64,000 bases of DNA from Gammaproteobacteria bacterium (GTDB lineage Bacteria > Pseudomonadota > Gammaproteobacteria > Pseudomonadales > Azotimanducaceae). Of the stretch, positions 1 to 64,000 are shown piece after piece. Under the pieces are notes generated by a model that was not told the origin of the DNA, searched no databases, and saw nothing but the letters and a program-made list of their open reading frames with translations. The number at the start of each line of letters is the position of its first letter. Position 1 is the stretch's first letter. The DNA is taken from the NCBI GenBank assembly GCA_018656865.1, contig JABHYO010000149.1, positions 1 through 64,000 of the forward strand, written 5' to 3'. Made by a program: the position numbers and the translations under genes.

Positions 1-1201
1 GGCAGAACAGGCTCGTCAGGCTATCGGAGAGGCTGATCTGGTCCTCTTTCTTGTTGATGCCAAAGACGGACGGGTTGCGGGTGATGAAAATATCGCGGCC
101 TATCTCAGAGAGAACGACTTCCCGGTCATCCTGGTGGCCAACAAAATCGATGGTCAGAATCCGGATTTTGTCGCCGGTGAGTTTTACGCCCTGGGCCTCG
201 GCGAACCGTATTCAGTTTCAGCTAGCAACGGGCAGGGTATTCGGTATCTTATTGACGAGGAAGTGGCTGAGCGGTTGCCCCCTGGGACGAAGGCAGAATC
301 TGAATTGTTACCTGCCGGTATCAAGATGGCCGTCGTTGGCCGGCCCAATGTAGGCAAGTCGACTCTGGTCAATCGACTGCTGGGAGAAGACCGGGTCGTG
401 GTCTTCGACGAAGCAGGAACGACGCGAGACAGCATATATATACCCTATGAAAGGGATGGTCGGTCCTACACCCTTATTGATACAGCCGGAGTCAGACGCC
501 GCGGAAAGGTGTCGGAGAAAGTAGAAAAATTTTCCGTCATCAAAACACTGGAAGCGATTGCCGATGCCAATGTCGTCATCCTCATGATTGATGCGAGAGA
601 GGGCATTGTCGATCAGGATCTTCATCTCTTAGGTCATGTGCTGGAAGCGGGCAGGGCGCTGGTCATCGCCATCAACAAGTGGGATGGCATTTCCCAGGAG
701 CAGAAAGACTACATTCGAGATGAGCTGGACCGACGTCTGACTTTCATAGACTTCGCCAGAATTCACACCATTTCAGCTCTGCATGGCAGTGGCGTTGGCA
801 ATCTTTACGATTCCGTCCATGAAGCATATGCGGCCGCGACTCTGAAAGTGCCAACGTCAAAGCTGAATGAAATCCTGGAATCCGCGGTGTTCGAACACCA
901 GCCACCGCTCGTCAGAGGACGAAGGATAAAGCTGCGCTATGCGCATCTTGGCGGTAACAATCCACCAACCATCGTCATCCATGGTAACCAGACCGAAAAC
1001 GTGCCTGAGTCTTACAGGCGCTATCTGATGCACAAATTTATTGATGCCCTAAAACTCAAAGGCACGCCGCTGAGACTCGAGTTCAGAACCGGTGACAACC
1101 CATTTAAGGGTCGAAAGAATAAGCTTACGGATCGTCAGGCCAATCAGCGAAGACGAATGATGTCTCATGTGAAGAAAGGCAAGAAGAAACAAAAGCGCTG
1201 A
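1..1201 (+). CDS. der: Ribosome-biogenesis GTPase Der (EngA), 5' end outside window
   Basis: Der is a tandem GTPase needed for 50S ribosomal subunit maturation. The reading frame is open from base 2, so the start lies upstream of the window. What remains is the end of the first G domain (LVDAKDG, then NKIDG), an acidic linker, the complete second G domain (P-loop GRPNVGKST, switch [13 protein letters not shown]) and the C-terminal KH-like domain with a Lys/Arg-rich tail (GKKKQKR). These features in this order are specific to Der and distinguish it from Era, also in this window at 43.2 kb. The stop is TGA at 1199-1201. Identification is firm; only the N-terminal part is unseen. Confidence 0.97.
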
Positions 1202-1204
1202 TTT

Positions 1205-1250
1205 GTCATCTCGACCGCAGGCCCGTCAGGGCCGAAGCAGAGAGATCTCG
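1205..1250 (+). repeat. Dispersed intergenic repeat, diverged copy
   Basis: This stretch downstream of der begins GTCATCTCGACCG, contains a 5-bp hairpin (GGCCC/GGGCC) and ends GAGAGATCTCG. It resembles the GTCATCCTGAGCG...GAAGGATCTCG repeats found later in the window, but is diverged. Membership of the family is inferred by eye. Confidence 0.4.
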
Positions 1251-1271
1251 CCTCCCCGAACGACCCCCTGA

Positions 1272-1280
1272 TGTTACACT
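1272..1280 (+). promoter_or_regulatory. Possible extended -10 promoter for the hotdog-like gene
   Basis: TGT followed by TACACT forms a TGn-type extended -10 about 30 bases before the ATG at 1311. No good -35 box is seen, so the call is weak. Confidence 0.25.
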
Positions 1281-1310
1281 CCCAAAAAACACCACCCCAA
1301 GGAACTGACA

Positions 1311-2240
1311 ATGGCAGACTTAAAATACAGTGAATATCGACTTCCACGCCAGATGTTGGCTGACCAGGTTTATGACGGCCACAAGTCATTGCATGATGAC
1401 AAAATGGCGGAAGATCTGGGGTTTTCCGGGGCACCGATTGAGGGTCCGACACACTTCAGTCAATTCGACCTGTTGCTGCATGAGTTATTTGGTGACGCGT
1501 GGTTCGAACGCGGTTGTATCAGCTCGCACTATAGAAACATGGTGGTTGAGGGAGAAGAGGTTCGTGCCTTTGTCGAGATACCCGCAGAAGGTGCAACCAT
1601 TACGAGGATCGGTGCAGAAAAACGTGATGGAACAGAGGTTCTGACGGGTACAGCATCAATCGGACCCGATCACGGTGATACCGAGATTGGACGACGTATC
1701 GCTCGTCTTGAGCCTTCGGATCAACTGGTGATTCTGAGTGATCTTGAGGTTGGTCGGAAAGGTGCAGGAAATCCAGAAGATGCCATCATGGACTTCGATC
1801 AGTACATGGGGGCGCTCTACCCCTTCTCGCTGAACGACAAGCTGGCCGTGATAACCGAAATGCACCCCTACTATACGCTCGAAGGTGCCGCTGACTCGCC
1901 CTGGGGTAAACCCGTCATTCCAATGGAGATGATCAGCGTCCTGTCCAACTACCAGAATCAATCGGGCTTCAAGTCCCGGGGACCCGCCGTCGGAATGTTC
2001 GCCGGATTGGAAATCCGCCTGATCAACGGCCCGGTATTCGTCAATCATCCCTATAAGATTGAGCGGGAGATTGTTGCCCTAAGCGAAAGTCGTCGCACCG
2101 AATCGAACTGGGTGCGCTCGAGCATCTATGATGCGGAGAGCGGTGATCTTGCCTGCGAAGTCATCCTGAACAGTGCCACGCTGAAAGCTTCCTATGAGAA
2201 GTACGAAGAAGATGCCAAGGCGCTGGGTAAGAAGCTTTAG
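1311..2240 (+). CDS. Double hotdog-like (MaoC-related?) protein of unknown function
   Basis: A 309-residue soluble protein without signal peptide or membrane segment. The start is backed by AAGGA at 1299-1303, seven bases before ATG. The N-terminal half (FSGAPIEGPTHFSQFDLL, then a VLTGTASIG strand) and the C-terminal half (IRLINGPVFVNHPYKIERE..., ending ACEVILNSATLKA) each look like a hotdog-fold thioesterase/dehydratase half, which would make this a double-hotdog protein of the MaoC type. No clear catalytic Asp/His motif of R-specific enoyl-CoA hydratases was recognised, so the enzymatic role is open. It stands alone between der and the minus-strand M23 gene. The fold is inferred by eye from strand patterns. 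Confidence 0.7.
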   Translation: MADLKYSEYRLPRQMLADQVYDGHKSLHDDKMAEDLGFSGAPIEGPTHFSQFDLLLHELFGDAWFERGCISSHYRNMVVEGEEVRAFVEIPAEGATITRIGAEKRDGTEVLTGTASIGPDHGDTEIGRRIARLEPSDQLVILSDLEVGRKGAGNPEDAIMDFDQYMGALYPFSLNDKLAVITEMHPYYTLEGAADSPWGKPVIPMEMISVLSNYQNQSGFKSRGPAVGMFAGLEIRLINGPVFVNHPYKIEREIVALSESRRTESNWVRSSIYDAESGDLACEVILNSATLKASYEKYEEDAKALGKKL

Positions 2241-2252
2241 CCAGGAAAAGTC

Positions 2253-3035
2253 CTACGGCGACTCGATAAACAACGCTGGATTTACTCTGGCGTTGTTTAG
2301 GCTGATTCCCCAATGAAGGTGTGCGCCAGTGACCCTGCCGGTCTGACCTACCTTACCGATTAGTTGTTCCTTATCGACCCAGTCACCGGGTTTTACATCC
2401 ATGGTACTCAGGTGACAGTACATGGTGATGAGTCCGTGGCCGTGATCGATCAGGATAGTGTTGCCATTGAAAAAATAGTCTCCGGCTGCAGCGACGATAC
2501 CGGCAGCCGGTGTGTGAACCGGCGCGCCTTCCGGTGCAGCGATATCCATACCGCTGTGGGGGTTTCGGGGTTGATCGTTAAGAATCCTGCGCAGGCCGAA
2601 TGAACTCGACATGATGCCATCGACGGGTACGACGAAGGCAGAGTCGGTCGCAACATCGCGGGTGAAACGGTTGAAGGCGGTATCCATTTCGCGACGCTCG
2701 CCTCTGATTCGTTTCAGGTCCTGTTCAAGCGGGTTAACCTTGCGTTTGTTTTCGATGGTTAGACGCTGAACGCTGTACTCTTTCTTGGTAACAGAGAATG
2801 GAATGCTACCTTTGGCTGTCGTCAGTCGATGGGTGCCTGGTTTTGCCGACAGTGGGATACCGATGACGGCATAGAGTCTGTCTTCCTCCTCCGCAACCCA
2901 GACCGGTTTATCGTCATAGGTGACATCCCGAGTTTCGACGGCAACGACCGCAATACCCCCAGGCGCGGATTCCTGCTGCGGCAGGGCAAGGACGTTGTTT
3001 GTTGCCAGAAGAAGAAGGCAGAGTTTCCTGATCAT
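2253..3035 (-). CDS. Secreted M23 (LytM) family peptidase
   Basis: About 260 residues. The N-terminus MIRKLCLLLLATNNVLA is a short signal peptide, so the protein should act in the periplasm or outer envelope. The C-terminal half holds the LytM zinc fold: FGLRR, HSGMD (first ligands), HGHGLITMYCHL and HLHWG (last ligands), matching an active M23 endopeptidase that cuts peptidoglycan cross-links. The middle region (LEQDLKRIRGERREMD) is charged and helical. A TTG one codon upstream is in frame, but ATG at 3035 is preferred: it overlaps the xseA stop as TGATG and has GGAAA upstream. It is the distal gene of an xseA operon. E. coli does not have this pairing; the link to xseA is probably only transcriptional. 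Confidence 0.9.
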   Translation of the reverse strand: MIRKLCLLLLATNNVLALPQQESAPGGIAVVAVETRDVTYDDKPVWVAEEEDRLYAVIGIPLSAKPGTHRLTTAKGSIPFSVTKKEYSVQRLTIENKRKVNPLEQDLKRIRGERREMDTAFNRFTRDVATDSAFVVPVDGIMSSSFGLRRILNDQPRNPHSGMDIAAPEGAPVHTPAAGIVAAAGDYFFNGNTILIDHGHGLITMYCHLSTMDVKPGDWVDKEQLIGKVGQTGRVTGAHLHWGISLNNARVNPALFIESP

Positions 3036-4366
3036 CAATTTTCCGTTGAGATAATTTCGGCGGTAAAGGTGCCATCACTGAGCCTCGCCTTCACTTTGTC
3101 GCCAGGATTCACTTCTGTGGAACTTGCGAGGATGTTGCCATCCGGCTCCGAAGAAACGATGGCGAATCCACGCTGCAGTGTGGCAAGGGGACTTAGAGTT
3201 TCAAGTTTAACCGCCAGGCTGCCAAGTGAGGCAGATCGGCGCTGTTGACCTGATGCATTCAAGGATATCAGCTTGTCGTGTAGTGCCTGCAGTCGGCCAC
3301 GTCGGACGTCCAGTTGGGCTACCGGGGACCGCAGGCGTAGTGCCGCCAGTTTCGAGCCGCGGGCATTTAGGAAGACGGCGATTGAAAGTTGCAGTCTACG
3401 TTCAAGGTCATCCAGGCGCTGGGCGAGATCTTCGAGATGGCTGGCGGGGTGGCGCAAGCGGCGCTGCAGATGCGTGACTTCCCGTCGAAGGTCTTCAAAC
3501 AACTGCCTGGCAGCCTGATCGAGTCGGCGACCAAATTCATTGATGCTGTCTTCCCAGACTTCACCGTCCGGTGTGATCAGTTCTGCTGCAGCCGAAGGTG
3601 TCGGTGCACGCAGGTCTGCAACGAAGTCTGCAATAGTCACATCCGATTCATGACCGACAGCGGAGACGACAGGGAGGCGGCTTGCGGCAATGGCTCGCAC
3701 CACAGGTTCAGTATTGAACGACCATAGATCCTCAAGGGAGCCTCCACCACGGGTCATAAGAACCAGGTCAAAAGGATCGTCCTGAAAGGCATTGGCGAAT
3801 GTAAGTGCTTGAACGATTTGGGCAACTGATTCCTCACCCTGAACCTGCACCGGCAGGATGCTGACATGGATGGCCGGAAACCTGCGTTTCATCACAGCGA
3901 TCACATCGCGGATTGCCGCTCCGTGTGGCGATGTGATGATGGCAATATGAGATGGTATAGCCGGGACTGGTTGTTTTCGAGACTCATCGAATAGCCCTTC
4001 AGCCTGCAGCGAACTGCGTAGTTTCTCGAATGCCTGGCGCAGGGCGCCGTCGCCGGAATCCTCCAGAAATTCGGCAATCATCTGAAACTCGCCCCGGTTT
4101 TCGTAGAGGCTGACGCGTCCACGAACAATGATCTGCTGTCCGTTCCTTGGTTTGAACCGTACCAGGTGGTTCCGGTTACGGAACATGGCACAGCGGATCT
4201 GAGCTTTGTCGTCTTTCAGGGTGAAATACCAGTGACCGGAACCGGGCTGCGCCAGGTTCGAGATCTCCCCCTCCACGTAGAGCATGGAGAACTCGGATTC
4301 AAGCAGCCGTCGAGCATCGCGGTTCAGCTCAGAAACGGTAATCACCTGACGGTTGGAAGGATCCAT
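3035..4366 (-). CDS. xseA: Exodeoxyribonuclease VII large subunit
   Basis: XseA is the large subunit of the nuclease that degrades single-stranded DNA to oligonucleotides, working with XseB in the cytoplasm. The 443-residue protein (family about 450) has the N-terminal OB-fold (VSELNRDARRLLE, VEGEISNL, HWYFTLKD), the central catalytic region with MTRGGGSLEDLWSFN and VSAVGHESDVTIADFVAD, and a long helical C-terminal region with LRRRLRHPASHLEDLAQR. The C-terminal strand GDKVKARLSDGTF is also typical. It is divergent from guaA across a 77-bp gap. In many proteobacteria xseA is divergent from guaB; here guaB is not between them. Confidence 0.96.
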   Translation of the reverse strand: MDPSNRQVITVSELNRDARRLLESEFSMLYVEGEISNLAQPGSGHWYFTLKDDKAQIRCAMFRNRNHLVRFKPRNGQQIIVRGRVSLYENRGEFQMIAEFLEDSGDGALRQAFEKLRSSLQAEGLFDESRKQPVPAIPSHIAIITSPHGAAIRDVIAVMKRRFPAIHVSILPVQVQGEESVAQIVQALTFANAFQDDPFDLVLMTRGGGSLEDLWSFNTEPVVRAIAASRLPVVSAVGHESDVTIADFVADLRAPTPSAAAELITPDGEVWEDSINEFGRRLDQAARQLFEDLRREVTHLQRRLRHPASHLEDLAQRLDDLERRLQLSIAVFLNARGSKLAALRLRSPVAQLDVRRGRLQALHDKLISLNASGQQRRSASLGSLAVKLETLSPLATLQRGFAIVSSEPDGNILASSTEVNPGDKVKARLSDGTFTAEIISTEN

Positions 4367-4388
4367 CTGCTTATATTAGCGGTTTCTT

Positions 4389-4416
4389 TTGTTCATCGCG
4401 CCACTTCCCGTATAAT
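4389..4416 (+). promoter_or_regulatory. Predicted sigma-70 promoter of guaA
   Basis: A perfect TATAAT lies at 4411-4416 and TTGTTC at 4389-4394, 16 bp apart. Transcription would begin near 4423, giving a short leader of about 20 bases before the guaA ATG at 4444. The -10 is strong and the -35 moderate. Confidence 0.6.
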
Positions 4417-4443
4417 CGCCGCTTAGCCACTGCCTGAAAATCT

Positions 4444-6036
4444 ATGTCGCCGACTCATCCGAATATCCATCAGGAAAAAATCCTGATTCTGGACTTCGGT
4501 TCCCAGTACACCCAGTTGATTGCGCGGCGTCTGCGCGAGTCCGGTGTTTATTGTGAGATTCTTCCCTACGACTTATCCGAAGAACGCGCGCGTGAATTTT
4601 CGCCCATGGGTATCGTTCTTTCTGGCGGACCCGAATCCGTCACTGCGGATGAGACGCTGGTTGCCCCGGCCTATGTATATGAATTTGGCGTGCCGATTCT
4701 TGGGATCTGTTACGGCATGCACACCATGGCAAAGCAGTTGGGTGGCGAAGTCGAGCCTTCCAGCAAGAGCGAATTCGGTTATGCCCGGGTTGAGTTGACT
4801 GAGACCAGCCAACTTCTGGGTGACCTGCAAGATGGCATTGAGGATGCCCCTTTCCTTGATGTGTGGATGAGTCATGGTGACAAGGTCGCCAAGGCGCCAC
4901 CAGGGTTCACCATCGCCGGACGCAGCGATAATACAGACATCGCTGTGATGATGGACGAATCCCGACATTTCTACGGTATTCAGTTTCATCCGGAGGTTAA
5001 TCACACACTACAGGGCGCTGCTATCCTCAGCCGCTTCCTGACTCAAGTCTGTCGCTGCAAGGCGCTGTGGACTTCCAGCAATATCGTCGAGGATATCATT
5101 GAACGTGTCAGGACCCAGGTAGGTAGTGGCAAGGTCATACTCGGGATGTCAGGCGGTGTTGATTCAAGCGTGGTTGCCGCACTACTGTCCCGAGCCATCG
5201 GTGATCAGCTGACCTGTGTTTTCGTCGACAACGGATTGCTGCGTCATGATGAGGCGACCCAGGTCCGAAAAATGGTCGGAGAAGGTACCGAGAATATTTA
5301 TTCGCTGAACCTTGTCAGTGTCCCGGCAGAGGATCGTTTCCTGTCGCGGCTTAAGGGCGTTACCGACCCTGAAGATAAGCGCAAGATTATCGGCAATACC
5401 TTTATTGACGTTTTCGATGAGCAGGCCTCACATATCAAAAATGTCGGCTTCCTCGCCCAGGGCACTATCTATCCAGATGTTATCGAGTCAGCCGGTCACA
5501 AGGATGGCAAAGCGCACGTCATCAAGTCCCATCACAATGTTGGTGGCCTGCCGGACTACATGAATCTGGAGCTTGTGGAGCCACTGCGTGAGCTCTTTAA
5601 AGATGAGGTTCGCAAGATTGGTCTCGAACTTGGTCTCAGCCATGAAATGGTATTTCGACATCCTTTTCCCGGTCCCGGCCTGGGTGTACGAATTCTTGGT
5701 GAGGTGAAAAAGGAGTACTGCGAACTTCTGCGGCAGGCCGACCATATCTACCTTGAAGAGCTTCGAGCGGCCGATCTCTACGATCAGATAAGCCAGGCAT
5801 TTGCAGTATTTCTGCCGGTTCGCTCGGTCGGGGTCGTGGGCGATGCCAGGCGGTATGAATACGTGATAGCACTTCGGGCAGTGGAGACAATAGACTTCAT
5901 GACTGCACGATGGGCACACCTGCCCTATGATTTTCTTGAAAAGGTGTCGAGTCGAATCATTAATGAAATCAGTGGTATATCAAGGGTCGTCTATGATGTA
6001 TCCAGTAAGCCGCCTGCGACCATAGAGTGGGAATAG
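4444..6036 (+). CDS. guaA: GMP synthase (glutamine-hydrolysing)
   Basis: GuaA converts XMP, glutamine and ATP to GMP, the last step of guanine nucleotide synthesis. At 530 residues it is close to the usual 525. The N-terminal class I glutamine amidotransferase shows [15 protein letters not shown] with the nucleophilic Cys, and FHPEVNHT with the His-Glu pair. The ATP-pyrophosphatase domain has the P-loop [12 protein letters not shown], followed by the C-terminal dimerisation domain ([12 protein letters not shown], ending [11 protein letters not shown]). It is the first gene of a purine/tRNA group, guaA-tadA-purL, with tadA starting directly at its stop codon. guaB, often its partner, is not next to it. 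Confidence 0.98.
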
Positions 6037-6483
6037 ATGCAGGAAGCCTGGATGAGAGAAGCACTTAATCTGGCAGAACGCGCTAAAGGCCTCGGCGAGG
6101 TGCCTGTCGGCGCCGTGGTTGTGCTGGATGATGAAATTGTTGGCAGGGGTTGGAATCGTCCGATCAGCGCCTGCGATCCGAGTGCGCATGCGGAAATTGA
6201 AGCGCTGCGGGATGCGGCCAGAAACAGCGGCAACTACCGTCTGCCGGACACGACTCTGGTAGTCACAGTTGAACCTTGCACCATGTGTGCCGGTGCCATG
6301 ATTCATGCGAGGGTAGGACGCCTGATTTTTGGCGCTCGGGAACCGAGGGCGGGCGCCGTTAGATCATCTGCTGCTGTTCTGGATAATCCGATGCTCAATC
6401 ACCACGTTGATGTTATCGAAGGTGTACTTGCGGCAGAGTGCAGCAGTCTGATATCAGACTTTTTCAAGCAGAGACGCAACTAA
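6037..6483 (+). CDS. tadA: tRNA-specific adenosine deaminase
   Basis: TadA deaminates adenosine 34 of tRNA-Arg(ACG) to inosine in the anticodon wobble position. The 148-residue protein has the cytidine-deaminase-fold zinc motifs: HAEIEAL (ligand His and catalytic Glu) and PCTMCAGAM (two Cys ligands). The segment [11 protein letters not shown] and the C-terminal FFKQRR helix are typical of TadA rather than of free cytidine or guanine deaminases. The ATG follows the guaA stop codon with no gap, and its stop overlaps the purL ATG as TAATG, so the three genes are likely co-transcribed and translationally coupled. Confidence 0.95.
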
Positions 6484-9400
6484 TGTTGATGGTATTGCCA
6501 GGACCAGCCGCGCTTTCTCCCTTCCGGGTGCGAAAGCTTGAGGCTGACTTAAAGGCAGCAGGGATCGAAACGAAGATTAGAGATACCCAGTATCTGCATT
6601 TCATTGACGTCGATGGCCTGCTAGCTCCGGATGAATTGTCGCTACTCAACAGTCTGCTGAATTATGGCTCTGAATCTGAACGGCGATCGGCAGTGGATGA
6701 AGTGGACTCGTCTTTTAATCTGGTCATCCCGCGCCGGGGCACGATTTCTCCATGGAGCTCAAAAGCCTCGGATATTGCCCGAATCTGCGGTCTGGATAAG
6801 GTAACCCGAATAGAGCGGGGGATTGCCTACTGGTTGACAACCGATCGCTCCGATTCTGTTACGCCCTTTCTGCACGATCGGATGACAGAAGAGGTTGTGA
6901 CCTCAACGGACGTAGATTTCCTGTTCGAGTCTCACGAGCCAGCCGAGCTCAGTTTCATTGATGTGCTTGGGCAAGGTGCTTCTGCCCTTGAGGTGGCGAA
7001 TGCCAGTCTGGGGATGGCGCTGACCGAAGATGAGATCGAATACCTGGTCGATGCCTTCACGGGACTCGACAGAAACCCCACGGATGTTGAGCTGATGATG
7101 TTCGCTCAGGCGAATTCCGAACACTGCCGGCATAAAACATTCAGGGCAAGCTGGACCATCGATGGTGAGGTGCAGGACAACTCACTGATGGACATGATTC
7201 AGAACACCTATCGAGTCACCAATGGTGTCGGTGTTTTGAGCGCCTATGAGGATAATTCCGCCGTCATTGAGGGTTCCAAAGGCGCCAGGTTTTTTCCAGA
7301 CCCTGAGACCAGGGAGTATGGCGATCACGTTGAGGACATCCACATATTGATGAAAGTGGAAACTCACAATCATCCAACGGCAATTGCGCCCTTTGCCGGT
7401 GCGGCGACAGGGTCCGGTGGTGAAATCCGTGATGAGGGGGCGACTGGGCGTGGTGGTAAGCCGAAAGCCGGGTTGACTGGTTATACGGTCTCGAATCTAA
7501 ACCTGCCGGGTTCGAACAATCCCTGGGAGAAACCCTACGGTAAGCCTGAAAGAATCGTTTCGGCGCTGGATATCATGATTGAGGCACCCATTGGAGGTGC
7601 TGCTTTCAACAATGAATTTGGCCGGCCGAATATCGCCGGTTACTTCCGCACCTTCGAACAGGAGGTAGACGGCAATGTGCTTGGTTATCACAAGCCGATA
7701 ATGATTGCCGGTGGTATGGGCAATATTCGTGAAGGTCATGTCAGGAAAGACGCCATTGATGTTGGCGCCTCTCTAGTGGTCCTGGGTGGTCCGGCGATGC
7801 TGATTGGACTGGGGGGCGGAGCAGCGTCAAGCATGGCGACCGGGGCAAGCCAGGCGGATCTCGATTTTGCCAGTGTCCAGCGAGGTAATCCCGAAATAGA
7901 ACACCGCTGCCAGGAGGTGATTGACCAGTGCTGGCAGCTTGGTGATGACAACCCCATTCAGTTTATCCACGACGTCGGTGCAGGTGGGCTTTCCAACGCT
8001 CTGCCCGAACTGGTGAAAGATGGCGGTGTCGGTGGTGACTTCGAGTTGCGGGAGATCCCGAGCGCGGAGCCGGGTATGACACCGCTCGAAGTTTGGTGTA
8101 ACGAGGCTCAGGAACGATACGTTATCGCCGTCAGGAAAAATGACCTGGATCGGTTCGCCGCGATTTGTGAGAGGGAAAGGTGCCCCTATGCCATCGTCGG
8201 CCGGGCGAGAGATGGAGATCACCTGTCCGTTTCAGATTCGATTCTAGGGAAACCGCCGGTCGATCTGCCGATGTCAGTACTGTTCGGCAAAGCACCAAAA
8301 CTGGAGAAGGATGTCGTTAGGAAGAATCCTTCTCTTGAAGCCTTTAGCAGTAGTTTGAATTTGCAGGTGGCTGTTCAGCGAGTCCTGAATCACCCGACGG
8401 TTGCCAGTAAAAAGTTTCTGATCACGATTGGTGACAGGACCGTTGGCGGACTTGTTGCCAGAGATCAGATGATCGGACCCTGGCAGGTGCCTGTGTCTGA
8501 TGTCGCCGTGACCAGCGGGAGCTATAGCGGGTATCGCGGCGAGGCCATGGCCATGGGTGAGCGAACGCCATTGGCTGTGATATCCAGTTCGGCTGCAGCA
8601 CGTATGGCGGTTGGTGAAGCGATCACCAATATTGCGGCAGCGCGGGTTACTCAACTGCAGGATGTCCGGCTTTCTGCAAACTGGATGGCTGCGATTGGTG
8701 CAGAAGGCGAGGATGCTCGCCTTTACGATGCGGTGAAAGCAGTGGGAATGGAGCTTTGTCCGGCGCTTGGGATCACGATTCCCGTGGGCAAGGACTCCAT
8801 GTCGATGCAGACTCGATGGCTTAGCGATGGAGAGGAAAAGTCAGTTACTTCTCCACTCTCCCTTATTGTGTCGGCCTTTGCCCCGGTCAGGGATGTGCGC
8901 GATACGCTGACCCCCGAGTTGTATACGTTGCCTGATTCAGTTTTGCTGTTGCTTGATCTTGGCGCTGGCAAGCGGCGACTTGGCGGTAGCATTCTGGCCC
9001 AGTGTTTTTCAGCCATGGGCGATGAGTCACCGGATCTGGACGACCCTGAGCAACTGAAGATCTTTTTTGACTTCGTACGCCGTCGCCGGGATGAAATTTT
9101 GGCCTATCACGATCGTTCTGATGGCGGGCTGATAGTGACGTTGCTCGAGATGTGTTTCAGTTCAAGAGCAGGACTCGATATCAGAGTCCCTGATGAGGTA
9201 GCCGCCATAGACTTCCTCTTCAATGAGGAACTCGGTGCAGCCATACAGGTGACGGCTGAGGATGCCGAGGCTTTGGTTGAGGAGCTCAACGAGCTTGGCC
9301 TGCCGGTGGTACAGGTCGCAACGGTCAGGAACGATCAGGTCATCCGTATCGTTCAGCAGAATCGCGACCTGATGACTTCCTCCCGAGCAGAGTTGGAACG

Positions 9401-10337
9401 TCAGTGGAGCCGCACCAGCTTTCAGATTCAACGACTGCGGGATAATCCCGAATGTGCCGCTCAGGAATTCAACGCCATCGGTGAAGATTATGACCCTGGG
9501 CTCAATGTCGTGGTCAGATTTGATCCCGCCGCGGATGTTGCTGCGCCTATGATCGCAACGGGCGTTAAACCGGAAGTGGCCATTCTAAGAGAACAGGGCG
9601 TCAACAGTCAGGTAGAGATGGCCGCGGCCTTCACTCGGGCGGGCTTTGCCGCCATCGATGTTCATATGAGTGAAATATTTTCAGGTTCGATTGATCTGGC
9701 GCGGTTCAAGGGGCTGGTAGCCTGTGGCGGTTTTTCGTACGGCGATGTGCTCGGTGCCGGTGAAGGCTGGGCCAAATCCATTCTCTATCGCAGTGAGAGC
9801 CGAGACAAGTTTGCCGAATTCTTCGGCAGGCCAGATACCTTTTCTCTTGGCGTCTGCAATGGCTGTCAGATGCTGGCAAGCCTGAAGGAACTGATTCCTG
9901 GGGCGGAACGTTGGCCGAAATTTGTCAGGAATGCATCGGAGCAGTTTGAAGCCCGGCTTTCTCTTGTGAGGGTAGAGCGAAGCCCGTCGATATTCCTACG
10001 GGATATGCGAGGGTCTCAACTGCCGATTGCGGTTAGTCATGGTGAGGGGCGTGCAGATATTAACGCTGCGGGGATATTCGAGCTTGATCGACAGGAACTG
10101 ATTGCCCTGAGGTTTGTCGATAGCTTTGGTGACCGTACCACGGGCTATCCCTACAACCCCAACGGATCACCGGACGGAATAACAGGGGTCACTACACCTG
10201 ATGGCAGAGTACTTGCCCTGATGCCACATCCCGAGCGGGTGTTTCGTACCGTACAGATGTCATGGCATCCAGACGAATGGGATGAGGACAGCCCTTGGAT
10301 GCGTATGTTCCGTAGTGCCAGGGTCTGGGTAAACTAA
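6483..10337 (+). CDS. purL: Phosphoribosylformylglycinamidine synthase
   Basis: PurL makes FGAM from FGAR, glutamine and ATP in purine synthesis. The single large chain (about 1284 residues, enteric type 1295) holds an N-terminal PurS-like domain, two AIRS-like ATP-binding halves ([27 protein letters not shown]-type motif, [25 protein letters not shown]) and a C-terminal class I amidotransferase ([27 protein letters not shown] with the Cys, MPHPERVFR). The frame stays open 15 codons upstream into tadA, but ATG 6483 ([20 protein letters not shown]) is chosen because it matches the family N-terminus and overlaps the tadA stop by one base. Confidence 0.98.
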
Positions 10338-10390
10338 TTAGATCGTGTTCGAGAAATCGATACCGCGGTTCTAGTTTCCTGATAACCGGT

Positions 10391-10945
10391 TTATTTCATC
10401 GGATCTCTTTTGCGGTTGATGATGATGTCCTCGTTCCGGATTGGGTAGTCTTCTTCGGGCAGGTCGTTGAAATAGAATTTCAGTGTTTCTGTAATCACCG
10501 GAAAGGCAAGCTCCTGCCATGGAACCTCACTTTCATGGAATAGCTTTGTTTCCAGGGTTTCCTGACCTGGATAGAAATCGAGGTCGATCAGCTGGGCTCT
10601 GTAGAACATGTAGATCTGCGAAATGTGGGGCAGGCTGAACAGGGTGTAGAGTCCAATGATTTCGGCATTGGCATTGGCTTCTTCTTCCGTTTCACGCAGC
10701 GCACCCTGCGCTGTTGTTTCACCAAATTCAAGAAAACCCGCCGGTAGTGTCCAGCAGCCCTGTCGTGGTGCAATGGATCGTTTACAGAGCAGGACCTGAT
10801 CTTCATGGAAGGGCAGGCAACCGGCAATGATTCTGGGGTTCTGATAGTGAATAGTGTCGCAGCTGTCGCATACATAGCGTGGCCGGTTGTCGCCGTCCGG
10901 AACACGATGCGTTACAGGCGCACCACATTGGTTGCAATATTTCAT
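10391..10945 (-). CDS. Nudix hydrolase with N-terminal zinc ribbon
   Basis: A 184-residue cytoplasmic protein. Residues 1-35 form a zinc ribbon with four Cys (YCNQCG ... YVCDSCD). The Nudix box follows as GFLEFGETTAQGALRETEEE, which fits GX5EX7REUXEE. Nudix enzymes hydrolyse nucleoside diphosphates linked to another moiety. The ribbon-plus-Nudix layout resembles NudC-like NADH pyrophosphatases and ADP-ribose or FAD pyrophosphatases; the protein is shorter than NudC (about 257 residues), so the substrate cannot be assigned. It converges with purL (53-bp gap) and diverges from the gamma carbonic anhydrase gene. Confidence 0.88.
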   Translation of the reverse strand: MKYCNQCGAPVTHRVPDGDNRPRYVCDSCDTIHYQNPRIIAGCLPFHEDQVLLCKRSIAPRQGCWTLPAGFLEFGETTAQGALRETEEEANANAEIIGLYTLFSLPHISQIYMFYRAQLIDLDFYPGQETLETKLFHESEVPWQELAFPVITETLKFYFNDLPEEDYPIRNEDIIINRKRDPMK

Positions 10946-10996
10946 GCGGGCAGTATGCCAGACGTGCCTCCTTTGATCACACTGTTGAGAGACCTG

Positions 10997-11029
10997 TTGC
11001 GCTCGATCCTTCGACTTCGTTCAGGACAG
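10997..11029 (-). repeat. Dispersed intergenic repeat, half copy
   Basis: Read on the minus strand this is TGTCCTGAACGAAGTCGAAGG followed by ATCGAGC, a close match to one arm of the GTCCTGAGCG...GAAGGATC repeat family seen at 19.4, 29.6 and 30.4 kb. Only one arm is present. It lies in the divergent gap between the Nudix and carbonic anhydrase genes. Confidence 0.5.
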
Positions 11030-11066
11030 TGTTAAAGTGCGCCCTGACTCGATACCGGAGAACCAA

Positions 11067-11585
11067 GTGATCTACGCCCTGGGAGATAGTGAACCTCAAA
11101 TCATGGGAGATTGCTGGATAGCAGACAATGCCACCGTGATTGGTACAGTCATTCTGGAGCATGAAACCAGTGTCTGGTTCAATGCCGTGCTTCGGGGAGA
11201 TACAGATCTTATTACTGTGGGCGAGGGTTCGAATATTCAGGATGGCTCAGTGCTACATTGCGACCCGGACATGCCACTGACTATTGGTAAGGGTGTGACC
11301 GTCGGTCACAAGGTCATGCTGCATGGTTGCACGATTGGTGACAATTCCCTGATTGGTATTAACGCGGTTGTTCTTGATGGCGCCCGCATTGGTCGGGACT
11401 GCCTGATAGGGGCAAACTCACTGATTCCACCGGGTAAAGAGATTCCCGATGGTTCTCTTGTGATGGGTTCTCCCGGTAAAGTCGTCAGGCAACTGGATGA
11501 AGAGGCCATTAAAGGATTGACCATCAGTGCCGAAGGATATGTTAAGCGCTACAAACGATATCAGCGGGAGTTCAGTGCGCTGTAG
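11067..11585 (+). CDS. Gamma carbonic anhydrase family protein (YrdA type)
   Basis: A left-handed beta-helix protein of hexapeptide repeats ([52 protein letters not shown]). Histidines in VLHCD, VGHK and MLHGC occupy the metal-ligand places of gamma carbonic anhydrases; YrdA-type members are widespread but their activity is often unproven. The GTG at 11067 is chosen over an in-frame GTG at 11037 because GGAG at 11057-11060 sits six bases before it. That gives about 172 residues (YrdA about 184). It is a single gene between Nudix and the leuA leader region. Confidence 0.9.
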
Positions 11586-11587
11586 AC

Positions 11588-11615
11588 TTGCAATATTTAA
11601 TTTGCGAGCTATAGT
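11588..11615 (+). promoter_or_regulatory. Predicted promoter of the leuA leader transcript
   Basis: TTGCAA at 11588-11593 and TATAGT at 11610-11615 are separated by 16 bp. Transcription would start near 11622, about 30 bases before the leader-peptide ATG at 11652 and about 220 bases before leuA. The boxes match consensus at 4/6 and 5/6. Confidence 0.55.
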
Positions 11616-11642
11616 TTCCGCCTTCAGAGCACATTTCTAATT

Positions 11643-11843
11643 GGCAGAGTGATGAATAGAGGAACTGACAATACGGTTCTTATCAGTAGGGATCCAAACC
11701 TGCTGCTCGCTCCTGCGCGTTCCCTCTCTCTGTTCCTCGGACTGGACCTGCTACGACTGCCGTTGTAGGCGGCCGTCTAAATACCTGCATAGCCAGCAAC
11801 TCTGCCACCCCGCAGGATCAGTCAAATACCCGAGAATTGAATC
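11643..11843 (+). promoter_or_regulatory. Candidate attenuation region upstream of leuA
   Basis: Several alternative pairings are visible. GGCAGAGT at 11643-11650, next to the leader start codon, is the exact complement of ACTCTGCC at 11799-11806. GAGGAAC at 11659-11665 matches GTTCCTC at 11732-11738. A hairpin around the leader stop pairs GCCG with CGGC. CCTGC near 11784 can pair with GCAGG near 11812. No terminator stem with a U-run is seen, so the mechanism (intrinsic, Rho-dependent or translational) is unresolved. Confidence 0.45.
11652..11768 (+). CDS. leuL: Leucine-rich leader peptide of leuA
   Basis: A 38-codon ORF lies between the predicted promoter and leuA. Leucine fills 12 of 38 codons and 11 of the last 22, starting with three in a row at residues 17-19 and ending LFLGLDLLRLPL before TAG. 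A Leu-dense ORF directly upstream of the first leucine-pathway enzyme is the hallmark of ribosome-mediated attenuation: scarce Leu-tRNA would stall the ribosome and alter RNA folding. The ribosome-binding site is weak (GAGTG next to the ATG). The gene is too short for ordinary gene calling. Function is inferred from codon content and position. Confidence 0.8.
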   Translation: MNRGTDNTVLISRDPNLLLAPARSLSLFLGLDLLRLPL

Positions 11844-13556
11844 ATGAATGCTGAAGACCCATCTGTAAATCCGGAATCCGGTGCAACACGGACAATGCCG
11901 TTTCACAAGTACAAACCGTTCCGTCCGCTGTCATTGCCTGATAGAACCTGGCCTGACAATTTCATTACCCAGACACCACGCTGGTGTAGCGTCGATCTGA
12001 GGGATGGTAATCAGGCGTTGATAGAACCAATGACGCCAGACGAAAAGCAGCAGATGTGGGACCTGCTTGTCGAGATCGGCTTCAAGGAAATCGAAGTTGG
12101 GTTTCCATCCGCATCACAGACAGATTTCGACTTTGTTCGAAAAATCATCGAAGAGAATCGTATACCTGACGACGTCACCATTCAGATACTTTGCCAGGCG
12201 CGCCGGGAATTGATTGAAAGAAGTTGTGAGGCGGTCGCGGGTGCAAAGAACGTGATCTTCCATCTTTATAATTCAACCTCGGCGCTCCAGCGCAAGGTTG
12301 TATTCAACATGGAAAGATCGGAGATTACAAAGCTCGCCACGGATGCGACTGAGATCGTGAAGCGACATACCGAGCCTCTGATTGCCGCGGGTACCAACCT
12401 GACACTTGAATACTCGCCGGAAAGCTATACGGCGACAGAGGTCGACTATGCAGTGGAGATCTGTGATGCCGTAATGAAGGTGTGGGAACCGACGGTAGAA
12501 AACAAGGTCATCTTAAACCTGCCGTCGACAGTCGAGATGGGGACACCCAATCTCTACGCCGATCAGATCGAATACTTCATCCGCAATTTGCCGGAAAGAG
12601 AAAAGGCTGTGGTCAGTCTCCACACGCATAATGATCGAGGTACCGGGGTCGCCGCATCGGAGATGGGGTTGATGGCTGGCGCGGAACGTATCGAGGGCAC
12701 ACTTTTTGGTAATGGTGAACGAACTGGAAATCTCGACATTATCACCATGGCGATGAACCTGTTCTCTCAGGGCATTGACCCGGGGCTTTATCTTGCAGAT
12801 ATGGCCAAGATCGTCAGCGTCTCCGAAGAATGTACAAAAATACCCATTCATGTGCGCCAGCCCTATGCCGGTGAACTGGTTTTTACTGCCTTTTCTGGTT
12901 CACATCAGGATGCCATTAAAAAGGGTATGGCATTTGTGGAGGAGGGTGGAGACTCCGACTGGGAGGTTCCCTATCTGCCAATTGATCCGTCCGATGTCGG
13001 TGGTCACTACCGCGAGACAGTCAGGGTAAACAGTCAGTCGGGTAAAGGCGGTGTGGCATTTATTCTGGAAAACTTCTTTGGGGTGACATTACCGAGGCCC
13101 CTGCTCCTGGAATTCAGCCCTGTCGTTCAGGCATTGTCAGAAGCCGACGGCGGAGAGCTGAAAGCGGACGTGATATGGAATGCCTTTGTCAGTGAATACA
13201 TTGAGGTTGAAGGACCCTATCAACTTGTTGACTACCAGGTACATTCAGAAAACGACGAAAAGGAAACCTGCCAGGCGACGGTACAGGTGGCTGAAAACAC
13301 GGTCGAGGTCAAAGGTGCTGGCTCCGGACCAATCGATGCTTTCATCAACGCCATGGTGGAGACGCTAAATGAGCCTCTCAATGTCGTTGACTACCAGGAG
13401 TATGCGCTCAAAGAAGGCTCTGAAGCTCAAGCGATCTGCATCCTGGCTCTTAACGATGAAGACGGGGAAAAGTACTACGGTGTTGGTATCAGCCAGAACA
13501 CGACGACAGCGGCGTTCAAGTCGATCATTGCGGCAATCAACCGAAAGTGGCGCTGA
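11844..13556 (+). CDS. leuA: 2-isopropylmalate synthase
   Basis: LeuA condenses acetyl-CoA with 2-oxoisovalerate, the committed step of leucine synthesis. The 570-residue protein is the long form found in Pseudomonas and many actinobacteria. The catalytic TIM barrel shows SVDLRDGNQAL, GFPSASQTDFDFV, LHTHNDRGTG (metal-binding His residues) and FGNGERTGN. The C-terminal leucine-binding regulatory domain begins near residue 430 and ends GISQNTTTAAFKSIIAAINR. An in-frame ATG at 11895 (MPFHKYKPF) is a possible later start, but it lacks a ribosome site. It is preceded by a Leu-rich leader peptide, so both allosteric feedback and attenuation are likely. Confidence 0.96.
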   Translation: MNAEDPSVNPESGATRTMPFHKYKPFRPLSLPDRTWPDNFITQTPRWCSVDLRDGNQALIEPMTPDEKQQMWDLLVEIGFKEIEVGFPSASQTDFDFVRKIIEENRIPDDVTIQILCQARRELIERSCEAVAGAKNVIFHLYNSTSALQRKVVFNMERSEITKLATDATEIVKRHTEPLIAAGTNLTLEYSPESYTATEVDYAVEICDAVMKVWEPTVENKVILNLPSTVEMGTPNLYADQIEYFIRNLPEREKAVVSLHTHNDRGTGVAASEMGLMAGAERIEGTLFGNGERTGNLDIITMAMNLFSQGIDPGLYLADMAKIVSVSEECTKIPIHVRQPYAGELVFTAFSGSHQDAIKKGMAFVEEGGDSDWEVPYLPIDPSDVGGHYRETVRVNSQSGKGGVAFILENFFGVTLPRPLLLEFSPVVQALSEADGGELKADVIWNAFVSEYIEVEGPYQLVDYQVHSENDEKETCQATVQVAENTVEVKGAGSGPIDAFINAMVETLNEPLNVVDYQEYALKEGSEAQAICILALNDEDGEKYYGVGISQNTTTAAFKSIIAAINRKWR

Positions 13557-13590
13557 TTTAGAAGCGACCATTCCGTCACGGACCAATACT

Positions 13591-13640
13591 GGGTCAGAGT
13601 AAAGTGCCAGAGTAGTTACTCTGGCACTTTACTCTGACCC
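13591..13640. repeat. 50-bp perfect palindrome (24-bp arms)
   Basis: Two perfect 24-base arms, beginning GGGTCAGAGTAAAGTGCC and ending GGCACTTTACTCTGACCC, are separated by two bases. It lies between convergent leuA and the corB-type gene and contains the stop of the latter: the last three residues (Gly-Ser-Glu) and TAA are encoded by the repeat. The GGGTCAGAGTAAAGT motif recalls repeat elements that accompany REP-associated transposases; that link is from memory, and no transposase gene is present here. It could also act as a bidirectional terminator-like hairpin. Confidence 0.85.
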
Positions 13641-14894
13641 CATTCCTACTACGGACAACTTTGCCGTTCTGATCATGTTGTCCTTGATCTGAACAATTTC
13701 GAAGCGGTAACCCTTCAGGGTAAAACAGACGTTGGCGTCGGGGATGGTTTCCAGGTATTCGGTAATTAGCCCGTTCAGCGTCTTCGGACCATCCACTGGC
13801 AGCTCCCAGCCAAGCGAACGGTTGATCAGACGAATGTGAGTGCCTCCATCAATGAGGTAGGTACCATCTTCCTGGGGGTGTATGTCGATGCTGGTGGCGG
13901 CGAGGTCCGTTGTAAAATCACCGACAATCTCTTCGAGAATATCCTCAATCGTGACAATCCCCTGGATGTCACCGTATTCATCGACAACCAGTGCAATGCG
14001 TTCCTTCTCCTGCTGAAATTTGATCAGCTGCGTCTGCAGTGATGTATTTTCAGGGACGAAGTAAGGTTCGGTGGTTTCCTGTAGTAGTGACGCACGAGTC
14101 AGCTCACCATCGATAAGAAAGCGCGCAGCATTGCGTATGTGCAGGATGCCAAGAACACGATCGACATCTTCCTTGAAGACGGGTAATCGTGTGTGTTGAA
14201 TCGAGCGAATCTGCGTGACGATCTCATCCATTTCATCGTCGATATCGATACCGATGATTTCACTGCGCGGCACCATAATGTCATCAACCGTGACCTTGCC
14301 GAGGTCAAGTACGCCCAGCATCATGTCCTGGTGGTGACCTGCAATTTGAGAGCCTTCATGAACGACTGTACGAAGTTCATCGACGCTCAGGTGATCTTCG
14401 GAAGCCTCATCGTGACTGACGCCAAAAAGGTTTAATAACCTGTTGGCAACACCGTTTACCAGCCAGACAAAAGGGAAGCAGACCCAGAGCAGAATTTGCA
14501 GGAGATAGGAAGACGGCAGCGCGACCTTTTCGGGGTAAACCGCGGCTATGGTTTTTGGTGCTACCTCGGCAAATACAAGAAAGACGATCGTGCAGATAAC
14601 TGGAGCCCAGACGACACCTTGTTCGCCCAGCAGTTCAAGTGCCAGCAGCGTTGCCAGTGATGCAGCCGTAAAATTCGCAAGGTTATTGCCAATGAGGATA
14701 ACGCCCAGAAGTCGATCTGGACGTTCGAGGAGTTTCCCCGCACGCTTGGCACCACCGTGACCTTCTTTTGTCAGGTGCTTCAGCCTGTAACGGTTGAGCG
14801 CCATCATGGCTGTTTCGGATCCGGAGAAGTAGGCGGAAACGATGATTAGAACAATGATAGAACCCAAAAGGGTTACTATCGACGGATCGTCCAA
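13629..14894 (-). CDS. corB: CNNM/CBS/CorC-domain membrane protein, CorB (YfjD) type
   Basis: A 421-residue membrane protein with an N-terminal CNNM (DUF21) domain: about three to four transmembrane helices with SGSETAMMALNRYRLKHL and LIGNNLANFTAASLATLLALE. Then follow two CBS motifs (VDDIMVPRSEIIGID, and RIALVVDEYGDIQGIVTIEDILEEIVGD) and a C-terminal CorC/HlyC domain. Relatives take part in Mg2+/Co2+ efflux or resistance; the ion is not certain here. It lies downstream of ypjD on the same strand, as in E. coli, divergent from ffh. The last three residues come from the 50-bp palindrome. Confidence 0.93.
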   Translation of the reverse strand: MDDPSIVTLLGSIIVLIIVSAYFSGSETAMMALNRYRLKHLTKEGHGGAKRAGKLLERPDRLLGVILIGNNLANFTAASLATLLALELLGEQGVVWAPVICTIVFLVFAEVAPKTIAAVYPEKVALPSSYLLQILLWVCFPFVWLVNGVANRLLNLFGVSHDEASEDHLSVDELRTVVHEGSQIAGHHQDMMLGVLDLGKVTVDDIMVPRSEIIGIDIDDEMDEIVTQIRSIQHTRLPVFKEDVDRVLGILHIRNAARFLIDGELTRASLLQETTEPYFVPENTSLQTQLIKFQQEKERIALVVDEYGDIQGIVTIEDILEEIVGDFTTDLAATSIDIHPQEDGTYLIDGGTHIRLINRSLGWELPVDGPKTLNGLITEYLETIPDANVCFTLKGYRFEIVQIKDNMIRTAKLSVVGMGSE

Positions 14895-14946
14895 AAACGG
14901 ACACCTCGTATGACTATTGGGAAGTCTGTTTTAGCAAAAATACTGC

Positions 14947-15741
14947 CTATCTGCCAAGGATGATTTCCAGCACGATTTTGCTGCCGAAATAGCCGAGTGC
15001 CAGCAAAACAAAACCGGACAGTGTCCAGCGGGAAGCAATGGCACCGCGCCAGCCGAGTTGAAATCGGCCCCACATCAGGACGCTGAAAACTACCCAGGCT
15101 GAGAATGTGATCACCATGTGATGCATTAACCCGGGCAAAGACGTGTCTTTAATAAAGACAAATCCGGTGCCGATGGAAAGAGAGAGAAAGATCAGACCCC
15201 AGCCGATCATCTCGAACATAAGTTGTTCCATGGTCTCGAGCGGCGGCATGTTTCGAAGAACACCAAGCCGATGATGGCGTAACAGGTTGTCGCCGAGGGA
15301 GAGCAATAGTGCCTGCACTGCGGCAATCGTTAACAAACTGTAGGCGACGATAGAAAGAATAATATGTGTGACGATTCCACCTGAAACCTGCTGGCTTACT
15401 CCGTGATCACTATTCAGAGTGATCTCGAGGACAACCGTTGCCATGGCGATAGGGAATATGACGATAAACAGATTGTCGACCGGGCGCCGAAGACTCGAGA
15501 TGATGACGATTGCGACAATGGATAGTGCCATCAGCGACATCATCGGGTAGATACCAAGGTCAATGCCGCCGGCACCGGTAAAGTCCTGATAGTTAGTTAT
15601 CGCGTGAAAGATGACGGCGAAACCACCGAGTACCTTGATCCAGCGATTCAATACCGCGCCGGCGACAATGCTGCGTAGCTGCATGAATGTGGCAGTTACA
15701 TAGCAGAGGGAAGCAACAATGCCTGGCAGGATCAGAGACAC
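14947..15741 (-). CDS. ypjD: Cytochrome c assembly-like inner membrane protein YpjD (CcsA/HemX family)
   Basis: A 264-residue polytopic membrane protein with about eight hydrophobic segments (for example VASLCYVTATFMQL, MMSLMALSIVAIVIISSL, IILSIVAYSLLTIAAVQALLL, LLALGYFGSKIVLEIILG). It belongs to the CcmC/CcsA/HemX membrane family and includes conserved His residues (HAITNYQ, THIILS, MHHMVITFSAW) of the kind that handle haem in relatives. The molecular role of YpjD is not established. It is the upstream gene of a ypjD-corB pair divergent from ffh, the same arrangement as in E. coli. Confidence 0.92.
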   Translation of the reverse strand: MSLILPGIVASLCYVTATFMQLRSIVAGAVLNRWIKVLGGFAVIFHAITNYQDFTGAGGIDLGIYPMMSLMALSIVAIVIISSLRRPVDNLFIVIFPIAMATVVLEITLNSDHGVSQQVSGGIVTHIILSIVAYSLLTIAAVQALLLSLGDNLLRHHRLGVLRNMPPLETMEQLMFEMIGWGLIFLSLSIGTGFVFIKDTSLPGLMHHMVITFSAWVVFSVLMWGRFQLGWRGAIASRWTLSGFVLLALGYFGSKIVLEIILGR

Positions 15742-15783
15742 GTTTTTATTAGCTCCGGATCAATGTTGTGACGATGGTTCGTA

Positions 15784-15789
15784 TATAAT
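15784..15789 (+). promoter_or_regulatory. -10 element of the ffh promoter
   Basis: A perfect TATAAT lies 30 bases before the ffh GTG. A -35 at the usual spacing (15761-15766, CAATGT) is poor. The start site would be near 15796. Confidence 0.45.
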
Positions 15790-15818
15790 GACACAGCATC
15801 AGAGTTTCAGGTAATGCA

Positions 15819-17192
15819 GTGTTTGAATCGTTAACAAGCAGGTTAGGTAAGACCTTATCGTCGCTGTCCGGCAAGTCAAAGCTGACAGAAGACAATCTAC
15901 AAGAGGCTCTCCGCGAAGTGCGGGTAGCGCTTCTGGAAGCAGATGTTGCGCTATCGGTAGTCAAAGATTTTGTCGATCGTGTCAAGAATCGCGCGCTCGG
16001 CACCGAGGTGACCGCGAGCCTTTCTCCCGGCCAGGTATTCGTCAAGATTGTTAACGATGAGCTCACCACGATCATGGGTGAGGGCGAGGGCGCTTTGAAC
16101 CTGGCCGTTCAGCCGCCAGCAGTGATTCTTATGGCTGGTCTGCAGGGTTCAGGTAAGACGACCTCGACCGCCAAGCTCGGGTACTGGCTGAAAAATCGTG
16201 ACAAAAAGTCGGTGATGGTTGCCAGCACTGACGTTTACAGACCTGCAGCGATGGAACAACTACAGACCCTGGCAGACCAGGCTGGGTTGAGCTTTTTTGA
16301 GTCCAGTACCGACCAGAAGCCCATAGACATTGCAAAGGGTGCCCTTGAGGCAGCTAAAAATAAGTTTGCCGACGTTCTCATCATCGATACCGCCGGTCGG
16401 CTGCATGTCGATGAGGACATGATGGCTGAGATCCGCGAGTTACATGAGTTTCTTGCCCCCACGGAAACCTTGTTTGTTGTTGATGCTCTCACGGGCCAGG
16501 ATGCGGCCAATACGGCGAAAGCCTTTGGCGAGGTATTACCGCTTTCCGGAGTCATACTGACCAAGGCGGATGGCGACAGCAGGGGCGGTGCCGCATTGTC
16601 CGTCAGATCGGTTACCGGCAAGCCGATCAAGTTCATGGGAACGGGTGAAACCATTGAAGCCCTTGATGCCTTTTACCCCGACAGAATAGCTTCCCGAATT
16701 CTTGGGATGGGTGATGTGCTGTCACTCATCGAGGAAGCAGAACAGAAAGTTGACAAGAAAAAGGCGAAGCGGCTTGCGCGGAAAATCAGCAAGGGCAAGA
16801 AGTTCGATCTTGAAGATTTTCGCGATCAGATACAGCAGATGAACAACATGGGTGGCATGGCCAGCATGATGGACAAACTGCCTGGCATGGGCCAGATGGC
16901 GAAGGCGGCTCAGGAAAAAATGAGCGACAAGGTGTTTGTTCAGATGGAAGCCATCATCAATTCAATGACGCCGGGCGAACGCCAGTACCCGGATGTTATC
17001 AATGGGTCTCGCAAGAAACGGATCGCAAGTGGTTCCGGTACTCAGATTCAGGACATCAACCGGTTGTTGAAGCAGCACAAGCAGATGCAGAAGATGATGA
17101 AAAAGCTCGGTAAGAAGGGTGGAATGACCAATATGATGAGGGGGATGGATGGGATGATGCAGCAGCCCGGAGGACCATTCCCCGGCCGCTGA
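15819..17192 (+). CDS. ffh: Signal recognition particle protein Ffh (SRP54)
   Basis: Ffh binds 4.5S RNA and the signal sequences of nascent membrane proteins and delivers ribosomes to FtsY. The 457-residue chain has the N-domain four-helix bundle (LTEDNLQEALREVRVALLEADVAL), the G domain (GLQGSGKTTSTAKL, DTAGRLHVDEDMM, TKADGDSRGGAALSV) and the Met-rich M domain (MNNMGGMASMMDKLPGMGQM, ending MTNMMRGMDGMMQQPGG). The start codon is GTG (VFESLTSRLGKTLSSL). It faces away from ypjD and leads to the rpsP operon. Its stop TGA lies within a GC-rich hairpin. Confidence 0.98.
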   Translation: MFESLTSRLGKTLSSLSGKSKLTEDNLQEALREVRVALLEADVALSVVKDFVDRVKNRALGTEVTASLSPGQVFVKIVNDELTTIMGEGEGALNLAVQPPAVILMAGLQGSGKTTSTAKLGYWLKNRDKKSVMVASTDVYRPAAMEQLQTLADQAGLSFFESSTDQKPIDIAKGALEAAKNKFADVLIIDTAGRLHVDEDMMAEIRELHEFLAPTETLFVVDALTGQDAANTAKAFGEVLPLSGVILTKADGDSRGGAALSVRSVTGKPIKFMGTGETIEALDAFYPDRIASRILGMGDVLSLIEEAEQKVDKKKAKRLARKISKGKKFDLEDFRDQIQQMNNMGGMASMMDKLPGMGQMAKAAQEKMSDKVFVQMEAIINSMTPGERQYPDVINGSRKKRIASGSGTQIQDINRLLKQHKQMQKMMKKLGKKGGMTNMMRGMDGMMQQPGGPFPGR

Positions 17193-17208
17193 AAATGCCT
17201 CAGCCGGC
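17185..17208 (+). terminator. Hairpin overlapping the ffh stop codon, no U-tract
   Basis: GCTGA at 17188-17192, including the TGA stop, pairs with TCAGC at 17200-17204, and GCC/GGC extend the stem with one bulged base. No U-run follows, so a classic intrinsic terminator is doubtful. Confidence 0.4.
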
Positions 17209-17463
17209 GCTATACTCTGTTGAATCCAGTCTCAAAGTGCTCATGTATTAATCTATACACTCCGCTTTTTCGACTACATTCGCCTTGTCTCGCGCTCACC
17301 TGAAACATTTGCAGATTGATCTTTATCTGATTATCTATAAGTATCAATAAGTTAGCGCTCAGGCTAGCGCCTTTTATTTCAGAAGGCTTTCCCGTACAAT
17401 ACGCTCCCTTTGGTCGCCGGTCCGGCGGTCTTGAACCACGATTTTTTGAAGGAAAACAAGTAG
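17193..17463 (+). promoter_or_regulatory. Leader/promoter region of the rpsP operon
   Basis: A 271-bp gap between ffh and rpsP. Around 17357-17369 GCGCT can pair with AGCGC across a short loop, followed by a T-rich stretch (CTTTTATTTC): a weak terminator-like element. TACAAT at 17395-17400 is a plausible -10 for rpsP, with a T-rich but non-consensus -35. TATACT at 17211-17216 is another possible -10. AAGGAAAACA before the rpsP ATG is its ribosome site. Confidence 0.35.
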
Positions 17464-17739
17464 ATGGTCACCATTCGCCTGGCAAGAGGTGGTAGCAAGA
17501 AGCGTCCGTTTTACCACATCCATGTGGCAGATCGACAGCGGTCTCGCAACGGTCGGTTCATCGAGAGGATTGGTTTTTTCAATCCGATCGCACGAGGTGC
17601 CGAAGAAGGAATCCGCATAGATCTTGCGCGTATTGACTACTGGGTTAGTCAGGGTGCGCAGCTGTCTGACCGAGTGTCGAAGCTGGTCAAGGACTATCGC
17701 AAAGCTACTACTGGCGCTGCGACCGAGGAAGCAGCGTAA
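17464..17739 (+). CDS. rpsP: 30S ribosomal protein S16
   Basis: S16 is a small subunit assembly protein. The 91 residues (E. coli 82) begin [20 protein letters not shown], the typical S16 opening, and contain [10 protein letters not shown] and [17 protein letters not shown] short Ala/Glu/Thr-rich tail ([10 protein letters not shown]) makes it slightly longer than the enteric protein. A good ribosome site, AAGGAAAACA, precedes the ATG. It is the first gene of the conserved rpsP-rimM-trmD-rplS operon. Confidence 0.98.
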
Positions 17740-17754
17740 AGCACGTCTTGTATC

Positions 17755-18270
17755 GTGACTGAAATTCGACTCGGCAGTGTAACTGGCAGTCACGGGATCA
17801 AAGGTTGGGTTAAGGTTTTTTCCTACACCGATCCTGTTGAGGCGATACTTGGGTATGCACCCTGGATACTCAGAAAGGGTGGGATAACCAGAAAGGTTGA
17901 AGTTGAAACTGGTCAGGTTCACGGAAAGAAACTGATTGCCCATGTAGAAGGTGTTGATGACCGGAATCTGGCCGAAGAGCTTACCGGATTCGAAATCTAC
18001 GTGGAGAAGGAAGCACTGCAGGAGCTGGGAGAAGGAGACTTTTACTGGTTCCAGTTGGAAGGGCTTAGAGTCGTCAATAGTGATGGCGACCTCCTCGGTG
18101 AAGTAGATCACTTGCTGGAGACCGGCGCCAACGATGTCATGGTGGTGCGGCCATTTGAAGAGAGTATAGATAGTGAAGAGCGATTGATCCCGTACGTAGA
18201 AGGGCAAGTCGTTCTCGAAGTTGATCGGGAGATCGGTGAAATCCATGTCGAATGGAGTACCGACTACTAG
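17755..18270 (+). CDS. rimM: 16S rRNA processing / 30S maturation factor RimM
   Basis: RimM binds S19 and helps fold the 3' domain of 16S rRNA. The 171-residue protein (E. coli 182) has the N-terminal beta-barrel with [20 protein letters not shown] and the C-terminal PRC-barrel with [20 protein letters not shown] and [11 protein letters not shown], ending ILHVEW-like [10 protein letters not shown]. The start codon is GTG without a clear ribosome site, 15 bases after rpsP, which suggests translational coupling. Its stop lies 11 bases before trmD. Confidence 0.96.
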
Positions 18271-18281
18271 GGAGACGCGTC

Positions 18282-19016
18282 ATGTGGGTTGGAATCGTGT
18301 CGTTGTTTCCCGAAATGTTTCGGGCAGTCACCGAGTACGGAATTACCCGCCGTGCAGTGGAAAAGGGGATTCTTGAGGTAGAGACCTGGAATCCGAGAGA
18401 CTTTGCCCCTGACAGGCATCGTACAGTGGACGACAAGCCTTACGGTGGTGGTCCCGGGATGCTAATGAAGATGCAACCGCTGAAAGACGCGATTGCATCA
18501 GCGAGAGAAGGACGAGATTGTCCAGTTGTCTATCTTTCTCCGCAGGGCAGGAAATTAGTACAGGCTGACCTGGTTCAGTTTGCGCAGTTACCGGATTTGA
18601 TCCTGGTGGCTGGGAGATATGAAGGTATCGATGAACGGTTGATTGGGCCGGTAGTCGACGAAGAGATATCCATCGGGGACTTTGTCCTCAGTGGCGGTGA
18701 GCTACCAGCGATGGTGTTGATCGATGGTATGACAAGGCTCATACCCGGTGTGGTTGGTGACAGTGACTCGGTTGAACAGGACTCCTTTATGGATGGCCTG
18801 TTGGATTATCCTCAGTATACGAGGCCTGAGCATGTTGATGGCTTAGCTGTTCCTGCAGTGCTGATGAGTGGCGATCATCAGAAGATCGCCAGGTGGCGTA
18901 GGATGCAGGCCCTGGGTAGAACCTGGGAAAGGCGGCCGGATTTACTGGCGGAACGCCCGCTAACAGAGGAAGAACAACGATTGTTGGATGAGTACAGACA
19001 GGACTCATCCAAGTGA
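18282..19016 (+). CDS. trmD: tRNA (guanine-N1-)-methyltransferase
   Basis: TrmD methylates G37 of tRNAs that read codons starting with C, preventing +1 frameshifting. The 244-residue protein (E. coli 255) belongs to the SPOUT knot family: [65 protein letters not shown] and [21 protein letters not shown] follow the family order. ATG 18282 is preferred over an in-frame upstream ATG at 18252, which overlaps rimM, because GGAG at 18271-18274 lies seven bases before it and the N-terminus then matches the family. Confidence 0.97.
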
Positions 19017-19029
19017 AAAGGAAAGACAG

Positions 19030-19383
19030 ATGAGTAAAAGCAAGATCATTGAGCTGGTTGAAAACAGTCAGTTGAAATCGGACATACCTGATTTCAGTGC
19101 CGGTGATACGGTTGTGGTTCAGGTTCGTGTCAGTGAAGGAAACCGGGAGCGTCTGCAGGCCTATGAAGGCGTTGTTATCGCCATTCGTAATCGCGGTCTC
19201 AATTCGGCTTTCACAGTTCGCAAAATTTCTCACGGCGTCGGCGTTGAGCGTACCTTCCAGACACACAGCAAGCAGATCGAAAGTGTCAGCGTCAAACGAC
19301 GTGGCGATGTTCGTCAGGCCAAGCTTTACTACCTGCGTGAACTCAGTGGTCGGGCTGCTCGAATCAAAGAAAAGCTAAATTGA
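19030..19383 (+). CDS. rplS: 50S ribosomal protein L19
   Basis: L19 sits at the 30S-50S interface. The 117 residues (E. coli 115) include [55 protein letters not shown] and [19 protein letters not shown], all characteristic. The ATG at 19030 is preferred to one at 18988 inside trmD, because GGAAAGACAG stands directly upstream and MSKSKIIE matches the expected N-terminus. It is the last gene of the operon; its stop codon is inside a perfect 12-bp hairpin. Confidence 0.98.
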
Positions 19384-19401
19384 TCTGAAAGATCAATTTA
19401 G
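19375..19401 (+). terminator. Perfect 12-bp hairpin spanning the rplS stop codon
   Basis: CTAAATTGATCT pairs perfectly with AGATCAATTTAG across a GAA loop. The TGA stop (19381-19383) lies in the left arm. The stem is AT-rich and no U-run follows, so it may be a 3'-end stabiliser or processing site instead of a strong intrinsic terminator. Confidence 0.6.
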
Positions 19402-19402
19402 T

Positions 19403-19510
19403 CCTACCGGGGTCGCGCACGACCGAAGCCGAAGGATCTCGTCACGAGGCCCTTCAGTCGTACGCGATCGGAGTGCCGCATCATCCGATTGTTCAGAGTG
19501 ACTCTGTAAA
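19403..19510. repeat. Composite intergenic palindromic repeat
   Basis: The gap between rplS and xerD holds GACCGAAG, then GAAGGATCTCGTCACGAGGCCCTTC-like inverted arms (GAAGG...CCTTC with an inner CTCG/CGAG stem). At 19457-19482 lies a 26-base segment whose reverse complement recurs at 30423-30448 with two mismatches. It matches the dispersed repeat family at 29.6 and 30.4 kb. No ORF is present. Confidence 0.65.
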
Positions 19511-19538
19511 AAAACATCATCCTGAGCTAGGCCTCATT

Positions 19539-19547
19539 TGCTAAAAT
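19539..19547 (+). promoter_or_regulatory. Extended -10 promoter of xerD, possibly leaderless
   Basis: TGC followed by TAAAAT (19542-19547) is an extended -10. Transcription would start at about 19554, the A of the xerD ATG, so the mRNA may have no 5' leader. No ribosome-binding site is visible before the ATG, which agrees with this. Confidence 0.45.
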
Positions 19548-19553
19548 GAAGTC

Positions 19554-20456
19554 ATGCCGACCTCCACGGATCATGCGCTGATCGACAAATTTCTGGATTC
19601 TCTCTGGCTTGAGAAGGGTCTTAGCGATAATACGCTCAAGTCCTATCGACATGACCTGCAGGGATTTGAGAAGTGGGTTAGCGAACAAAAGAAACAGTTC
19701 ACCACAATAACCCGTATCGATTTAACCAGTTATCTCTCCTATAGAATGAAATGCGGTCTCAAGGGCAGGTCAACCGCTCGTTCGTTGTCTTGTCTGCGGG
19801 CACTGTATCGCTATCTTCTTCGAGAGAAGCTGATCAGTGACGATCCGACCCTCAGGGTGGAAAATCCGAAGCTCGGAAGACCCCTGCCAGATACCCTGAC
19901 CGAATCCGACGTCGAAAAACTGCTGGCAGCACCTGATATCGAAACACCGATCGGGATGAGGGATCGGACCATGCTGGAAGTGCTCTATGCCTGTGGTCTT
20001 CGTGTCAGTGAGCTGACGAATCTGAAACTCAGTGAGATAAACCTCCGCCAGGGTGTTATTCGAATTGTTGGCAAGGGTTCGAAAGAAAGGCTTGTGCCGA
20101 TGGGTGAGGAAGCAATCACATGGCTGGGAAGGTATCTGCAGGAGACGAGAAACGAACTTCTGAAAAAGAACCTGGCCCAGGACATTGTGTTCCCCAGTAA
20201 CCGGGGAGTTGCGATGACGCGGCAAACATTCTGGCATCGTGTTCGAGCGATGGCGAAGAAAGCGGGCATCGAAAAGAAACTGTCGCCTCACACGCTGCGT
20301 CATGCCTTTGCCACTCATCTGCTGAATCATGGTGCTGACCTACGTGTGGTCCAACTGTTACTGGGTCATGCGGATTTGTCCACGACCCAGATATATACGC
20401 ACATTGCCAAACAACGGATGAAAGAGCTGCACCAGATGCATCACCCCAGGGGCTGA
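19554..20456 (+). CDS. xerD: Site-specific tyrosine recombinase XerD
   Basis: XerD works with XerC at dif to resolve chromosome dimers under FtsK control. The 300-residue protein (family 298) has the N-terminal SAM-like DNA-binding domain (WLEKGLSDNTLKSYRHDL) and the catalytic domain with the R-K-H-R-H-Y set: YACGLRVSELTNL (Arg), GKGSKERLVPMG (Lys), SPHTLRHAFATHLL (His, Arg), LLGHADLSTTQIYTHI (His, Tyr). XerD is preferred over XerC because dsbC follows, as in the conserved xerD-dsbC-recJ order. The ATG has no ribosome site. Confidence 0.95.
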   Translation: MPTSTDHALIDKFLDSLWLEKGLSDNTLKSYRHDLQGFEKWVSEQKKQFTTITRIDLTSYLSYRMKCGLKGRSTARSLSCLRALYRYLLREKLISDDPTLRVENPKLGRPLPDTLTESDVEKLLAAPDIETPIGMRDRTMLEVLYACGLRVSELTNLKLSEINLRQGVIRIVGKGSKERLVPMGEEAITWLGRYLQETRNELLKKNLAQDIVFPSNRGVAMTRQTFWHRVRAMAKKAGIEKKLSPHTLRHAFATHLLNHGADLRVVQLLLGHADLSTTQIYTHIAKQRMKELHQMHHPRG

Positions 20457-20550
20457 TTCGGACCGTTGGTCGCAACAAAAGGGAACCTTTCATTGCAGAG
20501 TCGGGTCTTCTGTAGCAAAGTTCGCACACTTATTTGCCGATAAATCGCCA

Positions 20551-21303
20551 ATGATTTTATTCAGACATCTTAGGTTCATATTTGCCCTGTTGCCTCTCTT
20601 CGCGCAGGGAGCGGAAGAGACCTCCACCGAAAAGAATGCGCAGGCGATAGATGCGATAGAGGCGAGGCTACTGGCTGTTCGACCCGATCTGCAGGTTAAA
20701 GAGGTCAGGCCCAGCACAATCGAGGGCTACTACAATGTAGAACTCCGGGGCGGTACGGTTCTCTACATGAGCAAGGCAATGGACCACCTTTTTGCCGGTG
20801 ACCTGTATCTGGTTGAAGACAGTGGATTGGTCAACGCGACCGAGAAGGCTAGAACGGGTACACGCAAAGAGCTGCTGGAAAGCCTCGATGAATCTGAAAT
20901 GGTGGTTTTTTCCCCGCCCAAAGAGCGAACCAAAGCGACCATCACTGTTTTTACCGATATCGATTGTAGCTATTGCCGCAAGTTACACCTGGAAGTACCC
21001 GAGATGAATCGTCTGGGTATTGCCGTTCGCTATCTGGCCTATCCGAGAGCTGGAATCGGTTCGAAATCCTATGACAAGGCTGTCTCCGCCTGGTGTGCTG
21101 ATAACCCACAGGTGGCTTTGACTCAGGCCAAGAGCGGCCAGGAAATCGAAGAAAGGACCTGTTCAAACCCGGTAGCCGCCCAGTATGCGCTGGGTGACCT
21201 GTTTGGTGTCAGCGGCACACCAGCCATTATTTTGGAGGACGGTACTCTGCAGCCTGGATATCTGCCCGCCACGGAGTTGGGTCGTCGACTTGGTATAAAC
21301 TAA
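20551..21303 (+). CDS. dsbC: Periplasmic disulfide isomerase DsbC
   Basis: DsbC reshuffles wrong disulfides in periplasmic proteins and is kept reduced by DsbD. The 250-residue precursor starts with a signal peptide (MILFRHLRFIFALLPLFAQG, cleavage likely after Ala-Gln-Gly-Ala). The N-terminal dimerisation domain (VRPSTIEGYYNVELRGGTVLYM) is followed by the thioredoxin domain with active site DIDCSYCRKLH. The cis-Pro loop SGTPAIILEDG and a second Cys pair (WCADN, ERTCSNP) are typical. It sits 94 bp downstream of xerD, as in many gammaproteobacteria. Confidence 0.95.
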   Translation: MILFRHLRFIFALLPLFAQGAEETSTEKNAQAIDAIEARLLAVRPDLQVKEVRPSTIEGYYNVELRGGTVLYMSKAMDHLFAGDLYLVEDSGLVNATEKARTGTRKELLESLDESEMVVFSPPKERTKATITVFTDIDCSYCRKLHLEVPEMNRLGIAVRYLAYPRAGIGSKSYDKAVSAWCADNPQVALTQAKSGQEIEERTCSNPVAAQYALGDLFGVSGTPAIILEDGTLQPGYLPATELGRRLGIN

Positions 21304-21328
21304 GCCTTTTCCGGGCAAACCACAGTTT

Positions 21329-22615
21329 TTGACTGAACTCGATCACGCGGCTCGTCACGCTGAGCGACGATACGAAATATTCATAAAACGAAACCTGACT
21401 CGAAATTTCACCGCACATCTGTTTCATGGCATGTTCGGACAGACGGGATTCAGGTTCATCAATGCCCCAACCTTTATCCCCGCTTACCTGCTGATGCTGT
21501 CCGGTGGTTCTAATTTTACTGTCGGACTGGCTCTTTCCCTCCAAGGGCTGGGGCAAATGATTACTCCTCTCGTTAGCGCTAACCTGATATCGCACCGCAA
21601 GAGAGTGCTGCCGATTGCCTTTGTTACCGGCAGCTTGATGCGAAGTTGCGTGTTGCTGATGGGGCTCGCAGGTTTTTTCCTCGAGACGGATGATCTCCTT
21701 GTTGCCTTGATTCTGTTGCTGACTCTGTTTGGTCTCATGGAAGGGATGCAGGGTGTGATCTTTAATTACCTCATGTCCAAAGTTATCCCTGTATCGAAGC
21801 GTGGACGATTGATGGGATTGCGAAACTTTCTTGCAGGAATTACATCAGCGGCTGTTGCCTACATTGGTGGAACCTATCTGATTGGTATCGAGTCCAGCGT
21901 GGAGGGATATTCATGGACTTTTGTACTTGCTTTTGTCTTGACTGCCTGCGGATTGATGATGCTTTTTTGGGTCCGAGAGCCTGAACCTCCCGGTGTAAAA
22001 AAGCAGGTTTCACTGCGTCAGCAGTTGCGAGATGTGCCGGTGTTGTTGAAAACTGAACCAGCTTTTCGTCGCTTTATCACTGCCCGCTCGATCGCCACCA
22101 TGGGTCGAATGGCCATGCCCTTTTATATCCTCTATGCCGGTCAGACAATTGGTCTTTCCGGAGAGACGCTTGGTCTGATCACCTTTGCCTTCACCATGTC
22201 CGGAACAGTCTCCAACCTGATCTGGGGTGTGATTGCAGATGCGCGTGGTTTTCGCCTTGTGCTTCTGATCACATCGGTCATTTGGATTCTGTCGACACTG
22301 TTACTCATGTTGTCAGCCACTCTGGTGATGACAATAATTGTATTCATTGGAATTGGAGCGTCAGTGCAGGGATTTGAAATTGGCGCACGCAGTATTGTGC
22401 TGGAATTTGGTGACAGGGCTAATCTGCCGATACGAATTGCTCTCGCCAATACCGTATCCCAGATTACCGGGAGTCTGGGTCCACTGATTGGAGGCGTGTT
22501 GGCGGCGATCCTGGGATATGAATCGGTGTTCCTGGTGTCGGTTATCTTTCTCATTGCAGGTACCGGCATGATCTTCTTCAGAATTCCTGAACCGAGGACG
22601 CAATCGGTCCTGTAA
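21329..22615 (+). CDS. Major facilitator superfamily transporter
   Basis: A 428-residue inner membrane protein with about twelve hydrophobic segments in two six-helix halves; the central cytoplasmic loop is near residues 220-255 (VREPEPPGVKKQVSLRQQL). A basic signature SKRGRLMGLRNFLAG between helices 4 and 5 and an ADARGFRLVLL segment near helices 8-9 resemble MFS loop motifs. The substrate cannot be told. The start is TTG at 21329, with no in-frame ATG before residue 33, so the exact N-terminus is uncertain. It lies between dsbC and alaC, breaking the usual dsbC-recJ or dsbC-hom neighbourhood. Its stop lies within a small CCTGT-ACAGG hairpin. Confidence 0.88.
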   Translation: MTELDHAARHAERRYEIFIKRNLTRNFTAHLFHGMFGQTGFRFINAPTFIPAYLLMLSGGSNFTVGLALSLQGLGQMITPLVSANLISHRKRVLPIAFVTGSLMRSCVLLMGLAGFFLETDDLLVALILLLTLFGLMEGMQGVIFNYLMSKVIPVSKRGRLMGLRNFLAGITSAAVAYIGGTYLIGIESSVEGYSWTFVLAFVLTACGLMMLFWVREPEPPGVKKQVSLRQQLRDVPVLLKTEPAFRRFITARSIATMGRMAMPFYILYAGQTIGLSGETLGLITFAFTMSGTVSNLIWGVIADARGFRLVLLITSVIWILSTLLLMLSATLVMTIIVFIGIGASVQGFEIGARSIVLEFGDRANLPIRIALANTVSQITGSLGPLIGGVLAAILGYESVFLVSVIFLIAGTGMIFFRIPEPRTQSVL

Positions 22616-22647
22616 ACAGGCCCGCAATCAGGTAATATGGGCGCCCT

Positions 22648-22683
22648 TATTCTGAGCGAGGTCGGTTACGACCGAGTTGAAGA
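22648..22683 (+). repeat. Dispersed intergenic repeat, short copy
   Basis: TTATTCTGAGCGA, a GGTCG-GTTA-CGACC hairpin and GTTGAAGAA resemble the TCATTCTGAGCG...CGAAGGATC family, in shortened form, upstream of alaC. No convincing promoter for alaC was identified in this 133-bp gap. Confidence 0.45.
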
Positions 22684-22748
22684 ACCAGCTAGTTTCGGCT
22701 TCAATCTAATTTGTTTGACCGGGTGTGGTCTTCTTTCGAGAGCTATAG

Positions 22749-23936
22749 ATGGACGATTTCCCTCGCATAAAACGGCTGCCGCCGTACATATTCAACATTA
22801 CCGACTCGCTGAAGCAGGAAGCGCGGGCGCGGGGTGAGGATATTATCGATTTCGGCATGGGCAACCCTGATCAGCCGACCCCGCAGCATATTGTCGACAA
22901 GCTGGTTGAAACCGTACAGCGTGGCGATACTCACCGCTACAGTCAGTCAAAAGGTATTCCGCGATTACGTAAGGCTATCTGCGATTGGTACGAGAGGCGA
23001 TTTGATGTCGCTCTCGATCCAGAAAAAGAGGCTATTGTCACGCTGGGGTCCAAAGAGGGTATTGCCCATTTGGCGATGGCTATTCTCGGACCAGGTGACG
23101 CGGTGCTGGTTCCCAACCCGTCTTATCCCGTTCATCCCTATGGATTTGTTATCGCGGACGCCGATGTTCGGCACGTGCCGCTGACAAAGGATCTCGATTT
23201 CTTTGACGAGTTAGAAAGTGCCATCGTCAATACCTGGCCTAAACCCAAGGTCTTGATCATTAATTTCCCGGGAAACCCGACCACTGAATGTGTCGAGCTC
23301 GAGTTTTTTGAAAAAGTGGTCGCAATCGCCAAGGAACATCAGATCTGGGTTGTACAGGATCTGGCTTATGCCGATCTGGTCTATGACGGCTATGAGGTTC
23401 CGAGCATTCTTCAGGTGGAAGGTGCCAAGGATATCGCGGTTGAGTTCTTCACCATGTCGAAGAGTTACAACATGCCCGGTTGGCGCATCGGCTTCTGCGT
23501 CGGAAATCCAACTCTGGTGGGAGCCCTCGGGCGTATCAAATCGTATCTTGATTACGGCATGTTCACGCCTGTTCAGGTTGCGGCCATAACCGCGCTGGAA
23601 GGTGATCAGACTTGTGTCGATGAGATTCGCGAAATGTACCGCAAGCGTCGCGATGTACTTTGTGAAGGTCTCAATTCAATAGGATGGGAAGTCACCCCCC
23701 CCAAGGCGACCATGTTTGTCTGGGCGAAAATACCGCCCCAGTTCGAAAATATGGGTTCGCTGGAGTTCAGTAAACATCTGTTAAAAGAAGCCAAGGTTGC
23801 GGTTTCTCCCGGTATTGGGTTCGGGCAATACGGCGATGATCATGTGCGTTTTGCGCTGATAGAGAATGAGCATCGCACCCGCCAGGCGTTGCGAGGTATT
23901 CGCAAGATGTTCAGAAATCAGACGACTGACCAATGA
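22749..23936 (+). CDS. alaC: Alanine-forming aminotransferase AlaC
   Basis: A 395-residue class I/II PLP-dependent aminotransferase. It contains [26 protein letters not shown], the PLP-phosphate and ring contacts ([33 protein letters not shown]) and the PLP lysine in [15 protein letters not shown]. The sequence is of the E. coli AlaC (YfdZ) type, a glutamate-pyruvate aminotransferase and main route to alanine. Its position directly before hom, with ATGA overlap, matches the alaC-like/hom/thrC neighbourhood in pseudomonads. Substrate assignment is by family likeness. Confidence 0.88.
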
Positions 23937-25210
23937 TGCGTGTAGGACTCTGCGGGCTGGGCACGGTTGGTAGTGGATTGTTCAACTTGTTCTCGAATAA
24001 CGGTGAAGAGATAAACCGCAAAACCGGGGATGCTCCGAAGCTGATTCAGGTCGGTTGCAGGCGGGATCACCCTGACTGTGATCTGAGTACGACCAGTGTT
24101 ACCCGAGATATTTTCGATGTGGCCCGGAACCCTGATGTCGATATTCTGGTTGAACTGATCGGCGGCACTGATACGGCGAAAGATCTGGTGATGGAGGCCA
24201 TTAATAATGGCAAACATGTCGTCACAGCAAACAAGGCGCTTATTGCTCTGCACGGAGATGAAGTGTTTGCCGCGGCTGCAGAAAAAAATGTCACCGTCCG
24301 CTTTGAGGCAGCCATTGCCGGTGGTATTCCAATCGTTAAGTCCATCAGAGAGGGATTGGCTGGGAATCGCATTGAGTGGGTCGCCGGAATCATCAACGGC
24401 ACATCAAATTTTATTCTGAGTGAAATGGCGAGCCCGGGTAGTAACCGGTCATTCGAGGATGTTCTCAAGGAAGCCCAGGATCTGGGTTATGCAGAGGCCG
24501 ATCCGACCTTTGATGTCGAGGGTATTGATGCTGCACACAAGCTGACGATCCTTGCCTCTATTGCTTTTGGTGTCCCTCTCAGTTTTTCAGCCATATACAC
24601 GGAAGGAATCTCCGCAGTGACCTCCGCCGACATCCGGTTCGCGGACGAGTTGGGTTATCGAATCAGACATCTTGGCATTGCACGCAGACGGACCGACGGC
24701 GTTGAACTTCGGGTACATCCGACGCTGGTCGCACGGGAACAGATACTGGCTCAGGTAGATGGTGTCATGAATGCCGTGATGGTGGGTAGTGATGCGGCAG
24801 GCGCCACTATGTACTACGGAGCGGGTGCAGGTGCCGGGCCAACTGCTTCAGCGGTGATGGCGGATATCATTGATGTCAGCAGGACCGGAACTAGTCTGTC
24901 GGACATCGGTTTTGTGGATTTGAGCGAGACCCGCTTTGTGCCCATCGAGGAGATCAGAACGTCGTACTATCTGAGACTTGCTGTCGTCGACCGGCCTGGA
25001 GTGATGGCCGAGGTTACCTCCATTCTGAGCGAACATGAGGTCAGCATTGAGGCGCTGATTCAAAAAGATGCCCGACCCAGTGATGCACAGATCGTCATAG
25101 TCACCAACGATATATTGGAATCAGAAATCAACGACGCAATACGACAACTCCAGTCTCTTGATGAGGTGACCGCAGCAATATCCAGAATCAGGATTGCTGA
25201 CTTCAGATGA
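23933..25210 (+). CDS. hom: Homoserine dehydrogenase
   Basis: Hom reduces aspartate semialdehyde to homoserine, the branch point to threonine and methionine. The 425-residue monofunctional enzyme (no aspartokinase domain) has the Rossmann motif [12 protein letters not shown], catalytic segments [29 protein letters not shown] and [28 protein letters not shown], and a C-terminal ACT domain ([21 protein letters not shown]) for threonine feedback. The start overlaps alaC by four bases and its end overlaps recJ by four. thrC, the usual next gene, is absent. Confidence 0.96.
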
Positions 25211-26910
25211 TCGCTGGTAGCGGCGGATTTCGAAAACGAATTGTCCGGCGTGATTGCCCACAGATACTGACACACGAATCGCCACTGCTCGCCCGTCTCT
25301 TCGGTGCGCGTGGTCTTGTTTCCCAGGACGAACTCGATCTTTCCCTGAAAGGTCTTGAGAACCCGTCAACACTGAAAGGCGTAGACCAGGCGGCGGACAT
25401 TCTTGTCACGGCGCTGGAGGCAGATGCTTCCGTTTTGATAGTTGGTGACTTCGATGCTGATGGTGCGACGAGTTGTGCGCTCATGGTATCGGTACTGAAG
25501 GCCTTCGGTGCAAGTCAGGTCAACTACCTCGTACCTGATCGTTTTCGTTACGGCTACGGTCTCTCGACGGAGATAGTCGAGGTTGCTGCGTCGATGAACC
25601 CGGATTTGCTTGTCACCGTCGATAACGGGATCGCCAGTTGCGAGGGTGTGGATTATGCCAACGGACTGGGCATGGAAGTCATCGTCACCGATCACCATCT
25701 ACCGGGTGAAGTCCTGCCCGCAGCGGCGGCCATCGTCAATCCTAACCAGCCTGGATGCGGATTTCCGGACAAGCATCTGGCGGGTGTTGGTGTGGCATTT
25801 TACCTGCTGTCTGTTCTGCGCTCGAAACTTCGGGATTCAGGATGGTTCGATGGGCGCGAGGAACCCAGCCTGGCGAACTGGCTTGACCTGGTTGCCCTCG
25901 GTACGGTTGCCGATGTGGTCCCACTCAGCCAGAACAACCGGCGCCTGATTGCCGAAGGGTTGAAAAGAATGCGGGCCGGCCGGGCGCGACCCGGCATAAA
26001 AGCATTGATGGAAGTATCCGGGATCGATCCAGGGTCATTGGTGACTCGAGATCTTGCGTTTTCCATTGCGCCACGGGTGAATGCGGCGGGGCGACTACAG
26101 GACATGTCGATCGGTATTGAGTGTTTGCTCGCTGAAGGAGAAAACTCGACAGAGCTGGCCCAGCATCTGGATGAATTGAATGGCGAGCGGCGTGAGATTG
26201 AAACAGATATGCGCGATCAGGCGATGCAGTACCTCACCGACCTCAGTTTAGAGGATGAAAAAGCCGCCGGTCTGTGTCTTTTTCGGGAAAACTGGCATGA
26301 AGGAGTGGTCGGGATCATTGCTGCCAGAATAAAGGAGAAGTCTCATCGTCCAGTGATAGCTTTTGCCAGGGTAGCTGGTGATGAGCTCAAGGGTTCTGGC
26401 CGTTCCGTGCAGGGCTTTCACATGCGGGATGCGTTGGATGCAATTGCGACCAGACATCCTGGATTGCTGAAGAAATTCGGCGGACACGCCATGGCGGCAG
26501 GTCTCAGCCTTGCTGCAGAAGATCTGGACCGGTTTATTGCGGCTTTCAATGAAGAAGTACTGGGTCAACTCGGTGAGGCGAAAATTGAACAGGTGGTTGT
26601 GACTGATGGTGAACTGGATGAGCCCGTGACGATTCAGCTGGCACGTCTGTTGGAGTCAGCTGCACCCTGGGGCCAGGGTTTTCCGGAACCGGAATTCGAT
26701 GACAAATTCGAGATTTTGGAGCAGCGCATTGTTGGCGGCCGCCATCTGAAAATGCTTCTTCAGCCGAATCTGGGGGCACCGGTTGACGCCATTTGCTTTA
26801 ACCAGGGTGGGCTTGCCGAATCACGATATGTCCGCTGTGCCTATCGAATTGAGGTCAATCGCTTTCGTGGTATGGAAAAACCACAACTGGTGGTATCGCT
26901 TATTCTGTAA
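25207..26910 (+). CDS. recJ: Single-stranded-DNA-specific exonuclease RecJ
   Basis: RecJ degrades single-stranded DNA 5' to 3' in recombination and mismatch repair. The 567-residue protein (E. coli 577) has the DHH phosphoesterase motifs GDFDADGATS (Asp ligands), TVDNGIASCEGV, VTDHHLPGEVLPAA and VALGTVADVVPL, and the DHHA1 domain with GRSVQGFHMRDAL and KKFGGHAMAAGLSL. The C-terminal OB-fold ends with RCAYRIEVNRFRG. ATG overlaps the hom stop as ATGA. The gene leads into prfB-lysS, conserved in E. coli. Confidence 0.96.
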   Translation: MIAGSGGFRKRIVRRDCPQILTHESPLLARLFGARGLVSQDELDLSLKGLENPSTLKGVDQAADILVTALEADASVLIVGDFDADGATSCALMVSVLKAFGASQVNYLVPDRFRYGYGLSTEIVEVAASMNPDLLVTVDNGIASCEGVDYANGLGMEVIVTDHHLPGEVLPAAAAIVNPNQPGCGFPDKHLAGVGVAFYLLSVLRSKLRDSGWFDGREEPSLANWLDLVALGTVADVVPLSQNNRRLIAEGLKRMRAGRARPGIKALMEVSGIDPGSLVTRDLAFSIAPRVNAAGRLQDMSIGIECLLAEGENSTELAQHLDELNGERREIETDMRDQAMQYLTDLSLEDEKAAGLCLFRENWHEGVVGIIAARIKEKSHRPVIAFARVAGDELKGSGRSVQGFHMRDALDAIATRHPGLLKKFGGHAMAAGLSLAAEDLDRFIAAFNEEVLGQLGEAKIEQVVVTDGELDEPVTIQLARLLESAAPWGQGFPEPEFDDKFEILEQRIVGGRHLKMLLQPNLGAPVDAICFNQGGLAESRYVRCAYRIEVNRFRGMEKPQLVVSLIL

Positions 26911-26928
26911 ATGCCCAGGCCATTCATA

Positions 26929-26934
26929 TACAAT
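26929..26934 (+). promoter_or_regulatory. Possible -10 of a prfB promoter
   Basis: TACAAT in the gap between recJ and prfB, 30 bases before the prfB ATG, fits a -10 box. The -35 region is poor. Read-through from recJ is also possible. Confidence 0.35.
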
Positions 26935-26963
26935 GCCGCGGCCGGTTTATCCCACAAATAGCG

Positions 26964-28062
26964 ATGTTAGAAACAAACTCAACACTCTCGCAGGTCAAAG
27001 ACTTAAAAGAACGCACTAATGTTCTCAGGGGGTATCTTTGACTATGAAAACCGGAAAGAAAGACTGGCGGAAGTAGAACTCGAACTCGCCGACTCAAATA
27101 TCTGGGACAACCCCGAGTACGCACAGAAACTCGGCAGGGAAAGGTCCAGCCTCGAAATCGTCGTCCTGACTATCGATCAACTGGATACCGGGCTCACTGA
27201 TCTCGAGGACATCGTTGAACTCGCCGCCGAAGAGCAGGACGGGTCTCTGCTAGAAGAAGCCATCACAGATCTGAAAGAGCTCGACGGAAAGCTCGAGGTG
27301 CTGGAATTTCGACGCATGTTTTCCGGTGAGATGGATCCGAATAGCGCCTTCCTTGACATACAGGCAGGTTCAGGAGGAACGGAAGCTCAGGACTGGGCGG
27401 AAATGCTACTGCGCATGTACCTGCGCTGGAGCGAGAGCCATGGTTTCAAGGTGGAGATCATGGAGGTCTCCGACGGTGAAGTTGCCGGGATTAAGGGTGC
27501 GACGATCCATGTCCAGGGCGATCACGCTTTTGGCTGGTTAAGGACCGAAACCGGCGTACACAGACTTGTTAGAAAATCACCATTCGACTCCGGTAACAGG
27601 CGGCACACTTCGTTTGCATCGGTCTTTGTATCGCCTGAGTTGGATGATGATATCGACATCGAACTGGACATGTCGGAGGTGCGGGTCGATACCTATCGGG
27701 CTAGTGGCGCAGGAGGTCAGCATGTCAACAAGACTGACTCTGCGATTCGCCTTACCCACGTTCCCAGTGGAATTGTTGTGCAGTGTCAGAATCAACGATC
27801 TCAGCACAAAAATAGGGATCAGGCCATCAAGCAGTTAAAGGCTAAACTCTACGAGCTCGAGGATCAGAAACGGAAAGCTGAGTTGAAGGAAATCGAGGAA
27901 AGTAAATCCGACATTAGCTGGGGTAGTCAGATACGTTCGTATGTATTGGACTCAGCCAGAATCAAGGATCTCAGAACTAATATTGAAACCAGCAACACCC
28001 AGTCAGTACTTGATGGTGATCTGGATAAATTCATAGAAGCCAGTTTGAAGATGGGGCTATGA
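26964..28062 (+). CDS. prfB: Peptide chain release factor 2, expressed by programmed +1 frameshift
   Basis: RF2 terminates translation at UGA and UAA. The true start is ATG 26964 ([20 protein letters not shown]). After 25 codons the frame meets TGA at 27039-27041; skipping T27039 continues at GAC 27040 to the stop at 28062, giving join(26964..27038, 27040..28062), 365 residues, the same as E. coli RF2. The second frame has the stop-codon tripeptide RKSPFDS and the peptidyl-tRNA hydrolysis motif [13 protein letters not shown]. Shortage of RF2 lets the ribosome shift, giving autoregulation. The end overlaps lysS by four bases. An ATG at 27019 in the second frame should not be taken as the start. 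Confidence 0.97.
27027..27042 (+). promoter_or_regulatory. prfB +1 recoding site
   Basis: AGGGGG at 27027-27032 acts as an internal Shine-Dalgarno three bases before CTT TGA C (27036-27042). This is the canonical arrangement: anti-SD pairing strains the ribosome, peptidyl-tRNA-Leu slips from CUU to UUU, and the next codon read is GAC. Confidence 0.96.
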
Positions 28063-29552
28063 CAGAAGAAAAAGAACTAGACGAAAATGAAATTGTGGCT
28101 TTGCGTAAAGCAAGACTTGCCGAGCTGCGTAGCAAGGGTAATGCCTTCCCTAATGATTTTCGACGCCAGCACCTGGCGTTGCAGTTACATGAGAAATTTG
28201 GCGATCAGTCAAAAGAAGACCTCGAAGCAGCGGGTGTAAAAACAGCCGTTGCTGGTCGAATCGTCCTGCGACGTCTGATGGGTAAGGCAAGTTTCGTCAC
28301 CCTTCAGGATGTGTCGGGGCGTATTCAGCTATACATTCGTCAGGACGATATTGGCAAAGACGACTATGAGGAATTCAAGAGCTGGGATATTGGCGATATC
28401 GTTGGTGCTGCCGGCACGCTGATGAAAACCAACAAGGGAGAGCTCACGGTCAATGTCAGTCAGATCCGTCTCCTGACCAAATCGTTACGACCACTGCCAG
28501 AAAAGCACAAAGGATTGACTGATACTGAAACCCGTTACCGTCAGCGATACCTCGATCTCATCGTCAACGAGCACAGCCGTGAGCTTTTCATAAAGCGTTC
28601 ACAGATAGTTGACGGCATTCGGCGCTACCTGATCGATCATGCTTTCATGGAAGTTGAAACGCCCATGATGCAATCAATCCCCGGTGGTGCGACGGCAGCG
28701 CCGTTTCAGACCTACTACAACGCGCTCGACACGCATATGTATTTACGCGTTGCACCTGAGTTGAATCTAAAGCGTCTGGTTGTTGGTGGCTTCGAGCGAG
28801 TTTTCGAAATCAATCGGAATTTTCGTAATGAGGGGATGTCGACGAAGCACAGCCCGGAGTTCACCATGCTCGAGTTCTACTGGGCGTATGCGGACTACAA
28901 CGATTTAATGGATATGACCGAAGCCATGCTGAGAAAGCTGGCCACCGGGATCCTTGGCAGCACAGAGTTTGTCTACAACAACGTCACGATTGATTTAGGC
29001 AAACCCTTCACGCGAATGACAATGGGAGAGGCATTGATTGAATTCAATCCGTCTCTCAGCAAGGAAGACCTGCAGGACTACGACAAGGCAAGGGCGCTTG
29101 CGGAAAGGGTCGGCATTGAAGTTCAGGAATCCTGGGGGCTCGGGAAGTTGGTCATGGAGCTCTTCGAGGAACTGGTAGAAGATAAAATTGAACAGCCGAT
29201 ATTCATCACCGAACATCCAACTGAGGTATCACCATTAGCGCGTCGTAGTGACGAGAATCCTGACGTCACCGACAGATTCGAGCTGTTTGTCATGGGTAAG
29301 GAAATAGCTAACGGTTTCTCTGAGCTGAACGATGCGGAAGACCAGGCGGAAAGATTCAAACAGCAGGTCGCCGCCAAAGATGCCGGTGATGACGAAGCCA
29401 TGCATTACGATGAAGACTACATTACTGCGCTTGAGTATGGCCTGCCTCCGACGGCCGGTGAAGGGCTTGGTATTGATCGACTGGTGATGCTGTTTACGGA
29501 CTCGGCATCAATCAGGGATGTTGTCTTATTTCCGCACATGCGATCAAAGTGA
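28059..29552 (+). CDS. lysS: Lysyl-tRNA synthetase, class II
   Basis: LysS charges tRNA-Lys. The 497-residue protein (E. coli 505) has the N-terminal OB-fold anticodon-binding domain ([20 protein letters not shown]) and class II motifs: motif 2 [17 protein letters not shown] and motif 3 [16 protein letters not shown], with RYLDLIVN and [19 protein letters not shown] between. It is coupled to prfB by an ATGA overlap. The TGA stop begins a perfect hairpin at 29551-29574. Confidence 0.98.
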
Positions 29553-29574
29553 CAACGGACTTTAGTCCGTTGTC
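29551..29574 (+). terminator. Perfect hairpin at the lysS stop codon
   Basis: GACAACGGAC pairs with GTCCGTTGTC across TTTA (or 11 bp with a two-base loop). It starts within the TGA stop. TTCCTGAG follows, not a U-run, so termination strength is uncertain. Confidence 0.55.
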
Positions 29575-29575
29575 T

Positions 29576-29619
29576 TCCTGAGCCATTTCCTCCGGCATCC
29601 TGAGCCATTTCCACCGTCA
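29576..29619 (+). repeat. Two tandem 22-base repeats
   Basis: TCCTGAGCCATTTCC plus seven more bases is repeated twice in direct order with a 22-base period (29576-29597 and 29598-29619; three mismatches, all in the last seven bases). It directly precedes the inverted-repeat element at 29613, whose opening TTCTGAGCG continues the same phase. Confidence 0.75.
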
Positions 29620-29690
29620 TTCTGAGCGTAGTGGAACGGAGTCGAAGGATCTCGTCCAGATTCTTCAACCTGCGGCTTCAGAATGACGGT
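29613..29690. repeat. 78-bp MITE-like element with 13-bp terminal inverted repeats
   Basis: ACCGTCATTCTGA at 29613-29625 and TCAGAATGACGGT at 29678-29690 are perfect inverted ends. Inside, GAAGGATC and GATTCTTC form a second stem (one G-T pair), so the whole element can fold into a long hairpin. Its right end contains an in-frame ATG (29683) ten codons before the likely ung start. No transposase is encoded. Confidence 0.8.
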
Positions 29691-29712
29691 ATTGGCTGAT
29701 ACCCTAGCCTGC

Positions 29713-30411
29713 ATGTCCCAACCCCGAACCATAGAACTTGAGCCCACCTGGCTTGAGCAGTTGAATACAGAGTTTGAAAAACCTTACATGCAGTCGCTGA
29801 GGGAATTTCTGACCTCAGAGAAGTCCAAAGGGAAGGTAATCTTCCCGGCGGGTTCAGAATATTTCAATGCGCTCAATACGACAGCCTACGATGACGTAAA
29901 GGTAGTGATACTGGGACAGGATCCCTATCATGGCCCAGGCCAGGCACATGGCCTTTGCTTTTCAGTGAGAGAAGGGGTTCGACTGCCGCCGTCACTGGTC
30001 AATATCTACAAGGAAATTCAGTCAGACCTGGGACTTTCGCCAGAGGATTTCAAACATGGTTGTCTTGAGTCCTGGGCAAGCCAGGGAGTGCTTCTTCTTA
30101 ACAGTGTTCTCACCGTTGAGCGATCCAGTGCAGCATCCCATCAGGGCAAAGGATGGGAAACGTTCACTGATAAGGTCATTGAATCGCTTTCCAACAGAGA
30201 CAAGCCCTGCGTATTCCTGCTCTGGGGTAGTTACGCGCAGAAAAAGGGTTCAGTGATCGATCGAAGTCGTCACAGGGTATTGACGGCCCCCCATCCATCG
30301 CCTTTATCGGCTCATCGGGGTTTCTTCGGTTGTCGGCACTTCTCGGAATGTAATCGGCTATTGGAAGAACTGGGTGAAACACCAATAGATTGGCGAGTCC
30401 TGTCGTCCTGA
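29713..30411 (+). CDS. ung: Uracil-DNA glycosylase
   Basis: Ung removes uracil from DNA in base-excision repair. The catalytic water-activating motif [17 protein letters not shown], the uracil-binding region [16 protein letters not shown] and the DNA-intercalation loop [13 protein letters not shown] are all present. The frame is open from an ATG at 29683 inside the repeat element, but ATG 29713 ([10 protein letters not shown]) gives 232 residues against 229 in E. coli and avoids the repeat; neither start has a strong ribosome site. The stop TGA is part of the TCCTGAG of the next repeat copy. Confidence 0.95.
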
Positions 30412-30494
30412 GTGTACCGGGCGATGCGGCGCTCCGATTGCGTACGACCGAAGGATCTAGTCGAGATTCTTCACTATGTTCAGAATGACTACAA
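30403..30494. repeat. Dispersed intergenic repeat, copy downstream of ung
   Basis: The element begins GTCGTCCTGAGTG at the ung stop codon, contains a 26-base segment (30423-30448) that is the near-exact reverse complement of 19457-19482, then a GAAGGATCT...AGATTCTTC hairpin (30450-30472), and ends TTCAGAATGAC. It supplies the ung stop codon. Confidence 0.7.
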
Positions 30495-30498
30495 TCTC

Positions 30499-30560
30499 TG
30501 TCATCCTGAGCGCCAGCGAAGGATCTCGTGACGAGATTCTTCAGCCTGTTTCAGCAAGAG
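30499..30560. repeat. Dispersed intergenic repeat, second tandem copy
   Basis: GTCATCCTGAGCG leads into GAAGGATCTCG and CGAGATTCTTC, an 11-bp stem with a TGA loop and one G-T pair (30518-30542). It follows directly on the copy at 30403. No ORF is present. Confidence 0.7.
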
Positions 30561-30571
30561 AGTGAGGACCT

Positions 30572-31669
30572 ATGGATCAGACAGTAAAGTTCGTTGTGCA
30601 AGGCAGTGTGGGCATCGCGACGCTGACACGCGAAAAATCTCTCAACAGCCTGACCCTGGAGACCATCAATCAGCTCTCTGATCGAATATATAATTGGCTC
30701 GAGGACGACAGCATTGCTTGTATTGTTCTCGACAGCAGCAGCGATCGGGCTTTCTGCGCGGGTGCTGACATCACGGCACTCTATCAGGCGATTAAAGCCG
30801 GCGATCTAGACGGGGCGGATGCATTCTTCACCAATGAATACCGCCTTGATCATGCCCTGCATCAGGCATCCAAACCCATCGTGGTCTGGGGTAACGGTGT
30901 TGTCATGGGTGGCGGCCTGGGTCTTCTATCCGGCTGTTCGCACCGGGTCGGTACCCCAGACAATAAAATCGCCATGCCGGAAATCACCATCGGGCTATTC
31001 CCTGATGCAGGTGGGACATGGTTGTTATCTCACCTGCCCGATCATCTTGGCGTTTTTATGGGGCTCACTGGTTGCCAGCTTACTGCTGGTGACGCGCTCG
31101 AACTGAACATGTTGGATTGTGTATTGGAGCAGGAGGTGAAGCCTGAAGTATTACGACGGCTGTCGGTAACGGACTGGTCCACTGACAATGACGAAAACCA
31201 CAGCATGATCAGTCAATTATTGGCAGAGCATACCGGGGAACTGGATCTGCCACGGAATCTGCTTCGTCACCGGGATACGGTCAGGCAAGTGATTGCAGAT
31301 GCTTATGACGGTGGTGACTTTCTGAGCGCGTTCGAGGCTGGTCTCGCCGAGCTTCAGGGCGATGACTGGTTGAATATGGCCTTTCAGAACTATCGATCCG
31401 GATCGCCAACTACAGCAGGTATTTTCGTTGAGCAGCTAAATCGCGCTCGGGGGATGACTCTCGCTGAGACCTTCAGGCTCGAGCTGACAATTGCCTGTCA
31501 GTGTGTACGCCATGCAGATTTCCCCGAAGGTGTCAGAGCGTTGCTTGTCGACAAGGACAAGAATCCTGGCTGGACCTATCCAACCGCTGCTGAAGTACCG
31601 TCTAACCATATTGCCGGACATTTTGTGCCGTCCTGGCAGGGTCAGCATCCCCTGGTGGATTTAGGATAG
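30572..31669 (+). CDS. Enoyl-CoA hydratase/isomerase family protein, probable 3-hydroxyisobutyryl-CoA hydrolase
   Basis: A 365-residue crotonase-fold enzyme of the HIBYL-CoA hydrolase type, longer than the usual 260-residue crotonases. It contains FCAGADITALYQAIKAGD, GNGVVMGGGLGLLSGCSHR (oxyanion hole) and MPEITIGLFPDAGGTWLL, where the Glu and Asp match the hydrolase active site. The C-terminal part includes ECVRHADFPEGVRALLVDKD-like residues and NPGW. Members hydrolyse 3-hydroxyisobutyryl-CoA in valine breakdown. No other valine-pathway gene lies nearby, so pathway assignment rests on family only. The start has GTGAGGACCT upstream. Confidence 0.88.
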   Translation: MDQTVKFVVQGSVGIATLTREKSLNSLTLETINQLSDRIYNWLEDDSIACIVLDSSSDRAFCAGADITALYQAIKAGDLDGADAFFTNEYRLDHALHQASKPIVVWGNGVVMGGGLGLLSGCSHRVGTPDNKIAMPEITIGLFPDAGGTWLLSHLPDHLGVFMGLTGCQLTAGDALELNMLDCVLEQEVKPEVLRRLSVTDWSTDNDENHSMISQLLAEHTGELDLPRNLLRHRDTVRQVIADAYDGGDFLSAFEAGLAELQGDDWLNMAFQNYRSGSPTTAGIFVEQLNRARGMTLAETFRLELTIACQCVRHADFPEGVRALLVDKDKNPGWTYPTAAEVPSNHIAGHFVPSWQGQHPLVDLG

Positions 31670-31861
31670 GCACTGAACAGCCGGATGCAGGATTTCTTAC
31701 TTCCCGAAACCATGGGCGTGCAATAGAAGCCGAACATGGTTCGGCTGGCAGCGCATGGGTGATAAAACAGCAAGGCATCCAATCTGCTGGACGGTGAACA
31801 GTGGTGAGAAGCTGACCGAACCGCAGAAGGTACTGCTCGGCGAGTATTCTCGACTTTGTTC
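31670..31861 (+). other. Intergenic region without a recognisable gene
   Basis: A 192-bp gap between the hydrolase gene and ygfZ. The only clear feature is a perfect hairpin at 31728-31746 (AGCCGAAC, loop ATG, GTTCGGCT) without a U-run. A plus-strand frame ending TGA at 31867-31869 reads about 40 codons, but has no good start and no recognised domain. Confidence 0.4.
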
Positions 31862-32644
31862 TCAGTGACAGGGTATCGCTTCGACTTCCTCACCGTCTTC
31901 GAATTTGACGGTGACAGGCTCATTAGCTGCGTTTTTAAGAACCGCCAATAGTCCTGACGGGGCGCTACTAACGATCATGCCGGAACTCACCGTTTCGCCG
32001 ATCGTTCGAGTTATCTTCGAATGCAGGCGATGCAGTCGCCGTTTCAATTCACCCCGATACTGTGCGCGGGCGACAATCTCCTGACCGAGATAGCAACCCT
32101 TGTTGAAATCGATTCCACCTAGTTCATGGTAGTTAAACATCTGTGGCAGGTATTCTTCACTGGTCGCTTCCGTGACCCAGGCGATACCAGCTTCCAGTTC
32201 GGCGTCAGACCAGGGAGATGAATCATCAGCAGCATCCACAGCTTGTTCGCTGGGCAACCAGAACTCTGTTCGGTTACCCAGGGCGAGCCGAAAGCCTTTG
32301 CCAACATCAATATCGGCCTCACCGGGTGAGCCATAACAGGCAAGATCATCAGAGATATCGAACAGATCAGCCTTTGAGAAAACGATATATTTGGAAAGAA
32401 ATTCGATGGTCTTTTGAATCAGTGGACGATGCATGCGCAGGTAGAGGTCGTTTCCGCGCTTTACCAGCAGATAGCTGGTCAGCATACGTCCCTGGATATT
32501 GCATGTGGCGCCGAGACTCGGTGTGTCATCGGCAAGCGAAGTCAGGTCGCAAGTGGTGTACCCTTGCATGAATTTGACGGCGTCGGGACCTTCAATCTTG
32601 AGAAAACCGCGATCGCCAAGTTGGCAGAAAGTCGTCATTTGCAT
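31862..32644 (-). CDS. ygfZ: tRNA-modifying/Fe-S folate-binding protein YgfZ
   Basis: YgfZ is a tetrahydrofolate-binding protein of the GcvT fold that helps assemble or repair certain Fe-S enzymes such as MiaB. The 260-residue protein (E. coli 326) carries the signature KGCYLGQEIVARAQYRG with the essential Cys, preceded by LPQMFNYHELGGIDFN, and ends in a short C-terminal barrel. It is shorter than the enteric protein but the signature is intact. It is divergent from sdhE across 30 bp, the same arrangement as E. coli ygfZ/sdhE-ygfX. A second in-frame ATG two codons later is possible. Confidence 0.93.
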   Translation of the reverse strand: MQMTTFCQLGDRGFLKIEGPDAVKFMQGYTTCDLTSLADDTPSLGATCNIQGRMLTSYLLVKRGNDLYLRMHRPLIQKTIEFLSKYIVFSKADLFDISDDLACYGSPGEADIDVGKGFRLALGNRTEFWLPSEQAVDAADDSSPWSDAELEAGIAWVTEATSEEYLPQMFNYHELGGIDFNKGCYLGQEIVARAQYRGELKRRLHRLHSKITRTIGETVSSGMIVSSAPSGLLAVLKNAANEPVTVKFEDGEEVEAIPCH

Positions 32645-32674
32645 ATTTTACATCAATCGGCTGGGAGCAGAACG

Positions 32675-32929
32675 TTGAGATTTAGTGAACTTGAATTGAA
32701 TCGTCTTAGATGGCGGTCCCGAAGAGGAATGCTGGAGCTCGATCTGCTGCTATTACCTTTTTTTGATGAGGTCTTTCGCGACCTGCCCGAGGTGGAACAG
32801 CTTGCCTTTGTCCACCTGCTGGAGCAGGAAGATCCAGATCTGCTGATGTGGTTCTCGCAAAAGGGGGAGTCTGAAGTCCCCGAACTTCAGGATCTGGTAG
32901 ACCGGATACTGGCTCGTGTCCGGCCTTGA
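32675..32929 (+). CDS. sdhE: Succinate dehydrogenase flavinylation factor SdhE
   Basis: SdhE promotes covalent attachment of FAD to SdhA and FrdA. The 84-residue protein has the conserved RSRRGMLELDLLL (RGxxE motif) and LLEQEDPDLLMWF. The start is TTG at 32675, with GGAG at 32663-32666 eight bases before it; the frame is open further upstream through DNA antisense to ygfZ, but that part is not coding by similarity. It overlaps ygfX by 14 bases. The ygfZ/sdhE/ygfX arrangement supports the call. Confidence 0.94.
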   Translation: MRFSELELNRLRWRSRRGMLELDLLLLPFFDEVFRDLPEVEQLAFVHLLEQEDPDLLMWFSQKGESEVPELQDLVDRILARVRP

Positions 32930-33368
32930 GGGGTTCTCTGACAGGGTTTTGCTGCTGAGGCTGTCCCCGTCTCGGCTCAACGCGTTTCTGCACTTTGGGG
33001 TCCTGGCGATATCGTTACCGGCTCTCTGGATCAATGGTCGGTTCGACCTGCCTTTAAAATACGCGCTTTCGCTTTGCATCGTTATGTCGGTCTTCTCGTC
33101 CCTGTACCGGCAGGTCCTTCTCCTGCATTCACAATCAGTTGTGGAACTCATCTTTGACGGAGACCTATGGCGACTTCGATATCGCGATGGCAGTCTGGCT
33201 GACGTAGCCGAGTGTAAACCTATATATGTGGGTTCCTGGTTTATAGTCGTCCAGTGTCGTACCGATACGGGCGCATTGTCAGTAGTGATAGCCAGGGATT
33301 CTTCCGATGGTGACAGTTATCGCCGCAGCCTGGTTTTTTTCAGATTCGGCGGGGCCACACTTTCCTAG
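32916..33368 (+). CDS. ygfX: YgfX (CptA) family inner membrane protein
   Basis: A 150-residue protein with two hydrophobic segments near residues 22-40 and 46-62 (LNAFLHFGVLAISLPALWI, LKYALSLCIVMSVFSSLY) and a C-terminal cytoplasmic region with LIFDGDLWRLRYRDG. It is of the YgfX type; the E. coli protein has been proposed to act on MreB/FtsZ as a toxin partner of SdhE, but that role is disputed. GTG start, overlapping sdhE by 14 bases. Its TAG stop is inside a perfect 8-bp hairpin (33359-33377). Confidence 0.85.
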   Translation: MSGLEGFSDRVLLLRLSPSRLNAFLHFGVLAISLPALWINGRFDLPLKYALSLCIVMSVFSSLYRQVLLLHSQSVVELIFDGDLWRLRYRDGSLADVAECKPIYVGSWFIVVQCRTDTGALSVVIARDSSDGDSYRRSLVFFRFGGATLS

Positions 33369-33377
33369 AAGGAAAGT
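33359..33377 (+). terminator. Perfect 8-bp hairpin spanning the ygfX stop codon
   Basis: ACTTTCCT and AGGAAAGT pair across an AGA loop, with the TAG stop at 33366-33368 at the turn. ATTACTTGC follows; there is no U-run. Confidence 0.5.
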
Positions 33378-33478
33378 ATTACTTGCTAATTATTCCCTTA
33401 TTGATTTCTGGATCGGCTGCTAAATTGGCCTCCGTCGTTAAGGCGACAAACAATCATTCCAGTGTAGGGACTTGAATC

Positions 33479-33637
33479 ATGGCTAATCCACAAGTTGAAG
33501 CAAGAGCAGAAAATAACTTGTTCGTCGATATCTCTGAGCAGAAGCAACCGCTTCAATATCGAGAGGTGGATGAGTCTCTGTCAGAGTGGGAAGCTGCACG
33601 TCTGACCAGCAAGACCTGGTCGATGGAGCAGGAGTAA
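33479..33637 (+). CDS. Small acidic protein of unknown function (52 residues)
   Basis: An ORF of 52 codons, MANPQVEARAENNLFVDISE through to WSMEQE, in the gap between ygfX and nadB. AGGGA lies eight bases before the ATG, and the composition is that of a real soluble acidic protein (many Glu, Gln, Ser; two Trp), not of antisense DNA. It has no signal peptide, membrane helix or Cys. No family was recognised. The following 56 bases to nadB contain AAGCG-TTA-CGCTT, a small hairpin. Expression is unproven. Confidence 0.55.
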   Translation: MANPQVEARAENNLFVDISEQKQPLQYREVDESLSEWEAARLTSKTWSMEQE

Positions 33638-33693
33638 CCCCGGGCTTTCCGAAAGCGTTACGCTTGGTCGTTGCCCCTTACTTCGGTGATCGT

Positions 33694-35301
33694 TTATCCG
33701 TAGGAAGGTGGTGTAAGGACTGTGTCAGCTGCGTTTTGCTGCATAGAGGGGTGGTCCAGTGTGTAGTGTAGTCCGCGACTCTCTTTGCGTCTTATGGCGC
33801 ACTGTACCATCAGATCGGCAACCAATATAAGATTTCGCAGTTCAATGAGATCGTTGCTGATGCGGTAGTGGCTATAGTACTCAGTGACTTCCTGTTGTAG
33901 CAGCTGAATCCTTCTGCGTGCACGCTGCAGACGCTTGTCGGTACGGACAATTCCAACGTAATCCCACATGAATCGACGAAGTTCGTCCCAATTGTGGGAA
34001 ATGATCACATCTTCGTCGGAGTTGGTCACCTGGGTCTCGTCCCAGGGAGGAATGTTGATCGGTCGGTCGAGAGCAGTACCCTGGGCATTGATATGTTCCG
34101 CTGCCGCTGCGGCGAAGACCATACATTCAAGTAGCGAATTACTGGCCATGCGGTTTGCGCCATGGAGACCGGTAAAACTGCACTCGCCGATTGCATAAAG
34201 GTTGGGCAGATCCGTTGTACCGTCTTTTCCCGTAACGATACCGCCGCAGGTATAGTGGGCTGCGGGCACGATCGGAATGGGTTCCCTGGTCATATCAATA
34301 CCCAGTTCAAGGCATCGGGCGTGAATATTTGGGAAATGTGAAGAGATAAACGCTTCGTCCTTGTGGCTGATATCGAGGTAGACACAGTCACAGCCGATTC
34401 TTTTCATCTCGTGGTCTATGGCTCTGGCGACGATATCCCGGGGTGCAAGTTCCGCCCGATCATCGAAATATGGCATGAATCGGTGGCCATTCGGCAAAAT
34501 CAGCTTTGCACCTTCACCGCGAAGTGCTTCCGTTATTAGAAATGATTTGGCATCGGGGTGATAGAGACAGGTGGGGTGGAACTGATTGAATTCAAGATTG
34601 GCGACCCTGCAACCCGCACGCCAGGCCATCGCTAAGCCGTCACCTGAGGCTGTGTCCGGGTTGCTGGTATACAGGTAGACTTTTGAGGCGCCACCGGTCG
34701 CCAGGATCACAAAACGAGCCTGAAAAAGTTCGACTTGCTGGGTAGACAGGTTGAGAGCATATGCACCGACAACATCCTGGCCTTTGAGTCCGACCTTGTC
34801 TCGGGTAATCAGGTCTACCGCTACATATTTGGGCATAACGGTGACGTTGTCGTTTCTCGCAAGGTGATCGCTCAGGGTTTCCGCAATTTCTTTGCCGGTA
34901 GCATCTGCTGCGTGGATAACTCGACGATGGCTGTGCCCCCCCTCCATCGTCAAATGAAATTCTTCGCTACCATCAGACTGGGTTCTGGTATCGAACTTAA
35001 CACCGAGGTCAACCAGCCAGTTGATTGTTTCGGCGCTGCGTTTGACCGTGAATTCGACAACGTCTTTGTGGCAGAGGCCGGCACCGGCAACCAGGGTATC
35101 GTCAATGTGTGAGTCGACTGAATCGTACTCGTCCAGAACTGCAGCCACACCGCCCTGAGCATAGTAGGTGGACCCTTCCGTCGGATCTTCCTTGCATAAC
35201 ATCATGATGCGAAGGGACTTCGAGAGTTTCAGTGCCAGGGTCATTCCAGCGGCGCCACTGCCGATAATCAGGACGTCGCACTGATGCTGTATATCCGCCA
35301 T
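33694..35301 (-). CDS. nadB: L-aspartate oxidase
   Basis: NadB oxidises aspartate to iminoaspartate, first step of NAD synthesis. The protein (about 535 residues; E. coli 540) has the FAD-binding start [66 protein letters not shown] and [15 protein letters not shown], plus the C-terminal helical domain ([18 protein letters not shown]). ATG 35301 is chosen because it matches the family N-terminus; an in-frame GTG at 35350-35352 would add 17 residues with no ribosome site. It is divergent from rpoE, as in E. coli and Pseudomonas. Confidence 0.96.
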
Positions 35302-35372
35302 TGTTTCTAGCTGGGGTAAAGAGGCAGGGAGATTACTATTAAAGGCGTGCACCGTATACAGCGCAAATCACA

Positions 35373-35381
35373 TGTTAGAAT
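35373..35381 (+). promoter_or_regulatory. Extended -10 promoter before rpoE, possibly leaderless
   Basis: TGT followed by TAGAAT (35376-35381) ends ten bases before the rpoE ATG. The start site would be at about 35388-35391, leaving almost no leader, and no ribosome site is seen. No sigma-E-like GAACTT/TCTGA pair was found in the short gap to nadB, so autoregulation is not evident here. Confidence 0.4.
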
Positions 35382-35390
35382 GCGCCGGCG

Positions 35391-35957
35391 ATGAGCGAGC
35401 AAACTGACAGTCAACTGGTAGAGCGAGTACAGCGAGGCGACAAGCGCGCTTTTGATATTCTTGCGCTGAAATACCAGCATAAAATCGTTGGCCTCATCAG
35501 CCGTTACATCAATGATTCCGATGAGGTCATGGATGTTGCCCAGGAGGCATTCATCAAGGCCTACAGGGCATTACCCAGGTTTCGGGGCGATAGCGCGTTC
35601 TACACCTGGTTATACCGAATTGCGATCAATACGGCGAAAAATTACCTGGTTTCGCGTTCCAGACGTCCACCCGACACAGATATTGATATTAATGGGGAAT
35701 TTCAGGTGGATTCTGCTGTCTTAAGGGATGTCGCTGGTCCCGAGAGGGCGTTGGCGACGCAACAGCTAGAGCAGGTGATATACAAAGCAATCGATGATCT
35801 GCCGGAGGAACTTAAGGTCGCCGTGACGTTAAGAGAATTTGAAGGATTGAGTTACGAGGAGATTGCGGAGGTTATGGAGTGCCCGGTTGGGACGGTGAGA
35901 AGCCGTATTTTCAGGGCTCGGGAAGCAATCGAAAAAAGAATTGCAGCAATCGGGTGA
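35391..35957 (+). CDS. rpoE: Extracytoplasmic-function sigma factor RpoE (AlgU)
   Basis: Sigma-E directs the envelope-stress response. The 188-residue protein has sigma region 2 (YQHKIVGLISRYINDSDEVMDVAQEAFIKAYRAL, shown here in part: DVAQEAFIKAYRALPRF, TWLYRIAINTAKNYL) and region 4 with EGLSYEEIAEVMECPVGTVR and SRIFRAREAIEKRI. It is the first gene of rpoE-rseA-rseB-rseC-mucD and is divergent from nadB. Length and motifs are like AlgU/RpoE rather than other ECF factors. Confidence 0.97.
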   Translation: MSEQTDSQLVERVQRGDKRAFDILALKYQHKIVGLISRYINDSDEVMDVAQEAFIKAYRALPRFRGDSAFYTWLYRIAINTAKNYLVSRSRRPPDTDIDINGEFQVDSAVLRDVAGPERALATQQLEQVIYKAIDDLPEELKVAVTLREFEGLSYEEIAEVMECPVGTVRSRIFRAREAIEKRIAAIG

Positions 35958-35990
35958 TATCCCTATATTTCAGGGGCTTGAGGGTACAGA

Positions 35991-36554
35991 GTGACAGATA
36001 CTAGAAAAGAATCGTTGTCTGCGTTGATTGATGGCGAGGCCTCGGAGATAGAGGTTCACCGATTGGTTCGGGAATTCCGAGCCGACGAATCCCTATCAGA
36101 AAGCTGGGCGATTTATCAGCAAGTCCGCACTACGGTAAGAAACCCATCAGAACAGGGCGGTCATTTGCCTCTGGACCGTCATCGTGAGTTGTTTAACAGG
36201 ATCAGCGAAGCCGTCCATGAGGAACAAGAACATCAGCAGTCCGGTTCTGAGAGAACGTCATCGACCAAGGTCGTTCTGGGTAGCCTGGCACTGGCAGCAT
36301 CACTTGTGGTTGCCGTTTTTCTTGGTGTGAGGCAGCCTGAAGACCCTGCCACGGTAGCTGAGGTGGAATCGGCGCCGCCGATTGAGGTACAGACTGTTTC
36401 ATCCGACCCCCAGGGTTATCCAGCTTCTGAACTGGTTGAGCTGGATGAGGAAAAACAGCGCCGCCTCAGGGCTTATCTCAATCAACATGATCAAATGGCG
36501 AGAATGAACGCTGACCAGAAATTGGTGAACTACAAAGAGACACCAGGAAATTAA
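35991..36554 (+). CDS. rseA: Anti-sigma-E factor RseA (MucA)
   Basis: RseA holds sigma-E at the membrane until cleaved by DegS and RseP. The 187-residue protein begins with the sigma-binding domain (SLSALIDGEASEIEVHRLV), has one transmembrane helix near residues 94-113 (VVLGSLALAASLVVAVFLGV) and a periplasmic tail that should bind RseB. GTG start, 33 bp after rpoE. Sequence outside the N-terminal domain is variable in this family, and position in the operon supports the assignment. Confidence 0.93.
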   Translation: MTDTRKESLSALIDGEASEIEVHRLVREFRADESLSESWAIYQQVRTTVRNPSEQGGHLPLDRHRELFNRISEAVHEEQEHQQSGSERTSSTKVVLGSLALAASLVVAVFLGVRQPEDPATVAEVESAPPIEVQTVSSDPQGYPASELVELDEEKQRRLRAYLNQHDQMARMNADQKLVNYKETPGN

Positions 36555-36560
36555 CCACTA

Positions 36561-37517
36561 TTGATGATCAATCAGGCCGTTAAAGGATTTCTCGCATGTG
36601 CTCTCTTGAGTGCCAGCTTCAGCGAGGCGGCAGTGAAGCCAGCGGCAGAAGATGCTGTAAAGTGGCTCGATCAGATGGGGCACGCACTTCGCCACCAGAA
36701 CTACCAGGGTATTTTTACCTACATCCGCGGCAGTACCTTTGAGACAGTTCGCATCGTTCATCGAAACGATGAAGGGATTGAAACCGAACGGCTTTTCAAT
36801 CTGAATGGTGATGTCAGGGAGCTGTTTCGGGAAAACGACGAGGTTGTTTGCTATCACCCGGATACCGGTGACGGTGAACTCGATGCTAACCACACCGTGC
36901 AAATAGGTCCATTCTCGCCAGCGTTTTCCGAGCGTGTCATCTCCACCCAGAATCTGTACAGACTTTCCATGCATGGTGAAGACCGAATCGCCGGTCGTCG
37001 GGCGATAACACTATCCATTTCACCGAGATTCGATGACCGATATGGCTATCGAGTCTGGCTGGATAAGGAAACAGGGCTGCTGCTGCAATCCCACAAGGTG
37101 GAGAGAGGGCGTGTTCGCGAGATTTTTCAGTTCACCAGCCTTGAGATCGGTGGTGAAATTGAAGATACAGAAATGGCTTCAGCCATTGCCGGTGATACGG
37201 TTTCCCACAGACTGGCGCTGGACCTGAATGATCAGGCCGAGAAACCGGGATTGCGGGTGAGCTGGCTTCCTGACGGATTTCGGCCGGTGAGAGTACAGGG
37301 CAATCGTTTACATTTTACCGACGGCGTCGCGACATTTTCTGTATTCGTCGACCGGTCGAAAGGTGGCTCAATGCCTGATATGGCGACGAGAGTGGGAGGA
37401 ACCGTGGTAATCACCCGAAGACTGAAGAAGTCGGGCCCTCAGATTACCGTGGTTGGCGATGTGCCCGTGCAAACGGCCCGGCGCGTTGCGGAGTCGGTTG
37501 AACCCGTTATCTACTGA
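36561..37517 (+). CDS. rseB: Periplasmic sigma-E regulator RseB (MucB)
   Basis: RseB binds RseA in the periplasm and protects it from cleavage until lipopolysaccharide or misfolded lipoproteins displace it. The 318-residue precursor has an N-terminal signal peptide (AVKGFLACALLSASFSEA). The large lipoprotein-binding-like domain includes RHQNYQGIFTYIRGS and FETVRIVHRNDEGIETERLF, and the smaller C-terminal domain includes LRVSWLPDGFRPV and GDVPVQTARRVAESV. Six bases after rseA; three before rseC. Confidence 0.95.
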   Translation: MMINQAVKGFLACALLSASFSEAAVKPAAEDAVKWLDQMGHALRHQNYQGIFTYIRGSTFETVRIVHRNDEGIETERLFNLNGDVRELFRENDEVVCYHPDTGDGELDANHTVQIGPFSPAFSERVISTQNLYRLSMHGEDRIAGRRAITLSISPRFDDRYGYRVWLDKETGLLLQSHKVERGRVREIFQFTSLEIGGEIEDTEMASAIAGDTVSHRLALDLNDQAEKPGLRVSWLPDGFRPVRVQGNRLHFTDGVATFSVFVDRSKGGSMPDMATRVGGTVVITRRLKKSGPQITVVGDVPVQTARRVAESVEPVIY

Positions 37518-37520
37518 CCA

Positions 37521-37865
37521 ATGGCTGCAATCAGGATAAAACGTGTACCCGGTACACGAGATTTCGTGGCGACGGAAAGCAGATGTGACAGCTGTGTAGG
37601 TTGTGAACCGTCGAAACCGAAGTTAATGCTCATTGATACAGCGGACGAGTTGAGCATCTCACTTTCTGCTGCTGTTCAGCGCTCGCTTCTCTGGAATAGT
37701 CTTGGAAAACCGGTTGCCGCGCTGCTGATAGCGGTGCTCCTGTGCCAGCTTGCCGGACTGGGAGAAGCGATGACGCTATGCATGGCTATTTGTGGATTTA
37801 TCTGTGGCGTCCTCACCTGCAGAACGTTACCCGAAACATCTTTGGAGAAGATCAGTGTTAACTAA
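37521..37865 (+). CDS. RseC/MucC-like protein, compact variant
   Basis: A 114-residue protein at the place of rseC/mucC. It has a Cys pair-like cluster (CDSCVGC) near residues 23-29, then two hydrophobic segments at about 67-82 and 86-100 (VAALLIAVLLCQLAGL, AMTLCMAICGFICGVL). This layout, an N-terminal Cys motif followed by two membrane helices, is that of RseC, but the protein is clearly shorter than the 150-160 residues usual in E. coli and Pseudomonas and the sequence is diverged. RseC modulates sigma-E signalling and, in Rhodobacter relatives, SoxR reduction. Assignment rests largely on position. Confidence 0.75.
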   Translation: MAAIRIKRVPGTRDFVATESRCDSCVGCEPSKPKLMLIDTADELSISLSAAVQRSLLWNSLGKPVAALLIAVLLCQLAGLGEAMTLCMAICGFICGVLTCRTLPETSLEKISVN

Positions 37866-39363
37866 TTTTCGTCCCGACGAGGGCGCAATCACACATTTTG
37901 TTGGAGCGGCGATCAAGAATCGTTGGATTGGACTTCGCCAGGCTCTCAGGAAACAGGCGCCGTCATACCGATCGATCGCACAAGACCCAATTAGATTGAC
38001 GCTTTTCCTGTTGTTCGTCTCGCTTTCCGCGCCTGTTGCGTATGCCGACTTCCCTGAGTTCACCAAGCTGGTGAGGCAGGCGTCACCAGCCGTAGTAAAT
38101 ATCAGGACGGAACGAACGGCAACGAATCGACCCGATGGCTTTAACGAACAGGAAGTCCCTGAAATCTTCAGACGTTTTTTCCGGCAGATGCCGGATCGAC
38201 AGAACCCAAGACCTGGAATTGGTTCAGGTTTCATCATCGAATCCGACGGTTACATCTTGACCAACAATCATGTTGTCGATGGTGCTGACGAAATTATCGT
38301 TGCCTTGTCGGATCGGAGAGAGAGAGAAGCGAAAATAGTTGGTACGGACCCGCTGTCCGATCTGGCGCTACTGAAGATCGATGAAGAGAATCTACCCACT
38401 GTGAAGATAGGCAGTTCGGAGGATCTCGAAGCTGGACAATGGGTCATTGCGATTGGGTCTCCCTTTGATTTCGAGATGAGCGTAACTGCTGGGATTGTCA
38501 GTGCGACGGGTCGTAGCCTACCCGAGGGTAGTGGTAACTATGTGCCATTTATTCAGACCGATGTCGCCATCAATCCGGGTAATTCCGGCGGACCGTTACT
38601 CGATCTTGATGGTCGCGTTGTTGGGATCAATTCTCAGATTTTTACCCGCTCCGGTGGTTATATGGGGCTCTCTTTCGCTATTCCCATCGACGTAGCCATG
38701 GAGGTGGTTGCCCAGCTCAAAGACAAAGGTGGTGTTTCTCGAGGATGGCTGGGTGTTCTGATTCAGCGTGTGGACCGTGATTTGGCAGAATCCTTCGGCC
38801 TGGACAGGCCTGCCGGTGCGCTGGTGACAGAAGTTTTTGCCGACAGCCCGGCTGAAAAAGCCGGTCTGAAAGAGGGCGACATTATCACTGCTTTTGATGG
38901 CCGGATGATCGATCTGTCTTCAGATCTGCCTCATATGGTGGGTCGGACCAGGGCGGATAGTGTGGCGGAACTGACCGTGGTCAGAAACGGCGAAGTGGTG
39001 ACACTTGAGGTGACCATCGGCAGATTGGAAGAAGACGATTTGAATTCGTCACGTCGTCCAGCTCAGGCTGCGCGGAGTGGCAATCGGGTCGGTATCACGG
39101 TTTCGGACCTTGAAGCATCTGAAAAAAGGCGATTTAAGGTCGATCGCGGAGTCATGGTTCGCCAGGTATTCTCCGGTCCTGCTGGAGAAGCGGGTATTGA
39201 ACGAGGCGATGTGATTACCGACTTTGATGGAGAGCCGATACAGACCGCTGAACAGTTCGAACACCTGGTAGAAAACCTCCCAGGAGATGGTGTCACCGTA
39301 CCTATCAGAGTTGTTCGGAATGGGCGGCCGCAGTTCATGGCATTAAAGGTTCCGGCGCAGTAA
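37855..39363 (+). CDS. mucD: Periplasmic serine protease, DegQ/MucD type
   Basis: An HtrA-family protease-chaperone for misfolded envelope proteins. The catalytic triad is visible: His in LTNNHVVDGADE, Asp in DPLSDLALLKID, Ser in INPGNSGGPLLD. Two PDZ domains follow (LGVLIQRVDRDLAESFGL and GITVSDLEASEKRRF regions). GTG 37855 has GGAG at 37844-37847, seven bases before it, and overlaps the rseC-like gene. This leaves about 48 residues before the hydrophobic signal core (LTLFLLFVSLSAPVAYA), unusually long for a signal peptide. The operon position is that of Pseudomonas mucD. Confidence 0.95.
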   Translation: MLTNFRPDEGAITHFVGAAIKNRWIGLRQALRKQAPSYRSIAQDPIRLTLFLLFVSLSAPVAYADFPEFTKLVRQASPAVVNIRTERTATNRPDGFNEQEVPEIFRRFFRQMPDRQNPRPGIGSGFIIESDGYILTNNHVVDGADEIIVALSDRREREAKIVGTDPLSDLALLKIDEENLPTVKIGSSEDLEAGQWVIAIGSPFDFEMSVTAGIVSATGRSLPEGSGNYVPFIQTDVAINPGNSGGPLLDLDGRVVGINSQIFTRSGGYMGLSFAIPIDVAMEVVAQLKDKGGVSRGWLGVLIQRVDRDLAESFGLDRPAGALVTEVFADSPAEKAGLKEGDIITAFDGRMIDLSSDLPHMVGRTRADSVAELTVVRNGEVVTLEVTIGRLEEDDLNSSRRPAQAARSGNRVGITVSDLEASEKRRFKVDRGVMVRQVFSGPAGEAGIERGDVITDFDGEPIQTAEQFEHLVENLPGDGVTVPIRVVRNGRPQFMALKVPAQ

Positions 39364-39378
39364 ACAGGGGATAGTGCG

Positions 39379-39395
39379 CTCAATTCGGTATTGAG
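39379..39395 (+). terminator. 6-bp hairpin downstream of mucD, no U-tract
   Basis: CTCAAT, loop TCGGT, ATTGAG. It sits 15 bases after the mucD stop. It is followed by TTAAG rather than a U-run. Confidence 0.35.
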
Positions 39396-39397
39396 TT

Positions 39398-39454
39398 AAG
39401 TACACTGTCTGCCAGGGTGTGTCTGGAACAAGTACACTGTCCCCGGGTGTGTCT
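39398..39454 (+). repeat. Direct repeat pair upstream of lepA
   Basis: AAGTACACTGTC...GGGTGTGTCT occurs twice, at 39398-39424 (27 bases) and 39430-39454 (25 bases), differing only in a few central bases (TGCCA against CC). The role is unknown; the motif resembles small intergenic repeats. Confidence 0.75.
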
Positions 39455-39455
39455 T

Positions 39456-39464
39456 TGCTATAGA
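39456..39464 (+). promoter_or_regulatory. Possible extended -10 of a lepA promoter
   Basis: TGC followed by TATAGA, about 28 bases before the lepA GTG. The -35 position lies in the second direct repeat and is not consensus. Confidence 0.35.
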
Positions 39465-39492
39465 CTTCACCGCTGTTTTTCCGGCCTCATTT

Positions 39493-41295
39493 GTGACTGA
39501 CCCCTCCCATATCAGGAATTTCTCGATCATCGCCCATATCGATCACGGCAAATCGACGCTGGCTGATCGCTTTATCCAGTTTTGTGGTGGACTGACCGAT
39601 CGTGAAATGAACAACCAGGTGCTCGATTCCATGGATATCGAGCGCGAACGGGGTATTACGATCAAGGCACAGAGCGTCACGCTCATGTATGAGGCGAGAA
39701 ATGGCGAAAGTTACCAGCTGAATATCATCGATACGCCGGGTCACGTCGATTTCAGCTATGAAGTTTCCCGTTCGATGGCGGCTTGCGAGGGTGCTTTGCT
39801 GGTGGTTGATGCAGCCCAGGGGGTTGAGGCCCAGTCTGTTGCCAACTGCTATACGGCGATTGAGCAGAATCTCGAAGTATTGCCTGTACTCAATAAGATC
39901 GATCTGCCTCAGGCAGAGCCGGAAAGAGTCTGTCAGGAAATAGAGGAAATCATTGGGATCGATGCTACCGAAGCGCTGCGGGTAAGCGCCAAGAGTGGGG
40001 TCGGTGTGCATGATCTGCTGGAGGAAATTGTCCGGTTTGTCCCTGCCCCAGAGGACAGACGGGATAAGTCTTTGCAGGCGCTGATCATTGACTCCTGGTT
40101 CGACAATTATCTCGGTGTTGTCTCGCTGGTTCGCGTGGTCCAGGGAAGAATCTCAGCCAAAGACCGAATTGTCGTGAAATCGATCGGCAAGGTTCAACAG
40201 GTGGATGCGGCTGGCATCTTTACTCCGAATCGAAAGGAAACCGGCGTCCTCAATACCGGCGAAGTCGGGTTTGTCGTTGCTGGCATCAAGGATGTCCAGG
40301 GCGCACCGGTTGGAGACACCATTGTATTGGCCAGTGAAGCGGAGTCTGTGCCTGCTTTACCGGGTTTCGAGAAAGTCAGACCACAGGTTTACGCTGGTAT
40401 GTTCACGGTCAGTTCCGATGACTTTAATAATTTCCGTGATGCGCTCGAGAAGCTCACCCTCAATGATGCGTCGCTGGTCTACGAACCAGAGAGTTCCGAT
40501 GCGCTGGGAAACGGTTTTCGCTGCGGCTTTCTGGGCATGCTGCATATGGAGATTGTTCAGGAGCGGTTGGAGCGAGAATACGGCCTTGATCTGATTACGT
40601 CCGCGCCGACTGTTGTCTATGAGGTCATGACGAAATCCGAAAAGACATTTCAGGTTGATAATCCTTCTCAGCTCCCTGACCCGTCTACTGTCGAGGAAAT
40701 GCGCGAGCCCATAGTCCGAGCGAACATACTGGTCCCTTCAGAGCATGTGGGTAGTGTCATCAATCTCTGTGTTGAAAGACGAGGTGTGCAGAAGGATATG
40801 CAGTTTGTCGGACAACAGGTGTCATTGGCCTACGACCTGCCGATGAATGAGGTTGTCCTGGACTTTTTTGATCGGCTGAAATCTGTCTCACGGGGATTCG
40901 CGTCTCTGGACTATGCCTTCGACAGGTTTCAGATGGCCGATCTGGTGAAGTTGGATGTACTCATTAACGGTGACAGGGTCGATGCGCTGTCGATAATCGT
41001 GCACAGGGAAGACGCGCGAACGAAAGGTTTCAGTCTGACCAAGAAGATGAAGGAACTGATTCCGAGGCAAATGTTCGACGTCGCCATTCAGGCAGCGATA
41101 GGCGGCCAGATCATTGCCCGGCAGACAGTGAAAGCACTGCGCAAGAACGTCACAGCCAAATGTTATGGCGGCGATATCACTCGAAAGAAAAAGTTGCTGG
41201 AAAAACAGAAGGCCGGTAAGAAAAGAATGAAGCAACTCGGCAGTGTTGAGATTCCTCAGGAAGCATTCCTCGCCGTTCTTAAGGTAGAAAAATGA
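39493..41295 (+). CDS. lepA: Elongation factor 4 (LepA)
   Basis: LepA is a ribosome-dependent GTPase implicated in initiation and back-translocation. The 600-residue protein (E. coli 599) has the G domain ([53 protein letters not shown]), the EF-G-like domains, and the LepA-specific C-terminal domain ([20 protein letters not shown]). GTG start. It overlaps lepB by four bases (ATGA), the conserved lepA-lepB pair. Confidence 0.98.
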
Positions 41296-42086
41296 GCATT
41301 AACTTTCCTCTGATACTGGTACTGGCGACGGCCTTTACCGGACTCGTCTGGCTGCTGGATTACCTTGTGTTTCGACCGCAGAGGCAGCAGTCGCTAGTCG
41401 ATGCAGGTGATGTAGATGAGGCAACGAAAGAATCCATTCTGGCGGAACCCGTCGTTGTCGAATACTCCATTTCCTTTTTCCCAGTGTTGGCTATTGTGTT
41501 GGTGCTGAGATCCTTTCTGTTCGAACCGTTTCAGATTCCGACCGGTTCGATGATACCGACACTGGAAGTCGGGGACTTCATCCTGGTGAACAAGTACACC
41601 TATGGCGTACGGCTACCTGTGATTGGAACTAAAGTATTTGAAGTTGATGAACCTCGAAACGGCGAGGTCATGGTTTTCATACCACCTCACCAGAGTGAAT
41701 ACTTTATCAAAAGGGTCGTTGGCATTCCGGGTGATAGGGTTCGATATCAGGACAAGACGCTGTATATTAACGGAGAGCGTCAGAACCAGACATTTGTCGC
41801 TCAGATTCCACCGGTAAATCCCAAGTACCTGCAGTACAAAGAGAAGCTGGGGGAAGTTGAACACATGATCCAGCGTAATCCGTATCGCGATACGCGGGTT
41901 GAAGAATGGGTGATACCGGAGGGCCATTACTTCATGATGGGTGACAATAGGGATCAAAGTAGCGATAGCCGGTATTGGGGTCTGGTAACAGAAGAGAATA
42001 TAGTGGGTAAGGCGGTTGCAGTATGGTTGCACAAGAAACCCGGGCTGCGACTGCCGGAATTTTCCCGGAATGGTTGGATACAGTGA
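41292..42086 (+). CDS. lepB: Signal peptidase I
   Basis: LepB cleaves signal peptides at the periplasmic face. The 264-residue protein has two N-terminal membrane helices ([37 protein letters not shown]) and the S26 motifs: PTGSMIPTL with the catalytic Ser, [12 protein letters not shown] with the general-base Lys, and [16 protein letters not shown]. It is shorter than E. coli LepB (324), with a smaller periplasmic domain, as is common outside enterics. It is coupled to lepA and followed by a DUF4845-type gene and rnc. Confidence 0.97.
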
Positions 42087-42096
42087 GGATATGACC

Positions 42097-42480
42097 GTGA
42101 ATACAGAAAAGCTCAAAAAAAACCGACAGCAGGGCGCTGCTGGAGGGTACATCATTGCCATCCTCTTATTCGGTGGATTGATGACAATGGGTTCGAAGCT
42201 GGCGCCGCTCTATATGGATCACAACACCATGTCCACCATCATGGATAAGATGGCAGAAGAGACGGGGCTCGGGGCGAAAACGGATTCCCAATTGATAGAA
42301 ATGATGAAGAAGCGATTAAAACTGAACAATATTCGTGACTTTCCTATTCAGGATCATGTCGAATTTAAACGAAGCGGAAGAGGTACAGATGTCATCATGG
42401 ACTATGAGGTGCGTCTTCCTATGGTCCATAATCTCGATCTGATTGCGTCATTCAATAAAGAAATAGAACTGAGAGACTAG
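42097..42480 (+). CDS. DUF4845-type small membrane protein between lepB and rnc
   Basis: A protein of about 127 residues with one N-terminal transmembrane helix (GGYIIAILLFGGLMTMGSKL) after a basic start (NTEKLKKNRQQGA), and a periplasmic domain that ends YEVRLPMVHNLDLIASFNKE. This is the DUF4845 family, found between lepB and rnc in many gamma- and betaproteobacteria; function unknown. Two starts six bases apart compete: ATG 42091 lies only two bases after GAGG (42085-42088), GTG 42097 lies eight bases after it, so GTG is preferred. Confidence 0.85.
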   Translation: MNTEKLKKNRQQGAAGGYIIAILLFGGLMTMGSKLAPLYMDHNTMSTIMDKMAEETGLGAKTDSQLIEMMKKRLKLNNIRDFPIQDHVEFKRSGRGTDVIMDYEVRLPMVHNLDLIASFNKEIELRD

Positions 42481-42492
42481 TTCTTAACACCT

Positions 42493-43170
42493 GTGTCCAG
42501 ACTAGAAAAGCTCGAAAAAATTATTGGATTTAGTTTCAGTAACGAGACCTTGTTGACCCAGGCACTGACCCACCGAAGTTTCAGTATCGTCAACAACGAG
42601 CGACTGGAATTTCTCGGTGATTCTATTCTCAACTTTGTTATAGCGTCCGCGCTCTTCGAAAAATTCCCAAAAGCCAGCGAAGGAGAGTTGTCGCGTCTGC
42701 GTGCAGGTCTTGTCAAGAGAGAGACTCTCGCCGACGTTGCCCGTGAAATCGACCTTGGTCAGTACCTGACCATGGGAAGTGGCGAAATGAAGAGCGGAGG
42801 TTTTGATCGTTCTTCAATACTGTCGGATGGGCTTGAAGCGATATTTGGCGCGGTTATTGTTGATGCGGATGCAGAAACAGCATCAAACTGCATTCGGCGA
42901 TTGTTCGACCAACGATTGGCCGGGCTTAGTGCTGATGACCTCCAGAAGGATGCGAAATCGCTGTTACAGGAACATCTACAGGGTATGGGGCATCCCGTGC
43001 CTGAATACATTCTGCTAAATTCGACCGGTAAGTCACCGAATCAGGAGTTTGAGATCGAATGCCGGTCCATACAGCTGGAGAACCCTGTCACGGCAAAAGG
43101 CTCGTCTATCAGACGAGCGGAGCAGAGCGCGGCTGATCTGGCTCTGCAGGAACTCGGAGTACCTTCTTGA
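42493..43170 (+). CDS. rnc: Ribonuclease III
   Basis: RNase III cuts double-stranded RNA in rRNA processing and mRNA decay. The 225-residue protein (E. coli 226) has the catalytic signature NERLEFLGDSILNFVIA, a second acidic cluster (SDGLEAIFGAVIVDAD) and a C-terminal dsRNA-binding domain (KSLLQEHLQGMGHPVPEYIL, GKSPNQEFEIECR, SIRRAEQSAADLAL). GTG start, 12 bases after the DUF4845 gene; it overlaps era by four bases. Confidence 0.97.
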   Translation: MSRLEKLEKIIGFSFSNETLLTQALTHRSFSIVNNERLEFLGDSILNFVIASALFEKFPKASEGELSRLRAGLVKRETLADVAREIDLGQYLTMGSGEMKSGGFDRSSILSDGLEAIFGAVIVDADAETASNCIRRLFDQRLAGLSADDLQKDAKSLLQEHLQGMGHPVPEYILLNSTGKSPNQEFEIECRSIQLENPVTAKGSSIRRAEQSAADLALQELGVPS

Positions 43171-44057
43171 CCAGGCACTGTGGTTTCGTCGCCATTATAG
43201 GCCGCCCCAACGTCGGCAAATCAACGCTGCTAAACGCATTGATGCAGCAGAAAATCAGCATTACATCTCGCAAACCCCAGACAACCAGGCACAACGTTCT
43301 GGGTATTCGTACCGAGGCCGATTGTCAGATGCTGTTTGTTGATACACCGGGTATTCACCTGCAGGAACCTAGAGCAATAAATCGTTATATGAACAAAAGC
43401 GCGAGACGCGCGCTGAAAGATGTCGATGTCATTCTGTTTTTAGTTGATCGCGATAGATGGAACGAAGAGGATGATTACGTCGCGGAGCTTTTTAACGGAG
43501 CTGTTGGGAAAAAGGTGATCGTTGTTAACAAGGTTGATCTGCTCGAGGACAAGGCAGGGCTGTTCCCGGTTCTGACGTCGTTGCAGGAGAGATTCGAAGA
43601 TGCAGAGATTGTCCCCGTATCTGCAAAGAAGGATAAAAACACCAAAGAACTGATCAAAGTCGTTCGGGATATGTTGCCGGAATCACCGTTCTACTATGAT
43701 GAGGATCAAATAACCGATCGTAGCGAGCGATTTCTTGCCTCGGAAATTATCAGAGAGAAGCTGATGCGCCAGCTGGGTGACGAGCTTCCTTACTCTTTAA
43801 CCATACAGATCGACAAATTTGAGGAAAAACCTGAACTCATTCACATCGATGCCACTATTTTTGTCGAGAAGGACGGGCAGAAAAGAATCCTGATTGGCAG
43901 AAAGGGTGAGAAGCTCAAGCGGATCGGAATAGATGCCAGAACGGATATGGAGGCAACATTCGGACGAAAGGTCATGCTAAATACCTGGGTTAAGGTGAAG
44001 GCTGGCTGGTCAGACGATGAGCGCGCGATGAAGAGTCTCGGCTACGATGAAATCTAG
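43167..44057 (+). CDS. era: GTPase Era
   Basis: Era binds the 3' end of 16S rRNA and couples 30S maturation to growth. The 296-residue protein has [16 protein letters not shown], the QTTRHNVLGI switch, VDTPGIHLQEPRAIN, VNKVDLLED and VSAKKDKNTKEL, then the KH domain with RILIGRKGEKLKRIG. TTG start, overlapping the rnc stop (TTGA), so translation is coupled. recO starts inside its last codons. Confidence 0.97.
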   Translation: MTRHCGFVAIIGRPNVGKSTLLNALMQQKISITSRKPQTTRHNVLGIRTEADCQMLFVDTPGIHLQEPRAINRYMNKSARRALKDVDVILFLVDRDRWNEEDDYVAELFNGAVGKKVIVVNKVDLLEDKAGLFPVLTSLQERFEDAEIVPVSAKKDKNTKELIKVVRDMLPESPFYYDEDQITDRSERFLASEIIREKLMRQLGDELPYSLTIQIDKFEEKPELIHIDATIFVEKDGQKRILIGRKGEKLKRIGIDARTDMEATFGRKVMLNTWVKVKAGWSDDERAMKSLGYDEI

Positions 44058-44763
44058 GGGCCAGAGTCTCCCTGTGCTGCATGAGGCATTCATTCTTCAT
44101 TCCCGAAACTATAGAGATACCAGCCTGATTGTCGATCTGCTTACCCGGGAAGAGGGGCGCTACTCGGTTGTCGTGAGGGGTGCCATGTCGCAAAAATCCA
44201 GGGTGAGAGGCAGGTTGCAGCCATTTACTCCATTGCTTGTCGCGTCGGTTGGTCGTAGTGAACTGAAGACTTCAACCTCCATTGATTTCCCTGGGAACTC
44301 TTATCGTCTGACAGGCGACAGGCTTCTTCTTGGGCTCTATGTAAATGAGCTGCTCTACAGACTGCTTGGTAAATTCGATCCCGTTCTGGAGTTGTTCGAT
44401 GATTATTGCCATCTGTTGACATCACTTGCGGATTGCCAGGGTGGTGTTTTGGATGTGAGATTGTTTGAACTGAGATTGTTACAAGAGCTGGGCTACGGTA
44501 TCAATTTCGACTATGACGCGGGGGATGGTCAGGCTGTTGAGGAAAATTCCCACTACAAGTTTGTAGTTCATGAGGGATTTCATCGTGTTGATGAGCCGGG
44601 CGACAGCGCGTTTTGCGGGGCAGAACTTAGATCTATTGCCGAGGGCAATCTGCAGGTTGTTAACGAGCGCAGGCTGCGTAACCTGACGCGCGTGTCTTTG
44701 GCAGAGTTGCTCGGTGACAAGCCTCTCAAAAGTCGTTCACTTTTTCGAGGGATAGCCAGGTGA
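44047..44763 (+). CDS. recO: DNA repair protein RecO
   Basis: RecO loads RecA with RecR and anneals single strands. The 238-residue protein (E. coli 242) begins with an OB-fold (HEAFILHSRNYRDTSLIVDL, GRYSVVVRGAMSQKSRVRG, LQPFTPLLVAS) and then the helical C-terminal domain (LYVNELLYRLLGKFDP, RLFELRLLQELGYGINFD). No Cys zinc finger is present, as in the enteric type. It overlaps era by 11 bases and acpS by four. pdxJ, the common next gene, is missing. Confidence 0.94.
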   Translation: MKSRGQSLPVLHEAFILHSRNYRDTSLIVDLLTREEGRYSVVVRGAMSQKSRVRGRLQPFTPLLVASVGRSELKTSTSIDFPGNSYRLTGDRLLLGLYVNELLYRLLGKFDPVLELFDDYCHLLTSLADCQGGVLDVRLFELRLLQELGYGINFDYDAGDGQAVEENSHYKFVVHEGFHRVDEPGDSAFCGAELRSIAEGNLQVVNERRLRNLTRVSLAELLGDKPLKSRSLFRGIAR

Positions 44764-45140
44764 TCGTTGGAACAGGCGTCGATATCGTCGATATTCGACG
44801 TATCGAGAATTCGATTAACCGATTCAGTGAACGATTTATACGCCGAATACTCAACGATGATGAGGTTCGTGATTCTCTCGAAGGAAAGCGTCTGGCGGGA
44901 TATGTTGCCCGCCAGTTTGCGGCTAAAGAGGCTGTCTCAAAAGCGCTGGGTACAGGTATGCGATCCGGGGTCTATTTTGGAAATATCCTCGTGCTGCGCA
45001 ATGAGTTTGGAGCACCTTTCGTCGAACTCCGTGCCGGTGCCAGGGCGAGAGCACAGCAAATAGATGCGACCGAAATTCAGGTCAGCCTCTCGGACGAACG
45101 GGACTATGCCATTGCCTATGCGGTCGCGATCAACTCTTAG
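44760..45140 (+). CDS. acpS: Holo-[acyl carrier protein] synthase
   Basis: AcpS attaches 4'-phosphopantetheine from CoA to acyl carrier protein. The 126-residue protein has the two signature motifs: GTGVDIVDIRRIENS (metal-binding Asp) and RQFAAKEAVSKALGTGM, followed by FVELRAGARARA and VSLSDERDYAIAYAVA. GTG start overlapping recO (GTGA). The gene converges with the GacS/BarA-like gene, six bases apart. Confidence 0.96.
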   Translation: MIVGTGVDIVDIRRIENSINRFSERFIRRILNDDEVRDSLEGKRLAGYVARQFAAKEAVSKALGTGMRSGVYFGNILVLRNEFGAPFVELRAGARARAQQIDATEIQVSLSDERDYAIAYAVAINS

Positions 45141-45146
45141 AAACCA

Positions 45147-47075
45147 CTAGCCCGTATCTGCTTTCTGGCTAAAAGGATCAGGGTGGTCTCTATACCAGGC
45201 TTCCAGCGCCGTAATTTCACCGTTCAGCAGATTGAGTAAGAGTGGTATTTGATCGTTGTCTGCCTGTTTCAGTGCCGATTCGAGTTTTTCTATCGCTCGG
45301 CCAAGCCGTGGTACACCACAGTATCGAACAGCCCCGTGCAGTTTGTGCACAGCTTGTTTCAGTTCTGAAAAGTCATGTGTACTGTCGTTAATCGACTGCT
45401 GATCTTCTGGCAGACTAGTCACTAGAATGCCCATGAGTTCTGCGGCCAGTTCGGGCCTGTGATTGGCATTTCGTAGTGCCAGCTCTTTGTCGAATAGCTC
45501 GAGACTGTGACTTGCAGGGACCGGCATGGGCGCGCGTGCGCCGAGTCTGCCTAGTTGTCTCAGGATAGATTTCAAATTCTCCATCCTGACTGGTTTGATC
45601 AGCACATCGTCCATGCCCGTATCGCGATAGGCTTTCTTTTCCTGTGAGGTGGCATGTGCGGTTAAACCAAACACGGGAATCTTTGATCCAAATTCCCGAA
45701 TCCGCCTTGTTGCTTCAACACCGTTCATGTCAGGCATCTGGATGTCCATAAAGATGATCTGGAAGGACTCCTCAGCGACTTTCTGGATGGCCTCTCGACC
45801 GGATTCCGCTTTGCTGACCGAGTGGCCCAATTCCGTCAGCTGTAGGGCCAGCAGTTTTGCATTGGCGGTGCTGTCGTCAACAACAAGTGCGTTGATTAGT
45901 CGTGACTCATCTCGGGCATGACCTATATGTTCGATTGCTGTCGTTAGTTCAGCCTGGGTGATGGGGTCTGCAAGTTGGATCCAGTATGGACGGTTGATCA
46001 CTGTGCGACTGTTGAGAAGTACAACCCAGGTTGTCTCGGGTAGATAGTGTTTGATGGAAAGGTAAGTATCAGACGATTCGTCGGAGACCAGACAAATATC
46101 CAGAAGCTCGGATTTGAAGTCTGTGGTGCTGCCAAGACCCATTAAATTGAGACGTGCCGCCAGGCTCTCACGCTCATATTCATCGTCAGCGATGACAAGT
46201 GCTGTGAGGCCACAGTCCACAGGCGCGGTAATTCGACTGTCTGGCAGGTTTGCCGGGAACTCGAGTTGGTTGTCGCGCCAGTCTGCACCGGACTCTGCTA
46301 TCCGGTCATCAAGGGCAAGAGAGATTTGAGGAGTGAAATCTCTAGAGAAGTTCAGGTTGAGGGAGTCTGCTTCGTAGGTGAATTCAAGTTTGTGGTTCCC
46401 CTTACGGTCAGGGCGAAGATAATCGAGAATGAGACGAAACAGGATTCTTCGGAAGTTTGCGGCAGCCAATTCAAGATTGGCGGGACTGTTGAGATCCGGT
46501 ACAACGTGAAACCGGCACTGATAGCGACTCAACAAAGGCGCCAGCAGCTGAAATACATTGTCGATCAGTTCAAGGATATTTTCGGTACTTCGCGTGCCGG
46601 TATCCTGTTTTTCCGCAAGCAGGAAGCTGATATTTTCGGCGGCTTTTGTGACCTCAGCGCGTTCACCGCCGCGATTCACCGCACCAATTAACTGACGTAG
46701 GGCGTGCTCCGAGAGATCCTGAACAGCGCCAAGGTAGACTTTTTCATCCTGAATCTCCTGGTGCAGTGCTTCTAGCTTCGACCTCTCTTCTACCTGATGT
46801 GCCTGTTTCTCCTTGTGCTGGCTCTCAACTTCCGATAATAATTCGTTCAGGCGTTCCACTTCCTCTGAATCATGATTCTGCTGACGTTTGATCGCAAAGC
46901 GAATCGCCCGTTCAAGTTTCTCTATAGTTTTGTTTTCAGTACGGTCTTTTTCCTGTCTGCCATAGAGTTGTTCGATCAGTTGCTCTAGAGGCGTAAACCA
47001 ACTGAATCGGAGGAAGAATGCCACTGCCAGGCACAATATGATGATCAGGGCAGCAGAGATTGCGTAGATTGCCAT
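45147..47075 (-). CDS. Degenerate GacS/BarA-like phosphorelay protein (receiver plus HPt, no kinase core)
   Basis: A 642-residue protein in the position of gacS/barA, divergent from cysM-rlmD-relA. One N-terminal membrane helix (residues 3-23) has no second helix or periplasmic sensor. Residues 42-115 look like a coiled coil. No HAMP or histidine H-box (HELRTPL type) is seen. Residues 115-265 resemble a decayed ATPase region: the place of the N-box reads FRRILFRLILDYLRP, without the Asn, and no DxGxG box exists. Residues 288-385 look like a receiver without a clear phospho-Asp. The second receiver (395-510) is normal: D400/D401, D444 (FMDIQMPDMNG), T472, K494. The HPt domain keeps VHKLHGAVRYCGVPRLG with H577. 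It probably relays phosphate instead of making it. Function is inferred. Confidence 0.85.
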   Translation of the reverse strand: MAIYAISAALIIILCLAVAFFLRFSWFTPLEQLIEQLYGRQEKDRTENKTIEKLERAIRFAIKRQQNHDSEEVERLNELLSEVESQHKEKQAHQVEERSKLEALHQEIQDEKVYLGAVQDLSEHALRQLIGAVNRGGERAEVTKAAENISFLLAEKQDTGTRSTENILELIDNVFQLLAPLLSRYQCRFHVVPDLNSPANLELAAANFRRILFRLILDYLRPDRKGNHKLEFTYEADSLNLNFSRDFTPQISLALDDRIAESGADWRDNQLEFPANLPDSRITAPVDCGLTALVIADDEYERESLAARLNLMGLGSTTDFKSELLDICLVSDESSDTYLSIKHYLPETTWVVLLNSRTVINRPYWIQLADPITQAELTTAIEHIGHARDESRLINALVVDDSTANAKLLALQLTELGHSVSKAESGREAIQKVAEESFQIIFMDIQMPDMNGVEATRRIREFGSKIPVFGLTAHATSQEKKAYRDTGMDDVLIKPVRMENLKSILRQLGRLGARAPMPVPASHSLELFDKELALRNANHRPELAAELMGILVTSLPEDQQSINDSTHDFSELKQAVHKLHGAVRYCGVPRLGRAIEKLESALKQADNDQIPLLLNLLNGEITALEAWYRDHPDPFSQKADTG

Positions 47076-47197
47076 CTAGTGTTCTGACACCGACTAAGTT
47101 ATGACTGAAATGAATTTGAATAGACAATCCAGATATTATAGGAATTCTTCTGCATCTCCTATCATAGGCACCTTTCCAGGCAGGCTGGTTTAAGTAC

Positions 47198-48094
47198 ATG
47201 TCCGATTACCCAACAATTGAAGATTGTATTGGTGAAACACCGTTGGTTCGCCTGCAACGCCTGCCCGGTGATACGTCAAATACGGTGCTGGTAAAACTAG
47301 AGGGCAATAACCCGGCGGGTTCAGTTAAAGACAGGCCTGCAATCAGCATGATCCAGCGTGCTGAGCAAAAGGGAGAGATCAAACCCGGTGACACATTGAT
47401 CGAGGCGACAAGCGGTAATACAGGTATTGCTCTGGCTATGGCAGCTGCCATTAAGGGCTATCGGATGGTTCTGATAATGCCTTCTCATATGAGCGATGAA
47501 CGTAAGGCCGCGATGGCGGCTTATGGTGCCGAACTCCTTATGGTGACTCAGGAAGAGGGTATGGAAGGCGCGAGGGACCTTGCTGAGCAGATGCAAAATG
47601 AGGGCAAAGGAGTGATGCTCGATCAGTTTGCTAACCAGGACAATCCACTGGCGCACTACGAGGGCACAGGTCCGGAAATATACCGACAGACTGGAGGGAG
47701 GATTACCCACTTTGTCAGTTCAATGGGAACAACCGGTACCATCATGGGATGCTCCCGTTATTTCAAGGAAACAGATCCTGAAATCCAGGTCGTCGGTTTG
47801 CAGCCGGTAGAGGGTTCCCAGATACCAGGGATCCGGCGATGGTCTACAGCCTATTTACCGAAAATATACAATCGTGACAACATTGATATGGTTATCGACA
47901 TGGATCAATTAATGGCAGAAGTGACCATGCGCCGGTTGGCGACAGAAGAGGGTATCTTCTGTGGTGTCTCGTCCGGTGGTGCCGTAGCAGGAGCCTTGCA
48001 GCTTAGTGAACAGGTCGAGAATGCAACCATCGTTGCCATCGTCTGTGACAGGGGTGACCGTTATCTGTCGACGGGTGTTTTCAGTAACGGATAA
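47198..48094 (+). CDS. cysM: Cysteine synthase B
   Basis: CysM is a PLP enzyme making cysteine from O-acetylserine and sulfide or thiosulfate. The 298-residue protein has NPAGSVKDRPA with the PLP lysine, EATSGNTGIALAMAAA (phosphate loop), MPSHMSDERKAAM, SSMGTTGTIMGCSRY and GVSSGGAVAGAL. Subtype CysM over CysK is supported by the IRRWSTAYLPKIY and short length. Its place beside a GacS-like gene, rlmD and relA is the one seen in Pseudomonas. Confidence 0.95.
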   Translation: MSDYPTIEDCIGETPLVRLQRLPGDTSNTVLVKLEGNNPAGSVKDRPAISMIQRAEQKGEIKPGDTLIEATSGNTGIALAMAAAIKGYRMVLIMPSHMSDERKAAMAAYGAELLMVTQEEGMEGARDLAEQMQNEGKGVMLDQFANQDNPLAHYEGTGPEIYRQTGGRITHFVSSMGTTGTIMGCSRYFKETDPEIQVVGLQPVEGSQIPGIRRWSTAYLPKIYNRDNIDMVIDMDQLMAEVTMRRLATEEGIFCGVSSGGAVAGALQLSEQVENATIVAIVCDRGDRYLSTGVFSNG

Positions 48095-48124
48095 AGGCCG
48101 GGACTGTACAGGTAGGGACACACG

Positions 48125-49420
48125 ATGAAGTACCGTGAACCTCTGGATCTCACCATCGATACCCTCAACGAGGATGGATGTGGTTTGTCCGCAGACGGTC
48201 AATTTGCCGTCTATGGGAGTTTGCCCGGGGAAAGTGTCACGGCTCAGCCGCTTACGCAAAAACGCAAAAAGGTTTTTCTGAAAACCATTGCCGTAAAAAA
48301 TCCTTCATCAGAAAGAGTTGAACCTCATTGCCCGGCCGCAGCTTCCTGTGGTGGATGCAGCTATCAGCATATGAAGCATTCAGCGCAGCTGGAATTTAAA
48401 TCCGGTCTCTTGAGGAAGCACTTATTGCCACTGGAACCCCTCGAGTGGTTGCCACCAGTGACGGGTCCGACCCTGGGCTATCGGAGCAAGGCGCGGCTTG
48501 GCGTCAGGTATGTTGAAAAAAAAGGGCGAGTTCTGGTTGGATTTAGAGAAAAACAGAAATCCTATATCACCGATATCTCAGCCTGCCCTGTGCTCTCGGG
48601 AGACAATGCTGATCTGATTACACCCCTTCAGGAACTTGTTGGGGCCCTCTCTGTAGCTCGATCTGTACCCCAGATAGAAGTTGCGGCAGGAGATGAAGAA
48701 ACTGCGCTGATAATTCGACATCTGGAACCTTTTGATCAACACGACCTTGAATTACTCTCGAGTTTCAGTGATAGATACGGTGTTCAAATATTTCTGCAAC
48801 CCGGAGGTATAAAAACAATCCGCCGGGTCTTTCCCGATACGCAGGACACCTATCTTGAGTATTCTCTACCGAAGTTCGGACTCGACTTCAGATTCAAACC
48901 TTCGGACTTCACCCAGGTAAACCTTGCAGTCAACCGGCAGATGGTGGCGCGAGCAGTTGAGCTGCTCGATCTGAGGCCTACTGATGGGGTCTTTGACGCG
49001 TTTTGCGGTATTGGTAATTTTTCCCTCGCTATCGCCCGGTCAGTTAGTCGTGTAGTCGGGGCTGAGCAGTCGGCTGAAAGTATCGATCGTGCCCGGCTGA
49101 ATAGCAGCTTGAATGCCGTGGAAAACGTCACTTTTGAAGTGGTTGATTTACAGGACGATTCGCCTGAAATACCCGGATTTACTGGCCTTAACAAGGTGCT
49201 GCTGGACCCACCGAGAAGCGGGGCGAAAGCGCTGATGAAAGTACTTGAAAGTCCTGATGTAGAGAGGGTAGTGTACGTGTCCTGCAACCCGGAGACTCTT
49301 GCGAGAGATGCAAAAATGCTTGTCCAGCAAGGCTTTACACTCCGGTCTGCCGGAATAATAGATATGTTTCCACACACAACGCATGTAGAATCCGTCGCGC
49401 TTTTCTGCCGCCAGGGTTAA
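48125..49420 (+). CDS. rlmD: 23S rRNA (uracil-1939-C5)-methyltransferase
   Basis: RlmD methylates U1939 of 23S rRNA. The 431-residue protein has an N-terminal TRAM domain (LDLTIDTLNEDGCGLSADG), Cys residues for an Fe-S cluster (HCPAAASCGGCSYQHM and ISACPVL), the SAM-binding FDAFCGIGNFSLAIA, and the catalytic regions LLDPPRSGAKAL and VYVSCNPETLARD (nucleophilic Cys). Thirty bases after cysM; followed by relA, as in E. coli. Confidence 0.96.
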   Translation: MKYREPLDLTIDTLNEDGCGLSADGQFAVYGSLPGESVTAQPLTQKRKKVFLKTIAVKNPSSERVEPHCPAAASCGGCSYQHMKHSAQLEFKSGLLRKHLLPLEPLEWLPPVTGPTLGYRSKARLGVRYVEKKGRVLVGFREKQKSYITDISACPVLSGDNADLITPLQELVGALSVARSVPQIEVAAGDEETALIIRHLEPFDQHDLELLSSFSDRYGVQIFLQPGGIKTIRRVFPDTQDTYLEYSLPKFGLDFRFKPSDFTQVNLAVNRQMVARAVELLDLRPTDGVFDAFCGIGNFSLAIARSVSRVVGAEQSAESIDRARLNSSLNAVENVTFEVVDLQDDSPEIPGFTGLNKVLLDPPRSGAKALMKVLESPDVERVVYVSCNPETLARDAKMLVQQGFTLRSAGIIDMFPHTTHVESVALFCRQG

Positions 49421-49467
49421 AGCGATACCCCGGTTAAAAAAGGCACTTTTCTACACTAAGAATCTGC

Positions 49468-51684
49468 ATGGTTAAGGTCAGACAAGAACAGCCATTGCTT
49501 GTTGACGGTTCCGTCAATCTGGAAATGTGGCTCTGCAAGATTGGCGACCAGCGTCCTGAGCTGAACCTGTCCCGTCTTCGCGATGTTTGCGAGTTTTCAG
49601 AAAAAGCTGAAGAAAAGGCCGTGTCTTCCAACAGCATCTGGGCTGACGGGCACAGCAGTTATCGAATGGGCCTGGACATGGCCGAGATACTGAATGAGCT
49701 CAGAGTCGACGAAGATGGCCTTGCCGCCGCGATCATCTACCGTGCCGTCAGGGAGAATCAGCTAACACTAAACCTGGTCCGCAAACAGTTTGGCGAAGAA
49801 GTTGCGCGGCTGGTAGAAGGTGTTCTGAAGATGGCGGCAATCAGCGACATCCAATTTGGCACTCACCGTGTTGTCCTTGGCGAACGGAAGGATCAGTTTG
49901 AGCAGGCGCGTCAGCTGCTGGTTTCACTGGTGGACGATGTTCGGGTGGCGCTTCTAAAACTTGCAGAACGGACCTGTCGTATCAGGAATGCAGTAAAGAG
50001 TGAGGATCCCAGTAGAAGGCAGTTGGCGAGAGAGGTCTTCGAAATATATGCACCACTAGCCCACCGTCTGGGCATTGGTCACTTGAAGTGGGAGCTGGAA
50101 GATCTGTCCTTCCGACTGCGGGAGCCGAAAGCATACAAGCGGATTGCATCACTGCTGGATGAAAAGAGGACTGCCCGGCAGGAATATATCGCGGACGTAG
50201 TTATGGAGCTGACACGCCGCATCAGACAAATTGGCGTGGACGGTACCGTAACCGGTAGGCCAAAGCACATCTATTCCATTTGGCGAAAAATGCATCGAAA
50301 AGGCATCCCCTTTTCCGAGATTTACGATGTTAGAGCGGTGCGAATCCTTGTAGATCATGTCGACGATTGTTATCGCATTCTGGGTATCGTCCACAATCTT
50401 TGGCGAAACATTCCTCACGAGTTTGACGACTACATCGCCAACCCCAAGGAAAATGGTTACCAATCATTGCATACCGCCGTTGTTGGACCGGATGGGAAGG
50501 TGCTGGAGATTCAGATTCGCACCGAGGACATGCATGAAGAAGCCGAGTACGGAGTTTGCTCTCATTGGCAGTATAAAGGGCCGGGAGACAAGGCAGGATC
50601 AGATTCCTATGAACAGCGAATAGAGTGGCTGAGGCAGATTGTAGAAGGCCAGGACGAAGAAATTGGTCAGGACAGCGATCTTCTTGGAGACATCTCTGTC
50701 GATCGAATATTTGTATTTACCCCTGAAGGTGATGTCGTCGACATGATGCCTGGAGCGACGCCAGTGGATTTTGCCTATCGAGTTCACACAGAGATTGGTC
50801 ACAAATGTCGGGGTGCGAAGGTCAATGGCCGTATGGTACCCCTCAACACGGAACTAAAGTCCGGAGATCGTATTGAAGTCATCGTTGGCGATTTGCCGGA
50901 ACCGCGCCGTGAATGGTTGCATGAACATCTGGGATACGTCGCGACGAGCCGGGCGAGGGCCAAGATTCAAAATTGGTTTGGACGCCTGGAACGTCAGAAA
51001 AATATCGACGAAGGCAAAAAGGTGCTGGTTGATGAGCTAAGACACCTCGGAGTTGAGAATCTTGATTTTTCGGAGCTTGTCATCCGAGCCGGTTATAAAA
51101 CCGCGAATGATCTCTTTTATGCGATCGCGATTGGTGCGGCAGAAGCGATAGAGATTGTAGAAAAGGCAACGGATCTTGTCAGTCTCGATGTTTCAAGTCA
51201 TCAGCTCGATCTTGAAATGGAAGAAGAGTCTGGTGAGCAGGTCTGGATCACGGGGCAGGCCGATATGGCCTATGTTATGGCGGAGTGTTGTCAGCCCGTA
51301 CCCGGTGACATGATTGTTGGCGTTGTTGATGAAGACGACGTCGTCGCCGTGCACCGGGAAGACTGTCTTCAGGTGTTGCTGGCAGATGTCTATGGTCGGC
51401 TGATGAAACTTGAGTGGCGCGATACGATGCAGGTAACCTTCCCTGTTAATATCGAGGTGCTTGCTTATGATCGGTTCGGCCTGTTGCACGATATTACCGG
51501 GATACTGATGCGGGAGAGAACCAACGTACAGTCCATTGGCACGGTAACGGACAAACAGAATAATCGCGTTACCTTAAAGATGGTTCTTGAAGTCGCCCAG
51601 CTCAACCGCTTGTTGGAGACACTGGAAAGAATTGAACAACTGCCGAACGTCCTGTCAGCAAGACGGACCGTTTCCGCAATCTGA
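49468..51684 (+). CDS. relA: GTP pyrophosphokinase RelA
   Basis: RelA makes (p)ppGpp when uncharged tRNA enters the ribosome. The 738-residue protein (E. coli 744) has an inactive hydrolase domain: where bifunctional enzymes have the His-Asp of LLHDxVEDT, this reads IIYRAVREN. The synthetase domain includes GRPKHIYSIWRKMHRKG, YDVRAVRILVDHVDDCYR, HEFDDYIANPKENGYQSLHT and EIQIRTEDMHEEAEYG. Then follow TGS (FVFTPEGDVVDMMPGATPVD), zinc-finger and C-terminal ACT (DRFGLLHDITGILMRE) domains. The missing His-Asp pair identifies RelA, not SpoT. Confidence 0.97.
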   Translation: MVKVRQEQPLLVDGSVNLEMWLCKIGDQRPELNLSRLRDVCEFSEKAEEKAVSSNSIWADGHSSYRMGLDMAEILNELRVDEDGLAAAIIYRAVRENQLTLNLVRKQFGEEVARLVEGVLKMAAISDIQFGTHRVVLGERKDQFEQARQLLVSLVDDVRVALLKLAERTCRIRNAVKSEDPSRRQLAREVFEIYAPLAHRLGIGHLKWELEDLSFRLREPKAYKRIASLLDEKRTARQEYIADVVMELTRRIRQIGVDGTVTGRPKHIYSIWRKMHRKGIPFSEIYDVRAVRILVDHVDDCYRILGIVHNLWRNIPHEFDDYIANPKENGYQSLHTAVVGPDGKVLEIQIRTEDMHEEAEYGVCSHWQYKGPGDKAGSDSYEQRIEWLRQIVEGQDEEIGQDSDLLGDISVDRIFVFTPEGDVVDMMPGATPVDFAYRVHTEIGHKCRGAKVNGRMVPLNTELKSGDRIEVIVGDLPEPRREWLHEHLGYVATSRARAKIQNWFGRLERQKNIDEGKKVLVDELRHLGVENLDFSELVIRAGYKTANDLFYAIAIGAAEAIEIVEKATDLVSLDVSSHQLDLEMEEESGEQVWITGQADMAYVMAECCQPVPGDMIVGVVDEDDVVAVHREDCLQVLLADVYGRLMKLEWRDTMQVTFPVNIEVLAYDRFGLLHDITGILMRERTNVQSIGTVTDKQNNRVTLKMVLEVAQLNRLLETLERIEQLPNVLSARRTVSAI

Positions 51685-51713
51685 ATCATAGTTAATAGAA
51701 AATCAGGAGCTAA

Positions 51714-52373
<660 letters not shown>

Positions 52374-52667
52374 TTTCGCGCGCAGTCGCAGCTTAGCGAA
52401 CCTGTTAGTCAGAGGTGCAGATGTTGAAAGTTGCTTGAGTTTCAGCTTTTTAGGCGAACAACATACCAAAGGCTGTTAACTTGTTTGCATAAAATACTGA
52501 AAAAGTTGTAAAAAAAGGTGTGCAATGTCAAAAGATATTTTCTAAACTTTGCATCGTATTCGCGCTGTATCGAATGTATTTGTAATGAATGTGTTTGAAA
52601 TGAATGGGTTTAGATATGGTTGGCGTTACTGCGGTAAACTTTCCAACGTAAAACAGGAGCGATGAAA
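52374..52667 (+). promoter_or_regulatory. AT-rich leader region of the H1-like gene
   Basis: A gap of nearly 290 bp, markedly richer in A and T than the neighbours, with repeated AATG-containing tracts (GTATTTGTAATGAATGTG, then TGAAATGAATGGG). TTTGCATAAAAT near 52484-52495 could hold a -10 (TAAAAT), but no well-placed -35 is seen. AGGAG at 52655-52659 is the ribosome site of the next gene. No ORF of note and no tRNA are seen. Confidence 0.35.
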
Positions 52668-53030
52668 GTGGTTGCAAAAAAGAAAGCTGCTAAGAAAAAA
52701 CCGGTTGCCAGAAAAAAGGCTGCTGCCAAGAAAAAGGTAGCTGCCAAAAGAAAGCCGGCAGCAAAGAAGAAAGTCGCCAAGAAAAAGGTTGCTAAGAAAA
52801 AAGTAGCTAAGAGAAAGCCAGCTGCTAAGAAGAAGGCGGCGGCTAAAAAGAAAAAGCCGGCAGCCAGGAAAAAGGTCGCCAAAAAAAGGCCAGCTAAAAA
52901 GAAAGTCGCCAAGAAAAAGGTTGCTAAGAAAAAAGTAACTAAGCGAAAGCCAGCTGCTAAGAAGAAGGTAGCCGCAAAAAGGAAAAAGGCGCCTGCTAAG
53001 AGAAAGAAAGCTGCTAAGAAGCGTAGATAG
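52668..53030 (+). CDS. Histone H1-like lysine/alanine-rich DNA-binding protein
   Basis: A protein of about 120 residues, almost wholly Lys, Ala, Arg, Pro and Val in KKxAAKK/KKKVA units (KKKVAKKKVAKKKVAKRKPA), like bacterial H1-type proteins (AlgP/Hc family C-terminal tails). Such proteins bind DNA without sequence specificity. A 44-residue unit occurs twice, from a 132-base-spaced duplication. Two starts six bases apart compete: ATG 52662 is only two bases from AGGAG, GTG 52668 is eight, so GTG is preferred. It is followed by a good intrinsic terminator. The single-gene unit stands next to mobA. Specific function is inferred from composition only. Confidence 0.85.
   Translation: MVAKKKAAKKKPVARKKAAAKKKVAAKRKPAAKKKVAKKKVAKKKVAKRKPAAKKKAAAKKKKPAARKKVAKKRPAKKKVAKKKVAKKKVTKRKPAAKKKVAAKRKKAPAKRKKAAKKRR
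52767..52968 (+). repeat. Internal direct repeat of the H1-like gene
   Basis: About 70 bases at 52767-52836 recur at 52899-52968 with two mismatches, an offset of 132 bases (44 codons). Near-identity at DNA level, not only protein, points to a recent duplication or recombination within the gene. Confidence 0.8.
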
Positions 53031-53040
53031 AACTACCTGA

Positions 53041-53065
53041 AGCCCTCCCTCTCGGAGGGCTTTTT
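53041..53065 (+). terminator. Intrinsic terminator of the H1-like gene
   Basis: AGCCCTCC (53041-53048), loop CTCTC, GGAGGGCT (53054-53061), then TTTT. A classic GC-rich stem with a T-run, 11 bases after the stop. Confidence 0.92.
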
Positions 53066-53086
53066 GTTATCTGCTTTTTTCTGGCA

Positions 53087-53110
53087 CCCCCATCGGGGGC
53101 GTTTCTTTTG
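53087..53110 (+). terminator. Second terminator-like hairpin
   Basis: CCCCC, loop ATC, GGGGG, then CGTTTCTTTT. It sits between the first terminator and the convergent mobA gene and may serve as a backup. Confidence 0.6.
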
Positions 53111-53132
53111 AAATTCTGGTTCTCAGTTGCGT

Positions 53133-53690
53133 TTAGCGCAGCTGGGAAGTCTTGTTGATGTTCTCGAAAGCCTGAGGACAGTCATCGAAAGGAACAATGA
53201 CGAAGTTCATTGTTTCAATCCATCCCATCACTGATCGCCCACCTGATTCAAGATATAAGCGAATTGTCTTCAGTACCTCTGTTTTAGTGAGGAAGACAAG
53301 AGACTGCATTCTGCCGCCTTGTTCTGCCACTGCCAGATCACGGTCTGAAAGTTGAGAGGCGAGGGTTGAGATCAGGCTGCCTGGAAGATTTGGTGTGTCG
53401 CAGGGTACGACAAGCACGGCGTCTGTCACGACCTGTTCAGCACAGGCAGCGATACCAGCGAGTGGACCTTGAAAGCCCGGCAGCTCATCTGGGTAGCATG
53501 CATATTTAAGGGGTGCAGGATTTGGTCGATTCCGGCTGATGACGATCTGATCGACCCAGGGCTCAATTTTTTCTATAACATGGTGAATGAGCGGTCTGCC
53601 CTCGAAATCGACCCAGGCTTTGTCCTGATGATCCATCCTTGAACCCTGGCCGCCCGCCAGTACGATTGCTGTGATGTTGTTGTTTGTCAT
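53133..53690 (-). CDS. mobA: Molybdenum cofactor guanylyltransferase
   Basis: MobA transfers GMP to molybdopterin to give the MGD cofactor of DMSO-reductase-family enzymes. The protein (about 185 residues) has the nucleotidyltransferase start ITAIVLAGGQGSRMDHQDKA (LAGGxxxRMxxxDK), PLIHHVIEKI, ELPGFQGPLAGIAA and VVPCDTPNLPG. ATG 53690 is used; an in-frame GTG five codons upstream overlaps yoaA and has no ribosome site. It is divergent from yoaA with almost no gap, so their promoters must lie within coding sequence or be shared. Confidence 0.93.
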   Translation of the reverse strand: MTNNNITAIVLAGGQGSRMDHQDKAWVDFEGRPLIHHVIEKIEPWVDQIVISRNRPNPAPLKYACYPDELPGFQGPLAGIAACAEQVVTDAVLVVPCDTPNLPGSLISTLASQLSDRDLAVAEQGGRMQSLVFLTKTEVLKTIRLYLESGGRSVMGWIETMNFVIVPFDDCPQAFENINKTSQLR

Positions 53691-53719
53691 AGATGAATCT
53701 ACCACTGTTAAGAACCAAT

Positions 53720-55612
53720 ATGTTTGACATAACGGAGATTTTCAATAGCCACCTTCCTGATCTGGTCACCGGCTATGTGCGAAGACCTGAACAGATTGCA
53801 TTTGCAGAACACATTGCATCGGTTATGGAAGAAGGCAGCAATGGTGTTTTCGAGGCAGGCACGGGTATCGGTAAGACCCTTGGTTACCTCGTTCCAGCGC
53901 TTATCTCCGGTAAGACTGTAATTGTATCGACAGGTACCAGAAATCTGCAGGATCAACTTTATCTGAAAGATATACCCATGCTCATGCCACTGTTCCCTGG
54001 TGTGCGGGTCTCGATCCTGAAAGGGCGGGCAAATTACCTTTGCTATCACAGGATGAGACTCAACCTGAAGGTTCTTGCAGACAAATCGGTTGATCTATCC
54101 CGTCTGACAGAGGTCAGAGTCTGGTCTACGCGTACACGAACCGGGGACTTGACCGAACTGCTGGACCCGGAAGAAGATCCTGCGTTGATGCATCTGATTA
54201 CGAGCACACGGGACAATTGTCTCGGCTCTCGCTGCCCAGAGTACTCGAGTTGCCCACTTTATCGTGCACGGAAAACTGCTGCTGAGTCTGATGTCCTTAT
54301 CGTCAATCATCATCTCCTTTTAGCTGATCTGGCTCAGAAGGAAGATGCATTACAGGCTCTCCTGCCGGAAGCCGGTGTTGTGATTGTTGACGAAGCACAT
54401 CGCATACCCGATGTTGCAAGGCAATTCTTTGGCGAACGGGTGAGCAGTGGCCAGATCGGTGAACTGATACGCGACACACGGCTGGAGCTGTCGCTCCTGG
54501 GCAATGACGATCCTGCCACACTCAATGCCGTGGAGGATCTGGAGAAAAGGCTGAACCGTTTGCGCAATGCCGTATTTACGAATAGTGAACAGAACTTCAA
54601 TCGTTGGTATGGGCAGGACAACCGTGACGCAGTGGTCGATGTTGACCTTGCGATGGCAGAACTGGCAGCCCAACTGGAGCGGGTATCTGATCGTAGCGAA
54701 GGTTTGTTGCAAATGCTGAAAAGGACCCTTCGCTTTTCAGATCAATTTGCGTTCCTGACTGAAGAGACAACTTCCAATAGTGACTATGTTCACTGGATTG
54801 ACCGTCGCGAGCGAAGTTTCGTCATTCATCTTTCACCGGTTTCGGTAGCTGAGGACTTTAAACGGTTAACCGATTCGAAGACCAGTTGGATCTTTACATC
54901 AGCAACACTCTGTGTCGATGGCAGCTTTCATCACTTCGAGGCTGAATTGGGTCTCAATGACGCTTTATCGACCGTTGTCAAAAGCCCGTTTGACTATCGG
55001 CAGGCCGTTCGTGCACATTTACCGCATGGATTGCCCGAGCCCGGTGACGATGCCCATACACAGGCTCTGATAGCCACCGTTGAACCTCTAATCCGAGAGA
55101 ATCCTGGGCGCACCTTTTTTCTCTTCACCAGTTATCGTGCGCTGAAGACAGCAGCAGAATTGCTCCGTGATCTTCCGAATCCAGTCTTTGTGCAGGGGAC
55201 CATGTCGAGAACGAGACTCGTCTCTGCGTTTATGGACTCGCCGGGCGCTGTATTACTGGCGACCCAAAGCTTTTGGGAAGGTGTTGATGTGCGTGGTTCG
55301 GAACTCAGGTGTCTTATAATTGATAAGCTGCCCTTCCCCAATCCATCGGAACCTCTGTTTCAGGCGCAGGCGCGAGAGGTGGACGAAGCGGGCGGTAATA
55401 GTTTTGCAGAGCTGTCGCTGCCGAAAACTGTCCTTTCTTTGAAACAGGGATTTGGGCGACTGATCAGGGAAGAGACAGATCGTGGTCTGTTCGTAATAGG
55501 CGACAGTCGATTGCAGACCAGGTCATACAAAGACTACATCCTTGGGAACCTGCCTGAAATGGACTGGCTGGATAAGCCATCAGATGCGATTGAATGGCTG
55601 CGGGAACTATAA
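53720..55612 (+). CDS. yoaA: DinG-family helicase YoaA
   Basis: YoaA is a superfamily 2, XPD-like 5'-3' helicase that aids DNA repair, in E. coli with HolC. The protein (about 630 residues) has Walker A FEAGTGIGKTLGYL, the four Fe-S Cys region (DNCLGSRCPEYSSCPLY), DEAH box IVDEAHRIPD, SATLCVDGSFHHF, and the C-terminal motifs SFWEGVDVRG and KQGFGRLIREETDRG. ATG 53720 (MFDITEIFNSHLPD) matches the family better than ATG 53693. The neighbour tsaB supports YoaA over DinG, as in E. coli. Confidence 0.93.
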   Translation: MFDITEIFNSHLPDLVTGYVRRPEQIAFAEHIASVMEEGSNGVFEAGTGIGKTLGYLVPALISGKTVIVSTGTRNLQDQLYLKDIPMLMPLFPGVRVSILKGRANYLCYHRMRLNLKVLADKSVDLSRLTEVRVWSTRTRTGDLTELLDPEEDPALMHLITSTRDNCLGSRCPEYSSCPLYRARKTAAESDVLIVNHHLLLADLAQKEDALQALLPEAGVVIVDEAHRIPDVARQFFGERVSSGQIGELIRDTRLELSLLGNDDPATLNAVEDLEKRLNRLRNAVFTNSEQNFNRWYGQDNRDAVVDVDLAMAELAAQLERVSDRSEGLLQMLKRTLRFSDQFAFLTEETTSNSDYVHWIDRRERSFVIHLSPVSVAEDFKRLTDSKTSWIFTSATLCVDGSFHHFEAELGLNDALSTVVKSPFDYRQAVRAHLPHGLPEPGDDAHTQALIATVEPLIRENPGRTFFLFTSYRALKTAAELLRDLPNPVFVQGTMSRTRLVSAFMDSPGAVLLATQSFWEGVDVRGSELRCLIIDKLPFPNPSEPLFQAQAREVDEAGGNSFAELSLPKTVLSLKQGFGRLIREETDRGLFVIGDSRLQTRSYKDYILGNLPEMDWLDKPSDAIEWLREL

Positions 55613-55637
55613 TGTAGCTTTGAACCGGAGTAGTACC

Positions 55638-56303
55638 TTGAATTTTCTCGCCATCGATACATCCACATCATCTACAGTCCTGGGACTGCAGATTGGCGAG
55701 CGCATAATCGATCGAACTGTATCCAGTGGAAGGTCTCACAGCAGGGACATCCTGCCATCCATTTCAAATATGGTAACGGAGGCTGGGATCACACTTGGTG
55801 AACTCGATGCACTTGTCTTTGGACAGGGGCCAGGTTCGTTTACCGGGCTTCGAATTGCAGCCGGTGTTGTTCAGGGGCTGGGTTACGGGCTGGATATTCC
55901 TGTCGTACAGGTTTCTACACTGGCGACGCTGGCACAGGCGCGGGCTGCCGATGAGAATATCAACGTATTGGTTGCGCTTCTTGCGCGGGCAGAAGAAGTC
56001 TATTTTGGTGCCTATTCAATAAATGACGGATACGCTGCGCCGCTGGCTGCGGAGGGCGTTTGCGATGTGAGCGCGCTACCTGGGGTCGGTTCCGGCAATT
56101 GGTACGGTATTGGTAATGCCTGGCATCTGCGAGACAAGATAGAGAAGTCCGTTGGGGTTGAGTTCCTTGAAGTTGGTGAGACCAGTATTCCGGCGGTTAC
56201 AGACCTTCTGGATCTGGGCACACATTTTTTCGGGCTGGGTCAGGTTGTTTCTGCCCTCGAAGTGACGCCGGTTTATCTTCGAGAACAGGTTGCTTCCAAG
56301 TGA
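55638..56303 (+). CDS. tsaB: tRNA threonylcarbamoyladenosine biosynthesis protein TsaB
   Basis: TsaB is the non-catalytic partner of TsaD in making t6A37 of ANN-decoding tRNAs. The 221-residue protein (E. coli 231) begins NFLAIDTSTSSTVLGL and has the conserved FGQGPGSFTGLRIAAGVVQG. The frame is open 32 codons upstream into yoaA, but TTG 55638 is preferred because GGAG at 55627-55630 lies seven bases before it and the family N-terminus then fits. It overlaps rsmJ by four bases. Confidence 0.93.
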   Translation: MNFLAIDTSTSSTVLGLQIGERIIDRTVSSGRSHSRDILPSISNMVTEAGITLGELDALVFGQGPGSFTGLRIAAGVVQGLGYGLDIPVVQVSTLATLAQARAADENINVLVALLARAEEVYFGAYSINDGYAAPLAAEGVCDVSALPGVGSGNWYGIGNAWHLRDKIEKSVGVEFLEVGETSIPAVTDLLDLGTHFFGLGQVVSALEVTPVYLREQVASK

Positions 56304-56950
56304 CCCGCTTCAAGGTTTGTCAGACCGAGTGTGGGCTGGGTCTGGAAGATCGTTTCAGCGCGCAACGACCGCTGGCTATTGATTTCGAAAACCAGGACTT
56401 TCTTCGGCGTCTGACTCAAGCTGGCAGGAAAGGAGAACTGGTTGCCAAAGCCGTTAAACCCGGTGCAGGAGTGAAGTTGATGGACTGTACTGCGGGGTTA
56501 GGTGCAGACGCGTTCATTCTGGCTCATCTCGGTTGTGATGTGACGCTGGTGGAGCGATCCAATGTCGTTCACGCACTTCTTGAAGATGCAGTTTCACGGG
56601 CGGCCAGGAATCCCAAGCTTTCTGTGACAGCAAGCAGAATAAATTTGATCCACGGCGACGCGATTGAACTGCTTGCTGTTGGATCTGTTTCTCCTGACGT
56701 GATCTATCTCGATCCGATGTTTCCGGAGAAAGCGGGTAGCGCCCTTGTAAGCGGGGAGATGCAGATTCTGCAGCGTTTCCTCGGGCCTGATCATGATGTT
56801 TTTGCCCTGCTGGATGCTGCGCTGGAAAGCGAAGCCCGGAAGATTGTACTGAAACGCCCACCCCGCAGTGACTGGCATCCCCCCAGGGCGCCGGATCATG
56901 TTATTACCGGCAGGAACAGTCGGTTCGAAGTATGGGCTCAGCGAGCCTGA
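56300..56950 (+). CDS. rsmJ: 16S rRNA (guanine-1516-N2)-methyltransferase
   Basis: RsmJ (YhiQ) methylates G1516 of 16S rRNA. The 216-residue protein shows LAIDFENQDFLRRL, the SAM loop LMDCTAGLGADAFILAHLG, VERSNVVHALLEDA and the catalytic VIYLDPMFPEK, followed by VLKRPPRSD. GTG start overlapping tsaB (GTGA). Its last 13 bases overlap the end of plsB on the other strand. Confidence 0.94.
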   Translation: MTRFKVCQTECGLGLEDRFSAQRPLAIDFENQDFLRRLTQAGRKGELVAKAVKPGAGVKLMDCTAGLGADAFILAHLGCDVTLVERSNVVHALLEDAVSRAARNPKLSVTASRINLIHGDAIELLAVGSVSPDVIYLDPMFPEKAGSALVSGEMQILQRFLGPDHDVFALLDAALESEARKIVLKRPPRSDWHPPRAPDHVITGRNSRFEVWAQRA

Positions 56951-59394
56951 CCCCCGACATGCTTCACAGCCTGAAGAATATTGTGCCTTACATCGGGATC
57001 CAGTGTTCTTGCAACGGATGGCTCGAGCGTAGATACCGTAGCTGACTCGCAGTCGTTAAGCGTATTCAGGAATGTTGAAAAGAGCGACTTCTCGAAAAAG
57101 TCAGGAGAATTGATACCGTAGAGGGCTGACAGTTGCGCGGCAATGCCCGAGGCGGCGTTCTCCAGTTCACCCTGTGACATTCCGGGGAAGTATTCTAATA
57201 ATGCGATGACGATATAGAACCTCTCCAGTGTCGGGTCGGTAATACTGGAAAGATCTTTTAGGCAGTTGTACTCGAAGCTCGCCGGCGGTGGAGCATCCAG
57301 CTGTCGATCACGTGCCGAGATGATATTCAATTGAACAAGACAGTCCAAAATCTGTTCAGTTATCGCACCAAGTTCGGCCTGCGACCAGGGCAAAAACATC
57401 TCTGCTTTGAGAAATGGATACAGGTCGGAAACGAAATCCAGAAGTTCGCGTCGCTCAGCCTGCTTGTTTGTTCGAACGAGTCTGCTCAAGAGTGAGGGGA
57501 GTGCATAGACATGCAGGACGTTGTTGGCGTTGTAAGTCATGCTGACGGCCTGGTCCGGTGAGGCTGAGACAATTGTGCCGAATTGATGCTCGGTTCTGCT
57601 GAGGCCGATGATATTGGTAGCTTCATCGATGATTTCTTCGACCGATGCTTCAGCGAGAGAAAAACCGGGATAGCCACACCCTGCAGCGATCTGGCGGAGC
57701 AACTGAACCTGTTTAGTGAGATGTTCTTCGTCGATGCTCTGTCGGTCAGTCGAGAGCAGGGCAAGGGCGACCAGATTCGTTGCCTTGATCGCGACACTGT
57801 TATTGATATTGGTGGCAAGCTGTTGGGCCAGGTCATTGCAGCTTTTTGCTAAATCAGATGTGCTGACCTGTGCAGTGTCAGTCCAGCCGTTGAGTTCCTC
57901 GTCTAAGAATTCTTTTAGTAACACAGGTTCACCGAAATTGACGGTGACCTGACCAAAATCGTGTTTGAAGGAAGAGAAAATTTTGAAGACATCGAAGAGA
58001 GATTCAGACCGTTTTCTGCTTCCTGAAAGCTCTGCACGGTAGGTTGACGACTCCAGAACCCTTTCATAGCCAAAATAGACAGGTAGAAGTGCGATGGGCT
58101 TTGTAGAGTCTTTCTGAAAGCTCTTGACCGTCATGCTGAGCATGCCCGTTCGCGGCGGCAATGTTCTACCTGTTCTGCTGCGGCCGCCCTCAATAAAGTA
58201 CTCGATGGAAAATCCCCGGGTAAACATCTGGTGGAGGTATTCATCGAAGATCTCTTTGTACAACGTATCTCCTTGAAAAGAGCGGCGCATGTAGAAGGCA
58301 CCCGCCCGGCGTAGCAGAGGACCGATCACGGGCAGATTAAGGTTTCGTCCGGCAGCGATATGCGGAGGGGTCAGACCGTTGTGATAAAGCACATAGGAAA
58401 GCAACAGATAGTCGATATGACTTCGATGGCAGGGTATGTAGACGATTTCGTGAGACTGGGCGAGGTCCTTTGCCTGCCTGATACCATTGAGCTCGATGCC
58501 GTTGTAGAGCCTGTTCCACAGCCAGGTAAGCAAAGTGTCAAAGAATCGGACTACCCTGTAGGACTGATCTGAAACAATTTCTCTGGCATAACCCAGTGCC
58601 TTTTTTTCGGATTTTGAAATGTCGTTGTCGTTGTCGTTGTCGTTGCCGGTTTCGGCATTGATAGCTTTCCTGACATCGGGGCTGGCAAGGATCGTATCGA
58701 TGAGTGTGCGTCGATGGGACAGATCCGGACCAATGATGGCCTGTCTTTCTTTGTTGAAATGAACTCTGAGGAGACGCAGCAGCTTTCGGATCTGCCGTGG
58801 CCGTTCGGACTCGGTCGCCATCAACGCAGCCAGGTCAATCGGCTGCCCGAACTGTACGAGGATATGATTCGGGTGGAATGTCATAGCGAGAATTTTTTTG
58901 AATCCGCTGGTGGCTGCCCAGTTTTCGGAGAGCAGCAGTTTGAAGATGGATTTCTCCCGGTCCGGCTGGTGACCCCAGAAGACGGAAACAGGCACGATTT
59001 TGATGCGAACATCGTCGCTTTCGCTACCATACCAATCGTCCGATGAATTGAGTTCTTCCTGATGTTCGAACAGCCTAATCATTCGGCTTGACTGTCGTCG
59101 TTGAGTTTTTCTGCCCAGCGTGCCTTCCGGGCGACCCAGGAAGAATACGGACCTTGACTCATCAATATCGGAAATCGGATCAACGGGCAGCGGTAGTCCA
59201 CCCAGATGGCAGGCTTCGGTGGTGACCAGCAGGTCTGCCGCCGACCTGAATCGCAGCACGTAGCAGACAAGGACATTTTCGTCTGTTGCGAGGGTAGCGG
59301 GGTCATTGTTGATGTATGTGGGTTTGATCCAGGAAAACAGCAGTTTCCCGGATAGGAGGAATTGCAGGTTCTTCAGTTTACGGAGGGTTTCCAT
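56938..59394 (-). CDS. plsB: Glycerol-3-phosphate 1-O-acyltransferase
   Basis: PlsB adds the first acyl chain to glycerol-3-phosphate in phospholipid synthesis at the inner membrane. The 818-residue protein (E. coli 807) has the acyltransferase motifs HRSHIDYLLLSYVLY (HX4D), GAFYMRRSFQGDTLY, FIEGGRSRTGRTLPP and PIALLPVYFGYERV. ATG 59394 (METLRKLKNLQFLL) fits the family and overlaps the gspD end by 17 bases; the frame is open further upstream inside gspD. A run of four Asn-Asp pairs near residues 255-265 comes from a hexanucleotide repeat. Co-transcription with gspD is unusual. Confidence 0.96.
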   Translation of the reverse strand: METLRKLKNLQFLLSGKLLFSWIKPTYINNDPATLATDENVLVCYVLRFRSAADLLVTTEACHLGGLPLPVDPISDIDESRSVFFLGRPEGTLGRKTQRRQSSRMIRLFEHQEELNSSDDWYGSESDDVRIKIVPVSVFWGHQPDREKSIFKLLLSENWAATSGFKKILAMTFHPNHILVQFGQPIDLAALMATESERPRQIRKLLRLLRVHFNKERQAIIGPDLSHRRTLIDTILASPDVRKAINAETGNDNDNDNDISKSEKKALGYAREIVSDQSYRVVRFFDTLLTWLWNRLYNGIELNGIRQAKDLAQSHEIVYIPCHRSHIDYLLLSYVLYHNGLTPPHIAAGRNLNLPVIGPLLRRAGAFYMRRSFQGDTLYKEIFDEYLHQMFTRGFSIEYFIEGGRSRTGRTLPPRTGMLSMTVKSFQKDSTKPIALLPVYFGYERVLESSTYRAELSGSRKRSESLFDVFKIFSSFKHDFGQVTVNFGEPVLLKEFLDEELNGWTDTAQVSTSDLAKSCNDLAQQLATNINNSVAIKATNLVALALLSTDRQSIDEEHLTKQVQLLRQIAAGCGYPGFSLAEASVEEIIDEATNIIGLSRTEHQFGTIVSASPDQAVSMTYNANNVLHVYALPSLLSRLVRTNKQAERRELLDFVSDLYPFLKAEMFLPWSQAELGAITEQILDCLVQLNIISARDRQLDAPPPASFEYNCLKDLSSITDPTLERFYIVIALLEYFPGMSQGELENAASGIAAQLSALYGINSPDFFEKSLFSTFLNTLNDCESATVSTLEPSVARTLDPDVRHNILQAVKHVGGQAR
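58621..58644 (-). repeat. Hexanucleotide tandem repeat within plsB
   Basis: Four exact copies of GTCGTT on the plus strand, coding (Asn-Asp)4 in PlsB. Because the unit is six bases, gain or loss of copies would keep the reading frame and only alter a linker length. Confidence 0.9.
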
Positions 59395-61267
59395 CGAAGA
59401 GATCTGAAATTGTCTCGGAGGAGTCGCGCCCCTCGATTTCCACCTCGTAGACGTTGTTGAATTTGCGGTTCGTTGTTTCGGTGATAGCTGCACGGGATGC
59501 AAGTACGGTGGGGCGCAGGAACACCAACAGGTTCTGTTTCTCGATCTTGGTTGACTGGCTGCGGAACAGGACGCCGAGACCGGGGATGCTGCCCAGCACC
59601 GGTACCCTTGAACTGGTATCCGTTTCCTTGTCGCGCATCAACCCACCGATGATGATGACCTCCTCGTTGTCGACAAGGATCGTTGTGTCGATGGTCCGCT
59701 TGTTGGTGATCAAATCTGCACTACCGGCCGAACCGATTGCGCCAAGGGAGGCAGGATCGACCTCTGAGACCTCCTGGTGGATCTTCAGGCGAATGAGATT
59801 GCCGTCATGGATGAATGGCGTGACCTCAAGCGTCAGACCGACATCTTCCCGTTGAATCGTCGTAAAGGGATTCGATGCACCCTCACTGCCGGTTACCGTC
59901 GAGCCGGTTCTGAAGGGTACGTTCTGACCAACGACTATCTTTGCTTCCTCATTCTGCATGGTGGTGATACTGGGCGTTGACAGCAGGTTGGTATCGGCAT
60001 TGGAAGATAGCGCGCGGATGATGACGCCAAAGCTGGTACCGGATTCACTAATCCTGCCGCCAGCGATTAGCGGCGCTGTACCCAGATCGATACTAGTGCT
60101 GGAATCCAGGGCCATATTTTGTAGTATCTGGGCAAGCGTACCCGAAGGTGCAGTCATTCCGACAGGGACATTACCGCTTGCTGCGTCGGCAACGAATAAC
60201 TCGGTGCCGAGCTGTTTGCTGAAGTCCGTCGTTACTTCGACGATTGCGGCTTCAATCAGCACCTGCAAACGCCTGATATCCAGACTGGAAATAATACCCT
60301 TCAATTCCAGCATGGTAGAGGGGTCAGCTCGTATCACCAGGGCATTCAGCGTCACATCCGGCTGAATGCTGACAGTAATATCGTTGTTGTCGTCCTTGTC
60401 TTCACTTTCACTGATAATATTCTTGAGAATTTCGGCCAGATCTTCGGCATTGGAGTGAGCAAGTCTGATGACTTGAGTGGAACCGGAACGGTTGGCCGGA
60501 ACGTCCAGCCGATTTATCAATGATTTGGTGCGGCGAACCGATTCTTTGTCACCCTTGATTATCAGAGAGTTGGTGCGCTCGCTTGCAACCACGGTAATTC
60601 TGTTCGGTCCTTTTGCGCCCTTACCGATCTGATCCGGCGCCAGTTGTTCCAGCAGCGCCACCATATCTTCGACCCAGGATTCCTGAAGATCGATGATCTC
60701 AACAGCCTGGTCATCCGCGACGTCGATTCGTTTGACGATAGAAGACAGCCTTGCAATGTTGTCAGCATGATCACTGACAATCAGAACGTTGGGTGAGTCG
60801 ATACCGGCAACATGACCATACTGGGGGATAAGCGGTCTCAGGATTTTTACCAGCTCCGATGATGGCGAATTTCGGACCGGAATCACGGAGGTGATCAATT
60901 CTTCCGAACGACCGCTGGTCAGAAAGTCCCGGGGATTTCCGCTCTGTTTGGCAAGTACCTGTTGAACGATCTTGGTGACGTTGCCAGCCGGAACCGCAGC
61001 ATAGCCGTGTACTCTCAGGACGGAAAGAAAGACCTCGAAGATGGCATCTTCGTTCATGGCTGCACTGGATATTACAGTGACGTTACCCTTCACCCGCGGG
61101 TCGACGACAAAACTTCTGCCGGTGATAGTAGAAACCTGGGTAACAAATTCCCGGATATCAGCGTTTTTAAGGTTGACCTTCCACGTTTCCTCATTGGCGG
61201 CGGTGACGGGCTTCACCAGCGCGAGCAGTGTCAGCAGGAGGAAAAATGTTTGTGAGCTTTTCTTCAT
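59378..61267 (-). CDS. gspD: Type II secretion system secretin GspD
   Basis: GspD forms the outer-membrane pore of the type II secretion system. The 629-residue precursor has a signal peptide (SQTFFLLLTLLALVKPVTA), the N0 domain (WKVNLKNADIREFVTQVSTI), repeated N1-N3 secretin subdomains (VIPVRNSPSSELVKILRPLI, VIRLAHSNAEDLAEILKNII) and the secretin core (VPFRTGSTVTGSEG, VGLTLEVTPFIHDGNLIRL, NEEVIIIGGLMRDKETD, PVLGSIPGLGVLFRS). The C-terminal S-domain is short. It follows gspN-gspC, 24 bases after gspC. Confidence 0.96.
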   Translation of the reverse strand: MKKSSQTFFLLLTLLALVKPVTAANEETWKVNLKNADIREFVTQVSTITGRSFVVDPRVKGNVTVISSAAMNEDAIFEVFLSVLRVHGYAAVPAGNVTKIVQQVLAKQSGNPRDFLTSGRSEELITSVIPVRNSPSSELVKILRPLIPQYGHVAGIDSPNVLIVSDHADNIARLSSIVKRIDVADDQAVEIIDLQESWVEDMVALLEQLAPDQIGKGAKGPNRITVVASERTNSLIIKGDKESVRRTKSLINRLDVPANRSGSTQVIRLAHSNAEDLAEILKNIISESEDKDDNNDITVSIQPDVTLNALVIRADPSTMLELKGIISSLDIRRLQVLIEAAIVEVTTDFSKQLGTELFVADAASGNVPVGMTAPSGTLAQILQNMALDSSTSIDLGTAPLIAGGRISESGTSFGVIIRALSSNADTNLLSTPSITTMQNEEAKIVVGQNVPFRTGSTVTGSEGASNPFTTIQREDVGLTLEVTPFIHDGNLIRLKIHQEVSEVDPASLGAIGSAGSADLITNKRTIDTTILVDNEEVIIIGGLMRDKETDTSSRVPVLGSIPGLGVLFRSQSTKIEKQNLLVFLRPTVLASRAAITETTNRKFNNVYEVEIEGRDSSETISDLFDGNPP

Positions 61268-61291
61268 GGATTGATGATAAGTGAACCTGTA

Positions 61292-62239
61292 CTACTTGGG
61301 TACCGGTACCGTAAGGAAGAATCGGCGGCTTCCCCGCTTAACTTCGATCCGGACCCGGGATGATGACATAACCTGATCGACCAGGGCGGAGTCGTTGGCA
61401 GCAGACCCCACTGGTCGACCGTTGATAGAGAGAACGACATCGCCGGGCTGGAGACCTGCCTGACGTATCGTGCTTTGTGCATCGTCACCAATCCTGTAGC
61501 CCTTGCCCTCTCCGTCAGCGACCGGAGTGATGCCTGCCTCGCCGAGTGTTGCAATAGGGTTTTCTTTTAACTTTGCACTATATTCGGTGATGCTCAATCT
61601 GCTGTCAGTCACCTGATTGGCAGGAGGTTTCGGTTCAGCCTTGTTGCGAATTCTGTCTCGAATACTCTCGAGTTTCGATCGAGCTGCGGTCGAGATACCG
61701 CTTGCTTCCCGGGGTTTGTCAGCCACGGGCGTTGTTTTTTCGATTCGGTACTTGGTGTCTGAAAAGAGGAGCTTTTCCATGCGTGAACCCCGCTGAATCA
61801 GTACATGATCGACGAAAACCGCTGCTAGTGTGGCATTGCCTGGCAGGCGGTCGCCGATGGCATAGAGCTCTCCGGCTTTTTTTCGTTCGCCGACAATGGC
61901 TGTGGACTGGTTTTCATTTTCAGCGATAAACACACCCTGCAGTTCGAGGTTGAGCTTTGTTTCGGGTGCATCGATGACCTCTGGCGCCGCTGTTGCGGTG
62001 TCTGCTTTACCGAAGAGTTCGAGATCCGAGATCTTATAGGTTTGCCTGTCTACATTGGCGTGGGCAGGTCCGGCGGATCTGGGTTTAATTGCAGGTGGGT
62101 TTGCGGCTTCCATGATCACGAGGACGGTATCAGCGACAGTCAGGCTCATCAAAACGATTAACGTGATACTGATGGCGGTAGCAAACTTGCGACTATGTTC
62201 ATTGAACAGGTGCAGAATATTGTCCAAGGAAGAAACCAT
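61292..62239 (-). CDS. gspC: Type II secretion system protein GspC
   Basis: GspC is the inner membrane clamp that links the secretin to the T2SS inner membrane platform. The protein (about 315 residues) has an N-terminal membrane helix (ATAISITLIVLMSLTVADTVL), the homology region (ISDLELFGKA, NLELQGVFIAENENQSTAIV, VGDRLPGNA-like YAIGDRLPGNATLAAV) and a C-terminal PDZ domain (GYRIGDDAQSTIRQAGLQPGD, VLSINGRPV). ATG 62239 (MVSSLDNILH) is used; another ATG 11 codons upstream is possible. Neither has a clear ribosome site. Confidence 0.92.
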   Translation of the reverse strand: MVSSLDNILHLFNEHSRKFATAISITLIVLMSLTVADTVLVIMEAANPPAIKPRSAGPAHANVDRQTYKISDLELFGKADTATAAPEVIDAPETKLNLELQGVFIAENENQSTAIVGERKKAGELYAIGDRLPGNATLAAVFVDHVLIQRGSRMEKLLFSDTKYRIEKTTPVADKPREASGISTAARSKLESIRDRIRNKAEPKPPANQVTDSRLSITEYSAKLKENPIATLGEAGITPVADGEGKGYRIGDDAQSTIRQAGLQPGDVVLSINGRPVGSAANDSALVDQVMSSSRVRIEVKRGSRRFFLTVPVPK

Positions 62240-62277
62240 CAGTAGAAAACCCGTGTTTAAGATAGCATACAAGCAAG

Positions 62278-63018
62278 TTAGAAAATCTTTTCTTCCATGA
62301 TAACCGCTGGCTCACTGGTGTCCCGTGATCCAGGCAGAGGCAGGTCGACGAGATCGATGAGAGCATAGTCGATGGCAACTTTGGCCCAGCCATCGGGAGT
62401 CAGTGAAATTTCCATCATTCTGGTACCTGTCTGGGTGATATGGAGTTCCAGTGTGTCTCCAATCATGGAAACCTGACCGTCAAAAGCAGGCAATTTCACC
62501 GTATGAATACGCTCCGGCGTCTCAATATGTACGATCCCGCCGGTCCAGCGAAGATCGCCTTCCGCGGACGTTAGCCAGCTTTTGTTGAAGGTGAGACTAG
62601 CCTTTGGCAGCTGAACCTCACCTGAAAGATCTAAACCGTAATTGAGGGTAACCTGGTTGAGGTAATCCGCGGACACGCTCGCAGTCAGCTTAGAGAGTCT
62701 ACCGCCGTCGGCTGTTAATGCGCCGACAATATCCGCCTCAAGGCCTGTTCCGTTCAGCTGAATATCGATTGCAGCCGTGCCTGTCAAGGCCTGCACAGGT
62801 GAAAGCTGCCAGTTGATGTTGCCAGGGGGGAACTGACGATAGCTGATTTCACCCCGACCGTTCCAGATTGATCCGCCGACATCCGACAATGTGATATCGG
62901 GAAGATTGTGGGCAAGCTCTTCCTCGAAAGCGGAATAGATGGGTGCAGCCGGGACCATGGCGATCATAAAGGTAAGAAAAGCAGCAAGGCCGATAAGAGC
63001 GAAGAGGAGCTTGTTCAT
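62278..63018 (-). CDS. gspN: Type II secretion system protein GspN
   Basis: GspN is an optional component of some T2SS, with one membrane anchor and a periplasmic domain; its role is unclear. The 246-residue protein has an N-terminal helix (LLFALIGLAAFLTFMIAMVPA) and a periplasmic beta-rich part with the conserved GSIWNGRGEI, NINWQLSPVQALTGTAAIDI-type strand and NGTGLEADIVGALT. It precedes gspC, and its start overlaps the unknown gene at 63015 by four bases (ATGA). Confidence 0.9.
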   Translation of the reverse strand: MNKLLFALIGLAAFLTFMIAMVPAAPIYSAFEEELAHNLPDITLSDVGGSIWNGRGEISYRQFPPGNINWQLSPVQALTGTAAIDIQLNGTGLEADIVGALTADGGRLSKLTASVSADYLNQVTLNYGLDLSGEVQLPKASLTFNKSWLTSAEGDLRWTGGIVHIETPERIHTVKLPAFDGQVSMIGDTLELHITQTGTRMMEISLTPDGWAKVAIDYALIDLVDLPLPGSRDTSEPAVIMEEKIF

Positions 63019-63398
63019 GTCAGCCAGTTCACCACAGACCGTCCCTCGTCGGTGAATCGATACCAGCCGCCGCTGTCGTCGTCAGCTCCAGGTTTCCAGC
63101 CACCGACACTGCAGCGACTCTCCACACCAAGCACAGTGAATGCCTCGCTCGCGCACTCTTCATCAGAGCTCCAGGGTGTTTCATTTTTCTTGAACCAGAC
63201 GGAGACATAGCCACCTTTGGCGGCCTTTTCGACGATAACGCATTCAAGGGATTTGCCCTCGTATGCCAGTGTTAGTGTATGACTGTCGCCCTGGCTAACA
63301 GTCTCCATAATCTCAAAGTGCTTTTTTAGCCAGCTGACAATATCTCGAGGTGCTGCCCGTTGCAGATAGATCTCGATATCCGGCAGAGGTCCTGTCAT
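63015..63398 (-). CDS. Conserved-looking hypothetical protein between dapE and gspN
   Basis: A 127-residue soluble protein with no signal peptide or membrane segment: [20 protein letters not shown] at the start, [20 protein letters not shown] in the middle, and [19 protein letters not shown] near the end. It overlaps dapE and gspN by four bases each, so it is a real coding gene in a coupled operon. I do not recognise the family. The beta-rich C-terminal half with several Trp and Gly suggests a compact fold, but no function can be given. Confidence 0.7.
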
Positions 63399-64000
63399 CT
63401 GGAGAGAAGTTCTCTGAGAATATCTTCGTAGGCAAGAGAAAGCTGATCCAATTCAATGATGGAGACCTGTTCATTCACCTTGTGGATGGTCTTGTTGCAG
63501 GGACCGAATTCAACCACATCGATACCCCGTGGAGCGATAAAGCGCCCATCAGAGGTTCCGCCTGACGTTGATAGCTCTGCTTCGCAGTCCAGACGCTCTC
63601 GGATGACGTTTTCCACTGTGCTGATCAACTCACCACCTTCCGTCAGAAAGGGTGGCCCCGACAATTTCCATTCAATTGCCCAATCGCTGCTGTGTTTTGA
63701 GATGATTGCCTCAGTCATTGATTTAAGGCTCTTCTCAGTCGATTCCGTCGAGAAGCGAAAGTTGAACTCCACTGTCAGTTCGCCGGGGATAATATTGTTG
63801 GCGCCGGTTCCAGCATGGATATTGGAAATCTGAAAGCTGGTTGCGGGGAAGAATTCGTTGCCATCGTCCCAGGTCTGGGTAACGAGTTGAGCCAGAGCCG
63901 GTGCGAATTCGTGAATCGGATTTCTGCCGTCGTCCGGATAGGCGACATGACCCTGTATGCCGCGGACAGTGAGTGTGCCGTTCAGCGAACCTCTGCGGCC
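63395..64000 (-). CDS. dapE: Succinyl-diaminopimelate desuccinylase, N-terminal part outside window
   Basis: DapE hydrolyses N-succinyl-LL-diaminopimelate in lysine and peptidoglycan precursor synthesis. The window holds about the last 200 residues of a protein normally near 375. Visible are [21 protein letters not shown] (dimerisation domain), [44 protein letters not shown], and [15 protein letters not shown] with the conserved zinc-ligand His. The frame runs off the right edge without a start. It is the first visible gene of the dapE-unknown-gspN-gspC-gspD-plsB string. Confidence 0.96.

Follow-up and report, generated by a model that had tools for sequence, protein, structure and literature searches.

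The gacS/barA orthologue in the DNA analyzed here (the window, a 64,000-nucleotide stretch from a Gammaproteobacteria bacterium) encodes a protein from which, as read from profile alignments, the phospho-accepting histidine and the ATP-binding boxes of the GacS/BarA kinase core are gone. Kinase-less gacS/barA genes characterize a clade comprising at least 10 genera and are not confined to one genome, and alignments indicate that the receiver and HPt domains are conserved across most of this clade. We consider it probable that, at its original locus, a GacS/BarA sensor kinase has been remodelled into a phosphorelay station anchored in the membrane, which would connect other hybrid kinases to GacA.

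The ORF is intact, spans positions 45147-47075 of the window on the minus strand and encodes 642 residues; coordinates, strand, length and listed residues are all as the initial annotation gave them. The features of the gene and its surroundings are as follows.

45147..47075, minus strand: kinase-less GacS/BarA orthologue, 642 aa, as judged from ORF, Pfam, NCBIfam and profile alignment
47007..47057, minus strand: one predicted membrane helix near the N terminus, roughly residues 7-23 (sequence reading; helix 2-39 in the model)
46617..46796, minus strand: degenerate DHp helical hairpin, residues 94-153 (profile alignment, AlphaFold2)
46716..46718, minus strand: D120 codon, corresponding to the phospho-accepting His (H302) of BarA (profile alignment)
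46236..46589, minus strand: remnant of the ATP-binding (CA) domain, residues 163-280, N, G1 and G2 boxes absent (Pfam, alignment, model, fold search)
45903..46214, minus strand: pseudo-receiver, residues 288-391 (profile alignment, AlphaFold2)
45543..45896, minus strand: canonical receiver domain, residues 394-511 (Pfam, AlphaFold2, match to 7qz2)
45744..45746, minus strand: D444 codon, predicted phospho-acceptor (alignment)
45186..45488, minus strand: HPt domain, residues 530-630 (Pfam, AlphaFold2)
45345..45347, minus strand: H577 codon, predicted HPt phospho-His (alignment)
44760..45140, plus strand: neighbouring ORF that we take to be acpS-like (ORF; synteny)
47198..48094, plus strand: divergent neighbour, presumably cysM-like (ORF; synteny)
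48125..49420, plus strand: neighbour, presumably rlmD-like, a name also used in the initial annotation (ORF; compare the E. coli order relA-rlmD-barA)
49468..51684, plus strand: neighbour that we take to be relA-like, likewise so named initially (ORF; synteny, E. coli order)

In a Pfam search of the protein at E ≤ 1, Response_reg matched residues 397-505 (E = 1.1e-27) and Hpt matched residues 546-627 (E = 1.9e-10), together with five further families that each scored under their own cut-off. The best NCBIfam match was BarA, with 174 bits against a cut-off of 890 bits and over residues 369-618 only. The AlphaFold2 model (mean pLDDT 77.9, pTM 0.54) comprises a helical hairpin, a partial CA-like fold in which segments 237-248 and 259-272 have pLDDT <50, and three C-terminal domains; the receiver matches the crystal structure of GacS D1 (7qz2) with Z 20.8 and 42% identity. 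The layout first proposed from the sequence is supported throughout: the single membrane helix and coiled coil, both predicted, by sequence reading and the model, the pseudo-receiver ahead of the canonical receiver by profile alignment and AlphaFold2, and the canonical receiver (D400/D401, D444, T472, K494) and HPt domain (H577) by Pfam, alignment and model.

The gene occupies the conserved site acpS-[gacS]-cysM-rlmD-relA, and E. coli barA also adjoins rlmD-relA. The protein aligns over nearly its full length with intact GacS/BarA proteins (hhalign 100%, E = 1e-86). Judged by neighbourhood and full-length profile similarity, the ORF is a GacS/BarA orthologue, and the position and orthology claimed for it at the outset are borne out by this alignment and the synteny with cysM, rlmD, relA and acpS. 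Elsewhere in the window, an ORF of 122 aa with lysine/alanine repeats (52662-53030) is histone-H1-like. Within its genome, the window copy alone passes E 1e-45 with a receiver+HPt profile. The best BarA-profile match besides it, an ORF on another contig (C215), scored 421 bits, far under the cut-off of 890, and encodes a complete hybrid kinase of 824 aa; we rejected it as a second GacS, and the search for another GacS in the full genome gave none that we took as an orthologue. The C215 hybrid kinase is a possible partner of the kinase-less GacS.

A set of 80 named loci, drawn with receiver motifs and serving as a sample rather than a census, gave one member of the kinase-less clade (L107), full GacS proteins and unrelated hybrid kinases. 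Among the matches listed, 43 of the 80 have at least one expected neighbour, and simple patterns found the H box in 41 and the G2 box in 38 of these 43. The loci without G2 among the matches listed were L107, L138 and three from Microbulbifer. The Microbulbifer GacS proteins (L127, L142, L143) keep the H box and have unusual G1/G2 boxes, and their HATPase_c matches are still over the cut-off.

Several lines of evidence point to loss of the kinase core in the window protein. HisKA and HATPase_c gave no Pfam match to it at E ≤ 1; a stricter scan (E ≤ 0.05) of a comparison set of nine proteins that included E. coli BarA found both domains in six. When ten clade members were aligned as a profile with 20 intact GacS/BarA proteins (hhalign), D120 aligned with the phospho-His H302 of BarA, R214 and D218 aligned with the N-box residues N415 and N419, and the G1/G2 region of the intact proteins faced gaps. 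The Pfam search also gave no match to HAMP or a sensor domain, nor, at E ≤ 1, to the 7TMR-DISM sensor domains that LadS and RetS carry. Since the full-model fold search was dominated by receivers, the kinase part was modelled separately; the isolated remnant resembles histidine-kinase CA domains over about 100 residues, with RetS as top match (Z 11.0, tied with several others) and GacS at Z 9.6.

The initial annotation had noted the missing H-box, N and G boxes and proposed an HMM search and structure prediction as checks. The Pfam result and the aligned residues agree with that loss, and the two checks showed no intact HisKA/HATPase pair, the structure model containing a partial CA-like fold. 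That the core is intact and merely too divergent for recognition is barely credible: the predicted CA-like fold speaks for it, but the phospho-His, both N-box asparagines and the G1/G2 segment are gone in the profile alignment, and the whole core is absent from two related proteins (L027, L065). A sequencing error, raised at the same time as a possible cause of the missing motifs, was checked against three further members of this genus (genomes with loci L019, L062 and L020); because these show the same kinase-less state, an assembly error is very unlikely.

We examined the spread of the kinase-less gene in a sample of 100 genomes of the family. CysM was matched at E ≤ 1e-60 in 37 genomes, 36 of which have a close CysM, and most of the sampled genomes lack it; the locus of one genome (G002) was placed by era-recO instead of CysM. 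Two loci that begin at contig ends (G098, G089) were left out of the count, and each of these genomes holds a GacS-like receiver+HPt on another contig. The count comprises 35 readable gac loci, with the other 63 genomes outside it: 25 are kinase-less (10 genera), four, all in genus g35, have an intact kinase, and six (L063, L064, L066, L076, L080 and L081, from genomes G034, G028, G054, G014, G036 and G084) have no readable gene, although a short match to the C-terminal tail remains in G028.

The 29 proteins encoded at these loci differ in domain content. Pfam searches (E ≤ 0.01) matched Hpt in 27, the receiver in 24, HisKA in five and HATPase_c in four, some of the Hpt and receiver matches lying below the Pfam cut-off. 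Five members keep an Hpt match without a receiver match (L072, L077, L078, L079, L082), with Hpt over the Pfam cut-off in L077 and L078 and below it in the other three; in L029 the receiver is below the cut-off and Asn stands at the D444 position. The HPt of L091 is frameshifted and gave no Hpt match, and one kinase-less member (L022, genome G008) has a weak Hpt match and has lost the HPt His. By overall form, the gene is reduced to receiver+HPt in G067 and G002, and in G061, G051, G022, G087, G071 and G020 the HPt is found with the receiver lost or degraded. The HPt-only forms are L077, L078 and L079, and GacA was not found in two of these three genomes (G087, G071). In G030 (L026:772-2256), an intact H box and DHp are joined directly to receiver and HPt and the ATPase domain is absent; this protein could receive phosphate in trans.

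Across the order, 145 genomes were searched with the receiver+HPt profile, which an HPt-only gene would escape. A match at E ≤ 1e-45 was found in 96 genomes and reached at least 220 bits in 78, frames being read in these 78. Among the 78, the window gene is the sole complete short frame. The strong matches from other families have frames of at least 874 aa in 75 of 77 cases, and the remaining two run into contig ends; frame length serves here as a proxy for kinase state, motifs having been read in four of the 77, with both boxes in three and the fourth cut off before the boxes. At the same locus in the Alteromonadaceae MAG NORP12 (L138:3279-5810), receiver and HPt are kept, HATPase_c gave no match and Arg was read at the H-box His, so that the GacS ATPase domain and the H-box His were apparently lost here a second time, independently.

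A tree of Era+RecO was built for 42 loci; it covers the family loci whose stretches hold both era and recO, which that of G030 does not. In this tree, the 21 family loci where the gene is kinase-less or absent form one clade with L107, a Pseudomonadales MAG that sits inside it (support 0.99), the three intact g35 loci of the tree fall outside this clade, and L138 is placed elsewhere. The simplest reading is one kinase loss followed by trimming in several lines to receiver+HPt, to HPt alone or to no gene.

Conservation is highest at the C-terminal end of the protein. Mean pairwise identity among 13 full kinase-less proteins is 0.16 for membrane/coil, 0.19 for DHp, 0.23 for CA, 0.27 for the pseudo-receiver and 0.40 for both receiver and HPt; the corresponding values for 20 intact proteins are 0.64 for DHp, 0.47 for CA, 0.18 for the pseudo-receiver, 0.47 for the receiver and 0.33 for HPt. 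These numbers bear on the idea that the protein mainly dimerizes with another kinase or inhibits it, without catalysis of its own, acting through its DHp hairpin as RetS does on GacS. A helical hairpin is indeed predicted and RetS heads the structural matches of the CA remnant, but DHp is the second least conserved part and, in the alignment as read, is absent from the HPt-keeping members L027, L065, L077 and L078, and we regard this function as quite improbable.

At the level of single residues, 23 of the 25 kinase-less rows have His at H577, 22 have Asp at D444, 23 Asp at D400, 19 Lys at K494 and 18 Thr at T472, the receiver columns including rows without a receiver match, where the alignment is doubtful. 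In three close pairs with usable pS, dN/dS is 0.21, 0.21 and 0.32, the two full-length pairs being those at 0.21; for L019/L062 pS is saturated and the ratio unusable. It is very unlikely that the gene is in slow decay and without present function. Six relatives have no readable gene, L091 carries a frameshift and the HPt His is gone from one member, as decay would have it, but most of the 25 kinase-less loci have long intact frames, dN/dS is about 0.2, and most rows, which come from 10 genera, still show the catalytic receiver and HPt residues. The earlier remark that this is not simply a decaying pseudogene agrees with the ratios of the two full-length, unsaturated pairs.

Partners for a relay were sought in the window genome. 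It encodes CsrA and a UvrY/GacA-family regulator, the look-up suggested initially, which scores 300 bits against a cut-off of 280 bits and is followed by ORFs that read as uvrC and pgsA. Seven receiver-bearing proteins were scanned, and five of them, encoded on contigs C96, C103, C159, C169 and C174, are hybrid kinases that end in a receiver without HPt, HisKA being just below the cut-off in two of the five. Contig C123 (L055:347-1156) encodes a further receiver-HPt protein, which stands alone and has 270 aa. The search for LadS-type sensor domains with PF07696 gave zero matches in the window genome and zero in all 14 controls. For TGTAAG-N6-CTTACA, which we take to be the GacA-box consensus, a search allowing up to one mismatch gave one exact palindrome, before a transporter-like ORF and with no evident sRNA there, and a control pattern gave five matches per strand; Rfam at the palindrome gave one match, under the gathering score. 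The window genome is in 221 contigs, and an sRNA locus may be missing from it.

Across the family, a GacA-type match at E ≤ 1e-25 was found in 73 of the 100 genomes. GacA is present in 21 of 25 genomes with the kinase-less gene, in four of four with the intact kinase and in two of seven that lack the gene (G034, and G036 with a match at 49% identity). At this threshold it was not found in G073, G079, G087 and G071, of which G073 and G079 are 84% and 87% complete, nor in the gene-less G014, G084, G028, G054 and G088, the gene state of G088, which belongs to the window's own genus, being judged by search alone. The difference between 21/25 and 2/7 has a Fisher p of 0.010, or 0.004 without the weak G036 match, uncorrected for kinship. 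The test covers only genomes with a judged GacS state, and 46 of the other 64 have a GacA-type match. Two of the genomes with neither the gene nor GacA have congeners, G046 and G067, in which both are present.

These partners fit the conversion to a relay station as follows. One or more of the hybrid kinases without HPt would pass phosphate to H577, directly or via D444, and H577 would hand it on to GacA; what is left of the kinase would have no role beyond anchoring, framing the dimer or docking. Because the kinase core is gone, the phosphate must come from another source for any forward signalling. To this extent the dependence on outside phosphate that the initial annotation proposed stands, and it fits the use of the GacS HPt by LadS in Pseudomonas aeruginosa (PMC4866733, available text); the 'reversed use' of a hybrid-kinase frame is better worded as a conversion from kinase to relay. 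The HPt is kept most often, the receiver next, and the kinase is gone, which is the pattern expected from LadS-type use of the HPt. Some points count against the relay: G087 and G071 keep an HPt-only gene with no GacA found, and their HPt may serve another regulator; G034 has GacA and no gene; and the HPt His is lost in G008.

The main rival is a dedicated phosphate sink, a reverse relay of the kind reported for ArcB, in which GacA phosphorylated by another source would lose its phosphate through H577 and D444 as Pi. A sink requires no kinase core, most kinase-less members retain the receiver along with the HPt, and the pattern expected if phosphate drained from GacA is much like that of a relay. 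However, L072, L077, L078, L079 and L082 keep an Hpt match without a receiver match, and L029 has Asn in place of D444 in a receiver that scores below the cut-off; because these members exist, D444 is not always needed. In addition, acetyl phosphate did not phosphorylate Shewanella UvrY in vitro, according to the available text of PMC3171408, where the data are not shown. HPt members without a working receiver weigh against the sink as a general answer, and we think it rather unlikely.

The relay station that we favour has parallels in known systems. E. coli BarA and Pseudomonas GacS share with the window protein the gene position and orientation relative to rlmD/relA, the pseudo-receiver, receiver and HPt, the HPt signature type H-K-L-x-G-A-x-x-Y-C-G-V-P and the presence of GacA; the window protein differs in having one membrane helix and no phospho-His, ATP-binding boxes or Pfam HAMP/sensor domain. 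As described in the available text of PMC4866733, LadS passes phosphate to the GacS HPt in P. aeruginosa and needs nothing else of GacS, so that an in-trans kinase reaches GacA through this domain. There GacS keeps its own kinase, whereas here the kinase part is gone and the donor is only a candidate. RcsD, by its description in the accessible part of PMC7418988, sits in the membrane, carries an HPt as well as an HATPase-like region, and stands between the separate hybrid kinase RcsC and a regulator; the likeness is by description, not sequence, and RcsD acts beside an active RcsC, whereas here the gacS gene itself would have been converted and keeps a canonical receiver. For SypF of Vibrio fischeri, the HPt alone can complement the loss of sypF and takes its input from other hybrid kinases; SypF itself is treated there as a sensor kinase/phosphatase (PMC12369376, PMC8175716, available portions). 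Among the matches listed, titles and abstract openings gave no description of a kinase-less GacS; subscription literature is thinly covered there, and the support for novelty is weak.

GacS/GacA is a central switch of the Gammaproteobacteria, and the reason why its sensor carries an extra receiver and HPt is not obvious. A clade with the kinase removed and the relay kept is a natural test of the idea that various sensors feed in through one common port, the HPt. The signals that reach Gac would now come from such sensors, just as LadS input passes through the GacS HPt in P. aeruginosa. For the clade of at least 10 genera as a whole, we give even chances that Gac has lost its sensor kinase, with GacS gutted once, its relay half kept and then trimmed in separate lineages as far as the HPt, and all input to GacA arriving via other sensors. 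The clade also serves as a warning that a gene may owe the name BarA/GacS to its position or its C-terminal half and yet encode no kinase. If the conversion is true, a hub sensor would have become a hub adaptor.
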